Assembly: GCA_019637315.1 (NCBI GenBank)
Contig: JAHBVU010000002.1
Span: forward strand, 186,001 to 250,000
DNA from: Gemmatimonadales bacterium
GTDB lineage: Bacteria > Gemmatimonadota > Gemmatimonadetes > Gemmatimonadales > GWC2-71-9
Direction of reading: 5' to 3'
Length of the DNA stretch: 64,000 nucleotides
Below the pieces are notes generated by a model, which made no database searches, was not told the origin of the DNA, and worked only from the letters and a program-made list of their open reading frames with translations. Both the position numbers and the translations under genes were made by a program. Below are positions 1-64,000 of the stretch, in pieces. Positions within the stretch are counted from its first letter, which is position 1, and each line of letters begins with the position of its first letter.

Positions 1-416
1 CATTTCACCGCGAACTCGGCCGGATCATGTGGGAGGACTGCGGGATGGCACGCTCCGCCGGAAGCCTGCAGCATGCGCTGGCGGAGATTCCCCGGCTCCG
101 CGAGGAGTTCTGGCGTTCGGTTCGGGTCACCGGGCGGGGCGAGGAGTTCAATCAGGCGCTCGAAAAGGCCGGCCGGGTGGCTGATTTCCTGGAGTTTGCG
201 GAGCTGATGTGCCGCGATGCTCACCACCGGGAGGAGTCGTGCGGCGGCCATTTCCGAACCGAACATCAGACCCCCGACGGCGAGGCCGAGCGGGACGATG
301 AGAACTTCTGCTACGTTGCCGCCTGGGAGTATCGGGGCGACAACCAGGCTCCAGCGCTGCATCGGGAGCCGCTCGAGTTCGAAAACGTCAAGCTTGCAAC
401 CCGCAGCTACAAGTAG
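1..416 (+). CDS. sdhA: Succinate dehydrogenase flavoprotein subunit, C-terminal fragment
   Basis: This is the 3' end of the FAD-carrying subunit of succinate dehydrogenase/fumarate reductase; the start lies outside the window. The frame is open from base 3 and ends at TAG 414-416. The visible part matches the C-terminal domain of SdhA: a helical stretch beginning [18 protein letters not shown], then the conserved [11 protein letters not shown] block, which lies near the active site and FAD domain in the family, and a tail ending in LATRSYK. sdhB follows after 3 bases, so the two are co-transcribed. The [11 protein letters not shown] form and long C-terminus suggest the menaquinone-linked SdhA type (Bacillus/Chlorobi-like); this is inference, and it would agree with the futalosine genes further along. 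Confidence 0.93.
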
Positions 417-419
417 CCG

Positions 420-1196
420 ATGCGAATTACTCTGAAAGTCTGGCGCCAGGAAGGCCCGAACAGCGGGGGCCGATTCGAGACCCATATCGCCAACGATGTC
501 AGTCCCGACATGTCGTTTCTCGAGATGATGGACGTCGTCAACGAAGGGCTGATCGAGGAGGGGCGTGATCCGATTGCGTTCGATCACGATTGCCGCGAAG
601 GTATCTGCGGTATGTGCAGCATGGTGATCGACGGGGTGCCGCATGGTCCGCACAAAGCGACCACCACCTGCCAGCTCCATATGCGGTCCTTCTCCGACGG
701 TGACACGGTCACGGTCGAGCCGTTCCGTGCGCGCGGCTTCCCGATCGTGCGGGACCTCGCGGTCGACCGCTCGGCGCTCGATCGGATCATTCAGGCGGGC
801 GGCTATGTCAGCGTCGCGACCGGCAACGCACCGGACGCCAACTCGGTGCCGATCTCGAAAGAGGCGGCCGATCGAGCGATGGACGTGGCTCAGTGCATCG
901 GCTGCGGAGCGTGCGTGGCGGCCTGTCCCAACGCCAGTGCGATGCTGTTCGTCGGCGCCAAGGTCAGCCATCTCGGGCTGCTGCCGCAGGGGCAGCCGGA
1001 GCGGTATCGGCGGACCCTTGCAATGGTCACGCAGATGGATATCGAAGAGTTCGGTGGCTGCAGCAACTATGGTGAATGCGAAGCCGCCTGCCCGAAGGAG
1101 ATCGGGGTATGGGCGATTGCCCGGATGAACGCGGACTTCGTCAAAGGGTCGGCGTTGGCCCGCAACGACGCGCGGAACGGCAGCGACGGCGCATAG
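420..1196 (+). CDS. sdhB: Succinate dehydrogenase iron-sulfur subunit
   Basis: SdhB carries electrons from the flavin of SdhA through three Fe-S clusters to the membrane anchor and quinone. The 258-residue length is normal. The [2Fe-2S] motif is visible as CREGICGMC, with a further Cys in TTTCQLH. The ferredoxin-like half has [12 protein letters not shown] and [13 protein letters not shown], which supply the [4Fe-4S] and [3Fe-4S] ligands. ATG 420 starts 3 bases after the sdhA stop. No membrane anchor gene (sdhC) follows; it presumably lies upstream of sdhA, outside the window. Confidence 0.96.
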
Positions 1197-1201
1197 GCGC
1201 C

Positions 1202-2380
1202 GTGCCGAGCCGCCCGCTGGCGATCGTCACCCTCCTGGCGATCGCAGCGGCCCCCGTGGGATGCGCTCGTTCGCCTACCGATCCGGATCCTGATCCTGGT
1301 ATTTCCCGCAATCCGGAACTGGTCGCGACGGTTCCGATTCCTCCCGAGTACGGCATTCACGACACTTTCGTGCGCGACGGTCTGGCCTTCGTCTCGGCGT
1401 GGAACACCGGCCTCATCATCTTCGACGTCGGCGATGGTCGGCGTGGCGGATCGCCATCCAGCCCGGTCGAGATCAGCCGAATCGTGCCCAGCGGCAACGG
1501 TGTTCCCGGCGGTCCGGCGGTTCACAATGCCTGGTGGTTCCACAACCCCGTGTCCGGGGAGAAGCGCTATGTCTTCGTCGGACAGGAAGGGCCCGGAACG
1601 CTCTTCTCTTCTGCTTCGGGCGATCTCTACGTCATTGACGTTGCCGACCTTGCCCAGCCGCGAGAGGTGGCTTCGCTGCGCATTCCGGGTGCCGGGGTGC
1701 ACAACTTCTGGATGGACGAAGCTCGTCAGGTGCTCTACGCCGCCTGGTACAACGCGGGTGTCGTTGCCATCGATGTCTCAGGAACGCTGGCAGGCGATCT
1801 CACCAGCCGAATCATTGCCCGAACGCCGAGTGGTGCTGCCTTCGGCAGCTACGTATGGGGGGTGATGCTCGCTAACGGGTCGCTCTGGGTCAACGACATG
1901 GTTGATGGCTTCTGGCGACTCGATCCGGTGACGCTCCAGCCGCAGGGCGGTGGGCGAAACCTGCCCAATCGTTGGGGGTCGGATCTCTGGGTTCGAGGCC
2001 AGTACGCCTATACCGGGACCTGGGGCGGAACGGCCCGGAATGGTACCGGCTTCGGCGACGTCATCAATGTCTGGCGCGTTGCCGGAGCAGGCGCGCCCGT
2101 GCTGGTCGACTCGGTTCGCGTTGCGGATGTCCGGACGGTCAGTGATCTCGAAGTGAGTGACGATGGACGGACACTAGTCGTGACAACCGAGCGATTGCCA
2201 GGCGCGGGCTTTCAGGTCTACGATCTCGCCGATCCGTCCAAGCCGGCCCTCCAAGCCAGCGTGTCTGTCGCGGCGGGTCTCCATACCGGTTCGCTCGCCC
2301 GGATCGGCGGCCAGCTCTACCTTTTTGCGGCGAAGAACCCGCCTGACCCCGCGCTGCTGATCTACCGCCTTACCCCCTGA
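1202..2380 (+). CDS. LVIVD-repeat lipoprotein
   Basis: This is a predicted exported lipoprotein of 392 residues. I chose GTG 1202, 5 bases after the sdhB stop, because it puts a short basic N-terminus, a hydrophobic stretch (LAIVTLLAIAAA) and a lipobox PVGC with Cys21 in order; longer in-frame starts lie inside sdhB. The mature part has repeated beta-propeller-like blades containing motifs such as LYVIDVADL, GVVAIDVSG and FQVYDLADPSKPAL, the pattern of LVIVD/choice-of-anchor beta-propeller proteins. Function is unknown. It probably sits on the outer membrane or in the periplasm. Its position directly behind sdhAB suggests co-transcription but not necessarily a role in respiration. Confidence 0.8.
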   Translation: MPSRPLAIVTLLAIAAAPVGCARSPTDPDPDPGISRNPELVATVPIPPEYGIHDTFVRDGLAFVSAWNTGLIIFDVGDGRRGGSPSSPVEISRIVPSGNGVPGGPAVHNAWWFHNPVSGEKRYVFVGQEGPGTLFSSASGDLYVIDVADLAQPREVASLRIPGAGVHNFWMDEARQVLYAAWYNAGVVAIDVSGTLAGDLTSRIIARTPSGAAFGSYVWGVMLANGSLWVNDMVDGFWRLDPVTLQPQGGGRNLPNRWGSDLWVRGQYAYTGTWGGTARNGTGFGDVINVWRVAGAGAPVLVDSVRVADVRTVSDLEVSDDGRTLVVTTERLPGAGFQVYDLADPSKPALQASVSVAAGLHTGSLARIGGQLYLFAAKNPPDPALLIYRLTP

Positions 2381-2386
2381 CTCGAG

Positions 2387-3388
2387 CTATTCCAAGACCT
2401 CGAAGCCGGCGCGTGCGACGACCTTTTGGCCGTAGAGGCACTCCGCCCGGTATGATCCCGGTTTCCAGGCGCCAGCCGGGTCGCGACCCCAGCCGTAGCT
2501 GTTGTACCAGCTCGAGGCGTCACCAGCGATCCGGTTTCCGAGCGTAAAGGTGGCTTCGATGTTGTCGGCCGTCGGTCCGTAAATGGTGCAGGCGAGGGGG
2601 ACATAGATCGGTCGACCGGGCGGATCGAGCTCGAGCGTCACCTCGGTATAGATGTAGCGAGTCTGGGCAGCGGTGAAGCGCAGTCCGTACCGTCGCTGAT
2701 TGAACACGGGCGTTTGCTGCGGACCTTCGAAGAAGCGAAGCCGGGTCGGACGAATCGTGGTGCGGAATTCCGACCCCGCCGTGCTCGCGCGGAAATCGAA
2801 CGGTGTGAAGACCGGACCGGCCCGCGCCGCGGCCAGGCGCCAGAACCCGAACCCGGCCATCGCAAGCAACGCAACACCAAGTGCCGCCAGCAAGGGAAGC
2901 CGACTCCGCCGTACCGATCGCGGGGGGGGCTGGGGAGGAGGGGGCAGCGGTCCAATTCTGGTCAGCTCGTCGACCCGACGGCTCCCGTCGCCCAGAACGG
3001 TCGAGATGGCCTGCTTGAGGTTGGCCAACCCCTGCGGGCGATTCGGTTCCAGGACGTCGAGCCAGTGGCGGCTTTGGAGATGATACTCCATGGCGCGATC
3101 GGGCATCACGTTCTCGATCCGAACCGGGATGACGGTGGCACCACGGCGGACGGCGGCGTCGAGTTCATTGAGCACATGCCCCGACCGGTTGGCGTGGGCT
3201 GAGAATACCAGAACGAAGACGCGCGCAGCGGCAATCGCGTCGACGATGGCGTGAGCCCAGACGTCGCCCGCCTTGATGTCGCGCGGGGCAATCCAGCATC
3301 GGATCCCAGCCGCCTCGAGCTCGGCGACGACTTGAGCAGCCGTTGCCTGATCGTGGCTGGAATACGAAACGAAGACCGCGTGTGACAT
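2387..3388 (-). CDS. Membrane-anchored TIR-domain protein
   Basis: Residues 3-125 form a TIR domain: FVSYSSHD at the start, CWIAPRDIKAGDVW (the BB-loop region), FVLVFSAHANRSGHVLNEL and TVIPVRIENV. Glu75 in VLNELD sits where TIR NADases have the catalytic glutamate. A Pro-rich linker (about 147-157), a basic patch and one transmembrane helix (about 163-181) follow. The last 140 residues are a separate beta-rich domain that would face the periplasm and ends like an Ig-like fold (GSYRAECLYGQKVVARAGFEV). ATG 3388 was chosen for the AGGAGA ribosome site 7 bases upstream. The gene is divergent from the SLOG gene, with 113 bases between the two starts. The probable role is NAD-derived signalling or defence; this is inferred from domains only. 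Confidence 0.85.
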   Translation of the reverse strand: MSHAVFVSYSSHDQATAAQVVAELEAAGIRCWIAPRDIKAGDVWAHAIVDAIAAARVFVLVFSAHANRSGHVLNELDAAVRRGATVIPVRIENVMPDRAMEYHLQSRHWLDVLEPNRPQGLANLKQAISTVLGDGSRRVDELTRIGPLPPPPQPPPRSVRRSRLPLLAALGVALLAMAGFGFWRLAAARAGPVFTPFDFRASTAGSEFRTTIRPTRLRFFEGPQQTPVFNQRRYGLRFTAAQTRYIYTEVTLELDPPGRPIYVPLACTIYGPTADNIEATFTLGNRIAGDASSWYNSYGWGRDPAGAWKPGSYRAECLYGQKVVARAGFEVLE

Positions 3389-3442
3389 AGTGAGGTCTCC
3401 TACAATACCGCCGCCGCATTCGAGCGTCGAGAGGGGTGGGTC

Positions 3443-3470
3443 TTGACGGCTCGGTCCGGGAGCCTCCAAT
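3443..3470 (+). promoter_or_regulatory. Candidate sigma-70 promoter of the SLOG/TM gene
   Basis: TTGACG (3443-3448), 16 bases, then TCCAAT (3465-3470). The predicted start of transcription is near 3477, giving a short leader that contains GGGAGG (3486-3491), 10 bases before ATG 3502. On the opposite strand TCGACG (3430-3425) and TATTGT (3407-3402), 17 bases apart, could serve the TIR gene, but the TIR ribosome site would then lie at the transcript's 5' end, so that one is weaker. Confidence 0.42.
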
Positions 3471-3501
3471 TCTCTGGGCACTCTCGGGAGGCGTACTCGA
3501 T

Positions 3502-5478
3502 ATGCCATCAGCCCCTCCAGGCCGTCCGGTTCTGGCTTTCCGGATCGGCGTCATCGGGCATCGGTGGGACCGGCTGCAGCCGGCCGGGCCGGCCGCCGGG
3601 GTGGCCGGTCTGGCTGCCGCAGGATCGCTCGAAGCTGGGCTCGTCAATGCCGTGCAGCCCGTCCTGGCATCGCTTGCTTCGTACCTTCGGGCTCTTGCCG
3701 AGGACCCGCGCAACGGCTACCAGGTTGGCGCCGCGGCACGCCTGTCTGTCGTGTCCGGGCTGGCCGAAGGAGCCGATCGGATCGTGGCGAGAAGCGGGCT
3801 GCGGCAAGGGTACCAGCTGACAGCCGTTCTACCGTATGCCCGCGAGGAGTACCGCAAGGACTTTGACGGCAGCTGGACGGCGCCTTCCTGGTCTCGACCT
3901 GGGGCGGATACTGAGTTTGACGAGTTGCTCGGTCTGGCGACGGCAGTGATCGAAACGGACGGTGCGCCGGGTCGGTACGACGCCTACGAGCCGCTCGGTC
4001 ACGCCGTGCTCTCTCAGAGCGACATCCTCATCGTGATCTGGAACGGGCAAGGCGGGCGCGGACCGGGGGGGACGGCCAATCTGCTCGCCGAGGCACGCCG
4101 CGAGGAAATCCCCATCGTTCGGATCGATCCGAGCCGGCCGGAGCGGGTCTGGCTCGAGGAGGGCAGTCAGCCGGACGAGGGGGTTTCCCTCGGGCTTCAA
4201 GGCCTCTGGGCTCGGATCGATCGTCTCATCAAGGCACCCGACCAGTCGGGACTGAGCGGCCAGGCAGACGCCGAGGCACGCGAGGCGTTTTGGGCGGAGC
4301 GGCCGGTCCGCGGATATCTCGGAAAAGCGTTTCAACTGTTCGTCGAGCATTTCGAGCAGTTGCAGAGCCGGGCGGCGGCCGCATTCAAGCCGACGATGCC
4401 CCTATGGTTCCGGGTGATTCGTTTCTGGGGGCGCCCGCAGTTGCCAGCCGATTATACCGCAGCGGCACGGAGTGCCTGGTACGCACGTTTCGGCGGCCAG
4501 CTGGCCCCATCCGAGCTGGTGTCCCGCGTGGTGGAGCGACTCGCGCCCCTGCACGGCCGCCTCGATTTGCTCGGCCAGTACTACGCCGATCGGTACCGCT
4601 CGGCCTATACTGTGATATTCAGCTTGGCGTGGGTTGCCGCCGTTGCCGCAGTGGCTGGGCTGATTGCTCATGGCGCACACTCGCCGCTGGCCCTCGTCTT
4701 TGCCTGGCTCGAGTTGGGCGTCATTCTGGGCATCCTTGGCCTTACCTTCTGGGGCAAGCGGCGCCGGTTTCACGAGAAATGGATCGACTATCGCCTGCTT
4801 GCTGAGCAAGTTCGTCACCTCGCTTTCCTGTGGCCGATCGGGGCAACCTCATCGGCGGCGCGTCTGCCGGTCGAGCTCGCGCCCGGCGACCCGCGTGCCT
4901 GCTGGACCGGGTGGCTCTACCGGGCGCTGGTTCGGGACCTCGGCTTAGGCTTCGGGCAGTACTCCGCGGCGCACGCGGAGGCATGCAGGCGTTTCCTCCG
5001 CAGCGAAGAAATCCCGGCACAACGGGCCTATCACGCACGGCTCGCTGCTCGGTATCGCCGCGTCTCGCACGCGGTACATGTTCGGACGGACTGGCTGTTC
5101 GGAGCGGCAGCCGTCGTTGCACTGCTTCACGTCGTCGGGGCTCCGCACTGGCTGGCAGGCGGGCTCGGAGGGAGTGCGGAAGCCCTGGCTTCGCGCGAGC
5201 TGGCCCTCGCCGCCGTCCTGGCGGTTCTCTCGGTGTTCTTTCCGGCCCGGGCGGCGGCCTTACACGGCTGGGTCGGTCAATCGGACTTGTCCGCCGCGGC
5301 GCTTCGGTCAGCCGACATCGCGATTCGATTAGGCGAAGTCGAGCGGGCGATGGATGCTGCCGTCGCAACGGACAGCCGATCGCTGCGTATCGCGGCTCTT
5401 CGCGCCAGCCGGATCATGGAGAGTGAACTCGGAAACTGGCGGACGGCGTCCGTGAGCCGACCGTTGCAGCGGGTTTGA
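3502..5478 (+). CDS. SLOG-domain protein with four predicted membrane helices (SLATT-like)
   Basis: This 658-residue protein has an N-terminal SLOG/Rossmann-like domain (about 12-210): RIGVIGHRW, VVSGLAEGADRIVA, LTAVLPYAREEY, DILIVIWNGQ and GRGPGGTANLLAEA, the last being the glycine-rich ligand loop typical of SLOG proteins. A helical linker follows. A hydrophobic hairpin at about 370-389 and 396-416 with a basic exit (GKRRRFHEKW) resembles a SLATT 2TM effector. A second hydrophobic pair lies near 530-545 and 565-585, then a helical tail. SLOG domains of Thoeris ThsA bind cyclic ADP-ribose-like signals made by TIR proteins, so pairing with the divergent TIR gene suggests sensor plus membrane effector; that is inference. 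ATG 3502 has GGGAGG 10 bases upstream. Its stop lies 6 bases from the convergent esterase stop. Confidence 0.78.
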   Translation: MPSAPPGRPVLAFRIGVIGHRWDRLQPAGPAAGVAGLAAAGSLEAGLVNAVQPVLASLASYLRALAEDPRNGYQVGAAARLSVVSGLAEGADRIVARSGLRQGYQLTAVLPYAREEYRKDFDGSWTAPSWSRPGADTEFDELLGLATAVIETDGAPGRYDAYEPLGHAVLSQSDILIVIWNGQGGRGPGGTANLLAEARREEIPIVRIDPSRPERVWLEEGSQPDEGVSLGLQGLWARIDRLIKAPDQSGLSGQADAEAREAFWAERPVRGYLGKAFQLFVEHFEQLQSRAAAAFKPTMPLWFRVIRFWGRPQLPADYTAAARSAWYARFGGQLAPSELVSRVVERLAPLHGRLDLLGQYYADRYRSAYTVIFSLAWVAAVAAVAGLIAHGAHSPLALVFAWLELGVILGILGLTFWGKRRRFHEKWIDYRLLAEQVRHLAFLWPIGATSSAARLPVELAPGDPRACWTGWLYRALVRDLGLGFGQYSAAHAEACRRFLRSEEIPAQRAYHARLAARYRRVSHAVHVRTDWLFGAAAVVALLHVVGAPHWLAGGLGGSAEALASRELALAAVLAVLSVFFPARAAALHGWVGQSDLSAAALRSADIAIRLGEVERAMDAAVATDSRSLRIAALRASRIMESELGNWRTASVSRPLQRV

Positions 5479-5484
5479 GGACTC

Positions 5485-6237
5485 TCAGCTCAGGTAGTGG
5501 GGCAGCATCTTGCGCCACCAGGGCCAGTCGTGATCGACGTCATGGCCCCAGAGGTCGAGGGTGTGCGGAATCCCCTTCTGATGCAGCAGGGCGGAAAATC
5601 GGCGGGAGCAGTCCGGCGCCTCGTAGGCACCTTGACCGGTAACGAGCACGATACGGCAATCCGTTTGCAGCCGGCCCAAGCTCTCACCACCGAGGTCGGT
5701 CAGAAACCAGGACGGATTGTTGAAGTAGCAGTTGTCGTCTGAATAGCCGCGCAGGTAGTCGGGTGCCAGGTCGTAGAATCCGCTCATCGCAATCAGGCCG
5801 GAAAACAGATCGGGCCGACGAAAGACCGCGTTTGCCGCGTGGAACGCGCCGAAGCTCGCTCCCGAGGCAATCAGTCGAACCCCGGGATCGCCGGCCGCGT
5901 GCCGAATCCAGGGAACCACTTCGTCCTCGACATACCGGGAGTAGAGCGCCTGCCGTCGAGCCTGTTCCTTGACCGGCAGGGCGCGATCCATCCAGGCATA
6001 CCGATTGATGCTCTCGATCGAGATCACCCGGATTCGTCCAGCCATGATGGCCGGCTCGACGGACTTGATGAGAAAGAACCGCTCGCACTCGAGGTAATCG
6101 GCGGCCGCGGTCGGAAAGAGCAGCACGGGCTGGCCACGGTTGCCGTACGAAACCAGTGGCATCTCGATGCCCAGCGCGGGGCTGTGCCACGAGACGAGGG
6201 CTCGTGGCATTGCAGGATCGACGTACTGGTAGCTCAT
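5485..6237 (-). CDS. Esterase-family alpha/beta hydrolase
   Basis: A 250-residue soluble alpha/beta hydrolase of the putative esterase family (esterase D / FrsA-like relatives). The nucleophile elbow is visible as GASFG inside LIASGASFGAFHAANA, a candidate catalytic Asp or Glu lies in the GQGAYEAPD region, and the catalytic His is probably in WGHDVDHDW near the C-terminus. There is no signal peptide. ATG 6237 (MSYQYVD) was chosen over longer frames because the family homology begins there and it sits 14 bases after the dcd stop, making a dcd-esterase operon. The substrate is not deducible. Confidence 0.82.
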   Translation of the reverse strand: MSYQYVDPAMPRALVSWHSPALGIEMPLVSYGNRGQPVLLFPTAAADYLECERFFLIKSVEPAIMAGRIRVISIESINRYAWMDRALPVKEQARRQALYSRYVEDEVVPWIRHAAGDPGVRLIASGASFGAFHAANAVFRRPDLFSGLIAMSGFYDLAPDYLRGYSDDNCYFNNPSWFLTDLGGESLGRLQTDCRIVLVTGQGAYEAPDCSRRFSALLHQKGIPHTLDLWGHDVDHDWPWWRKMLPHYLS

Positions 6238-6251
6238 GGCCGGGTACTCGC

Positions 6252-6830
6252 TCAGAGTCGGGGTAGGGTGACGCCCTTCTGTCCCTGGTATTTCCCGGCT
6301 TTGTCTCGATAGCTGGTTTCGCAGATATCGTCCTCGTCCGCCTCGAAGAAGAGCACCTGGCAGATGCCTTCGTTGGCATAGACCCGGGCGGGCAAGGGGG
6401 TAGTGTTGGAGATTTCGAGGGTCACGTGCCCTTCCCATTCCGGCTCGAACGGGGTCACGTTCGTAATGATTCCGCAGCGGGCATAGGTCGACTTGCCGAC
6501 ACAAATGGTCAGTACGTTTCGGGGAATCCGGAAGTACTCTACCGACCGGGCCAGCGCAAAGCTGTTGGGCGGGACGATGCAGACGTCACCCTCGAACTCG
6601 ACGAAGCTTCGCGAGTCGAACTCTTTGGGGTCGACGATGGCCGACAACACGTTGGTGAAGATCTTGAACTCCGGGGCGACCCGCATGTCGTAGCCGTAGG
6701 ACGAGACGCCGTAGGAGATGACCTTCCGACCCTGCGCGTCGACCTGGCGGACCTGGTTCTCGACGAAAGGCTCGATCATGTGGTACTCGGCGGCCATCCG
6801 GCGAATCCACCGGTCTGACTTGATGGACAT
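6252..6830 (-). CDS. dcd: dCTP deaminase
   Basis: This enzyme converts dCTP to dUTP for thymidylate synthesis. The 192-residue length matches the E. coli-type enzyme. Family blocks are clear: SSYGYDMRV, the long conserved segment containing [10 protein letters not shown], then [16 protein letters not shown], whose Glu is the catalytic residue in the family, and [13 protein letters not shown] 6828-6830 gives the usual [13 protein letters not shown] start; longer frames upstream have no family similarity. No strong Shine-Dalgarno site precedes it. Whether it is mono- or bifunctional (dCTP deaminase/dUTPase) cannot be told. Confidence 0.95.
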
Positions 6831-7075
6831 CCGTAGCGATTCCGTGTTAAAAGGGGGATTGGGCGCCCTGCAGGTTTCGCTGATCGCAGTCGCCGAGGGG
6901 GGGAATATAGCGATGAGCGATGGTCTCGCGACCCGTCCTGATCGTGCGCGCTTCGGGGGCCCGGGATCCGCGCCGGGAACCGGGTGAAGGGCTTCCTCGG
7001 GAAAGACTAGAAGTTCAGTCGGAATTGATCGTGTAAATCCGCTCTGTATCATGAGTTATAAGCCCCGAGTTCGGG

Positions 7076-7104
7076 TTGAAGTCGTCCGGCCGCCCGGTTA
7101 GATT
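7076..7104 (+). promoter_or_regulatory. Candidate sigma-70 promoter of the nuo operon
   Basis: TTGAAG (7076-7081), 17-base spacer, TAGATT (7099-7104). The expected transcription start is near 7111, giving a leader of about 74 bases before nuoA. It lies immediately upstream of the 7113-7136 palindrome. Confidence 0.5.
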
Positions 7105-7112
7105 CCCAGGCT

Positions 7113-7136
7113 ACATCGTGAATCTTTTCACGATGT
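7113..7136. promoter_or_regulatory. Perfect palindrome at the nuo start site (CRP/FNR-like operator or leader hairpin)
   Basis: Arms ACATCGTGAA and TTCACGATGT (10 bp, no mismatch) around TCTT. Read as a protein site, it has the core GTGA-N6-TCAC, the half-site and spacing used by CRP/FNR-family regulators. Because it overlaps the predicted transcription start, a bound protein would be expected to repress. The same bases could fold as an RNA hairpin at the extreme 5' end of the nuo messenger. There is no U-tract, so an attenuator terminator is unlikely. Confidence 0.6.
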
Positions 7137-7184
7137 TTTCCGGCCGCGTGATCGCATCGAGAAGACCATCTAGCTCGGACGCCT

Positions 7185-7550
7185 ATGCTTCGGTCGTATT
7201 CTCCCCTCCTCATTTTGATCGCCTTCGTGGCAGCAAACGCGATCATGATGCTCGGAGTGTCGCACATCTTCTCGACGTACCGTCGAACCGCCGTGAAGGT
7301 GGCGCCGTATGAGTCCGGCATTCCGGCCTTGGGCGACACGCGCGAGCGGTTCTCGGTCAAGTTCTATCTGGTCGCGATGCTGTTCATCATCTTCGACATC
7401 GAGGCCGTGTTCCTGATTCCCTGGGCTGTGGCGTTCAGCCAGTTCAAGGACATCACAGGGCTGCTGCTGATCGAGATTCTCATCTTCGTCGGGATTCTCG
7501 GTGTCGGCTATGTGTACGTGTGGAAGCGAGGTGCCTTGCAATGGGATTGA
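7185..7550 (+). CDS. nuoA: NADH-quinone oxidoreductase subunit A
   Basis: Small membrane subunit of complex I, 121 residues with three transmembrane helices. Family signatures are [37 protein letters not shown] (residues about 43-79, cited here only as landmarks: the PYESG loop and the FDIE motif) and the final helix [18 protein letters not shown]. It is the first gene of a complete nuoA-N set. ATG 7185 has only a poor ribosome site. Its stop overlaps the nuoB start. Confidence 0.96.
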
Positions 7551-8158
7551 CACTTCCCGCTGGTCACGACAGCACGGAGCTGCCGGGCGAATCCCCGAAT
7601 TACGTCGCGACCCGGCTTGATTTTCTGGTCAACTGGGCCCGGTCGAATTCGTTGTGGCCGATGCCGTTCGGCACGGCCTGTTGTGCCATCGAGTTCATGG
7701 CGACGGCGGCCGGGCGGTTCGATCTGGCGCGCTTCGGTATGGAGCGGCAGAGTTTCTCGCCGCGCCAGGCCGACGTGCTGATCTGTGCGGGGCGCTTGCC
7801 GTTCAAGCTCGCCCCGATCATTCGGCGGGTTTGGGATCAGATGCCTCAGCCCAAGTGGTCGATTTCGATGGGTGCCTGCGCGTCGAGCGGCGGTATCTTC
7901 GATACCTATTCGATGGTGCAGGGGATCGATACGATCATTCCGGTCGACGTCTATGTTCCGGGTTGCCCGCCCCGTCCTGAAGGGCTGCTTTACGGAATCA
8001 TGCTGCTCCAGAAAAAGATCATGGGCGAGGCGATGAAAGATCCCTCGCTGCGGCAGGAGTTCCTGGTCAACGACAAGGGCTTCTATATCCCGCCGGCCAA
8101 GATCGACGAGGTCTCGGAGCCGTTCGGCAACTCGGTCCACCAAACCCGCTCCGCATGA
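7541..8158 (+). CDS. nuoB: NADH-quinone oxidoreductase subunit B
   Basis: Carries the terminal N2 [4Fe-4S] cluster that passes electrons to quinone at the foot of the peripheral arm. The cluster ligands are visible: adjacent cysteines in [18 protein letters not shown] and [14 protein letters not shown] 7541 overlaps the last ten bases of nuoA; an upstream in-frame start at 7520 would extend further into nuoA and is less likely. It has 205 residues, slightly long at both ends (a short N-terminal arm and the C-terminal [14 protein letters not shown] tail). The stop overlaps the nuoC start by four bases. Confidence 0.96.
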
Positions 8159-8781
8159 CGGCTGCCCAAACCCTCGCGTCCACGATCGACGCGCTGCGTG
8201 CCGAGTTCGGCTCGGCCATTCTGTACGATACCGTGAGCTGCGGTGATACCATCGTAGGCGTCGATGCGTCTCGATTGCACGCGGTGCTGGCCTGGCTCAA
8301 AGAGACGCCGGGGCAGGATTTCAACTATCTGACCGACATCACCGCGGTCGATTACCGCGATCCCGAGCATCCGCTCGAACTGGTGTATCAGCTCCGCTCG
8401 CTGGGTCGCAAGCTGGATCTCCGGGTCAAGGTTCCGCTCGACAAGGACGGCGCGCTGACGGTGCCGTCGGTCTGGGACCTCTGGAAGGGCTGCAACTGGC
8501 TCGAGCGCGAAGTGTACGACATGTTCGGCATCCGCTTCGAGGGTCATCCCGACCTTCGTCGGATCCTGATGTGGGATACCTACGCCGAGGGGCACCCGCT
8601 GCGCAAAGACTTTCCGCTCCGCGGGAACTTCACCAGGGCGGAGCAGACTCGGCAGGCGCTGGCGGCCAACCCGGAAGCGCACTATTCGCTGGAAGAACTT
8701 TCGATCGTCGACGCCTTCGACGAACTGCCGGATGATATGAAGCGCCGGCTCGCGGCCGGGAAGCGGGGGGAAGTCCGATGA
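8155..8781 (+). CDS. nuoC: NADH-quinone oxidoreductase subunit C
   Basis: Peripheral-arm structural subunit of complex I (30-kDa homologue), 208 residues. The family region is clear: [50 protein letters not shown] and [21 protein letters not shown]. It is separate from nuoD here, unlike the fused NuoCD of E. coli. It starts at ATG 8155 within the nuoB stop and ends inside the nuoD start. Confidence 0.95.
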
Positions 8782-10064
8782 CGACGCGTACGCTCGAAGT
8801 CGCCCTTTCGACTCCCAGCATCGACCCGCAGGGCCGCCCGACCCAGCTGCCGCTCGGTGTCTCACGACAGCCTTCCGGCGATGACCTCGGCGCCGAGCAC
8901 ATGCTGGTCAACATCGGGCCGCAGCATCCGGCCACGCACGGCGTCTTGCGCCTGGTGCTCGAGCTCGACGGCGAAACGGTGATCCGGTGTATTCCGCATG
9001 TCGGCTATCTCCATTCCGGCTTCGAGAAGCTCGGTGAGTACCGCCATTACAACCAGATCATCCCACTGACCGATCGGACCGACTACTTGTCGCCGATGGC
9101 GAACAATGTCTGCCTCGCGCTGGCGGCCGAGAAACTGATGGGGATTCAGATCACGGAGCGGTGTCAGGTGCTCCGTGTGATCGCGTGCGAGATGAGCCGA
9201 ATCATCTCCCATATCGTCTGGCTGGGAACCACCGGCATCGACCTGGGCGCTTTCACGCCCTTCCTGTGGCTCTTCTACCAGCGCGAGCGGATTTACAACC
9301 TGCAGGAGGCCTGGACCGGTGCACGGCTGACGACCAGTCTGACCCGTGTCGGTGGCATGATGGCCGATGTGCCCGAGGGCTGGGAAGCCGGGCTCCGGCA
9401 GTTCTGCGACACCTTCCCGAAGACGCTCGACGAGGTCGATGCGGTGTTCAGCCGCAACTCGATCTGGTGCGGTCGGACCCAGGGCGTCGGCGTGATCGGG
9501 GCCGAAGAGGCGATCAACTACTCCCTCTCCGGCCCGATGCTCCGGGCCAGCGGCGTTGCGTACGATGTCCGCAAAGATCGCCCGTACCTCGGGTATGAGG
9601 ACTACGATTTCGACGTACCGGTCGGTGAGCACGGTGATATCTACGATCGGTACATGCTTCGGCTCGAAGAGATGTATCAGTCGACCCGGATTCTCTCGCA
9701 GGCGCTCGACAAGCTCGCTCGCCTCAAGGGGGCGCCCCTCAACGCGGAGGACCATCGGGTCATTCTGCCGCCCAAGTCGGCCGCCATGAGCGACATGGAA
9801 GCCATGATCCATCACTTCAAGCAGGTGATGGAAGGGGTTGCCGCGCCTCCGGGCGAGTGCTACATGGGCATCGAGAACCCGAAGGGCGAGCTGGGGTACT
9901 ACTTCGTCTCGGACGGAACCGCCAAGCCGGTGCGCTGGCGAATCCGGCCGCCGTCGTTCATCAACCTGGCCTGTCTGCCGCGGCTCTGCGAAGGGTCGCT
10001 CCTGGCGGACGTCATTGCCATCAACGCGAGTGTCGATATCGTGATGGGAGAGATCGACCGATGA
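8778..10064 (+). CDS. nuoD: NADH-quinone oxidoreductase subunit D
   Basis: The 49-kDa homologue, which forms the quinone pocket with NuoB. It has 428 residues. The conserved opening NIGPQHPATHGVLRLVLELDGE, HVGYLHSGFEKLGE, DRTDYLSPMANN and the C-terminal block PKGELGYYFVSDG followed by RIRPPSFINL are all present. It has an N-terminal extension of about 40 residues before the family core. It overlaps nuoC and nuoE by four bases each (ATGA). Confidence 0.96.
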   Translation: MTTRTLEVALSTPSIDPQGRPTQLPLGVSRQPSGDDLGAEHMLVNIGPQHPATHGVLRLVLELDGETVIRCIPHVGYLHSGFEKLGEYRHYNQIIPLTDRTDYLSPMANNVCLALAAEKLMGIQITERCQVLRVIACEMSRIISHIVWLGTTGIDLGAFTPFLWLFYQRERIYNLQEAWTGARLTTSLTRVGGMMADVPEGWEAGLRQFCDTFPKTLDEVDAVFSRNSIWCGRTQGVGVIGAEEAINYSLSGPMLRASGVAYDVRKDRPYLGYEDYDFDVPVGEHGDIYDRYMLRLEEMYQSTRILSQALDKLARLKGAPLNAEDHRVILPPKSAAMSDMEAMIHHFKQVMEGVAAPPGECYMGIENPKGELGYYFVSDGTAKPVRWRIRPPSFINLACLPRLCEGSLLADVIAINASVDIVMGEIDR

Positions 10065-10627
10065 GCGCTCCCGGTTCTCGGCCGGTGCTGCACCAGTTGG
10101 GTGGTGTGGCGTCGGGGCATGGACACGGACATGCTCATGCGGAGCAACCGTATGAGCCGGTTTTCGTTGGAGAGGCGCTGGCTGAACTCCAGGCCCTCTT
10201 CCCGAAGTATCCCACCAAGCGGGCTTGCCTGCTGCCGGCGCTCTGGATCGTGCAGGAGCGGCGAGGGTGGATTTCGCCGGACGCCATCGACGAGATTGGC
10301 GCCGTACTCGAGCTGTCGCCCGCGTACATTCGCGGTGTGGCGACCTTCTACACGATGTATCACCTGCATCCGGTCGGTCGACACTTCATCCAGGTCTGCG
10401 GTACCTCGCCGTGCCATCTCTGCGGGTCCGACCAGGTGCTCGAGGCCATCGTTCGCGAAACGGGCTGCGGTGAAGTCGGAGCGACCAGTCCCGACGGCCG
10501 CTTCACGGTCGTCGAGGTCGAATGCCTGGGCGCCTGCGGTTTTGCGACGCCGGTTCTGATCGACGACGACTTCCACGACAGCGTCACGCCGGAGCAGGTC
10601 CCCGGCCTGCTGGCGAGGTATTCCTAA
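10061..10627 (+). CDS. nuoE: NADH-quinone oxidoreductase subunit E
   Basis: The 24-kDa homologue with the N1a [2Fe-2S] cluster. Ligands follow the family spacing: C-x4-C in VCGTSPC and C-x3-C in ECLGACG. It has 188 residues. ATG 10061 lies in the nuoD stop; longer frames reach back into nuoD and are discarded. The N-terminus carries a His/Gly-rich run (SGHGHGHAHAE, about residues 18-28) that is not part of the fold. The stop shares one base with the nuoF start (TAATG). Confidence 0.95.
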   Translation: MSAPGSRPVLHQLGGVASGHGHGHAHAEQPYEPVFVGEALAELQALFPKYPTKRACLLPALWIVQERRGWISPDAIDEIGAVLELSPAYIRGVATFYTMYHLHPVGRHFIQVCGTSPCHLCGSDQVLEAIVRETGCGEVGATSPDGRFTVVEVECLGACGFATPVLIDDDFHDSVTPEQVPGLLARYS

Positions 10628-11934
10628 TGGGTTTTCCGCATCGTCCGCACCCCAAGGAAACGGTCGTGCTGTCCGAGTACTTCGGCGACGCCGAGGCACG
10701 GACCTACGACGGCTGGATCAAGCGGGGCGGTTATCAGGCGCTCAAGAAAGCGCTCGGCATGACGCCCGACGCGATCATCGAGGAGGTCAAAGCCTCGGGG
10801 CTGCGCGGTCGAGGCGGGGCCGGGTTTCCGACCGGACTCAAGTGGAGCTTCATGCCGAAGGGCGACGGCAAGCCCCACTACCTGGTGTGCAACGCCGACG
10901 AGTCCGAACCCGGCACCTTCAAAGACCGGGAGATCATGCGGTGGACTCCGCACCAGCTGATCGAAGGGTGCGCCATCGGGGCGTACGCGATTGGTGCGGA
11001 GCGCTGCTACATCTACATCCGGGGCGAGTTCACCGAGCCGTGGCACATCATGAGGGCCGCCGTTGCCGAAGCCTATGCGAAAGGCGCGCTCGGTGAAAAC
11101 GTCTTCGGCTCCGGTAAGCGGATCGACATCGTGCTGCATCGCGGAGCGGGCGCGTATATCTGCGGTGAAGAGACCGCGATGATGAACTCGATCGAGGGGC
11201 GACGCGGCAATCCGCGGATCAAGCCACCGTTTCCCGCCCAATCGGGCCTCTTCGGAATGCCGACGACGATCAATAACGTCGAGACCCTGACGGCGGTGAG
11301 CCATATTCTGAATCGCGGCGCTGCCTGGTACAAGGGGCTGTGCCTCAGCAATCCGAAGAGCACCGGCACCAAGCTGTTCTCGGTTTGCGGGCACGTCATG
11401 AAGCCTGGCAATTTCGAGATCACCATGGGCTTCCCGATGAAGGATCTGATTCACGATCTGGCCGGGGGCATGCGGCCGGGACGCCGGCTCAAGGCTGTCA
11501 TTCCCGGCGGTTCGTCGGTCCCGATCATGACGGCCACCGAAGCCGAAGCCGCCCTCTGCGATTATGAGGGAATCATCGAGCAGGGGTCGATGCTCGGTTC
11601 GGCCGGTTTCATCGTGATGGACGATTCGGCCGATCTCGTCTATGAGATCTACCGACTTGCCAAGTTCTATGCGCACGAGTCGTGTGCGCAGTGCACCCAG
11701 TGCCGTGAGGGCACGGCCTGGACGACCAAGATTCTGGAGCGAATCCTCAAGGGCGAGGGCAAACCAGCCGATCTCGACCTGCTGCTCGACCTGTCGGACC
11801 AGATGACGGGCAAGACGATCTGCGTGCTGAGCGACTCGTGCGCGGCGCCGATCGTCAGTGGCATCAAGAAGTTCCCTGAAGAATTTGAAGCGTACCTGAG
11901 TCGGGCCAAGGCGCCGGCCCTGGCGGGCGTATGA
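10627..11934 (+). CDS. nuoF: NADH-quinone oxidoreductase subunit F
   Basis: NADH-oxidising subunit with FMN and the N3 [4Fe-4S] cluster, 435 residues. Visible are the NADH/FMN loops GLRGRGGAGFPTGLKW and CNADESEPGTFKDRE, GAGAYICGEETAM, and the cluster motif ESCAQCTQCREGT with a later Cys in the LSDSCA region. ATG 10627 follows the nuoE stop with a one-base overlap, and the gene overlaps nuoG by four bases. Confidence 0.96.
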   Translation: MGFPHRPHPKETVVLSEYFGDAEARTYDGWIKRGGYQALKKALGMTPDAIIEEVKASGLRGRGGAGFPTGLKWSFMPKGDGKPHYLVCNADESEPGTFKDREIMRWTPHQLIEGCAIGAYAIGAERCYIYIRGEFTEPWHIMRAAVAEAYAKGALGENVFGSGKRIDIVLHRGAGAYICGEETAMMNSIEGRRGNPRIKPPFPAQSGLFGMPTTINNVETLTAVSHILNRGAAWYKGLCLSNPKSTGTKLFSVCGHVMKPGNFEITMGFPMKDLIHDLAGGMRPGRRLKAVIPGGSSVPIMTATEAEAALCDYEGIIEQGSMLGSAGFIVMDDSADLVYEIYRLAKFYAHESCAQCTQCREGTAWTTKILERILKGEGKPADLDLLLDLSDQMTGKTICVLSDSCAAPIVSGIKKFPEEFEAYLSRAKAPALAGV

Positions 11935-13496
11935 GCGAACTCGTCAACGTCACGATCGACGGTGTGTCGGTGTCCGTGCCGAAAGGCACCTCGATCATCG
12001 AAGCTGCCAAGCAGGCGGGCGTGCTGGTCCCGCACTACTGCTACCATCCGTCGCTGCCCTCGCCGGCGGTGTGCCGCATGTGCCTGGTCGAGGTCGAGAA
12101 GGCCCCCAAGCTGCTGCCGGCATGTGTTACCACGGTGGCCGACGGCAACGTAATTCACGTCAACAGCGCCGCGGCCAAAAAGGCGCGCGAGGCGGTGCTC
12201 GAGTTTCTGCTGATCAATCATCCGCTCGATTGCCCGATCTGCGATCAGGCCGGCGAATGCGAGCTCCAGAACTACGTCTTCCAGGAAGGACGGCCGGGTA
12301 CCCGCTACGCCGATTACGCCAAGCGGTTCAATCCGGTCGAGGATTTCGGCCCCGATGTGCTGTATGTGCCGAACCGCTGCATCCTCTGCACCCGTTGCGT
12401 CCGTTTCATGGAGAATGTCGCCGATGATCCGGTGCTCAACGTCTCGGAGCGGGGCGATCGCGCCTTCATCGGGATCGACCCCGACCATGTCTTGAGTCAT
12501 CCCTGGTCGGGTAACGTGGTCGACCTCTGTCCGGTCGGCTCGCTGATTTCGAAGGACTTCCTGCACAAAGCCCGGGCCTGGGATCTCGACAAGACGGCGA
12601 GCATTTGCCCGGGGTGTACTCAGGGTTGCAACATCATGGTCGACACCCGGGACGAAGTGGTGGTGCGCTTGCGGCCACGGCCCAACCTCGAGGTCAATCG
12701 CCATTTCATGTGCGATACGGGACGCCTCGACTACCGCTGGATGAACCGCGGCGATCGGATCGAGGTTCCCTTGGTGCGCGACGGGGCCCGGTTGGCCCCA
12801 ATCGATTGGGACGGGGCGATCGCGCGGCTGGCCGGGCTGGTTCGGGATGCCAAATCGATTACCGTGCTCGCGTCGGGACGGGCCTCCACCGAGGCGCTCG
12901 GCACCGTGGCGCGGCTGGTCCGCCGGGCCGATGTGACGGCAGTGGTCAAAGTGCCGACGGGCCCGGAAGCGCCGCTCGCCGGCGTGCCCGACCTGTCGCT
13001 CCGCGCCGAACGGGTTCCCAATCTCAACGGCGCCCAGTTGCTGGGGTACACGACAGCGTGGGCCGCCGGAGTGGCATCTGCGCAGCGAGCCGATCTGGTG
13101 CTCGTGCTCGATGCGGAACTCGATGAGCAGGAACTGGCCGTCGTGGCCGGTGCTCGGGCCGTCGTGCTGATCGGCACGGTCGACGACGACCGTCTCGAGC
13201 GGGCCAGTCTCGTCTTGCCGACGACCACCATGGTTGAAGAGAACGGCACTTACGTCAATCGGGATCAGCGGGTGCAGCGGTATTTCCAGGCCAAGGGTGC
13301 TCCGGGCATGGCGCGGCCGACCTGGTGGATCGGCGCGAGCGCCGCGGCCGAGCTGGACGGCGGTTCGCTGCCCGCCACGGCCGCCGATGCCTTTGCCGAG
13401 CTGACGCAGGCCGTGACTACCTTCGATGACCTCACCTATCAGGATCTCGGCTTTGTCGGCCGAGTCGTCGGCCGGACGGCGGAGGCTGCACGATGA
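11931..13496 (+). CDS. nuoG: NADH-quinone oxidoreductase subunit G (short form)
   Basis: Large Fe-S subunit of the peripheral arm. The N-terminal third holds the [2Fe-2S] ligands (CYHPSLPSPAVCRMC and PACVT), then CPICDQAGECELQ, CILCTRCVRF and VVDLCPVGSL for the [4Fe-4S] clusters. A further C-x2-C-x3-C-x27-C set beginning CPGCTQGC matches the N7 cluster found in some bacteria. The molybdopterin-oxidoreductase-like part behind it is short: the protein has 521 residues, against roughly 700-900 for many NuoG. The reading frame is intact to nuoH, so this is a natural short form rather than a frameshift. Confidence 0.93.
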   Translation: MSELVNVTIDGVSVSVPKGTSIIEAAKQAGVLVPHYCYHPSLPSPAVCRMCLVEVEKAPKLLPACVTTVADGNVIHVNSAAAKKAREAVLEFLLINHPLDCPICDQAGECELQNYVFQEGRPGTRYADYAKRFNPVEDFGPDVLYVPNRCILCTRCVRFMENVADDPVLNVSERGDRAFIGIDPDHVLSHPWSGNVVDLCPVGSLISKDFLHKARAWDLDKTASICPGCTQGCNIMVDTRDEVVVRLRPRPNLEVNRHFMCDTGRLDYRWMNRGDRIEVPLVRDGARLAPIDWDGAIARLAGLVRDAKSITVLASGRASTEALGTVARLVRRADVTAVVKVPTGPEAPLAGVPDLSLRAERVPNLNGAQLLGYTTAWAAGVASAQRADLVLVLDAELDEQELAVVAGARAVVLIGTVDDDRLERASLVLPTTTMVEENGTYVNRDQRVQRYFQAKGAPGMARPTWWIGASAAAELDGGSLPATAADAFAELTQAVTTFDDLTYQDLGFVGRVVGRTAEAAR

Positions 13497-14719
13497 TGCC
13501 CGAAACCAAGGGGCTGCTGATCCTGTCGTCCCTCAAGATGCTCGTGGTCTTCACGGTCACAATGGTCGGCGTGGCGATGATGACCTGGATGGAGCGCAAG
13601 GTCTGCTCGTGGATGCAGAATCGGCGCGGGCCCAACCGGGTCGGCTGGGCCGGTTTGCTGCAGCCTGCGGCCGATGGCCTGAAAAACATCGTCAAGGAAG
13701 AGACCTATCCGGAGGAGGCCAATCGCTTTCTCTTTATCCTCGCGCCGGCCATGGCCTTCATTCCCGCGCTGCTGCTCGGGTCGGTCATTCCGTGGGGTGC
13801 GCCGATTCAGGTCGACTTCGATTGGCAGCTCCCGTTGATCGGTGCTGTTTCGTACCACGGCTTGATGCCGCTGTCGGTGATCGATCTCCCGATCGGCTTC
13901 CTGTTCGTCTTTGCGATCGGGTCGCTGGGTGTCTACGGCATCGTGTTGGCGGGGTGGGCATCGAACAGCAAGTACAGCATGCTGGGCGGCCTCCGGGCCA
14001 CGGCCCAAATGATTTCCTACGAGGTGGCACTCGGGTTGAGCCTGGTGCCGGTGCTGCTCGTGGCCGGCAACCCGACCTTCTCCCAGGTCATCAGTTCCCA
14101 GCAGTCCGGGCCGTTTTCCTGGTTTGCGCTCCAGCTCACCGTCGCCTTCTTCGTCTTCATGGTCGCGGCGTTTGCCGAGACGAACCGGCTGCCGTTCGAC
14201 ATGCCCGAAGCGGAGTCCGAGCTGATTGCCGGGTATCACACCGAGTATTCTGCGATGAAGTTCTCGATGTTCTTCATCGCCGAGTATGCCAACATCCTGA
14301 CGATGTCGGCGATGATGGCAACGCTGTTCTTCGGCGGCTGGGATATCCCGTTTACAAGCTGGGATCAGGGCGGATCGGTGGCCGCAACGGTGGCGACGGC
14401 CGCAATGATGTTCCTCAAGACGACCTTCTTTGTGTTCTTCTTCATGTGGATCCGGTGGACGCTGCCGCGATTCCGCTATGATCAGCTGATGTCGCTCGGC
14501 TGGAAGTTCATGATCCCGCTCGCGCTGGTATACATCATTGCCGTCGCTTTGCTGATCTGGGGCGTCGAAAGTGTGGCCGGGATTACCAGCCCGCTGGTCA
14601 AGTCGCTCGTCTTCCTGGGTGTCAACGTGGTCGCGTGTTACGTGATCTTCTTCATTCTCGACCGTGGTACGCTGGTGTCGGGATCGTTCCGCCGTTCCAT
14701 CGGCACGGCGAGGGGCTGA
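13493..14719 (+). CDS. nuoH: NADH-quinone oxidoreductase subunit H
   Basis: Membrane subunit at the junction with the peripheral arm; it forms part of the quinone channel. It has 408 residues and about eight or nine helices. Family motifs include MERKVCSWMQNRRGPNRVG, LADGLKN-like QPAADGLKNIVKEE, and AFAETNRLPFDMPEAESELIAGYHTEY, the acidic quinone-site loop. It starts at ATG 13493 in the nuoG stop. A long antisense frame across it is a codon-bias shadow. Confidence 0.96.
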   Translation: MMPETKGLLILSSLKMLVVFTVTMVGVAMMTWMERKVCSWMQNRRGPNRVGWAGLLQPAADGLKNIVKEETYPEEANRFLFILAPAMAFIPALLLGSVIPWGAPIQVDFDWQLPLIGAVSYHGLMPLSVIDLPIGFLFVFAIGSLGVYGIVLAGWASNSKYSMLGGLRATAQMISYEVALGLSLVPVLLVAGNPTFSQVISSQQSGPFSWFALQLTVAFFVFMVAAFAETNRLPFDMPEAESELIAGYHTEYSAMKFSMFFIAEYANILTMSAMMATLFFGGWDIPFTSWDQGGSVAATVATAAMMFLKTTFFVFFFMWIRWTLPRFRYDQLMSLGWKFMIPLALVYIIAVALLIWGVESVAGITSPLVKSLVFLGVNVVACYVIFFILDRGTLVSGSFRRSIGTARG

Positions 14720-14723
14720 GCAT

Positions 14724-15242
14724 ATGGCGATTGGCGTCAAGGTCATGAAGCGCCCGGAGCGTGAGACGAGCTACGTCCGCGCGACGCTCAAGGGGCTGGC
14801 ATTGACCTTCAAGAGCATGTTCCGCACGAAAGTCACCATGCAGTACCCGGAAGAGCGGAGTACGGCAGATGAGCGCGGCAGCTACACGCTCTCTCCGCGG
14901 TGGCGGGGTACGCACCGGATGCTGGCGGACGAGCAAGGGCGGTCCAAATGCGTGGCTTGCGGCCTCTGTCCGCAGATCTGCCCGGCCAACTGCATCAAGC
15001 TGGTGCCCGGCGAGGACGAAGAGGGCAACCGCTACCCGCTGATCTACGAGATCGACGAGTTCCGCTGCGTTTTCTGCGGCTACTGCCAGGAAGTCTGTCC
15101 CGAAGAGGCGATTCACGTCGGGGTTCATTACGAGAATGCCGAGTACAGCCGGGACCGGTTCGTCTATGATCTCGAGCGGCTGACATCGCAGACGCATCCG
15201 GTGTCGTCGCTTTGGGATCCCGCTGATCCGCGGGGGCAGTAA
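14724..15242 (+). CDS. nuoI: NADH-quinone oxidoreductase subunit I
   Basis: TYKY homologue with two [4Fe-4S] clusters (N6a, N6b), seen as CVACGLCPQICP and CVFCGYCQEVCP. It has 172 residues. ATG 14724 was chosen: it lies 4 bases after the nuoH stop with an AGGGG site upstream, and family similarity starts here. Its stop overlaps the nuoJ start by one base. Confidence 0.96.
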   Translation: MAIGVKVMKRPERETSYVRATLKGLALTFKSMFRTKVTMQYPEERSTADERGSYTLSPRWRGTHRMLADEQGRSKCVACGLCPQICPANCIKLVPGEDEEGNRYPLIYEIDEFRCVFCGYCQEVCPEEAIHVGVHYENAEYSRDRFVYDLERLTSQTHPVSSLWDPADPRGQ

Positions 15243-15802
15243 TGGTCCAATTCGTCTTCTACACGCTGGCCGTTCTCGCCGTCTCCTCGGCGCTCCTGTG
15301 TATTACCAGGAAGAGTCCGGTGCCGGCGGCGCTATGGCTCGTCTCCACGATGTTTGCGCTGGCCGGGATCTACGTCCTGCTCAACGCGCAGTTCATCGCG
15401 GCAATGCAAGTCCTGGTGTATGCCGGCGCCATCATGGTGCTCTTTCTGTTCGTGATCATGCTGCTCAACCTCGGGCGTGGCGAGGAGTCGGATCTCAAGA
15501 AGGGGCCGATCGTCGGCGTGGCCGCGCTGCTCGGGGTTGTGTTGATTGCTGCGCTCGTTGCGGTGCGGGGCACCTCCGCTGCCAGCCTCGCTGCCGCTCT
15601 CGGCACCGTTCCCGGCGCGTCAGGGCCGGCCGCCGCACTGCCGGGCGCGGCTGAGGTCCATGCGGTTGAGTCGTTCACCAATGCGGTTGCGGCGGTGGCT
15701 TCGCCGATGTTCCGAACCTATCTCGTGCCGTTCGAGCTCACGTCCGTGCTGTTGCTGGCCGCGGCGGTGGGAGCGGTCGTGCTCGCGAAACGGAAGCTCT
15801 GA
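15242..15802 (+). CDS. nuoJ: NADH-quinone oxidoreductase subunit J
   Basis: Antiporter-module membrane subunit ND6, 186 residues and five predicted helices. The conserved segment [42 protein letters not shown] spans about residues 29-71 and includes the pi-bulge helix of ND6. A hydrophilic Ala/Gly-rich insert separates helices 4 and 5. Overlaps of one base join it to nuoI and nuoK. Confidence 0.94.
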
Positions 15803-16098
15803 TGCTCCTGGAACACTCACTCATCCTCTCGGCGATCCTCTTCACGATTGGTGTCGTGGGAGTCATGATCCGCCGCAATGCGATCGTGCTGTTCATGTGC
15901 GTCGAGCTGATGCTCAACGCGGTGAATCTCTCGTTTGTGGCGCTGTCGAACGCGCACGGCTTTACCGGTCAGGTCATGGTCTTCTTCGTCATGACGGTCG
16001 CGGCTGCCGAGGCGGCTGTTGGACTGGCCATTATTCTCGCGATCTTCCGGCATACCCGGTCGGTTGACCTCAAGACCATGAACCTGCTGCAAGGCTGA
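15802..16098 (+). CDS. nuoK: NADH-quinone oxidoreductase subunit K
   Basis: ND4L homologue: 98 residues, three helices. The membrane glutamates needed for proton transfer in the family are visible in [11 protein letters not shown] and [10 protein letters not shown]. The start ATG 15802 and the stop overlap the neighbours by one base each. Confidence 0.96.
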
Positions 16099-18074
16099 TG
16101 AATCCCTCCTGGATTTGGCTGACCATCGCGCTTCCGTTCGCCGGGTTCCTGGTGAATGGCACGCTCGCCCTGGTCAAGCCTGACGCGAAGCGGCTGGTCA
16201 CGCTCGTCGGCCCCGGTGTGCTGCTGGCGGCGTTTGCCGTCGCGGCATCAGTGTTCGTCGGCTACGCCGGACAGCCGGCTCAAGGCCCGGTGATCGTGAC
16301 GCTGTGGACCTGGATCGCAACCGGCGCCCTCGATCTTGGCCTCTCTCTGCAGGTCGACCAGCTCTCACTCGTGATGCTGCTGGTCATCACGGGCGTCGGC
16401 AGTCTGATCCACATCTTCAGCGTCGGCTACATGTCGTCGGATCCCGGGTACGCCAAGTTCTTCGCGTACCTCAATCTGTTCGTCGTGTTCATGCTGGTGC
16501 TGGTGCTGGGGTCGAGTCTGCCGGTGCTGTTTATCGGCTGGGAGGGCGTCGGCCTCTGTTCCTACCTGCTGATCGGCTTCTGGTACCAGGACAAGGCCAA
16601 CGCAGACGCGGGCAAGAAGGCGTTCATCGTCAACCGGATTGGCGACCTGGGCGTTCTGATTGCGATGTTCCTGATTTTCTGGTCGCTGGGTACCCTGGAG
16701 TTCCGCGAAATCGCCGAGCGGGCGCCGGGTGGCCTGCTGGTCGGCGGCGGCGTGGTCACTGCGATTACGCTCTTTCTGTTCCTGGGCTGCACCGGCAAGT
16801 CGGCGCAGATTCCGCTCTTTACCTGGCTGCCGGACGCCATGGCGGGTCCGACCCCGGTCTCCGCGCTGATCCATGCGGCCACGATGGTCACGGCCGGTGT
16901 GTACCTGATTGCCCGGACCAGTGTTCTGTTCGCGATGGCTCCGTTGTCGAGCACCGTGGTGGCTGGTGTCGGTGCGCTGACCGCCCTCTTTGCGGCGTCG
17001 ATTGCGTTGCGGCAGTACGACATCAAGAAAGTCCTGGCCTATTCGACGGTCTCCCAGCTGGGCTACATGTTCATGGGAGTCGGGTCGGCCGCGTATACGG
17101 CCGGCGTGTTCCATCTGGTGACCCACGCATTCTTCAAGGCGCTTCTCTTCCTCGGATCGGGCAGCGTGATCTACGCCATGCACCATGCGTATCATGCGAC
17201 CCACAGTCACGATGATGCGCAGGACATGCGGAACATGGGCGGTCTCAAGAAGTACATGCCGGCCACCTTCATCCTGATGCTGCTGGCAACGCTGGCGATT
17301 GCCGGCGTTCCGCCCTTCTCAGGCTTCTTCTCCAAGGACGAGATCCTCGCGACTGCCTTCGGTCGCGCGGCCGAGAATCCGATCTACTATGTGTTCTGGG
17401 CCATGGGTGCGCTGGCGGCACTGCTCACAGCGTTCTACATGATGCGGCTTGTCGCGATGACGTTCCTGGGCGACAACCGCACTGGCGCGAAGGAGCGTGA
17501 GCATCTGCACGAGGCGCCGGGGGTCATGACCGGTCCCCTGGTCGTGCTGGCGATCCTGGCGGTCATCGGCGGTGTGCTCAACCTGCCGGCCTTCTGGCCG
17601 ACGGGTCCGCACCACGTGCTCGAGAGCTGGCTCGAGCCGGTCCTGGCGCCCGCCACCGTGTTCATGCAGGCGCAGCATCCGCATGGCGCGGTCGAGTACA
17701 TCCTGATCGGTTTGGCCATCGTGATCGCGGCGGCCGGACTCTACGCGGGCTATCGGACGACGCTTGCGAAGCCGATTCCGGTGGCGAAAGAGGCCCCGGA
17801 AGAAGTCGGCTTTGCCAAGGTCCTCTTCAACAAGTATTACGTCGACGAGATCTACCAGGCGCTCATCGTTCGGCCTCTCGTGGGCGGCTCACGGTATCTG
17901 CTCTGGAAGTTCTTCGATCAGGGCGTCATCGACGGCCTGGGTGTCAATGGTTCCGGCGGGTTGGCCCGCGGGATCGGCTGGCTGGGCAGTCGGCTGCAGA
18001 CCGGCCAGCTCGGCTTCTACGTCCTTGTATTTGTGGTCGGCGCCGTCTGGCTCCTCCACGCCGTGAACCGGTAA
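16098..18074 (+). CDS. nuoL: NADH-quinone oxidoreductase subunit L
   Basis: Distal proton-pumping antiporter subunit (ND5), 658 residues. The conserved middle is present: WEGVGLCSYLLIGFWY, KAFIVNRIGDLG, TGKSAQIPLFTWLPDAM, PTPVSALIHAATMVTAGVYL and KKVLAYSTVSQLGYM. The C-terminal part (about 520-658) carries the long lateral helix and last transmembrane helix. ATG 16098 shares a base with the nuoK stop. Confidence 0.96.
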   Translation: MNPSWIWLTIALPFAGFLVNGTLALVKPDAKRLVTLVGPGVLLAAFAVAASVFVGYAGQPAQGPVIVTLWTWIATGALDLGLSLQVDQLSLVMLLVITGVGSLIHIFSVGYMSSDPGYAKFFAYLNLFVVFMLVLVLGSSLPVLFIGWEGVGLCSYLLIGFWYQDKANADAGKKAFIVNRIGDLGVLIAMFLIFWSLGTLEFREIAERAPGGLLVGGGVVTAITLFLFLGCTGKSAQIPLFTWLPDAMAGPTPVSALIHAATMVTAGVYLIARTSVLFAMAPLSSTVVAGVGALTALFAASIALRQYDIKKVLAYSTVSQLGYMFMGVGSAAYTAGVFHLVTHAFFKALLFLGSGSVIYAMHHAYHATHSHDDAQDMRNMGGLKKYMPATFILMLLATLAIAGVPPFSGFFSKDEILATAFGRAAENPIYYVFWAMGALAALLTAFYMMRLVAMTFLGDNRTGAKEREHLHEAPGVMTGPLVVLAILAVIGGVLNLPAFWPTGPHHVLESWLEPVLAPATVFMQAQHPHGAVEYILIGLAIVIAAAGLYAGYRTTLAKPIPVAKEAPEEVGFAKVLFNKYYVDEIYQALIVRPLVGGSRYLLWKFFDQGVIDGLGVNGSGGLARGIGWLGSRLQTGQLGFYVLVFVVGAVWLLHAVNR

Positions 18075-18083
18075 GGCCGCGCC

Positions 18084-19649
18084 ATGGAAAACTTTCTCGA
18101 CTCGATCGGGTACAACACCTGGATCCTGCACGCGCTGCTGCTGGTTCCGGCGCTGGCCGCGATTCCCGTCTTCCTGAGCACTCCGGCACTGGCCAAGCGG
18201 CTCGCGTTGCTGGTCACGGTCGTGGAACTGGTGCTGTCGCTCGGCCTCTGGTGGTCCGTCGACACCAGCACCGGAACCATGGAACTCGTGTCCACCGTGT
18301 CGTGGATTCCACAGTGGGGGATTTCCTACGCCGTCGGGATCGACGGCATCTCCCTCATGATGGTGCTGTTGAGCACCCTCCTGATGCCGCTCTGTGTGCT
18401 GGGCAGCTACAACTACATCACCCAGCGCGAGCCCGCGTATTACGCGCTGCTGCTGATCCTCACCACGGGAATGATCGGTGTGTTCGTCGCCACCGACATG
18501 TTCCTGTTCTATGTGTTCTGGGAAGTCATGCTGATCCCGATGTACTTCCTGATCGGGATCTGGGGCGGCAAGAACCGGCTCTACGCCACCCTCAAGTTTT
18601 TCATCTACACCATGGCGGGCTCGCTGCTCATGCTGGTGGCGATCATCGTGATGGTCCGGATCGCGGCCGTCTCGAGTGGCACCGTCTCGTTCTCATACTT
18701 CCATCTCCTGCAGTACTCGACCGGGGCGGCCATGACCCGGGCGGCGCCGCTGTTGTTCCTGGCGTTCTTCCTGGCGTTTGCCATCAAGGTGCCGATCTTC
18801 CCGTTTCACACCTGGCTGCCTGATGCGCACGTCGAGGCGCCAACCGCCGGGTCGGTCATTCTGGCCAGCGTCCTGCTCAAGATGGGAACCTACGGATTCC
18901 TGCGCTTTGCGATTCCGTTCTTCCCGAGCGTGGCCTTCAGTGACTTCGTGACTTCGACGGTCGTCACGCTTGCGGTCATAGGGATCATCTACGGCGCGCT
19001 CGTCGCCATGGTCCAACCCGACATCAAGAAACTGGTGGCCTACTCCTCAGTCAGTCATCTCGGCTTCGTCATGCTCGGGATCTGGGCTGCGTCGGTGCAG
19101 GGCGTCCAGGGCGCCTTGATGGTCATGATCGGTCATGGTTTCTCGACAGGCGCGCTCTTCTTCCTGATCGGCATGCTGTACGAGCGCAGGCACACGCGGG
19201 AAATCAGCGACTACGGCGGCATTGCCAAGGTGGTGCCAGTCTTCAGTATCCTGCTGACCCTGGTTGCGCTGGCGTCGATCGGACTGCCTGGACTCAACGG
19301 CTTCGTTGGCGAGTTCCTCGTTCTGGTCGGCTCGTTCAAGGCGTTTCCGATCGCCACAGGTCTGGCCACGACGGGCGTCATTTTCGCTGCGGCGTATCTG
19401 TTGTGGGCGCTGCAGCGGATGATCTTCAATCCGCTCGACAAGCCGGCCAATCAATCGATTCGGGATCTCGATCGGCGCGAACTGCTGGTTCTCGCACCCC
19501 TCATCCTCGGCATTATCTGGATGGGCCTCTATCCGAAGCCCGTGCTCGACCGGATGGAACCCGCGGCGAAGCAGTACATTATGCGCGCCAAGGGCGGTGC
19601 CCCGATCGACGGCGCGCAGCCGATTACCGTTGGGAGCGTAAACCGATGA
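18084..19649 (+). CDS. nuoM: NADH-quinone oxidoreductase subunit M
   Basis: Proton-pumping antiporter subunit ND4, 521 residues. Family motifs: VGIDGISLMMVLLST, FYVFWEVMLIPMYFLIGIWGG (residues about 146-166), KVPIFPFHTWLPDAHVEAPT, SVILASVLLKMGTYG and KKLVAYSSVSHLGFV. The start is ATG 18084, 9 bases after nuoL; the stop lies in the nuoN start. Confidence 0.96.
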   Translation: MENFLDSIGYNTWILHALLLVPALAAIPVFLSTPALAKRLALLVTVVELVLSLGLWWSVDTSTGTMELVSTVSWIPQWGISYAVGIDGISLMMVLLSTLLMPLCVLGSYNYITQREPAYYALLLILTTGMIGVFVATDMFLFYVFWEVMLIPMYFLIGIWGGKNRLYATLKFFIYTMAGSLLMLVAIIVMVRIAAVSSGTVSFSYFHLLQYSTGAAMTRAAPLLFLAFFLAFAIKVPIFPFHTWLPDAHVEAPTAGSVILASVLLKMGTYGFLRFAIPFFPSVAFSDFVTSTVVTLAVIGIIYGALVAMVQPDIKKLVAYSSVSHLGFVMLGIWAASVQGVQGALMVMIGHGFSTGALFFLIGMLYERRHTREISDYGGIAKVVPVFSILLTLVALASIGLPGLNGFVGEFLVLVGSFKAFPIATGLATTGVIFAAAYLLWALQRMIFNPLDKPANQSIRDLDRRELLVLAPLILGIIWMGLYPKPVLDRMEPAAKQYIMRAKGGAPIDGAQPITVGSVNR

Positions 19650-21148
19650 ACGGCCTCGACCTCGCGACGCCCGCCGGTGTGATGCTGGCGCTGTTGCCGG
19701 AACTCGTCGTCATTGCTGCAAGCCTGGTCGTGCTGCTCGTCAACGCCTGGCGGCATCAGACGGCTGCCGACTCGCGATTGGCAGGCTGGATCTCCCTGAC
19801 CGGGATCGTGGCGGCCCTAGCGGCCCTGGCGGCGCTCTGGCAGTCGGGAGCGACCCCGATCGGTCCGCCCCATATGATTGCGCTGGATGGGTATCGCTTT
19901 GCCGCTCTGGCCATCATTCTCGTGGCCAGCGCCGGGACCATTCTGCTCTCGCTCGACTACAACGAGCGCGAGTCGCTGATCGCGCCGGAGTACTATGCCC
20001 TCCTGCTGATGGCAACGGCAGGGATGATGTTCCTGGCCGGCGCCGAGGACCTGATCGTCTTCTTCCTCGGGCTCGAGGTGATGTCGATTCCGGTGTATGT
20101 CCTGGCGGCATTCAATCGGCGCAGCGTGGTCTCCGCAGAGTCCGGCCTCAAGTACTTCCTCGTCGGAGCCATCGCATCGGCCTTCCTTTTGTACGGCATC
20201 GCCCTGATCTACGGGGCGACCGGATCGACGGCCTTGACCGCCATCGGGGCCAGTATCGCCACACACGGTGTAACGCCGCTTGCTGCGATTGGCATCGCGC
20301 TGGCCCTGGTCGGGATGGGCTTCAAAGTCGCCTCGGTTCCCTTCCACATGTGGGCCCCGGACGTCTATGACGGGGCGCCCACGCCGGTCACCGCCTATAT
20401 GGCCACTGCGGTCAAGGCCGCGGCCTTCATTGCGTTGGTTCGCCTCCTGATGGTCGGCTTCGGCACCGAAATCGACAGCTGGCAGCCGCTGGTTGGCGGG
20501 CTGGCGGCCGCGTCGATGATCCTGGGCAACCTGGTGGCGCTGGCGCAGCGGTCACTCAAGCGCATGCTCGCCTACAGCTCCATTGCACATGCGGGCTACA
20601 TCCTTGCCGCGATCTGGACCGGCAGCCAGGCTGGTGCAAGCGCCACGTTGCTCTATCTTGCGGCGTATGTCATCACCAGCCTCGTCACCTTCGGGATCCT
20701 GAGCGTGCTGGGCCGCGGGGGCGAGCGCGAAGTCACGCTTGACTCGATTGCCGGTCTGGCGGCGCAGCGGCCGGGGGTCGCTTTTGCGCTCAGCGTGGCG
20801 ATGTTCTCTCTGCTCGGTTTTCCCGGTACCTTCGGCTTTATCGGGAAGTGGGCAATTCTGTCAGCCGTGGTGGCGGAACATCAGTATTTCCTGGCCGTCA
20901 TTCTGGTGCTCACCAGTATCGTGTCGGTCGGCTATTACCTTCCGGTGGTGCGGGCGATCTACATGAAGTCGCCGGTCACGACCGATCAGCACGATCATGT
21001 CAGGCTGCCGGCCCCGGTTCGCTGGACGGTCGCCGTTGGCGTGGTCCTGGTCTTGCTCTTCGGTGTGCTGCCTGGCTCGGTGATTCAGAGCTCGGATACC
21101 AGCGCCAAGTCGTTTGCCGGTACGGCCTTGGATCGCGTCAGCAAATAG
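19646..21148 (+). CDS. nuoN: NADH-quinone oxidoreductase subunit N
   Basis: Third antiporter-like subunit (ND2), 500 residues and last gene of the operon. Motifs: EYYALLLMATAGMMFL, FFLGLEVMSIPVYVLAAF, GMGFKVASVPFHMWAPDVYDGAPTPVTAYM (about residues 231-260), and KRMLAYSSIAHAGYIL. ATG 19646 overlaps the nuoM stop (ATGA); upstream in-frame starts lie in nuoM. A GC-rich hairpin follows the stop. Confidence 0.96.
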   Translation: MNGLDLATPAGVMLALLPELVVIAASLVVLLVNAWRHQTAADSRLAGWISLTGIVAALAALAALWQSGATPIGPPHMIALDGYRFAALAIILVASAGTILLSLDYNERESLIAPEYYALLLMATAGMMFLAGAEDLIVFFLGLEVMSIPVYVLAAFNRRSVVSAESGLKYFLVGAIASAFLLYGIALIYGATGSTALTAIGASIATHGVTPLAAIGIALALVGMGFKVASVPFHMWAPDVYDGAPTPVTAYMATAVKAAAFIALVRLLMVGFGTEIDSWQPLVGGLAAASMILGNLVALAQRSLKRMLAYSSIAHAGYILAAIWTGSQAGASATLLYLAAYVITSLVTFGILSVLGRGGEREVTLDSIAGLAAQRPGVAFALSVAMFSLLGFPGTFGFIGKWAILSAVVAEHQYFLAVILVLTSIVSVGYYLPVVRAIYMKSPVTTDQHDHVRLPAPVRWTVAVGVVLVLLFGVLPGSVIQSSDTSAKSFAGTALDRVSK

Positions 21149-21161
21149 CGGAGGGCCGGAT

Positions 21162-21184
21162 GGGGCGGGCATCAGGCCCGCCCC
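21162..21184 (+). terminator. GC-rich hairpin behind nuoN
   Basis: Arms GGGGCGGGC (21162-21170) and GCCCGCCCC (21176-21184) with loop ATCAG: nine perfect GC-rich pairs, 13 bases after the nuoN stop. There is no U-tract behind it, so it may stall polymerase, protect the 3' end or act with Rho rather than be a standard intrinsic terminator. Confidence 0.5.
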
Positions 21185-21235
21185 ACGCCCCGACCTCCCG
21201 CACGACCTGTTACTTGCGGGGGTGAGCACCGTTCC

Positions 21236-22606
21236 ATGCAGATACCGAAGAACATCTTTCGCCAGTATGACGTCCGCGGTCTGGTCGATCGCGAGCTGAC
21301 TCCGGATTTTGCGCGCGCCCTCGGGCGCGCCTTTGCGTCAGCGGGCTGGTCCAAGCTCGGTCGCGCTCCGGTCGTCGCGGTTGGTCGGGACAACCGCCCG
21401 TCCGGCGATGCGCTCGCGCGCGGCGTTCGAGCAGGTATTGCCGCAGCTGGCGGAACGGCGATCGATGTCGGGATGCTGCCCACCCCCGCGCTGTACTACG
21501 CGGTCCATCACCTCAAAGCGGATGGTGGGCTCCAAGTGACCGGTTCGCACAATCCGCCGGAATTCAACGGGTTCAAGATGGTGCTCGCCGGTGAGGCGAT
21601 CCACGGTGAGGCCATCCTCGACCTGCACGACGTCATTGTCGCCGAGACATGGAGGACAGGGGAGGGCGGTGAGCGGGTCGACGGCTCGATCCTCGATGCC
21701 TATGCTCATGCCATTGTCAGTCGACATACTCTGGCACGGCCGGTCAACGTCGTGGTCGACTGCGGTAACGGCGTTGCCAGCCTGATTGCCGAGAAAGTGT
21801 TGACGGCGCTCGGCTGCGAGGTCACGCCGCTGTTCTGCGAGTCCGATGGGACCTTTCCGAACCACCATCCCGACCCGACCGTACCGGAGAACCTCGAGGA
21901 TCTCGTGCTGGCGGTCCGCCGGACCGGGGCAGAACTGGGCGTGGCCTTCGATGGCGACGGCGATCGGATCGGCGCGGTCGATGAGCACGGCACCATTATC
22001 TACGGCGACCAGCTGCTGGTTGTGCTGGGTCGGGATGCAGTCCGTCGCTTTGGCCGAGACGTCCCGGTCATCTTCGACGTCAAATGTTCCGAGGTGCTGC
22101 CCCAGGCGCTCCGGGACGCGGGGGCGCGTCCGGAGATGTGGAAGACCGGTCACTCGCTCATCAAAGCGCGGATGAAAGAGCTTGCCGCGCCACTCGCAGG
22201 CGAGATGAGCGGCCACATCTTTTTCGGCGGCGACTATCTCGGCTTCGACGATGCGTTGTTTGCCGCGGCCCGCCTGCTCGAGATCGTGGCCGCCGGCGCC
22301 CCCGGGCTGCATCGTCACCTTGCGGACCTGCCCACGACGTATGCGACTCCGGAGATTCGGGTCGATTGCCCCGACGATGTCAAGTTCGGCCTCGTCGAGG
22401 AGGCTGCGGCATATTTCGGGTCGCGGTACGATGTCAACACCATTGATGGCGTTCGGATTGCCTACCCGGACGGGTGGGCGCTCTTGCGGGCGTCCAATAC
22501 TCAGCCGGTGCTGGTGATGCGCTTCGAAGCGACCAGCGAAGCCGCTCGCGATCGCTACCAGGACGAGATGCGCAGCTGGCTCAGGCAACGAGGGATTGAG
22601 GGGTAG
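21236..22606 (+). CDS. Phosphomannomutase/phosphoglucomutase
   Basis: Alpha-D-phosphohexomutase, 456 residues, close in layout to AlgC-type enzymes that interconvert hexose 6- and 1-phosphates for NDP-sugar synthesis. The N-terminus IFRQYDVRG is typical. The phosphoserine loop is TGSHNPPEFNGFK, the Mg site is FDGDGDRIG, the sugar loop is GEMSGHIFF, and the C-terminal phosphate-binding loop is RASNTQPVLVMRFEA. The likely products are mannose-1-P or glucose-1-P for the envelope glycans encoded downstream. ATG 21236 follows an 87-base gap after nuoN. Substrate preference (manB, pgm or glmM-like) cannot be fixed by eye; the loop is not the usual GlmM form. Confidence 0.88.
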   Translation: MQIPKNIFRQYDVRGLVDRELTPDFARALGRAFASAGWSKLGRAPVVAVGRDNRPSGDALARGVRAGIAAAGGTAIDVGMLPTPALYYAVHHLKADGGLQVTGSHNPPEFNGFKMVLAGEAIHGEAILDLHDVIVAETWRTGEGGERVDGSILDAYAHAIVSRHTLARPVNVVVDCGNGVASLIAEKVLTALGCEVTPLFCESDGTFPNHHPDPTVPENLEDLVLAVRRTGAELGVAFDGDGDRIGAVDEHGTIIYGDQLLVVLGRDAVRRFGRDVPVIFDVKCSEVLPQALRDAGARPEMWKTGHSLIKARMKELAAPLAGEMSGHIFFGGDYLGFDDALFAAARLLEIVAAGAPGLHRHLADLPTTYATPEIRVDCPDDVKFGLVEEAAAYFGSRYDVNTIDGVRIAYPDGWALLRASNTQPVLVMRFEATSEAARDRYQDEMRSWLRQRGIEG

Positions 22607-22611
22607 TCTTG

Positions 22612-25020
22612 ATGCCGTCCGGTCGGCGCCGCCTGGTGTGGGCCGGTGCGGTTGCTGTGGTCGTACTCGTCCTCGGACGCTGGATGGCGGTGTTTGCCAC
22701 GGAGCGCCTTTGGGAAGCCAGCGTCTCGGAGGCCGCCGCCCTGGTCGGTACCCGGTTCGCGCTGTACCGAGCCGGGCTGGAGTTGATCGGCCTTGCGGTC
22801 GCGGTCGGCTGGTTTGCGGGGCATTTCGCCTGGATCGCTCGATCCATCGTCAAGCAGGGTGGCGCGGTTCCGCGCCCGTTTGCTCACCTGTCTGAACGGC
22901 TTCTCTATCAACTCGTCATCGCGCTCGGGGCCGTCGTCGGCGTCGGTGTCGGCGGCGGAACGGGGCAGTGGCTCCATATCGTACTCCTCAGCGGGCAGGA
23001 CCTGACACTTGGTGTCGCGGATCCGCTGCTCGGCGTCGATCTCGGCGTGTTTGCGGCTGGGCTGCCGCTCTGGGAGTTGCTCTATACCAGGGCCGTTGGG
23101 TTGGTGGTTCCTGCGTTGATTGGTGTTGTGCTGCTGGCTACGGCTGGCGGATTGCTGCGCCTGGAGGCGCGCCGGATCAGGCTGCTGTCCGGGGCGCGCC
23201 GCCAGATCGCCTCACTGCTCGTTCTGGCCGCCCTGCTGATCGCGTGGGGCTATGCCCTCGAGCCCTTCAGGCTCGCCGCCGTCGACAGCGCCCGGATGGG
23301 ACCGGCGGAGTACCTGCTGCGCACTACGGTCAGCCAGGTCATCGCCGGTCTCGCGATGCTCGCCGCGCTGCTGACGCTGCTTTGGGCGATTCGCCTCCGT
23401 CCGATCGTGGCGGTTGGCGGGTGGGTCGGTCTGACCCTCGCCACGCTAGGGGGGAGCATTCTGGTCCGCTCCCGAACGACCGACACACCGCTCGCCGCAG
23501 CTGAATTGCAGGTGCTTCGACGGGTCGATTCGGTAGCAGTCGGGGTCCGCCTTGCCCGGTTTCGGCCGGCCACGATCCCTGCGGTCGCTCCGTCCCTCTG
23601 GGATCGCGCGTCGCTGGCAAGCCTGGCTCGTGCCGACACCGGCGGCACCGTTGACGCCTGGCCGGGCGCCATCGTCCGGTCCGATTCGGTCTGGCCAGCC
23701 TGGGTGGTGATCCGGACGCGGAGCACTGCGGTCGAGCCTGAGTTGCTGGCCGTACCCGATGACGGAATCGGCCCCTCAGGCGGCATTGTCTCGCTGCGCC
23801 CGGGCAGCGATGAAGTCACCCCAGGTGCGTACCCACTGGAGACGATTGCGCGACACGATGTTCGCCCCGGGGCACCCGAGTATGTGGTGTCTCCCAATGC
23901 CTCCGGAGTGGCTCTGTCGAGCGCGCCGCGACGTCTGGCACTGGCCTGGTCATTACAGGCCGGCGAACTGCTTGGCGCGCAAACGTCGGATCGGGTCGCC
24001 TGGAAACTGGATCCTCTGATTCGGTTGGCAGGGGTGGCGCCGTTTGCCGAATGGGAGAGCCCCCGGGCCGTTCTCGTCGACGGCGGACTGATTTGGATCG
24101 TCGACGGATATCTCGCCGTGCCGCGCTTTCCCGTCAGCCGGCTGGTCCGCTGGCGCTCAGGGCAAGTCGGCTACCTCAAAGCGGCCTTTGTCGGTGTGGT
24201 TCGGGCCGACGGCGGGCAGGCTCGCGTGCACCTTCGTCGCGATGCCGATCCGCTAGCCCTGGCCTGGGCTCGCGTGGCGGCGCCGCTGGTCGAGCCGGCC
24301 GAGCAGGTGCCTCACGCGCTGGCCTCGCTGATCGGGGTTCCGCCACTTGCCGCCGCTGCGCAGGCGCAGGTGCTCTCGGGACCGGCCTGGCTCGACCTTG
24401 CAGTCGCGTCCGGGAATCGGGAATCATATCCTCTGGTTGCTCCGCAGATGCAGGGAACGATCGATCATCCCTTTCTCGTTCCGCTGGTTCGCAGCAACGG
24501 GCAGCGCCTGGCGGGCCTCCTCCAGATTCCGGATTCGACTGGAGCAGCAGCGTTTCTGAACGTCGACAGCGCGCTGGCGGTTGGTGCGCCACGTGACCTT
24601 CAGGCCCGCTGGGAGCGCTTCCCGTTCTTTCAGCAGCTTCGCGATTCGGTCCGGGCTGCGGGTTCCGAGCTGACCTTCTCTGCCATCCGCTTCGGCGCCA
24701 TCGGCGATACCCTGATCGCCTATCAGCCGGGGTATGCCTTGGGTCCCGATGCGCGGGGCGGTATCGTCCTTGTCAACGTGGCAATGGGACAACGGCTCGG
24801 TGGGCAGCGGACGTACGAGGAAGCCTGGCGCAACTTACGAGGCGAGCTCGGCCCTGATGCGTTGGTCAGCGATCCGATCGCCCGGCTCGACCGGGCCCGC
24901 TACTGGCTCGAGCGGGCCGACGCCGCGCTGGCCCGGGGCGACCTCCAGGAATTCGGTCGTGCCTTCGCCGCACTTCGGGAGTTGATCCGGGCCGCTCGGA
25001 GCCTGCAGACTACGCCGTAA
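22612..25020 (+). CDS. UPF0182-family membrane protein
   Basis: An 802-residue protein of unknown function. The first 300 residues hold about seven transmembrane helices, and the conserved UPF0182 region can be read: the GQWLHIVLLSGQDLTLGVADPLLGVDLGVF stretch near 122-151 and LPLWELLYTRAV. The rest is a large, mostly hydrophilic domain likely outside the cytoplasm, with YPLVAPQMQGTIDHPFLVPLVR-type sequence near 605-626 and a helical C-terminus rich in Arg and Ala. It is shorter than many family members (about 900-1000). I chose ATG 22612, 5 bases after the mutase stop; a TTG codon directly before it is also in frame. Confidence 0.8.
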   Translation: MPSGRRRLVWAGAVAVVVLVLGRWMAVFATERLWEASVSEAAALVGTRFALYRAGLELIGLAVAVGWFAGHFAWIARSIVKQGGAVPRPFAHLSERLLYQLVIALGAVVGVGVGGGTGQWLHIVLLSGQDLTLGVADPLLGVDLGVFAAGLPLWELLYTRAVGLVVPALIGVVLLATAGGLLRLEARRIRLLSGARRQIASLLVLAALLIAWGYALEPFRLAAVDSARMGPAEYLLRTTVSQVIAGLAMLAALLTLLWAIRLRPIVAVGGWVGLTLATLGGSILVRSRTTDTPLAAAELQVLRRVDSVAVGVRLARFRPATIPAVAPSLWDRASLASLARADTGGTVDAWPGAIVRSDSVWPAWVVIRTRSTAVEPELLAVPDDGIGPSGGIVSLRPGSDEVTPGAYPLETIARHDVRPGAPEYVVSPNASGVALSSAPRRLALAWSLQAGELLGAQTSDRVAWKLDPLIRLAGVAPFAEWESPRAVLVDGGLIWIVDGYLAVPRFPVSRLVRWRSGQVGYLKAAFVGVVRADGGQARVHLRRDADPLALAWARVAAPLVEPAEQVPHALASLIGVPPLAAAAQAQVLSGPAWLDLAVASGNRESYPLVAPQMQGTIDHPFLVPLVRSNGQRLAGLLQIPDSTGAAAFLNVDSALAVGAPRDLQARWERFPFFQQLRDSVRAAGSELTFSAIRFGAIGDTLIAYQPGYALGPDARGGIVLVNVAMGQRLGGQRTYEEAWRNLRGELGPDALVSDPIARLDRARYWLERADAALARGDLQEFGRAFAALRELIRAARSLQTTP

Positions 25021-25029
25021 GTGTTGGTA

Positions 25030-25058
25030 TTGTTTAGGCTTACCCGATGAGCTACTTT
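25030..25058 (+). promoter_or_regulatory. Candidate promoter of sucCD
   Basis: TTGTTT (25030-25035), 17 bases, TACTTT (25053-25058), leaving a leader of about 60 bases before sucC. The match to consensus is weak; the -10 is identical to that proposed for kdsB. A 6-bp stem (TGGGCC/GGCCCA, 25059-25078) lies just behind it. Confidence 0.33.
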
Positions 25059-25125
25059 TGGGCCGCATGTCGGGCCCAGGGGGCTCGACCTCCGACGGTC
25101 CATTGTCACATGAGATGAGCGGAAC

Positions 25126-26265
25126 GTGAACCTTCACGAATATCAGGGTCGCGACTTATTCAGAGCGGCTGGCATTCCGATGCCCGACGGCGGCGTCGCG
25201 ACCACGCCGGACGAAGTTGCGGCCATTGCGGCACGCTTGGGAGGAACGGTCGTCGTCAAGGCCCAGGTCCATGCCGGCGGCCGGGGCAAAGCGGGGGGTG
25301 TCAAGCTCGCCAAGGGTGCCGATGAAGCGCGGGCCCACGCCGAGAAGATTCTGGGAATGACGATCAAGGGGCTGGTGGTCGAGCGTGTGCTCGTCGTGCC
25401 GGCGGCCGAAATCGCATCCGAGAGCTACGTTGGTCTGCTGCTCGATCGCGAATCCCAGCGCCCGCTGTTCATGGTCAGCTCGGCGGGCGGCATCGACATC
25501 GAGGAAGTCGCGGCACAAACGCCGGAAAAGATCCACCGTCTGGCCATCGATCCGCGCTACGGTGTCCTTCCGCACCAGTCGCTCGCGCTCGCCCTCTCGC
25601 TCTACTCTGATTTCAAGCAGGTCCGCGCGGCCGCTCGCATCATCGAACAGCTGTATCAGGTGTTCATGCAGTCGGGCGCCTCGCTTGCCGAAATCAATCC
25701 GCTGGTGACGACACCGGACGGTCAGGTGCTGGCCCTCGATGCCAAGGTGTCGATCGACGACAACGAGCTCGATCGGCGTCCCGACTTGGCGGCGTTGCGC
25801 GATGAGAGCGCCGAGGAGCCGAGCGAGGTAGCTGCACGGCAAGCCAGTCTGACCTTCATCAAGCTCGACGGCAACGTCGGATGTGTCGTCAACGGTGCTG
25901 GTCTGGCCATGGCCACGATGGATCTGGTCAAGTACTACGGCGGCGATCCGGCCAACTTCCTCGACATTGGCGGAAGTTCGAATCCGGAAAAGGTCGTCAA
26001 CGCGCTGCGCATCATCACCAGCGATCCGGCCGTCAAAGTCATCCTCTTCAACATCTTCGGCGGCATTACCCGGACCGACGACGTTGCCAACGGCATCGTG
26101 ACGGCAACCAAGCAGTTTGCCGTCAACGTGCCGATCGTGATTCGATTGACCGGGACCAACGAGAGAGAGGCCGTGCAGATTCTGACCGGCGCCGGCATGA
26201 CGGCACTCAACGATATGGACGAAGCCGTCAAGCAGGCCGTCGCGCTGGCGCAGGAGGCACGATGA
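25126..26265 (+). CDS. sucC: Succinyl-CoA synthetase beta subunit
   Basis: Nucleotide-binding subunit of the TCA-cycle enzyme that makes ATP or GTP from succinyl-CoA. It has 379 residues. The ATP-grasp N-terminus reads [17 protein letters not shown], with [20 protein letters not shown]. The C-terminal half has [29 protein letters not shown] and [17 protein letters not shown]. The start is GTG 25126, giving the expected MNLHEYQ opening. It overlaps sucD by four bases. Confidence 0.96.
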
Positions 26266-27149
26266 GCATCTTTGTCAATCAGGCGACTCGCCTCGTGGTG
26301 CAGGGCATTACGGGGCGCGACGGCTCGTTTCACAGCAAGCAGATGCTGGCGTATGGAACCAACCTCGTCGCCGGTGTCACTCCGGGCAAGGGCGGCCAGA
26401 CGTTCGAGGGCTCGGTGCCGGTGTTCAATACCGTCGCGGAAGCGGTCCGCGATGCGGGGGCCAACACCTCCGTGATTTACGTGCCGCCGATGATGGCCGC
26501 AGGCGCCATTGCCGAGGCGGCGGACGCCGGGATCAAGCTTATCGTCTGTATCACTGAAGGCGTGCCGGTCCTCGATATGACCCGGATCATGCCCTTCGTT
26601 CGCGAGCGGGGTGCCCGGCTGATCGGGCCGAACTGTCCTGGCCTGATCACGCCGGGCGTGGCCAAGGTCGGCATCATTCCTGGGCAGATTTGCGCCCCTG
26701 GCAGGGTGGGGCTCGTGTCGCGTAGCGGTACGCTGACGTATGAGGTCGTCAACCAGCTCACCAAGAACGGCATCGGCCAGAGCACCTGCGTTGGCATCGG
26801 CGGCGATCCGATCATCGGCACCAACTTCATCGATGTGCTGGGCGCCTTCCAGGACGATCCGGATACCGATCTGATCGTCATGATGGGCGAAATCGGGGGA
26901 ACCGACGAGCAGAATGCGGCCGCCTTCGTCAAAGCCAATCTGACCAAGCCGGTCATCGGCTTCATTGCCGGGCAGACCGCGCCGCCGGGTCGGCGGATGG
27001 GTCATGCCGGTGCCATCGTCTCGGGGTCGTCAGGCACGGCGGCGGAAAAGATCGAAGCGTTCAAGGCTGCCGGGATCGGGGTGATGGAACGCCCGGTCGA
27101 CGTGGTTCGTCTCGTCAACGAAAAGCTGGGAGCCAAGGCCGGGCGCTAA
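26262..27149 (+). CDS. sucD: Succinyl-CoA synthetase alpha subunit
   Basis: CoA-binding subunit carrying the phosphohistidine. It has 295 residues. Markers: [46 protein letters not shown], and the active-site loop [15 protein letters not shown] with the phosphorylated His. ATG 26262 overlaps sucC; upstream in-frame codons belong to sucC. Confidence 0.96.
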
Positions 27150-27191
27150 GCCCGGTCGGCATCCGATCGACAGTATCGTCAGGGAGAAGAC

Positions 27192-27623
27192 ATGGCAGGT
27201 CGTCAGACGTTGGGAATCGTGAAGCCGGACGCCGTTGCGGCTGGCAACCTGGGCAACATCGTGGCCAATCTCGAGCAGCGTGGCTTCACGATTCGCGCCG
27301 GTCGCCTGGTGCGCCTCTCCCGGGCTCAGGCCGAGGCGTTCTATGAGGTACACCGAGGACGGCCGTTCTACGGTGAGCTGGTCGACTTCATGTCCAGCGG
27401 GCCGTGCTTCCCCATGGCGCTCGAACGCGATGATGCGGTTGCCGCGTTCCGAGCCGCGATCGGCGCCACGGACCCAGCCGAAGCGGCGGCCGGAACGATC
27501 CGCAAGCTCTACGCGGAGTCCAAGGGTAAGAACGCCGTGCACGGTTCGGATAGCGATGAGAACGCCGCGCGCGAGATTGCCTTTTTCTTCTCCGAATCCG
27601 AGCGCGCGGGGCTCTGGGGGTAG
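27192..27623 (+). CDS. ndk: Nucleoside diphosphate kinase
   Basis: Balances NTP pools by a phosphohistidine ping-pong mechanism. It has 143 residues, the normal length. GIVKPDAV at the N-terminus and [16 protein letters not shown] with the catalytic His are diagnostic; [18 protein letters not shown] is the Kpn-loop neighbourhood. A good AGGGAGA site precedes ATG 27192. It follows sucD by 42 bases and is probably co-transcribed; both use the same nucleotides. Confidence 0.97.
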
Positions 27624-27648
27624 GGGGAGGTTGGTACCTCGGTTCGGC

Positions 27649-27677
27649 TTGCCGTAACCCCGCACCTGGAATAGCTT
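27649..27677 (+). promoter_or_regulatory. Candidate promoter of the yceD-rpmF-fab operon
   Basis: TTGCCG (27649-27654), 17 bases, TAGCTT (27672-27677). The predicted start of transcription falls within a few bases of the yceD ATG at 27686, so the messenger may be leaderless or nearly so; the only purine-rich motif, AAGGG, is 2 bases from the ATG, too close for a normal ribosome site. Confidence 0.4.
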
Positions 27678-27685
27678 TAAGGGCT

Positions 27686-28150
27686 ATGCTCCGAATCGAT
27701 ATTCGGGAGCTCCATCGGGGGCCGGTCGAGACCGTCGGGTCGCTCGCGCCGACGGCGCCGCTCTGGGAAGGGCTGGGGCTCGAGTTTGCCGGGCCCGTGG
27801 CGGTTTCCGGTCGGCTCGAGGCCAGCGGTCGGGATGATTACCGATGGCGGGGCCGGATCCGTGGCGAGGTGAAGGCAACCTGTCGCCGGTGTTTGACGGA
27901 GTTCATCCAGGCGGTCGATACGCCCATCGAGGCGCTGTTTTCGGCCAATCCGGACCTGGAAGACGATCCGACAGTCTACCTGCTCGAGGAGCCGGTAACG
28001 CACGTCGACGTCTCCAAGGCGGTCCGCGAGGAGCTGGGTCTCGCGCTCACGGCGTACCCGCTGTGCCGCGAGAATTGTGCGGGGTTGTGTCCGCACTGTG
28101 GAGCAGACTTGAACCAGGGCCCCTGCCGGTGCGGGCCCGTGTCACCCTAG
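27686..28150 (+). CDS. YceD-like (DUF177) protein
   Basis: A 154-residue protein of the YceD/DUF177 family, which in most bacteria sits next to rpmF and is linked to 23S rRNA/50S accumulation. The central motif VKATCRRCLTEFIQAVDTPIEALF (around residues 66-89) is the family core. Behind it, CRENCAGLCPHCGADLNQGPC provides paired cysteines that look like a zinc site. It opens the conserved yceD-rpmF-plsX-fab gene order. Confidence 0.88.
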   Translation: MLRIDIRELHRGPVETVGSLAPTAPLWEGLGLEFAGPVAVSGRLEASGRDDYRWRGRIRGEVKATCRRCLTEFIQAVDTPIEALFSANPDLEDDPTVYLLEEPVTHVDVSKAVREELGLALTAYPLCRENCAGLCPHCGADLNQGPCRCGPVSP

Positions 28151-28159
28151 GGGAATCCC

Positions 28160-28339
28160 ATGGCAGTACCGAAGAGAAAGACCTCGAAGTCGCGCAAGCG
28201 GATGCGCCGCAGTCACCATTCCGCCGCCTCCACGGCGCTGCAGGCATGCTCCCGGTGTGGTTCGCCGCGCCTCCCGCATCGGGTCTGCGGATCGTGCGGG
28301 TACTACGCCGGTAAGAAGCGTCTCCCGGTCGAGGATTGA
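28160..28339 (+). CDS. rpmF: 50S ribosomal protein L32
   Basis: A 59-residue ribosomal protein. ATG 28160 is preceded by GGGGAA at a usable distance. The product starts MAVPKRKTSKSRKRMRRSHH, the L32 signature, and carries CSRCG and CGSCG, four cysteines that bind zinc (C+ form). It ends in KKRLPVED. Position between yceD and plsX is the standard one. Confidence 0.96.
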   Translation: MAVPKRKTSKSRKRMRRSHHSAASTALQACSRCGSPRLPHRVCGSCGYYAGKKRLPVED

Positions 28340-28344
28340 CGAAC

Positions 28345-29352
28345 GTGGTTCGCGTCGTCGTCGACGCGATGGGCAGCGATCACGCCCCTTTGACGGAAGT
28401 CGAAGGCGCGGTTCGCGCGTTGGCGGAATTGCCCCCCACATTCGTCGTTCAGCTGGTTGGCCCCGCCGACCAGCTGGAGGCAGCCCTTGCCAGTCATCCC
28501 GACGTCGATCGGAGCCGGCTTCTCGTCGTCGATGCGCCTGAGGTCATCGGGATGGGTGAGAAGCCCCTCGAGGCGGTGCGCAAGAAGCGGAAAAGCAGCA
28601 TCGTGGTCGGACTGGGTGTTCAAGCGGCTGGCCAGAGCGATGCCTTCGTTTCCGCCGGGAATACCGGTGCGGTCCTGGCCGCGTCCACGATCGTGCTTGG
28701 CCTCCATCCGGGGGTCGAGCGGGCCACCGTCGGAACCCTGCTGCCCAGCGTCGACGGCCCCGTTCTGATGCTGGATGCGGGCGCCAATCTCGATTGCTCG
28801 GCTCGTGAGCTACTTGGCTTTGCCAGCCTCGGCTCGATCTACATGCGCGACGTTCTGAACCGGCGCTCCCCGACCGTCGGCCTGCTCAACGTGGGCGAAG
28901 AGGAAGGCAAGGGAACGGCCATCGTCAAAGAGGCGCATGAGCTGCTCAAACATGCCAGCGGTTTCACCTACCTTGGCAACATCGAAGGCCGGGACATTCT
29001 GGCCGGACACTCGAAACGGGGCCGAGTCGATGTCGTCGTCTGCGACGGCTTCGTCGGCAACGTGGTACTCAAGTTTTATGAATCGGTGCTCGGCTTGATT
29101 CGTCATCTGGCAGACGGAGAGGGCCTCTGGGAACTGCCTGCTGCGCAGCGGGCCTTCCGGTCGCTCGACTATTCTCAATATGGGGGCGCCCCGCTCCTGG
29201 GCGTCAAAGGGCTCTCGGTGATCTGTCACGGGAGTTCCAACTCCAACGCCATCATGAATGCGATTCGAGTTGCGGTCCATGCGGTCGAACGCGGCCTGAA
29301 TCAGCATATCGGTCTCGAGTTCGCGGGTCACGAGGCGTTGGGCCAAGCCTAG
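28345..29352 (+). CDS. plsX: Phosphate acyltransferase PlsX
   Basis: Makes acyl-phosphate from acyl-ACP for the first acylation of glycerol-3-phosphate. It has 335 residues. Motifs: VVVDAMGSDHAPLTEVEGA, SAGNTGAVLAAS, LDAGANLDCSA, GEEEGKGTAIVKEAHELL and VVCDGFVGNVVLK. I chose GTG 28345, which has GAGG 10 bases upstream; an alternative TTG at 28336 overlaps the rpmF stop and would have its ribosome site too close. Confidence 0.94.
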   Translation: MVRVVVDAMGSDHAPLTEVEGAVRALAELPPTFVVQLVGPADQLEAALASHPDVDRSRLLVVDAPEVIGMGEKPLEAVRKKRKSSIVVGLGVQAAGQSDAFVSAGNTGAVLAASTIVLGLHPGVERATVGTLLPSVDGPVLMLDAGANLDCSARELLGFASLGSIYMRDVLNRRSPTVGLLNVGEEEGKGTAIVKEAHELLKHASGFTYLGNIEGRDILAGHSKRGRVDVVVCDGFVGNVVLKFYESVLGLIRHLADGEGLWELPAAQRAFRSLDYSQYGGAPLLGVKGLSVICHGSSNSNAIMNAIRVAVHAVERGLNQHIGLEFAGHEALGQA

Positions 29353-30339
29353 ATGCGCCAGCCGATCGCCCGGATTGCCGGGGTCGGCGCCGCGGCGCCG
29401 ATCGAGGTGGTCACCAACGCCGATCTCGAGCGGACCCTGGATACCAGCGATGCGTGGATCGTCGAGCGCACCGGCATTCGTGAGCGGCGACGCCTTCCTG
29501 CGGACCGAGCGTTGTCGGACCTCTTCGTCGAGGCTTCGCTGACGGCTCTCGGCCGCGCCGGTTTGCCGTTTTCGGCAATCGACACCATCGCCTGCGGCAC
29601 GGTGACGCCGGATCGCCGGCTCCCCTCGACCGCGTGCGAGGTGCAGGCCAAGCTGGGCGGCGGGACCGCCGCGGCCTTCGACATCGTCGCGGCATGTCCC
29701 GGCTGGCTCTATACGCTGACGGTCGCCGAGGGGCTGATCGCAAGCGGAGCAAGCAGGAACGTTCTGGCACTCGGCGGCGATCGGCTCAGTTCGATTACCA
29801 ACTTTGCCGACCGCAACACGGCCGTTCTCTTCGGCGATGGCGCTGGCGCTGCCGTGCTGGTGCCGGCCACCGACGAGCGCGGGATTCTCGCGACCTCGAT
29901 TGGTGCGGATGGCTCGCTGGCGAATCTGCTATACATTCCAGAGGGCGGTTCGTCGCAGCCGCCGACCGAAGCCGGCGTCCGCGAAGGGTTGTACACGATC
30001 CGGATGGCCGGACGCGAGGTGTTCAAAGTGGCGGTCCGCCGGATGGCGCAGGCATGCCATCAGGCGCTGGGCAAAGCGGGGGTGCGACCGGAAGACATCG
30101 ACCTGCTGGTCCCGCACCAGGCGAACATCCGGATCATTCACGCCACCGCCGCCGAAGCAGGCGTTCCGCTCGACAAAGTGATGATCAATATCGATCGCTA
30201 CGGGAACACCTCGTCGGGGTCGATTCCGCTGGCGCTGGCGCAAGCTGAGCAGGAAGGGCGGCTCAAGCCCGGCATGATTGTCCTGCTGGTGACGTTCGGA
30301 GCCGGCTTTACCTGGGGAGCCGTGGTGATCCGATGGTAG
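29353..30339 (+). CDS. fabH: 3-oxoacyl-ACP synthase III (FabH)
   Basis: Starts fatty-acid synthesis by condensing an acyl-CoA with malonyl-ACP. It has 328 residues. The catalytic triad is visible: Cys in DIVAACPGWLYT, His in VPHQANIRI and Asn in YGNTSSGSIPLAL. ATG 29353 directly follows the plsX stop with no gap. The primer preference (acetyl or branched) is not deducible. Confidence 0.95.
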   Translation: MRQPIARIAGVGAAAPIEVVTNADLERTLDTSDAWIVERTGIRERRRLPADRALSDLFVEASLTALGRAGLPFSAIDTIACGTVTPDRRLPSTACEVQAKLGGGTAAAFDIVAACPGWLYTLTVAEGLIASGASRNVLALGGDRLSSITNFADRNTAVLFGDGAGAAVLVPATDERGILATSIGADGSLANLLYIPEGGSSQPPTEAGVREGLYTIRMAGREVFKVAVRRMAQACHQALGKAGVRPEDIDLLVPHQANIRIIHATAAEAGVPLDKVMINIDRYGNTSSGSIPLALAQAEQEGRLKPGMIVLLVTFGAGFTWGAVVIRW

Positions 30340-31265
30340 CTGACGTTCTGATCTTCCCGGGCCAAGGGGCCCAGAAAATCGGCATGGCGCGCGACCTGGC
30401 CGAACGGTTTCCTGCCGCTCGGTCCGTGCTGCTGGAAATCGAAGAGGCGCTCGGGATTCCCCTGACGCGGATCATGTGGGACGGCCCCGAGGCGGAGTTG
30501 CTCGAGACCCGGAATACGCAGCCGGCCATTCTGGCCCACTCCGCGGCCGTCCTTGCCGTGGTAGCCGGGCGGTTGGGGCCCGTCGTCGGCGCCGCCGGTC
30601 ACAGCCTGGGCGAGTACAGTGCCTATCACGCCGCTGGAGCCCTGAGCGCGGTCGATGCGGCCCGCCTGGTTCGCCGGCGGGGTGAGTTGATGCACCAGGC
30701 CGGACAAGCCCGTCCCGGGGCGATGGCGGCCGTGCTCGGCCTCGACGGTGCCCAGGTCCAGGCCCTGTGTGCCGAGGCTTCTGCGGCGGGCGGTGGCGTC
30801 GTGGTTGCCGCGAACCTGAACGCCCCGGAGCAGACCGTGATCTCCGGCGATCCGGAGGCGGTCGCTCGTGCCGGCGACGCCGCCAAGGCCTCGGGCGCCA
30901 AGCGAGTGCTGCCCCTCAACGTGAGCGGCGCCTTCCATTCGCCGTTGATGGCGCCTGCGGCGGAAGGCTTGGCCCGAGCCTTGGCGGACGTCGCCATGGC
31001 GGATCCGGCGTATCCGGTGGTGGCGAACGCCGTTGCCGGTCCTGTCACGACCGCCGCCGAAGCGCGCCGGCTGCTGGTCGAGCAACTCACCGCGCCGGTT
31101 CGCTGGGTCGAGTCCGCTCAGGTGCTCGCGGGCCTCGCCCCGGCGGTTCGTTTCGTCGAACTCGGGCCCGGTACGGTCCTCAGCGGACTGGTCAAGCGGA
31201 TCGTGCCCGGAGCCCAGTGTGTGACCCTGGGAACCGCGGCAGAAGTGGAGAAGTTCCTCGCATGA
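30333..31265 (+). CDS. fabD: Malonyl-CoA:ACP transacylase
   Basis: Loads malonyl groups onto ACP. It has 310 residues. FPGQGAQKIGMARDL opens the protein, the nucleophile serine is in AAGHSLGEYSAY, and the catalytic His is in SGAFHSPLM. It overlaps fabH by 7 bases and fabG by 4. Confidence 0.96.
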   Translation: MVADVLIFPGQGAQKIGMARDLAERFPAARSVLLEIEEALGIPLTRIMWDGPEAELLETRNTQPAILAHSAAVLAVVAGRLGPVVGAAGHSLGEYSAYHAAGALSAVDAARLVRRRGELMHQAGQARPGAMAAVLGLDGAQVQALCAEASAAGGGVVVAANLNAPEQTVISGDPEAVARAGDAAKASGAKRVLPLNVSGAFHSPLMAPAAEGLARALADVAMADPAYPVVANAVAGPVTTAAEARRLLVEQLTAPVRWVESAQVLAGLAPAVRFVELGPGTVLSGLVKRIVPGAQCVTLGTAAEVEKFLA

Positions 31266-32005
31266 GTATCGCAATCGATCTGACCGGCCAGGTGGCGTTC
31301 GTCACGGGCAGTACTCGTGGCATTGGTCTCGAGCTGGCTCGGACGCTGCGCAGCGCCGGTGCCAGGGTCGCGGTGGTCGGCCGTAATGCCGAGCAGGCTC
31401 GCGCGGTTGCGGCAACGCTTGGGGACGGCGCGGTTGGTGTCGGCTGCGATGTCAGTGATGCGGCACAGGTCGAGGCGGCCATTGCCCAGGCCGAACAGGC
31501 GCTCGGGCCGATTTCCATCCTGATCAATAACGCGGGGCTCACCCGCGACAATCTGCTCCTCCGCCTCAGCGGCGAGGAGTGGGATCAAGTGCTCGACGCC
31601 AACCTCAAGGGTGCCTTTCACACCACCAAGGCGGTCATCAAGGGCATGATGAAGCGCCGGGCGGGCCGGATTATCAACATCACCAGCGTGGTCGGGCTGA
31701 CCGGAAACAAGGGCCAGGCCAATTACGCCGCCAGCAAGGCCGGATTGATCGGCTTCAGCAAGTCGGTGGCCAAGGAGTATGCCAGTCGGGGTGTGCTGGT
31801 CAACTGTATCGCACCCGGATTCATCGAGACAGACATGACGGCTGCCTTGCCAGCCGAGGCGCAAGCCGCGTTATTATCCCAAATCGCGTTGGGTCGGTTA
31901 GGGCAGCCCGCCGATATTGCCGGTGCGGTGCTCTTCCTCGCTTCCGATCTTGCCCGCTATGTGACCGGACAGGTCCTGGTGGTCGACGGGGGCATGGTCA
32001 TTTAA
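31262..32005 (+). CDS. fabG: 3-oxoacyl-ACP reductase
   Basis: NADPH-dependent short-chain dehydrogenase that reduces the beta-keto group. It has 247 residues. [12 protein letters not shown] is the cofactor loop, NNAG is present, and the catalytic Ser-Tyr-Lys are in [10 protein letters not shown] and [13 protein letters not shown] 31262 overlaps the fabD stop. Confidence 0.96.
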
Positions 32006-32018
32006 CTCTGAGGATGAC

Positions 32019-32261
32019 ATGAGCGACATGGAAGAAAAGGTCAAAGACATCATCGCCGAAGAGTTGGGCGTCGAACGCGAAAAGCTTACCGAAACGGCGA
32101 GCTTCATGGAGGACCTCGGCGCCGACTCCCTCGACACGGTCGAGTTGGTCATGGCGTTCGAGAAAGAGTTCGACATCGACATTCCGGACGAGGAAGCCGA
32201 GAAGCTCAAGACGGTCGGCGATGCCCTGCGGTATCTCCGGGAGAAGCTGGGGAACAAATAG
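32019..32261 (+). CDS. acpP: Acyl carrier protein
   Basis: An 80-residue acidic carrier of growing acyl chains. The phosphopantetheine serine is in [14 protein letters not shown]. The opening [18 protein letters not shown] is typical. GAGGA lies 5 to 9 bases before ATG 32019. It is placed between fabG and fabF as usual. Confidence 0.97.
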
Positions 32262-33509
32262 GTGGCGGCGCCGACCCGTGTGGTGGTCACCGGCTTGGGC
32301 ATGCTCACGCCGGTGGGCCTCTCGACCGAGGAGAGCTGGAGCAACCTGCTGGCCGGGAAGTCCGGCGCTGCGCCGATCACCAAGTTCGACCCGAGTCCGC
32401 TGCAGGTACGATTTGCCTGCGAAGTCAAAGGCTTCGACCCGCTGCAGTACATGGACAGGAAAGAGGCCCGAAGGTACGACCTCTTTTTGCAGCTGGCGCT
32501 CGCTGCAGCGCACCAGGCGGTGACGCAGGCTGGGCTCGAGGGCAAGTTCCCCGATCCGCTGCGGAGCGGCGTCATCATCGGCAGTGGCATCGGCGGAATG
32601 ATGACGTTCGAGGAGCAGTGCCTGACCTACCTCCAGAAGGGGCCGGATCGGGTCTCGCCCTTCTTCGTTCCGATGTTCATTCCGGACATCGCGGCGGGAA
32701 TCGTGTCGATCCGGTATGGCCTCAAGGGGCCGAATTTCGCGACCGTGTCGGCCTGTGCTTCGTCGGCGCACGCCATCGGTGAGGCGTACGACCAGATCCG
32801 GCTCGGTCGAGCCGACTGCATTGTGGCCGGTGGCTCGGAAGCAGCCATCACCGGGTTAGCCATTGCGGGCTTCCAGAACATGAAGGCACTGTCCACCCGG
32901 AACGACGCGCCGGAGCTGGCGAGCCGACCCTTCGATCGCGGTCGCGACGGTTTCGTTCTGGGCGACGGCAGCGCCATGGTGGTGCTGGAGAGTCTGGATC
33001 ACGCGGTCAAGCGGGGGGCCACCATCATCGGTGAAGTGCTCGGCTACGGGCTGAGCGGCGATGCCCACCACATGACCGCCCCGTCGCCCGATGGGGAAGG
33101 GGCCCGCCGCGCCATGCAACTCTGCCTGGCCGACAACGCCGTCGATCCCGCCCGCGTGGGCTACGTCAATGCGCACGGAACGTCCACACCGCTCGGCGAC
33201 GTCGCCGAAACATCTGCCGTCAAACAGGTGTTCGGTGACCATGCCAGAAATCTGATCTTCGGATCGTCGAAATCGATGACCGGCCACCTGCTGGGGGCGG
33301 CTGGGGCGGTGGAGTTCGGGGTTGCCTTGCTGGCGGCAACCACCGGGCAGATTCCGCCCACCATCAACCAGACGGACGCCGACCCGGACTGCGACCTGTT
33401 CTCGGCGCCGAACCAAATGGTCGAGCGCCCGATCGACGTGGCGCTATCCAACTCCTTCGGGTTCGGGGGCCACAACGTGACCCTGGCCGTCAGCGCTTAT
33501 CGGGAGTAG
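32262..33509 (+). CDS. fabF: 3-oxoacyl-ACP synthase II
   Basis: Elongating condensing enzyme, 415 residues. The catalytic Cys is in TVSACASSAHAIGEA, the histidines are in NAHGTSTPLGD and SMTGHLLGAAGAVE, and the C-terminal glycine loop is NSFGFGGHNV. The start is GTG 32262, directly after the acpP stop. A terminator hairpin follows. Confidence 0.96.
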   Translation: MAAPTRVVVTGLGMLTPVGLSTEESWSNLLAGKSGAAPITKFDPSPLQVRFACEVKGFDPLQYMDRKEARRYDLFLQLALAAAHQAVTQAGLEGKFPDPLRSGVIIGSGIGGMMTFEEQCLTYLQKGPDRVSPFFVPMFIPDIAAGIVSIRYGLKGPNFATVSACASSAHAIGEAYDQIRLGRADCIVAGGSEAAITGLAIAGFQNMKALSTRNDAPELASRPFDRGRDGFVLGDGSAMVVLESLDHAVKRGATIIGEVLGYGLSGDAHHMTAPSPDGEGARRAMQLCLADNAVDPARVGYVNAHGTSTPLGDVAETSAVKQVFGDHARNLIFGSSKSMTGHLLGAAGAVEFGVALLAATTGQIPPTINQTDADPDCDLFSAPNQMVERPIDVALSNSFGFGGHNVTLAVSAYRE

Positions 33510-33535
33510 CGGAAGGGCTCAACTCGCCCCGGCCT

Positions 33536-33578
33536 GGCGGCGTAGCTAGATTACTGGCTGCGCCGCCTAAGTGTTTTT
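33536..33578 (+). terminator. Intrinsic terminator of the fab operon
   Basis: A 10-bp stem, GGCGGCGTAG (33536-33545) with CTGCGCCGCC (33558-33567), including one G-U pair, and a 12-base loop, then TAAGTGTTTTT. The T-run starts five bases after the stem, so efficiency may be moderate. It lies 26 bases after the fabF stop and only 17 before mqnE. Confidence 0.6.
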
Positions 33579-33594
33579 GGTGACAGGAGATAGC

Positions 33595-34773
33595 ATGGCC
33601 GATGCCCCCAACCCAGCCCGATTTCGCGATCCGGCACTCCGGCCCATCGCGGAGAAGGTCTTTGCCGGCCAGCGACTCTCGCCCGCTGATGGCGTTGCGC
33701 TCTATGAGACGAGCGACATCCTGAGTCTCGGCGCCCTGGCCGATTGGGCCAATCGTCGCAAGAATGGCGACCGGGTCTTCTTCTCGGCCAATCAGCACAT
33801 CAATCCGACCAACGTCTGCGTGCTGCGCAAGACCTGCGTCTTCTGCTCCTTTGCGCGGCTACCGAAAGAGGACGGGGCCTACACCAGGACGCTCGACGAG
33901 GTTTATCACGAAGCTGCGCAGCCGACGGTGCCGCCCACTCGTGAGTTCCACATCGTCGGCGGCCTCCATCCCAAACTCAAGCTCGAGTACTACGCCGAGA
34001 TGTTTCGGGGGCTCAAGGAGCGGCACCCGCAGGTACATATCAAGGGGCTGACGGCGGTCGAGATTGCGCACCTTGCCCGGATCGAGAAGACATCGATCGA
34101 CGACGTGCTCGTCCGTCTCAAAGAGGCCGGTCTCGACACCATGCCAGGTGGCGGGGCGGAGGTCTTCAGTTCGGCGGTCCGGGCCACCATTGCCGAACGC
34201 AAGCTGACCGGTCGCGAGTGGGTCGAGGTGCACCGGGCGGCTCACCGGCTGGGGATCCGGTCGAACTGCACCATGTTGTACGGGCACGTCGAAACTGCGG
34301 CCGATCGGGTCGAGCACCTCGAAATGCTGCGCACACTGCAGGACGAGACCGGTGGTTTCCTGACTTTCATCCCGCTCGCGTACCACCCCGATCACAACGA
34401 TCTCGGCGAAGAACTCGACCGGACCGGATCGGCGACGACCGGGTATGAAGACCTCAAGAATATCGCCGTGGGGCGGCTCTTCTTCGACAACATCGACCAT
34501 ATCAAGACGCACTGGCCGATGGTGACGCCGTTCATGTCGCAGGTGGTGCTTGATTTCGGGTGCGACGATGTCGAAGGTACCGTCGTGTATGAGCGGGTCT
34601 ATCACGAGGCGGGGGCCCGGACCCAAATGCATCTGCCGTATCACGGGCTGGTCGAGTTGATTCGCGGGGCGGGCAAGCGCCCGGTCGAGCGTGACAGCTT
34701 CTACCAGCCGGTTCGGGAGACGTTCGACGATCTTCCGGTGCCCGGTGCAGCGCCGGCAACCCACGCAGCCTGA
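33595..34773 (+). CDS. mqnE: Aminofutalosine synthase (radical SAM)
   Basis: First radical-SAM step of the futalosine menaquinone pathway; it joins the MqnA product to adenosine from SAM. It has 392 residues. Matching family features are FSANQHINPTNVC, HIVGGLHPKLKLEYY, IKGLTAVEI, GLDTMPGGGAEVF and FIPLAYHPDHNDLG. The cluster ligands read CVLRKTCVFC, a C-x5-C-x2-C spacing rather than the usual C-x3-C-x2-C seen in mqnC here. ATG 33595 has AGGAGA upstream and was preferred to the longer frame from 33571, whose start lies in the terminator. First of three mqn genes. Confidence 0.92.
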   Translation: MADAPNPARFRDPALRPIAEKVFAGQRLSPADGVALYETSDILSLGALADWANRRKNGDRVFFSANQHINPTNVCVLRKTCVFCSFARLPKEDGAYTRTLDEVYHEAAQPTVPPTREFHIVGGLHPKLKLEYYAEMFRGLKERHPQVHIKGLTAVEIAHLARIEKTSIDDVLVRLKEAGLDTMPGGGAEVFSSAVRATIAERKLTGREWVEVHRAAHRLGIRSNCTMLYGHVETAADRVEHLEMLRTLQDETGGFLTFIPLAYHPDHNDLGEELDRTGSATTGYEDLKNIAVGRLFFDNIDHIKTHWPMVTPFMSQVVLDFGCDDVEGTVVYERVYHEAGARTQMHLPYHGLVELIRGAGKRPVERDSFYQPVRETFDDLPVPGAAPATHAA

Positions 34774-34779
34774 CGGCCG

Positions 34780-35637
34780 ATGACGGATCTTCCTCTGACG
34801 TCGGCGCGGTCGAGCATCCGCCTCGGACGGATTCCCTGGATCAACTGTTATCCGATCTACACCGGCATCGATCGCGGCGTCGTGCCGATCGACGCCGAAC
34901 TCGTCACCGCGACCGCGGCCGAGTTGAACGACCTGCTCGCGGCCGCCGAGTTGCAGGTCAGCGTCATTTCGGCGGTCGAGTACGCCCGGGACGCGGCGGC
35001 GTATCATCTGCTGCCGGATCTGGCGATCAGCTGCGATGGCCCGGTGCGCAGCGTCGCCCTGTTCAGTCGTCGGCCGGTGCATGAACTCGATGGCGCGACG
35101 GTGCTGCGCACCGCCTCGTCCCGGACCTCCTCGCTGCTGCTCGAGATCCTCTGCCGTCACCGTTGGCGAGTTCGGCCCAAGTTCGCGACCGTGCGCGCCG
35201 AGCCCAATGATCTCGATGTGCTGGCGGGGTTCCCCCATGAAGCCGTTCTGGTTATCGGTGACGCCTGTCTGATGCTGGCCAACCAGGGTCGCTATCCTTA
35301 CATGACCGACTTGGGACAGGCCTGGAAAGACTGGACCGGGTTACCCTTTGTCTTTGCGGTCTGGGCCGCGCGCCGCGAAGCGGATCGTGGCGCAGTGCAG
35401 CGGGTCCACGAGAGCCTGCTGGCATCTCGGGCCTGGGGGCTGGCCCGACTCGATGAGTTGGCCGACTTGGCCGCGGATGCAACCGGGATCGATCGCCGCG
35501 TGACTCGGGACTACCTGGGGGACTTGGACTACGCGCTCTCGTACCGTCATTTGGCCGGCCTGACCGACTTCTTTCGTCGGCTGGCACAGGACGGGCTGGT
35601 TCCGGATGGCTCGCTCTCGTTCATCAGTGCGGCCTAG
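34780..35637 (+). CDS. mqnA: Chorismate dehydratase
   Basis: Dehydrates chorismate to 3-enolpyruvylbenzoate, the entry to the futalosine pathway. It has 285 residues and a periplasmic-binding-protein-like fold. Recognisable blocks: RLGRIPWINCYPIYTGID at the start, VSVISAVEYARDA, LLPDLAISCDGPVRSVALFS, RTSSLLLEILC and LVIGDACLM. It lies 6 bases behind mqnE. Confidence 0.92.
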   Translation: MTDLPLTSARSSIRLGRIPWINCYPIYTGIDRGVVPIDAELVTATAAELNDLLAAAELQVSVISAVEYARDAAAYHLLPDLAISCDGPVRSVALFSRRPVHELDGATVLRTASSRTSSLLLEILCRHRWRVRPKFATVRAEPNDLDVLAGFPHEAVLVIGDACLMLANQGRYPYMTDLGQAWKDWTGLPFVFAVWAARREADRGAVQRVHESLLASRAWGLARLDELADLAADATGIDRRVTRDYLGDLDYALSYRHLAGLTDFFRRLAQDGLVPDGSLSFISAA

Positions 35638-35676
35638 CCCGACCCGGGCGGCCGGTGCGAAAGGATGCTCGCGGTA

Positions 35677-36738
35677 ATGGTCGATCGCAATTCAGCCGAG
35701 TTCAAGAGTTACCTCGATCTCTATGAGCGGGCTCCGCTGCTCGAGCTCGGTCGCCTGGCCGATGCCGAGCGCTATCGGCACCATCCCGATGAGGTGGTGA
35801 CCTACATCGTCGATCGCAACATCAACTACACCAACGTCTGCGTCGCCGACTGCAAGTTCTGCGCGTTTTACCGCCGGCCCAAGGACAACGAGGGGTACGT
35901 TCTCCCGTTCGAAAAGATCGGGGAGAAGATCGAGGAGTGCAAAGCAATCGGCGGCGTGCAGATCCTGCTGCAGGGCGGCCACAATCCGTACATCCCGTTC
36001 GAGTGGTACCTCGAGCTGATGCGCTATATCAAGCGCCATCACCCGATTCACATTCACGGCTTCTCGCCGTCGGAAGTCGTCTTCTTCAGCGAGCGGTTCC
36101 GGATGCCGGTTGCCGATGTCGTCCGGGAACTCAAAGCTGCCGGACTCGACAGTATTCCCGGCGGAGGCGGTGAGATCCTCGTCGACGAGATTCGCCAGCA
36201 GGTTGCCAAGAAGAAGGCCCAGACGGACGAATGGCTCGGTGTGCAGGAAGAGGCGCACCGACAGGGCATGAAGACGTCGGTCACCATGATGTATGGGCTG
36301 GGGGAAACCGCCGCCGATCGAATCGAGCATCTCTTTCGGGTTCGCGAGGTGCAGCGGCGAACCGGAGGGTTTACGGCGTTCATCTGCTGGCCGCTGCAGC
36401 CAGATGGAACGGAGCTTGCGCATCTGGTCAAGACCGACGCGGTGTCGTACCTCCGCACCCTTGCCATGGGGCGAATCATTCTCGACAACGTTCCCAACCT
36501 GCAGTCGTCGTGGGTGACCATGGGGCTCAAGGTGGGGCAGGTAGCGCTGCGGTTCGGCGCCAACGACTTTGGCAGTCTGATGATGGAAGAGAACGTGGTT
36601 TCCTCTGCCGGTACGACCTACCGCGCGACCTTGCGGGAAATGGAGCGCGCCATCACGGATGCTGGCTACCGGGCGCATCGACGGCGACAGGATTACTCGA
36701 TCATTCCGCCCGCCGAGCTGGTTGGAACCGCGGCCTGA
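35677..36738 (+). CDS. mqnC: Cyclic dehypoxanthinyl futalosine synthase (radical SAM)
   Basis: Second radical-SAM enzyme of the pathway; it closes the spiro ring of dehypoxanthine futalosine. It has 353 residues from ATG 35677. The cluster motif is CVADCKFCAFYRR (C-x3-C-x2-C), followed by ILLQGGHNPYIPFEWYLEL, IHGFSPSEV, GLDSIPGGGGEILVDE and TMMYGLGETAADRIEH. AAAGGA lies about 11 bases before ATG 35677; an in-frame ATG at 35665 directly abuts that site and is less likely. mqnB and mqnD are not in the window. Confidence 0.94.
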   Translation: MVDRNSAEFKSYLDLYERAPLLELGRLADAERYRHHPDEVVTYIVDRNINYTNVCVADCKFCAFYRRPKDNEGYVLPFEKIGEKIEECKAIGGVQILLQGGHNPYIPFEWYLELMRYIKRHHPIHIHGFSPSEVVFFSERFRMPVADVVRELKAAGLDSIPGGGGEILVDEIRQQVAKKKAQTDEWLGVQEEAHRQGMKTSVTMMYGLGETAADRIEHLFRVREVQRRTGGFTAFICWPLQPDGTELAHLVKTDAVSYLRTLAMGRIILDNVPNLQSSWVTMGLKVGQVALRFGANDFGSLMMEENVVSSAGTTYRATLREMERAITDAGYRAHRRRQDYSIIPPAELVGTAA

Positions 36739-36764
36739 GCCGAACGGAGTCACAGCAGGACACC

Positions 36765-37244
36765 ATGGTGCGTGTCGGGTTCGGGTACGACTCCCATCGC
36801 TTCGTCGAAGGACGACCGCTGCTGCTTGCCGGGCAACGGATTCCGTTCCGGTACGGTCTGGCCGGTCATTCCGATGCCGATGCCGTTGCGCACGCCGTCA
36901 TCGATGCGTTGCTTGGGGCCGCAGGCCTCGGGGACATTGGAACGCTCTTCCCCGATACTGATCCCGCATGGCGTGACGCCGATTCGATGGCGCTGCTCGA
37001 CCAGGTCGTCGGACGGCTGCACGCGGCCGGGTGGGTCCCCGGCAACCTCGACGTTACGGTGGTGCTCGAGACTCCCAAACTCGGTCCGTTCAAGGCCGCA
37101 ATAGCGGAGGCACTTGCCCGGCGGCTTGGGATTCCGGTTGAACGGGTCGGGGTCAAGGCCAAGACCAACGAGGGGATGGGGTTCATCGGACGTGGAGAAG
37201 GCGTGGCCGTCATGGCCGTCGCAACGGTGGCCCGAGGCCGATGA
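36765..37244 (+). CDS. ispF: 2-C-methyl-D-erythritol 2,4-cyclodiphosphate synthase
   Basis: MEP-pathway enzyme of isoprenoid synthesis; it supplies prenyl chains for quinones and lipid carriers. It has 159 residues. Zinc ligands and substrate loops are visible: GYDSHRF, GHSDADAVAHAVIDALLGAAGLGDIG (about 34-59), FPDTDP, and the C-terminal KAKTNEGMGFIGRGEG. An AGCAGGA site precedes ATG 36765. It overlaps the DedA gene by four bases. Confidence 0.96.
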   Translation: MVRVGFGYDSHRFVEGRPLLLAGQRIPFRYGLAGHSDADAVAHAVIDALLGAAGLGDIGTLFPDTDPAWRDADSMALLDQVVGRLHAAGWVPGNLDVTVVLETPKLGPFKAAIAEALARRLGIPVERVGVKAKTNEGMGFIGRGEGVAVMAVATVARGR

Positions 37245-37858
37245 TCGAGTCAATCCTGCAGTCGATTGCCGGCTGGCCGCCGCTTGTCGTGTATGGGCTC
37301 GTGGCGCTGTCCTGTTTCGTCGAGAACTTCTTTCCCCCCGCGCCGTCCGATCTTTTGGTCGCCCTGGCGGGGTTTCTCTCTTTCGATGGCAACTACGACC
37401 CGATCACGATATTTCTGACCGCCTGGGCTGGAGGCATGGCCGGGACGACGGCCGTGTACTACCTGGTTCGCAAGTTTGGCGACCGGTTCGTCGAATCGCG
37501 GATCGGGAGGATCCTGCTGCCGCCGGACGCAATGGCCTTCCTCCTCAAGGAGTACGGTCGCTACGGCATGGTCGGCCTCTTCATTACGCGTCTGCTGCCG
37601 GGCTTCCGCTCGGTGGTGGCGCCGTTTGGAGGACTCAACCGCCTCCCCGTTCGGGTCGTTCTGGTTCCAGTTGCGCTGGCCCACGCCGTCTGGTACGCAC
37701 TGATCACCTGGATCGGCACCCGGATCGGCAACGAATGGGAAACGGTTGTCCGGGTCATCAATCGCCTGATCCAGACGCTTGGCGTTGTCGCCATACTGAT
37801 TGCGGCGATACTCGCCGTCGGTTTCGTTCTCTGGCGCCGTCGGCGAAAAGCGGCATGA
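37241..37858 (+). CDS. DedA/VTT-family membrane protein
   Basis: A 205-residue inner-membrane protein of the DedA family. Some members recycle undecaprenyl phosphate or move phospholipids. The family motif is seen in FVENFFPPAPSDLLVALAGFLS, then a glycine-rich GGMAGTTAVYYLVRKFG and the FITRLLPGFRSVVAPFGG segment with its conserved arginine. It ends in a final helix and a basic tail (WRRRRKAA). ATG 37241 overlaps ispF; the stop overlaps the Xer gene. Confidence 0.9.
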   Translation: MIESILQSIAGWPPLVVYGLVALSCFVENFFPPAPSDLLVALAGFLSFDGNYDPITIFLTAWAGGMAGTTAVYYLVRKFGDRFVESRIGRILLPPDAMAFLLKEYGRYGMVGLFITRLLPGFRSVVAPFGGLNRLPVRVVLVPVALAHAVWYALITWIGTRIGNEWETVVRVINRLIQTLGVVAILIAAILAVGFVLWRRRRKAA

Positions 37859-38760
37859 ACGACACCCTCGAGCGGAGCTTCGGGCTCGAGGGTTTTCGCG
37901 ACTACCTGGCGCTGGAGGCCGGGGCCAGCCCGCATACGATCGACAACTATCTGCGCGACCTCCGGCATATGGTCCGGTTTCTGGCTGGGCAGGATGTTGT
38001 TACCCTGGCAGCGGTGACTCGGGTCCATCTCCGCGATTTCGTCTTTGCCCTCAAGGACACCGGCGCGAGTCCCGCCACGATCCGTCGTCACGTTTCGGCG
38101 ATTCACACCTACTACGGCTTCCTGCTCGGCGAGGGAACCGTCACCGAGGATCCCAGCGATCGTCTCGAGACGCCGCGGCGTGGGCGCAAGCTCCCGACCG
38201 TCCTGTCCGTCAGCCAGATCGAGGCGTTGCTGGCCGCGCCCGGTCTCGATGATCCGATGGGATGGCGCGATCGGGCCCTGCTGGAACTGGGATACGGAGC
38301 GGGCGCACGGGTCTCTGAACTCGTCGGGCTCGGCCTCGAGGACTTGCTGCTTTCCGATCAGCTGATTCGGGTGGTTGGCAAGGGCAACAAACAGCGCCTG
38401 ATCCCGATCGGCCGGAAGACGGTTGCCGCGGTGTCCGTCTACCTCAACGCACTCCGGCCCAGTCTCGATCGGGGCCGGACCGAGGGGCGGGTCCTGCTCA
38501 ATGCGCGAGGGCAGCCGCTCAGCCGGGTGGGGGCCTGGGGGGTTGTCAAGCAGGCGGCGACCCGGGCCGGCATCACCGAGCGGGTCACCCCTCACATCCT
38601 CCGCCACAGCTTTGCCACCCACCTGCTCGAAGGAGGAGCTGATCTTCGGGCAGTCCAGGAGATGCTCGGACACGCCGATCTGACGACGACGCAGATCTAC
38701 ACCCATGTGGACAGGGAGTACCTTCGGACCGTGCACCGACAGTTTCATCCCCGGGGATGA
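37855..38760 (+). CDS. xerD: Tyrosine recombinase XerC/XerD
   Basis: Site-specific recombinase that resolves chromosome dimers at dif with FtsK. It has 301 residues, the full Xer length with an N-terminal SAM-like domain (about 10-95). All catalytic residues are present: Arg152, Lys176, His247, Arg250, His273 and Tyr282 (TQIYTHV). ATG 37855 overlaps the DedA stop. It looks like the housekeeping enzyme rather than a phage integrase. XerC versus XerD cannot be settled without the second paralogue. Confidence 0.9.
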   Translation: MNDTLERSFGLEGFRDYLALEAGASPHTIDNYLRDLRHMVRFLAGQDVVTLAAVTRVHLRDFVFALKDTGASPATIRRHVSAIHTYYGFLLGEGTVTEDPSDRLETPRRGRKLPTVLSVSQIEALLAAPGLDDPMGWRDRALLELGYGAGARVSELVGLGLEDLLLSDQLIRVVGKGNKQRLIPIGRKTVAAVSVYLNALRPSLDRGRTEGRVLLNARGQPLSRVGAWGVVKQAATRAGITERVTPHILRHSFATHLLEGGADLRAVQEMLGHADLTTTQIYTHVDREYLRTVHRQFHPRG

Positions 38761-38870
38761 TGGATCGGGCGGGGTCCGAGGCTGTGAAACTTCCCGGTGT
38801 GGTACTACGTTACATATAGCAACAGCAACCCCTCGCCATCCGGTCCATGAGGACAGGGAGGTTCGGCCGT

Positions 38871-39629
38871 ATGAACATGCAAGGATACTGGCTCAAGATT
38901 GCCGGCAAGGCGCTGGTCATTTTCGTGATCGGCTTCGCGGCCATCAGCATCGTGCGAGCCGGGAAACGGGAGGTCGTCCGGGTGGTCGAATCGGCATCCG
39001 ACGTGACCGTTCCGCTGCCGTTCGTGCCATTTACGTTCGATGGCGCTCGTGCTGGTACGTTCCGGAATGCCGTCTTCCATCGAAGTGCGCCCAATCGACT
39101 CGAAGGTGTCGATGTCACGGTCCGGCTTTCGGACCTCGCGGTCTTGAGCCGGCTGGACGGGTGCCACGCCACCGTTGACGATCCGACTCGACTGAACGAG
39201 CGCAGCAGTTTCCGCTGCGTTTCTCTCGACAGCACGATGCAGGAGTTTGGCAAGATCATTGTCCAGACGCGCGGGGACGACGGCAAGTGGGTCGAGTCGC
39301 GGGCTGTTCCCCTGGTACTGCCTCGCCAGGTTGCCGAGGACATTCGGAACCAGCAGATCAACACCAGATCTGCCGCCCGCTACGACGCGCGCCGGATGCG
39401 TCAGCTCGGCGACAGCATGCGGATTCTCGGTCGTGAGCTGGGTCGCACCGAGGACGCGGCCGATCGGGCGGCTCTCTCGGCGCGGATCGAGGCACTCCAG
39501 ACGGAAATGGCAGAGTTGACCACGGCCATTACCGAGGCGGCCATGGAGGAAGCCACGGCCCGGGCAGGTGAGGCGGCGGCCAAGGTCCGCGTTCAGGTCC
39601 AGACCAAGGTCAGCGGCCCGACCCCGTAG
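38871..39629 (+). CDS. Unrecognised membrane-anchored coiled-coil protein
   Basis: I do not recognise this 252-residue protein. It has one N-terminal hydrophobic helix (about residues 9-24, IAGKALVIFVIGFAAI), a central beta-rich part with two cysteines (GCHATVDD and FRCVSLD) that could form a disulphide, and a C-terminal third predicted as coiled coil (about 175-245) rich in Arg, Glu and Ala. The bulk should face the periplasm. I chose ATG 38871 because AGGGAGG lies 9 bases upstream; an ATG at 38847 is in frame but poorly placed. A GAAACTT/TACATAT pair (38786-38817) might be an alternative-sigma promoter but is weak. Confidence 0.7.
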   Translation: MNMQGYWLKIAGKALVIFVIGFAAISIVRAGKREVVRVVESASDVTVPLPFVPFTFDGARAGTFRNAVFHRSAPNRLEGVDVTVRLSDLAVLSRLDGCHATVDDPTRLNERSSFRCVSLDSTMQEFGKIIVQTRGDDGKWVESRAVPLVLPRQVAEDIRNQQINTRSAARYDARRMRQLGDSMRILGRELGRTEDAADRAALSARIEALQTEMAELTTAITEAAMEEATARAGEAAAKVRVQVQTKVSGPTP

Positions 39630-39679
39630 CGGCCGGATCGGGAGGTTTTTCGACCCGGCATCTTGCTTCTAACCTGTTG

Positions 39680-39703
39680 ATTCGCTATATTTTAGCGAAT
39701 TTT
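39680..39703 (+). terminator. AT-rich perfect inverted repeat
   Basis: Arms ATTCGCTA (39680-39687) and TAGCGAAT (39693-39700), loop TATTT, followed by TTTC. It could end the upstream transcript as a weak intrinsic terminator, or be an operator about 35 bases upstream of the kdsB -35 box. It stands out because the surroundings are very GC-rich. Confidence 0.45.
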
Positions 39704-39733
39704 CACCAGTAGAATTCTGGCGCGGCACGACTT

Positions 39734-39762
39734 TTGACAACGGTCGGCCGCGCTCTTACTTT
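39734..39762 (+). promoter_or_regulatory. Promoter of the kds/lpt envelope cluster
   Basis: A perfect -35 TTGACA (39734-39739), a 17-base spacer and TACTTT (39757-39762). Transcription would start near 39769, next to the kdsB ATG at 39770, so the messenger is predicted to be leaderless; no ribosome site fits between. Confidence 0.62.
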
Positions 39763-39769
39763 GTGAGCC

Positions 39770-43004
<3,235 letters not shown>

Positions 43005-43005
43005 G

Positions 43006-43554
43006 GTGATCGATTCTTCGCTGGCTCGGCAGATTCGCCTCCTCGTGCTCGATGTCGATGGCGTGCTGACCGACAACGCGATCTACCTCGGCCCGGTCGA
43101 TGGCCGGCGGGCCGAGCTCAAGCAGTTCGACGTGCAGGACGGGCTCGGGCTCGTGTTGTTGCGGGAAACGGACATTGCGGTGGCGTGGTTGAGTGGTCGC
43201 CAATCGGAGGCGACGACATTGCGTGCCCAGGAACTCAAGATTCCGATCCTGGTGCAGGATTCCGGGGCCCGCAAAGTGCCGGCCCTCAAGACCATGCTGG
43301 CGGAGCTCGGGCTCGACTGGTCGCACACCGCCTTCGTCGGTGACGACCTGGCGGACCTGGGCGTGATGGAGCGGGTCGGGCTGCCGATCGCGGTGGCCAA
43401 CGCCGTCGACGAGATCAAGCAGACCGCGCTTTGGGTAACGAGCCGTCCGGGCGGACGTGGTGCGGTGCGCGAAGTGGTGGAGGCCCTGTTGCGGGCCCGT
43501 GGGGAGTGGGACGCGGTGCTGGCCCGATATCGCGCAGCGCGGGAGGCGGAGTGA
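43006..43554 (+). CDS. kdsC: 3-deoxy-D-manno-octulosonate 8-phosphate phosphatase
   Basis: Removes phosphate from Kdo-8-P. A 182-residue HAD-family protein with the nucleophile Asp in LLVLDVDGVLTDN, WLSGRQSEAT, the conserved Lys in SGARKVPAL, and FVGDDLADLGVM. The start is GTG 43006, one base after the kdsA stop; longer in-frame starts lie inside kdsA. The stop overlaps kdsD. Confidence 0.92.
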   Translation: MIDSSLARQIRLLVLDVDGVLTDNAIYLGPVDGRRAELKQFDVQDGLGLVLLRETDIAVAWLSGRQSEATTLRAQELKIPILVQDSGARKVPALKTMLAELGLDWSHTAFVGDDLADLGVMERVGLPIAVANAVDEIKQTALWVTSRPGGRGAVREVVEALLRARGEWDAVLARYRAAREAE

Positions 43555-44522
43555 CGGTGACGGACCGCACGGCGCAGAGCGTTGCCGGCGGCAAACGTGT
43601 GCTGCTGCTGGAAGCGGATGCGGTCCGCCGGGTCGCTGAGCGGCTGGATCAGCGTTTTGCTGCTGCGGTCGCGTTGCTGCTCGCCACCGAGGGACGGGTC
43701 ATTGTGTCGGGTGTCGGCAAGTCGGGGTTGGTCGGCCGGAAGATCGCGGCGACTCTGACCTCGACCGGAACACCGGCGCACTATCTGCACCCGACCGACA
43801 GCCTGCACGGCGACCTGGGGATCGTCGGCCCCAAGGATGCGGCTATCCTGCTCAGCAAGAGCGGGGAAACGGAGGAGCTGTTCGGACTCCTCGAGGTGCT
43901 GGAGCGGCGGGCGGTTCCGATCGTGGCGATTACCGGCGGAGCCGAGTCGACCCTGGCCCGTGCCTCAAGCGTCGTGCTCGATGGCGGCGTGTCCGAGGAG
44001 GCCTGCCCCCATGATCTGGCGCCGACCGCCAGTACGACGGTGGCACTGGCGCTGGGCGATGCTCTGGCGGTCGCGCTGCTCGAGGCCAAGGGATTTTCGC
44101 GCGATGCCTTCGCATCGCTCCATCCCGGTGGGCGGCTCGGGCGAAAGCTCCTCCTGCGGGTTGGCGACGTGATGCTGCCACCGGGGGCCTCACTTCGGCC
44201 GACGGATCGGATGGGGCGGGCCGCGGAGCTGCTGGCGCACCAGCGCGGTATTGCGGCCGTGCTCGACGAGGGGCGGCTCGTAGGTGTGCTCACAGCCGGT
44301 GATCTGTCCCGCCTGGCGGGAAGCGATGATCACTATTGGGAGCGGACCGTTGGCGGCGTCATGACCGCGGACCCAAAGACGACGACGGCGGTCGAGTTGG
44401 GTGCGGCGGCCGTGGGTGTCATGGAGCGGTACGGCATCATGGCGCTGCCGGTGGTTGATGAGGCCGGTGGACTGAGGGGCATGGTTCATCTGCACGATCT
44501 GATGAGGGCAGGCGCCGTATGA
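43551..44522 (+). CDS. kdsD: Arabinose-5-phosphate isomerase
   Basis: Interconverts ribulose 5-phosphate and arabinose 5-phosphate, the Kdo precursor. It has 323 residues: a SIS domain (about 30-180) with VSGVGKSGLVGRKIAATLTS, SLHGDLG and LLSKSGETEEL, then two CBS domains (about 205-320). The start is GTG 43551 in the kdsC stop; GTG 43557 is a second possibility. With kdsB, kdsA and kdsC it completes the Kdo route. Confidence 0.94.
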   Translation: MTVTDRTAQSVAGGKRVLLLEADAVRRVAERLDQRFAAAVALLLATEGRVIVSGVGKSGLVGRKIAATLTSTGTPAHYLHPTDSLHGDLGIVGPKDAAILLSKSGETEELFGLLEVLERRAVPIVAITGGAESTLARASSVVLDGGVSEEACPHDLAPTASTTVALALGDALAVALLEAKGFSRDAFASLHPGGRLGRKLLLRVGDVMLPPGASLRPTDRMGRAAELLAHQRGIAAVLDEGRLVGVLTAGDLSRLAGSDDHYWERTVGGVMTADPKTTTAVELGAAAVGVMERYGIMALPVVDEAGGLRGMVHLHDLMRAGAV

Positions 44523-45127
44523 TGCCAGGTCGCAACAACAAACCTCAGGTGCGCATCGGGATTCCTGGATGGGCTACGGCGGCATTGGTCGCGTTTGGAG
44601 CCGCGGCCTGCCAGTCGACGGGCATCCGGGCAACCCAGACGGTGCAGGTTGTCGACAGCTCGGATCAGTTCATGACCAAGATGACGACCAACATGGTCGA
44701 GAACGGGGTCCGGACCGGGTACGTCTACGCCGAGTCGGCGTATGTGTACCAGATGGCGCAGCGAATGGATCTGCGCCAGATGCGGGTGCTCTTCTTCGAG
44801 GATGGCAAGCAGACCTCGGTTCTCACCGCCGAGCAGGGAGACTACAGCCTTGCCAACGGGTCGCTGGACGCCCGGGGCAATGTCCGGATCGTCTCGACGG
44901 ACGGACGGCGGCTGACCACCCCGCGCCTGATCTATGATCGAACGCTGCTTCAGCTCCGCAGCGACACGACCTTCGTTTACGACTCTCGCGGTGAACGGCT
45001 CACCGGGAAGAGCTTCACCTCGGACCTCGAGTTCAAGAACGTGCGAATCGTCGAACCCAAAGGGGTTCAGTTGCGCGGCGGGTTTGATCTCCCCGGGCAG
45101 CGTCCGGACAGCGGAGCCGCGCCGTGA
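44519..45127 (+). CDS. lptC: LPS export protein LptC, probable lipoprotein form
   Basis: A 202-residue envelope protein of the LptC family, which passes LPS from LptB2FG to LptA. It has a hydrophobic segment (about 17-30) ending in GAAACQS, compatible with a lipobox, where E. coli LptC instead keeps a membrane helix. The beta-jellyroll part shows the family pattern MRVLFFEDGKQTSVLTAEQGDY, GNVRIVSTDGRRLTTPRLIYD and FVYDSRGERLTGKSF. It lies between kdsD and lptA with four-base overlaps. Confidence 0.85.
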   Translation: MMPGRNNKPQVRIGIPGWATAALVAFGAAACQSTGIRATQTVQVVDSSDQFMTKMTTNMVENGVRTGYVYAESAYVYQMAQRMDLRQMRVLFFEDGKQTSVLTAEQGDYSLANGSLDARGNVRIVSTDGRRLTTPRLIYDRTLLQLRSDTTFVYDSRGERLTGKSFTSDLEFKNVRIVEPKGVQLRGGFDLPGQRPDSGAAP

Positions 45128-46566
45128 AGTCGGCGATGTGGTTCGCGCTCCTTGCGGGGGTTGCCGGGGTCGCATCGCTCTCTGCGCAGACGCCGAGGGC
45201 GCAGGCACCTCGGGCTCAGCCCAGCGACCGGTGCCGGCTTCAGATCGTCAATGTCGACCGCGAGGGGGTCCGAACCACGCCGATGGCCGGAACCGAGAAC
45301 TACTTTGCCGGCGGCAACGTCCACGCGCGCTGCGCCGGGCGGAATATCCACATGTACGCCGACAGCGTGGCGTCCTATGGTGGGTCCGTGGTCCAGTTCA
45401 TCTCGCTGGGCAACAAGGTCAGGTATCGTGATTCGACGACTGCGCTCGATGCTGATTTCGGTACCTATTTCCAGAACGGCGAGCGCTTCGAGGCGCAGAA
45501 CAACGTGCTGCATCGCGACCTCGAGTCGGGTTCGACCATTACGGGCCAACGAATCGATTATCTTCGCCCAGTCCGCGGCTTGCGGGCCGAGATGGAAGTC
45601 GTTGCCTACAACCGACCGACGGTTCGGTATGTGGTGAAGGACTCTGCCGGTCAGGCGCAGTCGCCGTACACGATCGTCGGCAACCTGGTGCGCACTCGTG
45701 CCAACGAAGTGATTTACGCGAACGGCAATGTCACGATCGAACGCGAGGACCTCAGGGGGTCGGCGGATTCGCTCTGGCTCGACACCGGCAGACGCCAGAG
45801 CGGGCAACTCGTCGGCCGGGCCGCTTTGCGGACCGAGCGTCGGGATGGCTTCACGCTGACGGGTCGCGTCATCGACATTGGCCTGACGGATCGGGAACTC
45901 CGGCTCCTCAAGGCTCGGGATTCGGCCAAGCTCGTCAGCAAGGACATCACTCTTGCTGGGGATTCGGTCGGTGTGGAGCTGATCAATCGCCAGCCCGAGC
46001 GGGTGGTTGCCTGGGGCAAGACGGTTCGCCCGTCGCTCGTGTCCACCGATTACCTCGTTCGGGGTGACTCACTCCGGGTCGAGATGCCCAATCAGCGGTT
46101 GACGTCTCTCCGCGCCTTTGGCGGGGGATGGGTTGGATTTTCCGGTGACAGCGCGGAGAGCTCGCGTCGCGACTGGATCTCGGGCGACACGGTGGCGGTG
46201 GAGTTTCTTTCGCTCGGCGCAGCCGGCGCGGAGCAGACCAGGATCCGTGAGGTCGAGGCGACTCAGAACGCGCGGTCATTTTATCAGCTGGCGCCGGAAC
46301 AAGGGCAGACCAAGGGGTCGATCAATTACACCCGCGCCAGGCGGATTCTGGTGACGATGCGGATTACCACGGATTCGAACACGGTTCAACAGGTCGACGC
46401 ATTCGGCGACGTGGACGGAATCCACCTGCAGCCGGCATTGACGCGGGCTCGGGACACAGCTGCGGTGCGGGACTCGACGATTGTACCGCCCGTCCGGCCC
46501 GACAGCGTTGCCATGCCGGCAAGGCGCGACACCGCCGGCGTAGCGCCGCGGAGAGGATCTCAATGA
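45124..46566 (+). CDS. lptA: LPS export protein LptA/OstA-like, long form
   Basis: Periplasmic beta-jellyroll protein thought to bridge LPS to the outer membrane. The signal peptide is clear: short basic start, hydrophobic stretch and cleavage near LSAQT (about 21). It has 480 residues, well over twice a typical LptA (about 180-200). Several OstA-like blocks repeat, each with a phrase such as [38 protein letters not shown] and [15 protein letters not shown]. The C-terminus is a Pro/Arg/Asp-rich tail. The start is GTG 45124 in the lptC stop. Confidence 0.82.
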
Positions 46567-47327
46567 CCAGCGTTCTCTCCGGAGAGCATCTCGATAAGGC
46601 GTTCCGCCGCCGGCGCGTCGTCAAGGACGTCAGCGTCTCGGTGTCGCAAGGAGAAATTGTCGGATTGCTTGGCCCGAACGGTGCCGGCAAAACGACGACG
46701 TTCTACCTGATTACGGGGCTGATTCGACCCGATGCCGGCAAGATCGTGCTCGACTCGACCGACATCACGAGCCAGCCGATGTATCGGCGTGCCCGCAGCG
46801 GGATCGGCTATCTGGCGCAGGAACCGTCAGTGTTCCGGCGAATGACTGTCGAGGACAACGTTAAAGCCATCCTCGAGACAGTCGACCTGTCACGCGCGGA
46901 GCGCCGTGAACGGCTGGAACGGTTGCTGGACGAGTTGGGGCTCAAACATCTCCGGAAGAACAAGGCCTACAGTTTGAGCGGCGGTGAGCGGCGGCGTCTC
47001 GAGATTACCCGTGCCTTGGTTACGGAACCGAAGTTCATGCTGCTGGACGAACCGTTTGCCGGCGTCGATCCGATTGCGGTGCACGACATTCAGACCATTA
47101 TCGCCAATCTGAAATACCGCGGTATCGGCGTCTTGATCACAGATCACAGTGTCGAGCAGATGTTCGAGATCGTCGACCGCGCTTACATCATGTTCGAGGG
47201 TGAGGTTCGCGCTGCCGGAACGGTGCGAGAGCTTGTGTTCAACGACCAGGTCGCCGAGTTGTACCTCGGTCCGACCATGACGGCGCGCCTGCGAGAGCGG
47301 CTCGAACGCGCGGAGACGACGCTGTGA
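46563..47327 (+). CDS. lptB: LPS export ABC transporter ATP-binding protein
   Basis: ATPase that powers LPS extraction from the inner membrane. It has 254 residues. Walker [17 protein letters not shown], signature [11 protein letters not shown], Walker [15 protein letters not shown] and the switch His in LITDHSVEQ are all present. ATG 46563 overlaps lptA, and the stop overlaps rpoN. The permease partners LptF/G are not in this window. Confidence 0.96.
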
Positions 47328-48820
47328 AGACCGGCCTGTCGCAACACGCCGGCCTCCGGCAGGAGCTGCGCATCAACCCGCGGCTGTATCAGGCCATGGA
47401 CATGCTCTACATGCCCATGATGGACCTGCAACAGCATCTCAAGCAGGAGCTGCTGACGAACCCGTTCCTCGAGCTGCTCGAACCGGAAGAGGACGAGCGG
47501 GATCAGCAGGAGCCGACTGCAGAGCAGGAAAAGGAGAAGCAGGAGAAGGAAGACGAGATCGACTGGGAGGAGATCCTCCTCAACGGTTTCGATGTCGGTG
47601 GGACCAAGTCGCAGTACGAAGATCAGGAGTATCTCGAGCCCGTGATGGTCGAGCGGGTCGACCTGATCGATCATTTGCGTGACCAGCTGCAACTGATGCA
47701 CCTGACGCCGCGGCAGCGACTCTTGAGCGAAGAGTTTCTCGGCAACATCAATGATGACGGCTATCTCAGTGCATCGCTGGAGGAAATTCTCGGCTCGGTC
47801 AATGCCCTGATGGAGTCGTATCTCGCCGCCGCTGAAGATGATGGCGACGACGAGGACGTTGACGATCGGCCGAAGCCGCGTCTGGCACAGGTGGCACCCT
47901 TCCAGCTTGCAGAAGTCGAGGAGATGCTGCGGATCATCCAGCGGCTTGACCCGCCTGGGGTCGGTGCACGCGACCTTCGCGAGTGTCTGGTGCTGCAGCT
48001 GCAGGACGCCAAGGATACGGACTCGCTGGTGTATCACCTGGTCAGCGAGGCGTTCACGGACCTGATTGCGCACCGCTGGAACGACCTTGCCAAGCGCTTT
48101 GGTGTGGAGCCCCGCACAGTGCAGACGGCAGCAGATTCGTTGGCGCGTTTCGACCCGAAGCCAGGCCTCAAGCACTCCGACCGGGGGGACGGCTACATCA
48201 TTCCTGACCTGATCGTGGATAAGGTCGGCACCCAGTATCACGTTACGCTCAACGACACTGGGGTGCCGCGTCTTCGCCTCAGTCGTTCCTATCAGGACGT
48301 GGCACGGGACAAGAAGTCGCTGACCCAGGAGAATAAAGAGTTCATCGCGCAGAAGATGAACAGCGCCAACTGGATGATCCAGGCCATCGAGCAGCGTCGG
48401 CAAACGATGCTCAAGGTGATGAACTTCATCGTCGACCGGCAGCGGGCTTTCTTCGAGAAGGGTGTCGAGTATCTCAAGCCGCTCACGCTGCGTGAAGTTG
48501 CCGAAGTCATCAGCATGCACGAGTCGACGGTCAGCCGCGTGACCAACGAGAAGTATGTTCAGACGCCTCGCGGCGTCCTGCCGCTCAAGTTCTTCTTTTC
48601 GAGCGCGCTCACCACGGTGTCGGGTGAGGATGCGAGCGCTCGCTCGATCCGGGCCAAACTCGAGAAGATGGTGTCCGAGGAGGAGACCTCGAAGCCGCTG
48701 ACCGACCAGCAGATCGTTCACCGGTTCAAGGAGCAGGGTATTCAGATTGCCCGCCGCACGGTTGCCAAGTATCGTGATCAGCTCGGTATTCTGCCCGCCC
48801 GGATGCGCAAGCGAGTATGA
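47324..48820 (+). CDS. rpoN: RNA polymerase sigma-54 factor
   Basis: Alternative sigma factor that needs AAA+ activators. It has 498 residues. Region I at the N-terminus is Gln/Leu-rich ([18 protein letters not shown] and [22 protein letters not shown] across residues 8-50), followed by an acidic stretch. The core-binding and helix-turn-helix regions contain [21 protein letters not shown] and [12 protein letters not shown]. The RpoN box is ARRTVAKYR near the C-terminus. The lptB-rpoN order is widely conserved. The start is GTG 47324 in the lptB stop. Confidence 0.96.
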
Positions 48821-49773
48821 TTTCCGTCGCGCCGCGTCACCTCGACGTCAGCGTGCTGGTTCCGGCCAAGGACGAAGCCGAGAACCTTCCGGAGTTTCTA
48901 CGCCAGTGCAACGAAGCTCTTGGCGGTGCAGGCTTCAGCTTCGAGGTGGTGGTTGTCGACGACGGATCCCGCGATCGCACCGCCGCGGTGCTGGCTGAGC
49001 AGACGGCGCGGTACCAATGGCTTCGCGTAGTGACCCACCGACGGCAGCGTGGCATCGCGGACGCGTTGCGGAGTGGCTCGGAGGCGGCGCGCGGCGACAT
49101 CCTCGTGTTCTATCCCGCGGATCTTCAGTACCGTCCGGAGGATCTTCCGGCGCTGGTGCGCCCGATCCTGGACGACGAAGCCGACATGGTGACCGGCTCC
49201 AAGCAGGGCAAGTACGAAAAGGCCTTTGTCAGCGGCATTTACAACCGGCTCTGTCGCTGGCTGTTCGGGGTTAAGGTCGAGGACCTCAATTCGGTCAAAG
49301 CCTATCGCGCCGAGATCATGCGGATCGTTCCGATGCGGCCCGACTGGCATCGCTACATGGTCGTGATCGCGGCGGTCGAGGGCTATCGGCTGACCTCACG
49401 TCCGGTGCCGCTCTACCCGCGCACGGCCGGTGCATCAAAGTTTACCTGGACCCGCATTCCGGTCGGCGTGATCGATCTGCTTTCGGTCTGGTTCCAGCTG
49501 CGTTTCGGCCGCAAGCCCATGCTGTTCTTCGGCGTGGGTGGCGCTCTGCTGTTCCTGGTCGGGTTTCTTGGGGGCGTGGCTGCGCTGATACTCCGGTTCG
49601 GCTATGGCATCGGATTCCGCCCCCTGCTCAATCTGATCGAGACGATGGTCATCAGCGGTATCGTGCTCTTCGGCTTCGGTTTCGTGGCGGAGATGGTGGC
49701 GAGTTTCCGAGAGGAAACCCGTCAGTTGCTGGCCGCGCGCTCCGACGAGACATCCGATGGTCCGGGACGGTAG
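48817..49773 (+). CDS. Family 2 glycosyltransferase with C-terminal membrane helices
   Basis: A 318-residue GT2 of the polyprenyl-phosphate sugar transferase type (DPM1/GtrB-like). The GT-A fold is seen in VSVLVPAKDEAENLPEF, FEVVVVDDGSRDRT, FYPADLQYRPEDL and VTGSKQGKYEK. Two transmembrane helices follow at about 236-262 and 275-297. It probably loads a sugar onto undecaprenyl phosphate for export; the sugar is unknown. ATG 48817 overlaps rpoN by four bases, so the glycan genes continue the lpt-rpoN transcript. Confidence 0.87.
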   Translation: MISVAPRHLDVSVLVPAKDEAENLPEFLRQCNEALGGAGFSFEVVVVDDGSRDRTAAVLAEQTARYQWLRVVTHRRQRGIADALRSGSEAARGDILVFYPADLQYRPEDLPALVRPILDDEADMVTGSKQGKYEKAFVSGIYNRLCRWLFGVKVEDLNSVKAYRAEIMRIVPMRPDWHRYMVVIAAVEGYRLTSRPVPLYPRTAGASKFTWTRIPVGVIDLLSVWFQLRFGRKPMLFFGVGGALLFLVGFLGGVAALILRFGYGIGFRPLLNLIETMVISGIVLFGFGFVAEMVASFREETRQLLAARSDETSDGPGR

Positions 49774-49835
49774 ATCCAGCGTGTCCCGACCGGACCGGCG
49801 TCGGAGTCGATTCCGGTAACCGGAGTCGCCCACCC

Positions 49836-51008
49836 GTGAAGGTTCTCGTCGTCAGTCACAACTTTCCTCGCTTTGCCGGCGATCCGGCAGGCGCGTTTGT
49901 TGCGCGGCTTGCGGGAGCCCTCGGCCAGCGCGGTGTCGACGTTCGCGCCGTGGTGCCGCATGCGGCTGGGTTGGCCGAGGCTGATACGATCGAGGGCGTT
50001 CCGGTGCGCCGAGTCCGGTACGGTCCGGATCGGTGGGAGCGGGTGGCCTACACCGGTCAGTTGCATCGCAGCGCGTTTTCCAAGCCGGCGACGGCGCTCA
50101 TGCTGGTGCCGTTCTTACTGGCTCTGCGTCGGGCGGTCCGGCAGGAAGCGGCGCAGTTTCAGCCCGATCTCATCCATGCCCACTGGTGGTTCCCGGGAGG
50201 GTGGGCTGCTCTGGCGGCCGGTCGACCGGTCGTCGTTACCTGCCACGGAAGCGATGTCCGGCTTCTCGAGCATTCGCGATTGGCGCGCCTCCTCGGTCGA
50301 GGGGTGCTGAGGAAGGCCGCTGCGGTAACGGCCGTTTCGCAGTTCCTGCTCGACGGGGTGGCGGCGCAGTCCGGGCCGCTGCGTGAGACGCTCGTGACAC
50401 GGATGCCGATCGACCTGCCGGTATTCGAAGCTGGCAGGGCGGTGGCGAAGGCGGATCCGCCGATCGTTCTCTACGCCGGGAACCTGGTGCCGACCAAGGG
50501 GGTCGACACGCTGCTCGACGCCATCGGGATCCTGGTCGGTCGAGGCATCAGGGTACGGCTTCGGATTCTGGGGCAGGGCGGCGAGGAAGGGCGCCTCCGC
50601 GCGAGGGCTGAACAGTTGGGGCTCGGCTCGGTGGTCGAGTGGTCGCCATTTTTACCGCAGCAGGCGATGCCGGCCGAATATGGCCGGGCCTCCGTGACGG
50701 TGCTGCCGTCTCGAGGCGGAACCGAGGGGCTCGGCTTGACGCTGGTCGAGGCGCTCGCCGCCGGGTCGGCGGTGGTCGGCACGCGCTCGGGAGGGATTCC
50801 TGAAGTGGTGGAGGACGAGCTGACCGGGCGCCTGGTGCCTCCGGACCATCCTGGCGCCCTGGCCGATGCACTCGTGTCGTTGCTCAGCAATCCTGGGGAG
50901 CTGGCGCGGCTTACCGAGCAGGGCCAGCGGCGCGTGAGCCGCGAGTACGGTGTCGACGCTGCGGTGACCACGTTTCTGGAGCTGTTTCGACGTGTCGCGC
51001 CGGATTGA
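49836..51008 (+). CDS. Family 4 glycosyltransferase
   Basis: A 390-residue GT-B glycosyltransferase. The N-terminal half has VVSHNFPRFAGDPAGAFVARLA and IHAHWWFPGGWAAL. The C-terminal donor-binding half has YAGNLVPTKGVDTLLDAI, and the acidic motif is in the SRGGTEGLGLTLVEALAAGSAVVGTRSGGIPE segment (about 290-322). It is separated from the preceding gene by 62 bases, one of the few gaps in this cluster, and overlaps the FemAB-like gene by 17 bases. Donor and acceptor are unknown. Confidence 0.9.
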   Translation: MKVLVVSHNFPRFAGDPAGAFVARLAGALGQRGVDVRAVVPHAAGLAEADTIEGVPVRRVRYGPDRWERVAYTGQLHRSAFSKPATALMLVPFLLALRRAVRQEAAQFQPDLIHAHWWFPGGWAALAAGRPVVVTCHGSDVRLLEHSRLARLLGRGVLRKAAAVTAVSQFLLDGVAAQSGPLRETLVTRMPIDLPVFEAGRAVAKADPPIVLYAGNLVPTKGVDTLLDAIGILVGRGIRVRLRILGQGGEEGRLRARAEQLGLGSVVEWSPFLPQQAMPAEYGRASVTVLPSRGGTEGLGLTLVEALAAGSAVVGTRSGGIPEVVEDELTGRLVPPDHPGALADALVSLLSNPGELARLTEQGQRRVSREYGVDAAVTTFLELFRRVAPD

Positions 51009-52032
51009 GCGAACCGGGGCTCCGCCTGAGAGCTGGACTGCGCTCGCTCGGGTGGCGGGGAGCTTCTACCATGAACCCCTCTGGGTCGAAACGATTGCCC
51101 GGACCTTCAAGTTCCCGCTCGATTGTCTGACGGCGTTCGAGGGCGACCGACCGGTAGCCGCGCTGGCGCTGGCGTCGGTTCCCTCCCTGGGCGGGCGGCC
51201 GCACCTGGTGAGCTTCCCGTTCAGCTATGTCGCCGGCAGTATCGGTGATCCAGCCGCCGATGCCGACCTGGCCCGCTATGCGATCGCTCTCGCCGGGGAG
51301 CGTCGGGTCCGGTATCTCGAGATCAAACGACCGGGCGCGCCGGCCCTGGTCGAGCCGCTGGTTCGGGTGGCGCGCTATCATACCTTCGAAGTCCCTCTCG
51401 CTGGCGGATCCGATGCGGTGTGGACTACCCTTGACGGTGACAGCACGCGCCGAGGCATTCGAAAGGCACAGAAGACGGGGCTTCGGGTCGAACGGGTCGC
51501 CGACCGGGCCGGATGGGAGGCGATGGCGGCGTTCCAGGACGACACCGCGCGTCGCCATGGCCTTCCGGCACCACCCCGACATTTCTGGCGAGAGGGTGTC
51601 ACGGGTCTGGCAGCGCATGATTTGGCGCGGGCATACCTCGCGTTTGCCGATGGCACTCGGCCGGTTGCCGGCATCACGGTATGGACGGCACCGAGTCGCT
51701 GGATCTATGCCTTTGGTGGGGCAGACTCACGCTATCTGGATCGTCGGCCGAACCACCTGCTGCTCTGGACCGCGATGGCGGACGCGATGGCGGAGGGAAG
51801 CCAGGTCTTCGATCTCGGTCGTGCGGCACCGGAGCAGGAGGGGCTGGTAACCTTCAAACGCCGATGGGGCGGGCAACCGGTACCGCTGGCCTACGACTAC
51901 TGGCCAGCCCCGCGGGGTGTGCACCTGGCGCCGCGCAATCGCGGTCCGCTCCGGGTGGCGGCCCGGGTCTGGTCGGCTCTGCCGCTCGGGATCACCCGAC
52001 TCGGCTCATCGCTCTACCGCTACCTGGGGTAA
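50992..52032 (+). CDS. FemAB-like / GNAT-fold protein of a glycan cluster
   Basis: A 346-residue protein resembling the FemAB/GNAT (BioF2-like) proteins found in exopolysaccharide loci. Evidence: FYHEPLWVETIARTF near the start, VSFPFSYVAGSIGDP, a central block GDSTRRGIRKAQKTGLRVER, then AYLAFADGTRPVAGITVW and the acceptor region WIYAFGGADSRYLDRRPNHLLLW with LGRAAPEQEGLVTFKRRWG. No signal peptide or membrane segment. The likely role is amino-acyl or acyl transfer to a glycan or lipid; substrate unknown. The start is GTG 50992. Confidence 0.75.
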   Translation: MSRRIERTGAPPESWTALARVAGSFYHEPLWVETIARTFKFPLDCLTAFEGDRPVAALALASVPSLGGRPHLVSFPFSYVAGSIGDPAADADLARYAIALAGERRVRYLEIKRPGAPALVEPLVRVARYHTFEVPLAGGSDAVWTTLDGDSTRRGIRKAQKTGLRVERVADRAGWEAMAAFQDDTARRHGLPAPPRHFWREGVTGLAAHDLARAYLAFADGTRPVAGITVWTAPSRWIYAFGGADSRYLDRRPNHLLLWTAMADAMAEGSQVFDLGRAAPEQEGLVTFKRRWGGQPVPLAYDYWPAPRGVHLAPRNRGPLRVAARVWSALPLGITRLGSSLYRYLG

Positions 52033-52036
52033 GCTC

Positions 52037-52498
52037 ATGCTGCTCCGCAAAGTACGCCGCAAGTTTCTGAAGACCTGGGCCCGGCACACCATGCTGCCCG
52101 GCTGGCGGATCACACTGCTTCGATGGGCCGGGGTTCGGATCGGTCGTGATGCGTACATTGCTGACGACCTGATTATCGTTGAAGAGCTCTCGGGGCCTGG
52201 CCTCGTAACCGTCGGCGACCGTGCCAGTCTGGGTCCCCGGGTCACCATCGTGACATCCTCGCATCCCAATCGTTCTCGGATCGGGTATACGGCTCCGGTC
52301 GCGGCCGGCCCGGTCACCATCGAAGCCGACGCCTGGATTGGTACCGGAGCCGTTCTCCTTCCCAACGTCACGGTTGGTCGCGGGGCCATCGTGGCCGCCG
52401 GCGCCGTCGTGACCAGCGATGTTGCCTCGCTCGACATCGTTGGCGGTCAGCCTGCCCGCACCATCGGTACGGTACCCACCCCACCGGGATGGACATGA
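52037..52498 (+). CDS. Hexapeptide-repeat acyltransferase
   Basis: A 153-residue left-handed beta-helix acyltransferase of the LacA/WbbJ type, which acetylates sugars using acetyl-CoA. Hexapeptide repeats run from about 40 to 140: VTVGDRASLGPRVTIV, GPVTIEADAWIGTGAVLLPNVTVGRGAIVAAGAVVTSDV and the closing VGGQPARTIGTVP. The active-site His is probably in SSHPNRS. A short basic amphipathic N-terminus precedes the fold. It starts 4 bases after the FemAB-like stop. Confidence 0.87.
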   Translation: MLLRKVRRKFLKTWARHTMLPGWRITLLRWAGVRIGRDAYIADDLIIVEELSGPGLVTVGDRASLGPRVTIVTSSHPNRSRIGYTAPVAAGPVTIEADAWIGTGAVLLPNVTVGRGAIVAAGAVVTSDVASLDIVGGQPARTIGTVPTPPGWT

Positions 52499-53865
52499 CC
52501 GTCCTGGCCGTGACCGACGGGCTGTCGCCCCTCGACTGCTACGCCATGGATGTGCTGCTCGACCTCAGTCGGTTGCCGCGTACTGATCGCATGCTCGACA
52601 ACACCACGGTCGTCACCGCGGGACCGCCGGGTGCGACCGGGATCGGTCTGGCAGATGGACGAGTTGTGATCGGCGGTGTGGTGCTGAGCGAGACAGCCTC
52701 GCTGCTGACTCTTGCTGCGGAGCGGACTGGTTCGGTGCGAGACGCCCGAGGACGCGTCCCGGCGGCTTTCAACGCCATGGTCACGTCCGGTCGAAGTCTC
52801 GAGCCGGTGCTTCAGCACCACGCCGCCGCGCTGCGCGACGCCGTCGCACAAGCGAGAGGCGGCATGCCAACGCTGCTTGCACCGTGGCCAGGTGGTGCCA
52901 GGTGGGCAGTGGCCCTGACGCACGACCTCGACCTGGTGCGCTGGTGGGGGCTGGGCTACGCGGCCCGCAGCCTGGAACTGCTCCGCCGCGGCGAGTGGCG
53001 TCGCTGGAGGCGAGCCACAGGTGCTGCTCTCGGTGCCATCGGCGGCCGACCGGTGTTTGCCGCCATCGAGCGACTGCTGCAGGTGGAGGCGGAGTTGGGT
53101 ATCGCGTCGACCTGGTTCGTGATGGCAGGGTCTCCCACGTTTCGCAGCGTATTGGCTGGCGACGTGACCTATCCGATCGGATCCGCACAGGCCATCCTGG
53201 AGCGGATTCGAGACAGCGGCCACGAGATCGGTCTTCACGGCAGCTTCGCAACCGCGGGGTCCGTCGAGGTGATGCGTGACGAGCGGGATCGGCTGAGCCA
53301 GGCCGTCGAGGCCCCGGTTCAGGCCTCCCGTCAGCACTTCCTTCGGATGACCCCCCTGGCGACGCAGCGACAGGCAGCCTCCCTCGGCTTTTCGGTCGAC
53401 TCGACCATCGGCTACTATGATCGGCCCGGTCTGAGGCTCGGGGTTGCCGACCTGGTACCCCTTGCCGATGAAGCCGGTGCGCCGCTCGGGATCGCCGAGG
53501 CGCCGCTGGTATGGATGGATCGCGCCAGCAGCAAGTACCGCGGGGTCGAGTCGCCAGCTGCATGGGTCGACGAGGCGCTGGCATCGGCGAGGGTGGTCGA
53601 GTCGGTGGAGGGACTCTGGGTCGGGCTTTGGCATCCGAACCTGGCGGCGCCCCTGGGGTTCCCGGACGCGGAGCCGGCCTTTGCGGACCTGGTGGCTCGA
53701 CTGGCAGCTCGTACGCCGTGGTTTGCGACGGTCAGCCAGGTTGCTGCCTGGCGGGACCGCCGCCGTCGCTTGCGGGTTCACGGGTTCGAACCCGACGGGC
53801 GGCCAATCCTGGCGGACCCGGCAGGGGTCCGAGTCGATGGTTTCCTGGAGGCTCGTGCGGCATGA
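52495..53865 (+). CDS. Polysaccharide deacetylase-like protein
   Basis: A 456-residue protein with a NodB-like barrel. Metal and active-site residues can be seen in VALTHDLDLVRWW (Asp-Asp pair region), GHEIGLHGSFATAG (His/His motif) and VGLWHPNL. The N-terminal 120 residues form an extra domain, as in the DUF7033-type deacetylases of secreted-glycan loci. There is no signal peptide, so it may act in the cytoplasm. I chose ATG 52495, which overlaps the previous stop (ATGA); ATG 52489 is also in frame. Whether it deacetylates or is a divergent relative cannot be proven by eye. Confidence 0.77.
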   Translation: MTVLAVTDGLSPLDCYAMDVLLDLSRLPRTDRMLDNTTVVTAGPPGATGIGLADGRVVIGGVVLSETASLLTLAAERTGSVRDARGRVPAAFNAMVTSGRSLEPVLQHHAAALRDAVAQARGGMPTLLAPWPGGARWAVALTHDLDLVRWWGLGYAARSLELLRRGEWRRWRRATGAALGAIGGRPVFAAIERLLQVEAELGIASTWFVMAGSPTFRSVLAGDVTYPIGSAQAILERIRDSGHEIGLHGSFATAGSVEVMRDERDRLSQAVEAPVQASRQHFLRMTPLATQRQAASLGFSVDSTIGYYDRPGLRLGVADLVPLADEAGAPLGIAEAPLVWMDRASSKYRGVESPAAWVDEALASARVVESVEGLWVGLWHPNLAAPLGFPDAEPAFADLVARLAARTPWFATVSQVAAWRDRRRRLRVHGFEPDGRPILADPAGVRVDGFLEARAA

Positions 53866-54797
53866 CATCGCCGGCGCCCCCTGGAGTTCGGCCGCCTCGG
53901 GTCTGGTTGCGGTACCTCCGCGCCGGGATCGGCATCCTGGTGCTGTACTTCGTCGGGCGGCATTTGCTCCGCAACTGGGAGCAGTTCCGCGCGATCGAGC
54001 TGTCGTGGCAGCTCCGACCGGTGCCGCTGGTTGCCGCAGTGTTGGTCATCGTGGCGACCTACGGGCTGCTGGTTGAAGCCTGGCGACAGCTGGCGGCCGC
54101 ATGGGGCTGGCGCATGACCTGGCGTCAGGCGGCACGGGTCTGGATCATCGCGAGCATGGGAAAGTACCTGCCCGGTAAGGTCTGGACGGTGGCGGGAGTG
54201 GCGTCCTTTGCGCAGGAAGCAGGGGTCTCGGTTTGGGCCGCGACCGGCTCTGCGCTGGTCAACCAGGTCCTGTCGCTCGCGGCCGGTGCCGCTGTGGCGG
54301 CGCTGACGGGATTCAGTGTTGCTCCCGATGGCATCTTTCGGGTTCTGGTCTGGGTCAGCTTTGTCGGAGGTCTAATCGGTCTGCTGTTTCTGATCTCGCC
54401 TCGGGTGCTCAGTCGGATCATGGCTGCGGCGACGGGCGGGCAGGTCGCGCTGCCAATCCGTCGAGGTCCGGTGCTCTTTGCCGCCGCGATTCATGCGGTC
54501 TCATGGGCAGGGTACGGCGTGGCGCTGCTGCTCGTCCTGGCGGGAACGCTTCCCGAGGTTCAGCTTGGTCTCCGCGAGGCCATTGCGGGATTCACGATCT
54601 CCTATATCGTTGGCTTCCTGGCACTCCTGGCTCCGGGAGGGTTAGGGGTGCGAGAGGGTACCATGGTCATACTGCTGCAGGGGCCGATCGGTGCGGCACC
54701 CGCAGTTGCCCTTGCCGCGGCTTCGCGGCTCGTCATGACGGTGGCAGACATTGTGGCGGTAGCCCCATTTCTTGTTGCCGGGAGAAAACCTAAGTGA
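53862..54797 (+). CDS. Lysylphosphatidylglycerol synthase TM-region (MprF flippase-like) protein
   Basis: An integral membrane protein of 311 residues and about seven or eight helices, resembling the flippase half of MprF (LPG_synthase_TM family) without the transferase domain. The family hallmark WIIASMGKYLPGKVWTVAG (about 88-106) and the C-terminal AGFTISYIVGFLALLAPGGLGVREG (about 246-270) are clear. Likely role: moving a lipid or lipid-linked intermediate across the membrane. ATG 53862 overlaps the deacetylase-like gene. Confidence 0.82.
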   Translation: MTSPAPPGVRPPRVWLRYLRAGIGILVLYFVGRHLLRNWEQFRAIELSWQLRPVPLVAAVLVIVATYGLLVEAWRQLAAAWGWRMTWRQAARVWIIASMGKYLPGKVWTVAGVASFAQEAGVSVWAATGSALVNQVLSLAAGAAVAALTGFSVAPDGIFRVLVWVSFVGGLIGLLFLISPRVLSRIMAAATGGQVALPIRRGPVLFAAAIHAVSWAGYGVALLLVLAGTLPEVQLGLREAIAGFTISYIVGFLALLAPGGLGVREGTMVILLQGPIGAAPAVALAAASRLVMTVADIVAVAPFLVAGRKPK

Positions 54798-57160
54798 CCG
54801 ATAGCCCATCGCCAGACTTCGAGCCCCGGCGACCGACGCTCGTGGCTGCTGCCGTGTTCGTTGTGGCGGCGCTGACCCTCTGTTGGCCAATGCTTCGGGG
54901 CGATTTCCTGATTGGGCAGTACTCGGACATGTATGAGGCAGGGTACAGCTTTCGGATCTTTGCCGCCAACTACTTCCGGGAGTACGGCTCGATTCCGCTG
55001 TGGAATCCGTATCTCATGGGAGGCGTGCCGTTCGTCGGAGCCGGCGGTGGCGACATCTTCTACCCGACGGCCTGGCTGCGCTGGATCTTGCCGACCGATG
55101 TCGCGATCAACCTCGGCTTTGCGGCCCACATCGTTCTGGCGGGTGCGGCCGTTTTCGCGTTGCTGCGGGCCTTGCGGGTCAGTTGGGCCGGAGCGTTGAT
55201 CGGCGGACTCGCGTTTCAAATGACGGGAATCGTTCTCTCGCAGGTGCACCCGGGCCACGACGGCAAGCTGTTCGTCTCCGCGTTGGCGCCCATCCTGTTC
55301 CTGGCCATCGTGCGCGCCGTGCGCGACAATTCGTTTGCAGGGTACGGGACCATCGCGCTGACGGTGGGTCTCTCGCTGCATGGTCATCCACAGATGGCCT
55401 ACTACCTCCTCGTAGCCGGCCTGATCTGGGGCCTCTTCTGGGTCTTCGGACCGGAAGGGCCCAGAACCGCTGCCCTCCGCGGACGCGTGATCCTGGCAAG
55501 TGTTGCCGTCGTCCTCCTGGGAATTGGCCTCTACGCCATCTACGGCATGCCGATGTCTGCGCATGTAGCGTATAGTCCCCGCGTCGAGGGGACCGCCAAC
55601 TCCGGCTGGGCGTGGGCGACGTCGTTCGCCTTGCCCCTTAGCGAGCTGCCCGGCCTGCTGCTGCCGATGATTGACGGTGGCGTGTCGCCCAACTACTTCG
55701 GCCGGAATGGTCTCAAGCTGCATACCGAGTACCTTGGGCCCGTCGCGATCATCCTTGCCGTGCTTGGCGCGGGCGGCGCCGAACGAAGGCGAGTCCGACT
55801 CGCGCTGGGGGGCATTGCCGGGTTGTTTCTCTTGGTTAGTCTCGGTGGGGACACGCCGTTCTTTCGGCTCTGGTACGCGGTCATGCCAATGTCGGCAACG
55901 CTTCGGGCGCCCGGCATGGCATTCTTTCTGGTCGCGATGCCGATTGCGGTCTTAGCCGGGTTCGGCGCTGAGCGGCTTTTTCGCCGCGAGATCTCGATTC
56001 CACGTCTTGCCGTCTTCGCCGGGCTGATCGCCTTGTTAGCGCTGCTCGGCTTGATCGGCTTCCTACAAATGGTGGTCGAAGATTGGGCACGGGGGACAGG
56101 CTACCAGGGCGTCGCGGAAATGGCCATTGGCAACGCAGGCGTCCTTCGCACCGACAGCCTTCGTTTGCTGGTCGTCACACTAGTAGCCGCTGGCCTGATC
56201 TGGGCGGTTACACGCGATCGGATTCGCGGAGTGGCGGCGGTTGCCGCGATCGGCGCCGTACTTTGGGCGGACCTTTGGATCGTCGGCAGGCACTCGTTCG
56301 TCTATTCGCCTGGGGCCAAGGTGACCTACGCCTCCGATCCGATCATGCAGCATCTGGAGCAGGTCAAACCGCCGTACCGCGTCTATGGGCCTGTAACGCA
56401 GTATAGCGGCCTCAATCCATATCCGAAGAGCTGGCTGATGACCGCGAACATTCCGGTCCTCTTTGGCTATCACGGCAATGAGATTCGATACTTCAATGAC
56501 CTGCTCGGCGGGAAGATCGCCCAGAACCAGCTGAACCCAGCCATGTGGGATCTTTTCGCTGTCCGCTACTTCGTTGTCAAAGAACCCCAGCAGATTCCCG
56601 GGTTCCGCCAGGTACTCGGACCGGTTCAGACCCACCATGGTCCTGGATATCTATTCGAGTCGGAGGATCCACCGCCGTATGCCCGGGTCATTGCCGGGGC
56701 GATCAAGGTTCCGGACGACGCCATCGTCGAGTCAGTTACGGATCAACGTTTTCCAATCGATCGGGTCCTGATCTACCCGGATACGGCCAGCGTCACGCTG
56801 CGGGACCTGGGCAATCAGGTGCCGGAACCCTCGGCCCGTCGCGCAGACGTTACCGAGTGGCGGCCGGGACGGATGCGTGTCGCCATCAGCGGGGAGGCAA
56901 CGCAGGATGAGTATCTGCTGGTCTCGGAGAACTGGTACCCCGACTGGAAAGCCACCATCGATGGGAAACCTGCTGCCGTTCTTCGCGCCAACAATACCTT
57001 GCTCAGCGTTGTGCTCCCCGCCAGCGCCAGGGACGTCGTCTTCGAGTACGACTCGCGCAGCTATCGGCGTGGGCGGGCCGTCAGCCTGATCTCTCTGCTT
57101 GGCGTGGTGGGCATCTTCGCCGGCGCGGTCGTCAGGCGGAGGAAGGCACGCGATGGCTGA
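54794..57160 (+). CDS. YfhO-like multi-pass membrane protein
   Basis: A 788-residue membrane protein with about 12-13 helices and a C-terminal extracytoplasmic beta domain (about 630-755), then a last helix and basic tail. The N-terminus resembles YfhO and GT-C enzymes: FREYGSIPLWNPYLMGGVPFVGAGGGDIFYP (about 57-87), with acidic residues in GQYSDMYE. The end has DEYLLVSENWYPDWKATIDGKP, typical of YfhO. Known relatives take part in glycosylation of teichoic acid or lipids in Gram-positives. GC content is slightly lower here than in the neighbours. GTG 54794 overlaps the flippase-like gene. Confidence 0.83.
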   Translation: MTDSPSPDFEPRRPTLVAAAVFVVAALTLCWPMLRGDFLIGQYSDMYEAGYSFRIFAANYFREYGSIPLWNPYLMGGVPFVGAGGGDIFYPTAWLRWILPTDVAINLGFAAHIVLAGAAVFALLRALRVSWAGALIGGLAFQMTGIVLSQVHPGHDGKLFVSALAPILFLAIVRAVRDNSFAGYGTIALTVGLSLHGHPQMAYYLLVAGLIWGLFWVFGPEGPRTAALRGRVILASVAVVLLGIGLYAIYGMPMSAHVAYSPRVEGTANSGWAWATSFALPLSELPGLLLPMIDGGVSPNYFGRNGLKLHTEYLGPVAIILAVLGAGGAERRRVRLALGGIAGLFLLVSLGGDTPFFRLWYAVMPMSATLRAPGMAFFLVAMPIAVLAGFGAERLFRREISIPRLAVFAGLIALLALLGLIGFLQMVVEDWARGTGYQGVAEMAIGNAGVLRTDSLRLLVVTLVAAGLIWAVTRDRIRGVAAVAAIGAVLWADLWIVGRHSFVYSPGAKVTYASDPIMQHLEQVKPPYRVYGPVTQYSGLNPYPKSWLMTANIPVLFGYHGNEIRYFNDLLGGKIAQNQLNPAMWDLFAVRYFVVKEPQQIPGFRQVLGPVQTHHGPGYLFESEDPPPYARVIAGAIKVPDDAIVESVTDQRFPIDRVLIYPDTASVTLRDLGNQVPEPSARRADVTEWRPGRMRVAISGEATQDEYLLVSENWYPDWKATIDGKPAAVLRANNTLLSVVLPASARDVVFEYDSRSYRRGRAVSLISLLGVVGIFAGAVVRRRKARDG

Positions 57161-57872
57161 GCGATACCTCGTCATTCTGCCGACCTACAACGAGAGCCTG
57201 AACCTGCCTCAGATCGTACCTGCGATTCTGGATCAGGACCCGCGGCTCGAGGTGCTCGTCGTCGACGACAGTTCGCCCGATGGAACCGGTGAGCTGGCAG
57301 ATCAGCTGGTGGCGGCTTTTGCCCGTGTCCACGTGCTGCACCGCAGCGCCAAAGAAGGTCTCGGCAAAGCCTACCTGGCGGGCTTCGCCTGGGGACTCGA
57401 ACGGGGCTACGACCGGCTCCTCGAAATGGACGCCGATTTTTCCCACGACCCCAAGTTTCTGCCGCAGCTGCTTGCGGCCGCCGACGAGTCCGATCTTGTG
57501 ATCGGCTCGCGCTATAAGAGCGGCGTTAATGTGATCAACTGGCCGATGTCACGATTGGTGCTCTCGTACGGCGCCAATATCTATGTGCGGTGGGTTACCG
57601 GCCTTCCGCTGACCGACGCCACCGGCGGCTTCAAGTGCTTTCGCCGGGAAGTTCTCGCCGCCTTGCCGCTCGATCGGGTTCGATCCAATGGCTACGCATT
57701 TCAGATCGAGATGAGTTTTCGCGCCTGGCGCAAAGGGTTTCGCTTGACTGAGATTCCCATCGTCTTTACGGATCGGGTCGAGGGCAGCAGCAAGATGAGC
57801 AAGGCGATCGTTCGCGAGGCGGTATGGATGGTATGGTGGCTCTGGATTGCCGATCGACTGGGGCGCCTGTGA
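57153..57872 (+). CDS. Dolichol-phosphate mannosyltransferase-like polyprenol GT2
   Basis: A 239-residue GT2 of the DPM1 type without membrane helices. VILPTYNESLNLPQIVPAIL, VLVVDDSSPDGT, LLEMDADFSHDPKFLP, VIGSRYKSGV and GGFKCFRREVL are diagnostic. It transfers a hexose from an NDP-sugar to a polyprenyl phosphate; the adjacent YfhO-like protein may use that lipid-sugar as donor, as in known GT2/GT-C pairs (inference). ATG 57153 overlaps YfhO by 8 bases and the stop overlaps dapF. Confidence 0.9.
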   Translation: MAERYLVILPTYNESLNLPQIVPAILDQDPRLEVLVVDDSSPDGTGELADQLVAAFARVHVLHRSAKEGLGKAYLAGFAWGLERGYDRLLEMDADFSHDPKFLPQLLAAADESDLVIGSRYKSGVNVINWPMSRLVLSYGANIYVRWVTGLPLTDATGGFKCFRREVLAALPLDRVRSNGYAFQIEMSFRAWRKGFRLTEIPIVFTDRVEGSSKMSKAIVREAVWMVWWLWIADRLGRL

Positions 57873-58693
57873 GCTCGAAGCGGTTCTACAAGATGCAGGG
57901 ATCCGGGAATGACTTCGTCTTTCTCGATGCCCGAGAGCATCGGCTCGAGGATTGGCCGGTCGAGCGGATCCGGCGGGTGACCGATCGCCGGATGGGGGTC
58001 GGAGCCGACGGCGTCGTCCACCTGGCGCAGATCGGCCCGCAGTCCGTCCGGATGATCTACTTCAACGCCGATGGCTCGCGGGTCGACATGTGCGGCAATG
58101 CGGCCCTCTGCAGTACGCAGCTGGCAGTTCGGCTCGGCTTGGTGGAACCCGGGAGCAGGATAACCCTCGATGCCGACGCAGGCCGCTATCACAGCCGGAG
58201 CATCGGGATCGGCGCCGATGCGGAGCTGGCATTTCCGTCGGTCGGAGTTCCGGCGCCGCTGGCCCTCGACCTCGAAGCGGGTGAGCGCCGGGCGTTCTAT
58301 GGCGTGGTCGGCGTGGCACACGTTACCGTGCTGGTCGACAGCATCGAGGCGGTGGATGTGGCCGCCCGCGGTCGTCGGCTACGCTATGCCGAGCGTTTTG
58401 CGCCGCAGGGAACCAACGTCAATTTCATCGGACCGGTCACAGCCGAGGACGCGGATTGGGCCCTGCGCACCTATGAACGAGGGGTCGAGGCGGAGACGCT
58501 TGCGTGCGGAACCGGAACCGTTGCGTCGGCACTGGCTCTGACAGGCGTCGGGATGCTCACCTTGCCGGCTCGGATCCGATCGTCGAGCGGTGCGGTATAC
58601 GTGATCAGCGGTCGGATCAACGACGGGCAGGCGCATGACCTGTGGCTTCGGGGCCCGGGCCAGTTGAGCTTTATCGGGGAGTGGGTCGACTGA
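57869..58693 (+). CDS. dapF: Diaminopimelate epimerase
   Basis: Converts LL- to meso-diaminopimelate for peptidoglycan and lysine. It has 274 residues from GTG 57869, which overlaps the previous stop. FYKMQGSGNDFVFLD opens the protein. The two catalytic cysteines are Cys75 in VDMCGNAALC and Cys213 in TLACGTGTVASAL. It is the last gene of the plus-strand cluster; its stop faces the ATPase stop with 16 bases between. Confidence 0.95.
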   Translation: MSSKRFYKMQGSGNDFVFLDAREHRLEDWPVERIRRVTDRRMGVGADGVVHLAQIGPQSVRMIYFNADGSRVDMCGNAALCSTQLAVRLGLVEPGSRITLDADAGRYHSRSIGIGADAELAFPSVGVPAPLALDLEAGERRAFYGVVGVAHVTVLVDSIEAVDVAARGRRLRYAERFAPQGTNVNFIGPVTAEDADWALRTYERGVEAETLACGTGTVASALALTGVGMLTLPARIRSSSGAVYVISGRINDGQAHDLWLRGPGQLSFIGEWVD

Positions 58694-58709
58694 TCCTCCC
58701 AGCGGGTGC

Positions 58710-60815
58710 CTAACGCCGGAGCAGTCGCAGACTGTTGCCGATCACGAGGAGACTGGCCCCGACATCTGCGACGACTGCCATCCACATCGTGCCGGCACCG
58801 ACAACCGTGGCGCCCAGGAACACGACCTTGATTCCGAGCGCCAAGGCAATGTTCTGGTAGAGAACCCAGCGTGTGGCCCGAGCAATCCGTACGAAGGCCG
58901 GGATCTTTCGCAGGTCGTCGTCGGCCAGGGCAACGCCAGCCGATTCGATGGCCGTATCCGTTCCCGCCGCTGCCATGGCAAATCCGATGTCCGCACGCGC
59001 CAGCGCCGGGGCATCATTGATACCATCGCCGGCCATGCCGACCGCGCCGCCGCGTGACAGCAGCGACTCGATCGCTCTGAGCTTGGCGTCGGGCAGCAGG
59101 CCGCCTTTCGCCGCGCCAACCCCGACCTGACGGGCCACCTCATCGACCGTGTCCTGTCGGTCCCCACTCAAGATCACGGTCTCGATGCCCAACGCTCTGA
59201 GCTGATCGATCGCCTGTCGGCTGGTCGGCTTGACGGTGTCCGTAATGACGAACCCGGCGCGAGTGCCGCGCTCGTCGGCCAGCCAGGTCGAGACCCCAGT
59301 TGGAGCGGGCTCGCTGGACTCGAGGCCAAGCTCGGCGAGCCAGCGCGCACTGCCGAGGAAGTAACGCCGCCCCGCGATCGTGCCACTGACACCACGCCCG
59401 GGTTCAGCGCGGAAGTCGGTAACGGTCGCAAGGCGCGAGCGATCGCTCTCAACGTGGGCAACGATCGCTGCGGAGGCAGGGTGATTCGAAAGCGCCGCGA
59501 GGCTTGCCGCTCGTGCCATCGCATCGTCCCGGGTCACACCGTCGGACAGGAGAACCTCGGCGACACGCAGCTGCCCGGATGTCAGAGTGCCCGTTTTGTC
59601 CAGCGCGAGCCATCGCAGCCGATGGCCGAGTTCGAGGAACTTGCCGCCCTTGATGAGGATGCCGCGACGCGCAGCTGCCGACAGCCCGCTGACAATCGCA
59701 ATCGGGGTCGAGATGACGAGCGCACAGGGGCAGGCAATGACCAGCAGCACCAGGCTGCGATAGATCCACTCCCCCCAGCTCCCGGCCCCCAGCAGTGGAG
59801 GGAGAAGGGCAACCAGGACAGCGGCGAAGAACACCAGTGGCGTGTAGATGCGGGCAAAGCGGTCGACGAAACGCTGGATTGGCGCCCGGGACCGCTGGGC
59901 ACTCTCGACGCTGCGGAGTACCTGCGCCAGCGCCGTGTCCGTTGCGGCTGCTGTGACCTCGTACTCGAGCAAGCCGGAGCCATTCAGCGAGCCGGCAAAG
60001 ACCCGATCCCCCGGACCGACATCGACCGGCACGCTCTCACCGGTGATCGGCGCCTGATCGACCTCCGAAGTGCCGGAACGGACCAGGCCGTCGAGCGCAA
60101 TCCGTTCGCCCGGCCTGGCACGCACCAGCGCACCGAGCGGGACGGCGCCGGCGTCGACCTCATCCCAGCTGCCGGTAGCCGTCCGCACCAACGCGGTGGC
60201 AGGGGCAAGGGAAAGCAGGTCTCGAATGGCGCGGCGGCTGCGATCGAGCGCGCCGGCCTCGAGTCGCTCGGCAACCGCAAACAGGACCATCACCATGGCC
60301 GCTTCGGGCCACTCGCCGATCAGGAGAGCGCCGGTCACGGCGATCGCCATCAGGGCATTGATGTTCAGGTTTCGGTTGGCCAGCGCGACCCACCCTTTGC
60401 GATAGGTCGGCAGCCCAGTGGTGAGAATGGCGCCCGCCGACAGGATCGCCATGGCCCAGTGAAACCCGCCGACCACCCAGTGGATGCCCTCGGCCAGCAG
60501 AGCCGCCCCCCCTGACAGGAGCAGCGGCCACCACGACCCGGCAGCTCGGTCGACCGGCTGAGCGGCACCTTCCCGCGCGAGCAGCGGATCGAACCCGAGC
60601 GACCGGATGGCTGAGAGCGACCTCGGCAGGGCCTCGGGAACGTGGGTGACCGTCAAGGTTCGGCCGATCAGGTCGAAATCCAGGCTGTGGATGCCCGGCA
60701 GGCCCGAGAGTTTGGCCCGGATCAGCCCCTCTTCGGTGGGACAATCCATCTGCGCAATCGAGAGGGTCGTCTGGTGGGCGAGGCAGCCGCAGGCGGGCTG
60801 ATTGCACGCCGTCAT
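58710..60815 (-). CDS. Zn/Cd/Pb-exporting P1B-type ATPase
   Basis: Heavy-metal efflux ATPase, 701 residues from ATG 60815. The Cys-rich N-terminus (CNQPACGC) and a single metal-binding domain with MDCPTEEGLI precede about eight helices. Functional motifs: TGESVPVD (actuator), IACPCALVIST (the CPC metal site in helix 6), DKTGTLTSG (phosphorylated Asp), SNHPASAAIV (HP motif) and GDGINDAPAL. The CPC motif together with a P1B-2-like layout points to Zn, Cd or Pb rather than Cu. A MerR-type promoter and a divergent MerR gene control it. Longer upstream frames run through the promoter and are rejected. Confidence 0.93.
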   Translation of the reverse strand: MTACNQPACGCLAHQTTLSIAQMDCPTEEGLIRAKLSGLPGIHSLDFDLIGRTLTVTHVPEALPRSLSAIRSLGFDPLLAREGAAQPVDRAAGSWWPLLLSGGAALLAEGIHWVVGGFHWAMAILSAGAILTTGLPTYRKGWVALANRNLNINALMAIAVTGALLIGEWPEAAMVMVLFAVAERLEAGALDRSRRAIRDLLSLAPATALVRTATGSWDEVDAGAVPLGALVRARPGERIALDGLVRSGTSEVDQAPITGESVPVDVGPGDRVFAGSLNGSGLLEYEVTAAATDTALAQVLRSVESAQRSRAPIQRFVDRFARIYTPLVFFAAVLVALLPPLLGAGSWGEWIYRSLVLLVIACPCALVISTPIAIVSGLSAAARRGILIKGGKFLELGHRLRWLALDKTGTLTSGQLRVAEVLLSDGVTRDDAMARAASLAALSNHPASAAIVAHVESDRSRLATVTDFRAEPGRGVSGTIAGRRYFLGSARWLAELGLESSEPAPTGVSTWLADERGTRAGFVITDTVKPTSRQAIDQLRALGIETVILSGDRQDTVDEVARQVGVGAAKGGLLPDAKLRAIESLLSRGGAVGMAGDGINDAPALARADIGFAMAAAGTDTAIESAGVALADDDLRKIPAFVRIARATRWVLYQNIALALGIKVVFLGATVVGAGTMWMAVVADVGASLLVIGNSLRLLRR

Positions 60816-60844
60816 CGTCGTGTCTGGCCAGGTCTCATTGTAGG

Positions 60845-60875
60845 ACGTTACACCCTGAAGTAGCTTTAGGGTCAA
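60845..60875 (-). promoter_or_regulatory. MerR-type operator-promoter of the metal ATPase
   Basis: On the minus strand: TTGACC (60875-60870), 19-base spacer, TAACGT (60850-60845). The spacer is the hallmark over-long MerR-family one. A 21-base near-palindrome, ACCCT-N11-AGGGT (60852-60872), fills it and resembles CadR/PbrR sites. The start of ATPase transcription should be near 60838. Confidence 0.88.
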
Positions 60876-60892
60876 GAGGGGACTGGGGCATA

Positions 60893-61345
60893 ATGATGCT
60901 GCAAATCGGCGACCTGGCCCGCCGAACGGGATGCCAGGTAGAAACGATCCGCTACTACGAGCGCCAAGGGCTGCTTCCAAAGCCAGCCCGAAGCCGCGGC
61001 AATTATCGCGTCTACGGCCCGGACCACCTCGAGCAACTCGCCTTTATTCGCCACTGCAGATCGCTCGGGATGACCCTCGAGGAGATCGCCACGTTGCTCC
61101 GCTATCGCAGCACACCGGTGGGCGACTGTCAGCGGATCAACAGCCTGGTGGATGCTCACATTGCCGAGATCGAGACCAAGATCGCCCAGCTGACCGAACT
61201 CAGAGGACAACTGGTGGCGCTTCGGGAGCAGTGCAGCGGACCGACCGGGGGCGGGCAGATTTGCGGCATCATGCGCGGACTGACCTCGTGTCAGTGCCAC
61301 GACGCCGACCCGGCAGTCGAGATACCGAACCCGAGCCGGGAATGA
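60893..61345 (+). CDS. MerR-family heavy-metal sensor (CadR/PbrR/ZntR group)
   Basis: A 150-residue regulator that untwists the divergent promoter when metal binds. The winged helix is in LQIGDLARRTGCQVETIRYYERQGLLP (about 3-29), and the dimer helix starts near 77. Cysteines at 14, 79, 114 and 124 lie at metal-sensor positions; the C79-C114-C124 spacing equals ZntR, but the extra ZntR ligands at 115 and 119 are Ser and Gly, which argues for Cd or Pb. A second Cys pair (TSCQCHD) lies in the tail. ATG 60893 or 60896 may be used; AGAGGGG lies upstream. Confidence 0.92.
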   Translation: MMLQIGDLARRTGCQVETIRYYERQGLLPKPARSRGNYRVYGPDHLEQLAFIRHCRSLGMTLEEIATLLRYRSTPVGDCQRINSLVDAHIAEIETKIAQLTELRGQLVALREQCSGPTGGGQICGIMRGLTSCQCHDADPAVEIPNPSRE

Positions 61346-62565
61346 TGAGCGGATCCGTCAACGCGGCCCGGCTCATCGCGAGGATCCGCGCGCTTGGGCA
61401 GATCGGCCGAGACCCGTCTGGTCGGCTGACTCGTCTGGCGGGCAGCGATCAAGACAGGACCGGTCGGGACCAGCTGGCCGCCTGGGCACGGCAGGCCGGA
61501 CTCACGGTCCAAGTCGATCGGGTCGGTAACATGCTGCTCGTCTGGGAGGCCGGCGACGGCAGCCCGATCATGATTGGATCGCACATCGACACCGTCATCG
61601 ACGCCGGCATCTACGACGGATGCTACGGTGTTCTGGCCGGTCTCGAGGTCGTTGAGACGTTGCGGGAGCAGGGTGTGGTTCCGCGTCGACCCGTGGTCAT
61701 TGCGGCGTTTACCAACGAAGAGGGAGTCCGTTTCGCTCCCGATATGATGGGTTCCCTGGTCTACGCCGGTGGGCTGAGCGTTGAAGAGGCGCTGGGGGCG
61801 AGAGCCACGGACGGCGCTGTCCTGGGAGCCGAGTTGGAGCGGATCGGGTACGCCGGCCGCTATGAACCGGGCTGGATCAGACCGGCGGCATACCTCGAAC
61901 TTCATATCGAGCAAGGGCCGATCCTCGCGCAGGAGGGGGTCGCAATTGGCGCGGTCGAGAACCTCCAGGGCATCTCCTGGCAGCGGATCACGATCGAGGG
62001 AACGGCGAACCATGCCGGGACGACACCGACGGTGCTGCGGCGCGATGCAGGGTATGCCGCGGCCCGGATAACGACCTACCTTCGGGATCTCGCGGTGCGG
62101 TCGAACGGATCGACCGTCGCCACGGTGGGCACCATGCAGTACGAGCCCGGAGCGATCAACGTGATTCCCGGTCGGGTCGTCATGACGGTCGACCTCCGGG
62201 ACCCCGATGAAGCCCGGTTGCAGGCGGCCGAGCGGGCCCTGAGCGGCTACCTCGCCGGCCTGGAGGGGCAGGAGCGGGTCCTGATCTCGACCGAACGATT
62301 GTCTCGCTTCGAGCCGGTTCGCTTCGATCAGGAACTCGTCGGACTGATCGAAGCGGCGGCGTCGGGCCGCGGAATTCGGACAAGAAGGATGACTTCAGGT
62401 GCAGGGCACGACGCCCAGATGATGGCCAGGATCGCACCTGCGGCCATGATCTTCGTGCCGAGCCGCGATGGAATCAGCCACAACCCTCGTGAGTTTACTT
62501 CCGACGACGAGCTCGCAGCGGGGGCCAACGTTCTTCTCGATGTTACCGAGCGCCTCGTACGCTGA
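61342..62565 (+). CDS. M20-family Zn-dependent amidohydrolase (N-carbamoyl-amino-acid hydrolase / allantoate amidohydrolase type)
   Basis: A 407-residue cytosolic metallo-hydrolase that removes a carbamoyl or ureido group. Metal ligands and motifs are in GSHIDTVIDAGIYDG (His and Asp), FTNEEGVRF (Glu pair), YLELHIEQGPIL and the substrate-side GTANHAGTTP, with the last ligand in DGISHNPREF. The length is right for the family. ATG 61342 overlaps the MerR stop, so the two genes are translated from one messenger. The precise substrate (N-carbamoyl amino acid, allantoate or ureidoglycolate) is not deducible. Confidence 0.88.
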   Translation: MMSGSVNAARLIARIRALGQIGRDPSGRLTRLAGSDQDRTGRDQLAAWARQAGLTVQVDRVGNMLLVWEAGDGSPIMIGSHIDTVIDAGIYDGCYGVLAGLEVVETLREQGVVPRRPVVIAAFTNEEGVRFAPDMMGSLVYAGGLSVEEALGARATDGAVLGAELERIGYAGRYEPGWIRPAAYLELHIEQGPILAQEGVAIGAVENLQGISWQRITIEGTANHAGTTPTVLRRDAGYAAARITTYLRDLAVRSNGSTVATVGTMQYEPGAINVIPGRVVMTVDLRDPDEARLQAAERALSGYLAGLEGQERVLISTERLSRFEPVRFDQELVGLIEAAASGRGIRTRRMTSGAGHDAQMMARIAPAAMIFVPSRDGISHNPREFTSDDELAAGANVLLDVTERLVR

Positions 62566-62610
62566 CCGGAAACAAGCCGAAAAACCTTGAAGGGGGGACC
62601 GGTTTCGGAG

Positions 62611-62629
62611 TTATCCCCACTTATCCACT
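62611..62629 (+). other. Two tandem DnaA-box-like 9-mers
   Basis: TTATCCCCA (62611-62619) and TTATCCACT (62621-62629), each one mismatch from TTATCCACA, starting exactly 10 bases apart in the same orientation. About 35 bases of AT-rich DNA follow. They may be DnaA-binding sites, but no dnaA, dnaN or other origin gene is near. Confidence 0.4.
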
Positions 62630-62806
62630 CAACAACTTAACATAATACATCTTATACGACCTTAGGCCGAGCCTTCAGAATCGTCCGTCCCATCCAGGGC
62701 GCAAGGTCAGCCAGATCGTCCGCTCAGGGCCAATCCAGGAGCTTCGGATGTCTTTCGCCGCCGCCGGGACCCCGCCGGGCCAAGCCCTGCGACACCATCG
62801 CGCAGA

Positions 62807-62846
62807 CGGAAACGAGAAACCCCGGACAGTTGGCACCGTCCGGGGT
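62807..62846 (-). terminator. Intrinsic terminator of the TPR-protein gene
   Basis: Read on the minus strand: stem ACCCCGGAC / GTCCGGGGT (62846-62838 with 62827-62819), 10-base loop, then TTCTCGTTTCC. It lies 26 bases past the stop. On the plus strand no T-run follows, so it serves the minus-strand gene. Confidence 0.78.
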
Positions 62847-62871
62847 CAGCTACAGCCTCATGATGGGACCG

Positions 62872-63537
62872 TCAGTTGGTCGCGTCGAGCTCGGCGAGTC
62901 GGACCCGAGCCTCGGCGGTTCCCGCGACCTCATCCTTGTTGTTCTTGAGGATACCCGCCAGAATGTTGCGCGCTTCGGCCGTATTGCCCTGGATCCGATA
63001 GGTCCTGGCGGCATTCAGGAGGGCGTCGTTCTTCTGGTACGGTGCCGTGGCCAGTTCCGCCGCCCTGACATATTCAGGGGTCGCCTCGGCCACCCGTCCC
63101 GTGTTCTCGAGGGCCACGGCCAGATGCGAGTGCGCCGCCGACTTGTAGAACGCTGGCGGATTGCTGGCGATGAACTTCCGCAGGTCTTCGATGGCGAGCT
63201 CAGCCTGCCCGGACAGGAGCCGAACCTGGCTCAGGGCCAGCGCCGCCTCGAGGCTGGCGTCCGTACCACCGAAGGTCTCGGTGATGCGCTGGAACGCCGT
63301 GGCCGCATCTGCATAGGCCCCGGTCTCCATGGCGCCCCGCGCCTGGTCGAGCGCGTCGAAGGCCTGCGCCTCCTTGCGGCGCTCACTCTCGACGACGTAC
63401 CAGCCGGCCAGCAGGAGGAAGACGACGATCCCGGCAACGATGCCGATCACCTTCTGCCGAGCCTGCACCCACGCAACGAACTGATTGTCGGTATCGGTCA
63501 TATATCGGTCGACGCGTTCTGCGGCGCTTGATCCCAT
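62872..63537 (-). CDS. Tetratricopeptide-repeat membrane protein (YfgM-like)
   Basis: A 221-residue bitopic protein. A short cytoplasmic N-terminus is followed by one transmembrane helix (about 30-48, VIGIVAGIVVFLLLAGWYV) and a periplasmic domain of four to five TPR-like helix pairs with Ala/Leu spacing, e.g. GAYADAATAFQRITETFG, GQAELAIEDLRKFI, GRVAEATPEYVRAAEL and GNTAEARNILAGIL. It resembles YfgM and similar TPR proteins that assist envelope protein folding. ATG 63537 is preferred because the RVDRY segment resembles relatives' N-termini; ATG 63501 is the alternative. Neither has a clear ribosome site. Confidence 0.78.
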   Translation of the reverse strand: MGSSAAERVDRYMTDTDNQFVAWVQARQKVIGIVAGIVVFLLLAGWYVVESERRKEAQAFDALDQARGAMETGAYADAATAFQRITETFGGTDASLEAALALSQVRLLSGQAELAIEDLRKFIASNPPAFYKSAAHSHLAVALENTGRVAEATPEYVRAAELATAPYQKNDALLNAARTYRIQGNTAEARNILAGILKNNKDEVAGTAEARVRLAELDATN

Positions 63538-63641
63538 CGTGGTTGGTGATTGACTGGTCGAGGCTCTTGCGGTCTGGGGCCACTTGGGGCCGCCGGATCG
63601 TCCAGCCTTGAAGTAGCCCGATAATATAACCCCATGTGCAG

Positions 63642-63715
63642 TGCCCCCGAGAGGATTCGAACCTCCGGCCAACGGTTTAGGAAACCGCTGCTCTATCCAG
63701 CTGAGCTACGGGGGC
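63642..63715 (-). tRNA. tRNA-Arg (anticodon CCU)
   Basis: Read on the minus strand: acceptor GCCCCCG pairs with CGGGGGC, D-arm GCTCAGCTGGATAGAGC, anticodon loop TTCCTAA with CCT at positions 34-36 and U33 present, T-arm GGAGG-TTCGAAT-CCTCT, discriminator A. It has 74 bases, and the 3' CCA is not encoded. It reads AGG codons, which are rare in this GC-rich genome. It lies just upstream of the TPR gene. Confidence 0.96.
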
Positions 63716-63810
63716 GCTTGGGCGACGGCAAGCGATCCAACAACTTCAAAAATACCACATCGCACCGGGCGTCGCAGCGATCAGGTTTTACGCGTGCGCG
63801 GCGGACTCGT

Positions 63811-63837
63811 CCAGCGTCGACCCTCGAGCGACGCTGG
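63811..63837. terminator. Perfect 9-bp stem-loop upstream of the tRNA
   Basis: Arms CCAGCGTCG and CGACGCTGG around a 9-base loop. It lies between the minus-strand gene at the right edge and the tRNA, so it is probably the 3' structure of that gene. There is no T-run in either direction. Confidence 0.4.
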
Positions 63838-63923
63838 TTCCACCTCGCCATAGAATTAGGCTTAACAGTACCCGTACAATCCAATGACCTGCAATGACTT
63901 ACAGAGATCACCTCAAGCGAACT

Positions 63924-64000
63924 CTACGGCCTCTCTGACCGGGCATTTTCGCGCCGCGCCTTGATGGCCTCGATCACAATCGGCAATACCGACAGCACGA
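63924..64000 (-). CDS. C-terminal end of a probable DedA-family membrane protein
   Basis: The minus strand is open from the window edge to TAG 63926-63924 and encodes a tail of 24 codons, VLSVLPIVIEAIKARRENAR then SERP. A last hydrophobic turn followed by a basic tail is how many DedA/VTT proteins end. The call rests on this short fragment only; the start lies outside the window. Confidence 0.4.
   Translation of the reverse strand, partial: VLSVLPIVIEAIKARRENARSERP

What the first reader, a model, noticed from the sequence alone, without database searches (positions are those of the whole stretch)
7113..7136. Perfect CRP/FNR-like palindrome sitting on the predicted start site of the nuo operon
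Ten perfectly paired bases per arm, core GTGA-N6-TCAC, starting 8 bases after a plausible -10 box (TAGATT). A CRP/FNR-family regulator bound there would be expected to repress complex I, linking a 14-gene operon to redox or cyclic-nucleotide signals. The same bases would also give a stable 5' hairpin to the messenger.
Basis: partly seen in the sequence, partly recalled or inferred. Interest (0 to 1): 0.6.

Follow-up and report, generated by a model that had tools for sequence, protein, structure and literature searches.

The report
Rex operator controlling complex I genes
The palindrome is almost certainly a docking site for Rex, a repressor that senses the NADH/NAD+ balance; it sits on the start of the complex I operon of a Gemmatimonadota bacterium, and matching sites before its ATP synthase and other respiratory genes suggest that much of the respiratory chain answers to one redox sensor.

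Summary
The palindrome is real: ACATCGTGAA-TCTT-TTCACGATGT at 7113-7136, just downstream of a sigma70-like promoter (TTGAAG-N17-TAGATT) and 48 bp before nuoA of a 14-gene nuo operon. The CRP/FNR reading does not hold. The conserved core is GTGAA-N4-TTCAC, the operator of Rex (consensus TTGTGAANNNNTTCACAA), the NADH/NAD+-sensing repressor. The genome has one rex gene. All six genome sites within two mismatches of the consensus precede rex, nuo, two atp operons, an alternative complex III-type operon or a cupredoxin gene. In sampled genomes of the same class the nuoA operator is present in 68 of 76 with rex and 2 of 14 without, while CRP-family proteins persist in 11 of 12 genomes lacking both. 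Rex sites precede rex in 30 of 30 loci. The nuo promoter lies at a near-fixed distance upstream of the operator, so Rex should block transcription until NADH releases it (inferred). Outer palindrome pairs do not covary, which argues against a conserved mRNA hairpin. Rex control of nuo and atp is known in Streptomyces; this is a new, strongly supported instance in a phylum for which the library searched held no report.

The parts
7116..7133 (.). Rex operator TCGTGAATCTTTTCACGA (palindrome extends to 7113-7136)
   Evidence: 2 mismatches to TTGTGAANNNNTTCACAA; conserved in 68 of 76 rex+ genomes
7076..7081 (+). probable -35 box TTGAAG
   Evidence: read; TTGAA kept at this place in several family members
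7099..7104 (+). probable -10 box TAGATT
   Evidence: starts 19 bp before the operator core; 50 of 56 genomes with a recognisable promoter have the -10 box 17-27 bp before it
7110..7112 (+). predicted transcription start of nuo (inference from the -10 box)
   Evidence: inference; not mapped
7185..7550 (+). nuoA, first gene of the controlled operon
7185..21148 (+). nuoA-N operon (14 genes), the controlled target

Best explanation
The palindrome is the operator of Rex, the NADH/NAD+-sensing winged-helix repressor, placed immediately downstream of the -10 box of the nuo promoter. When NADH/NAD+ is low, a Rex dimer (apo or NAD+-bound) binds and sterically blocks RNA polymerase. When NADH accumulates (low oxygen or excess reductant), NADH-bound Rex leaves the DNA and nuo is derepressed, together with the ATP synthase operons, an alternative complex III-type operon, a cupredoxin electron carrier and rex itself. 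Shown here: motif identity, presence of Rex with conserved DNA-contact residues, conservation of the operator, its co-occurrence with rex, its near-fixed place relative to the promoter, and a coherent set of targets. Inferred from characterised Rex proteins: repression and release by NADH. There are no binding or expression data for this organism.
For: (1) One Rex gene in the genome (PF06971 E 3.5e-18; NCBIfam NF003995 E 1.5e-76; PDB Rex 5zz5 E 3.8e-47). Of the 12 DNA-contact residues listed for T. maritima Rex (PMC8836258), 11, including Arg48 and Lys49, are identical in the alignment; Lys43 is the exception. (2) Six sites in 3.9 Mb lie within 2 mismatches of the Rex consensus, about 1.9 expected from base composition, and all six stand upstream of rex or energy genes: rex, nuoA, actA-like, cupredoxin, atpZ-I-B, atpA. 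(3) nuoA operator in 67 of 75 rex+ and 3 of 15 rex- genomes, Fisher p 1.5e-7; one search finds a rex fragment in one of the three, giving 68/76 vs 2/14. Shuffled upstreams reach <=1 mismatch in about 0.8%. (4) Site upstream of rex in 30 of 30 loci and of atpA in 19 of 19 genomes of the same order; cupredoxin site in 8 relatives and a cydA site in one. (5) -10 box 17-27 bp before the operator core in 50 of 56 genomes, about 1 expected. (6) S. avermitilis Rex protects the same motif at nuoA1, atpI, cydA1 and rex, and NADH weakens binding (PMC5355995).
Against: The nuo operator departs from the consensus by one base per half, and relatives keep a non-consensus outer base (A or C rather than T before GTGAA in 64 of 70), so affinity may be lower than at rex. 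Eight rex+ genomes lack a recognisable nuoA site and two genomes without a detected rex keep it. Co-occurrence counts are not corrected for shared ancestry, although losses fall in several genera and families. In the window itself a different promoter-like pair (7025-7052) scores one match higher than the one next to the operator. No experiment in this lineage.
Confidence: 0.94

Rival explanations
1. The palindrome is a CRP/FNR-family operator; a cyclic-nucleotide or oxygen/redox sensor of that family binds it and represses nuo.
For: Core GTGA-N6-TCAC is shared with CRP sites; the genome has two clear CRP/FNR-type proteins plus weaker matches.
Against: Inner AA-N4-TT is conserved (66 and 70 of 70 at the inner A and T positions) while the T before GTGA required by the CRP consensus is A or C in 64 of 70 relatives. 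The site is missing in rex- genomes that keep CRP-type genes. The same motif precedes rex in 30 of 30 loci.
Confidence: 0.03
2. The palindrome acts in the transcript: a stable 5' hairpin that protects the nuo mRNA or controls translation.
For: Predicted to fold, with the whole 90-nt leader at z -2.85.
Against: In 70 relatives the pairs outside GTGAA/TTCAC are complementary no more often than column composition predicts; the same motif occurs at other promoters; no Rfam match.
Confidence: 0.02
3. Chance inverted repeat without function.
For: The bare core is expected about once per 64 kb.
Against: Conserved as an island in otherwise unconserved upstream DNA across the class.
Confidence: 0.005

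Closest known systems
Rex operators (ROP) of Streptomyces avermitilis nuoA1-N1, atpIBEFHAGDC, cydA1B1CD and rex (PMC5355995)
   Same: Same consensus TTGTGAANNNNTTCACAA and same core targets (nuo, atp, rex; cydA in one relative here), operator at the promoter.
   Different: S. avermitilis nuoA1 and atpI operators overlap the -35 region and spacer; here the nuo operator lies just downstream of the -10 box, as at S. avermitilis cydA1. rex stands next to rsmA here, not in a hem operon. An alternative complex III-type operon and a cupredoxin join the target list.
Rex of Thermotoga maritima (PDB 5zz5, 7wb3; PMC8836258)
   Same: Homologous over nearly the whole protein; recognition-helix Arg/Lys and wing Arg-Gly conserved.
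   Different: T. maritima targets are in carbohydrate metabolism and hydrogen production; here they are respiratory genes.
E. coli-type CRP site (TGTGA-N6-TCACA) and FNR site (TTGAT-N4-ATCAA) (own knowledge)
   Same: Shares GTGA-N6-TCAC with CRP sites.
   Different: Conserved inner AA-N4-TT, no conserved T before GTGA, and co-occurrence with rex rather than with CRP-family genes.

Membership tests
Rex operator | Match to TTGTGAANNNNTTCACAA | tested here: met
   TCGTGAATCTTTTCACGA, 2 mismatches; the S. avermitilis study searched with up to 3 mismatches
Rex operator | Genome encodes Rex with conserved DNA-contact residues | tested here: met
Rex operator | Site co-occurs with rex across genomes | tested here: met
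   68/76 vs 2/14, not corrected for phylogeny
Rex operator | Autoregulatory site at rex | tested here: met
   own genome and 30 of 30 rex loci
Rex operator | Located at a promoter where binding would block transcription | tested here: met
   near-fixed spacing to a sigma70-like promoter in relatives
Rex operator | Binds Rex in vitro and is released by NADH | not testable with these tools
   needs gel shift or footprint
CRP operator | TGTGA-N6-TCACA, T and A flanking the core | tested here: not met
   CGTGA...TCACG in the window; A or C before GTGA in 64 of 70 relatives
CRP operator | Site tracks a CRP/FNR protein | tested here: not met
   CRP-type genes present in own genome but also in 11 of 12 genomes without the site
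FNR operator | TTGAT-N4-ATCAA | tested here: not met
   sequence

The most novel reading that the evidence does not exclude
Across Gemmatimonadota one Rex regulon covers much of the respiratory chain (complex I, an alternative complex III-type operon, a cupredoxin carrier, cytochrome bd in some, ATP synthase), with target-specific operator versions conserved across the class: symmetric TTGTGAA at rex, TTGTGAT at atpA, and a version with non-consensus outer bases at nuo. That would give a graded order of derepression as NADH rises.
Probability: 0.35. Interest if true: 0.5.

Novelty: new member of a known kind. Interest (0 to 1): 0.4.

Why it matters
It corrects the regulator family and gives a specific, testable wiring diagram for energy metabolism in Gemmatimonadota, a phylum known mostly from metagenome assemblies. 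It extends the Streptomyces-type Rex regulon (nuo, atp, rex) to another phylum and suggests an alternative complex III-type operon and a cupredoxin as targets. Conserved operator differences between targets offer a natural data set for asking whether Rex control is graded.

Tried and rejected
CRP/FNR operator: rejected on motif shape and co-occurrence. RNA hairpin or known RNA family: no Rfam match, no covariation. Terminator: none found at the site. Site C22:5455 (exact GTGAA-N4-TTCAC) lies inside an ORF and its flanks depart from the consensus; treated as chance. Conservation of the actA-like operator in relatives is patchy, so that target is less secure than rex, nuo and atpA. The main comparative paper on Rex regulons (Ravcheev et al. 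2012) is not held. A first Pfam call failed on wrong coordinates for one protein and was repeated.

Full report
Observation. The 24-bp inverted repeat at 7113-7136 is exactly as described. Perfect arms of 10 bp with a short loop occur twice in the window and 0-1 times in Markov controls, while the bare core GTGA-N6-TCAC is expected about once. Statistics inside the window alone would not settle the matter; comparison with relatives does.

Identity. Read as GTGAA-N4-TTCAC, the site matches the operator of Rex, whose consensus TTGTGAANNNNTTCACAA was found and footprinted at nuoA1, atpI, cydA1 and rex of Streptomyces avermitilis (PMC5355995). The window lies in a 3.9-Mb genome whose nearest named nuoB relatives are Gemmatimonadota assemblies (83% identity). 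That genome has a single Rex gene directly downstream of an rsmA-type gene. In the alignment to T. maritima Rex, 11 of the 12 DNA-contact residues listed in PMC8836258 are identical.

Regulon in the same genome. Six sites lie within two mismatches of the consensus, against about 1.9 expected from base composition. They stand before rex, nuoA, an operon of a multihaem cytochrome and a molybdopterin-type iron-sulphur protein that resembles alternative complex III (QrcA/QrcB-like in NCBIfam; the name alternative complex III is my inference from gene content), a plastocyanin-like cupredoxin lipoprotein, an atpZ-atpI-like-atpB operon and atpA.

Relatives. Among 80 named relatives found through nuoB, most carry GTGAA-N4-TTCAC about 20-75 bp before nuoA. 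In a sample of genomes of the same class the site (at most one mismatch) is present in 67 of 75 with a detected Rex domain and in 3 of 15 without, Fisher p 1.5e-7. A search with the full-length protein found a rex fragment in one of the three exceptions, so the count becomes 68 of 76 against 2 of 14. The other two exceptions belong to genera in which other sampled members have rex, so an assembly gap is possible (inference). These counts are not corrected for phylogeny. CRP-type HTH matches remain in 11 of 12 genomes that lack both rex and the site, 6 of them over the family cut-off. The rex gene carries the site in 30 of 30 loci and atpA in 19 of 19 genomes of the same order. The cupredoxin gene carries it in eight family members and cydA in one.

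Mechanism. In 50 of the 56 genomes with a recognisable sigma70-type promoter, the -10 box starts 17-27 bp before the operator core, where about one is expected. In the window the pair TTGAAG-N17-TAGATT puts it at 19 bp, although another pair further upstream scores one match higher. The predicted start is therefore about 7110-7112 and the operator covers the first transcribed bases, a position that would block initiation or early elongation. Repression at low NADH/NAD+ and release by NADH are inferred from characterised Rex proteins (PMC5355995, PMC8836258, PMC6125430).

Hairpin. The transcript is predicted to fold at its 5' end, but in 70 relatives the pairs outside GTGAA/TTCAC are complementary no more often than column composition predicts. 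The conserved unit is the protein-binding site.

Operator variants. The base before GTGAA is T in nearly all rex and atpA operators, but A or C in 64 of 70 nuo operators. This may tune affinity; it is untested.

Novelty. Rex control of nuo and atp is known. A Gemmatimonadota regulon with an alternative complex III-type operon and a cupredoxin was not found in the library searched, but the main comparative paper on Rex was not held, so priority is not claimed. I file this as a new member of a known kind.

Noticed in passing
L335 (G103:C87); L329, L330, L333, L337, L338, L339, L344, L345: Other apparent Rex targets in family members: cydA (cytochrome bd) in one genome and a cupredoxin lipoprotein in eight.
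   Followed up: partly
nuo operators of relatives: Outer bases of nuo operators are consistently non-consensus (A or C before GTGAA), unlike rex and atpA operators.
   Followed up: partly
window 21161-21185: Second perfect 10-bp inverted repeat, G+C rich, 12 bp after the last nuo gene and without a T-run; possibly a terminator or transcript-end structure.
   Followed up: no
G000:C7:154428-155723: A second F-type ATPase alpha subunit (53% identical to the first) in the same genome.
   Followed up: no
window 3436-5478: 680-aa protein with SLATT-domain matches below the curated cut-off.
   Followed up: no
G144, G027, G126 and loci L039, L041, L043, L055: Family members or close relatives whose nuoA upstream has no recognisable Rex site (G144, G027 and G126 have rex); in several the best partial match lies about 275-430 bp upstream, apparently inside the neighbouring dcd gene.
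   Followed up: no
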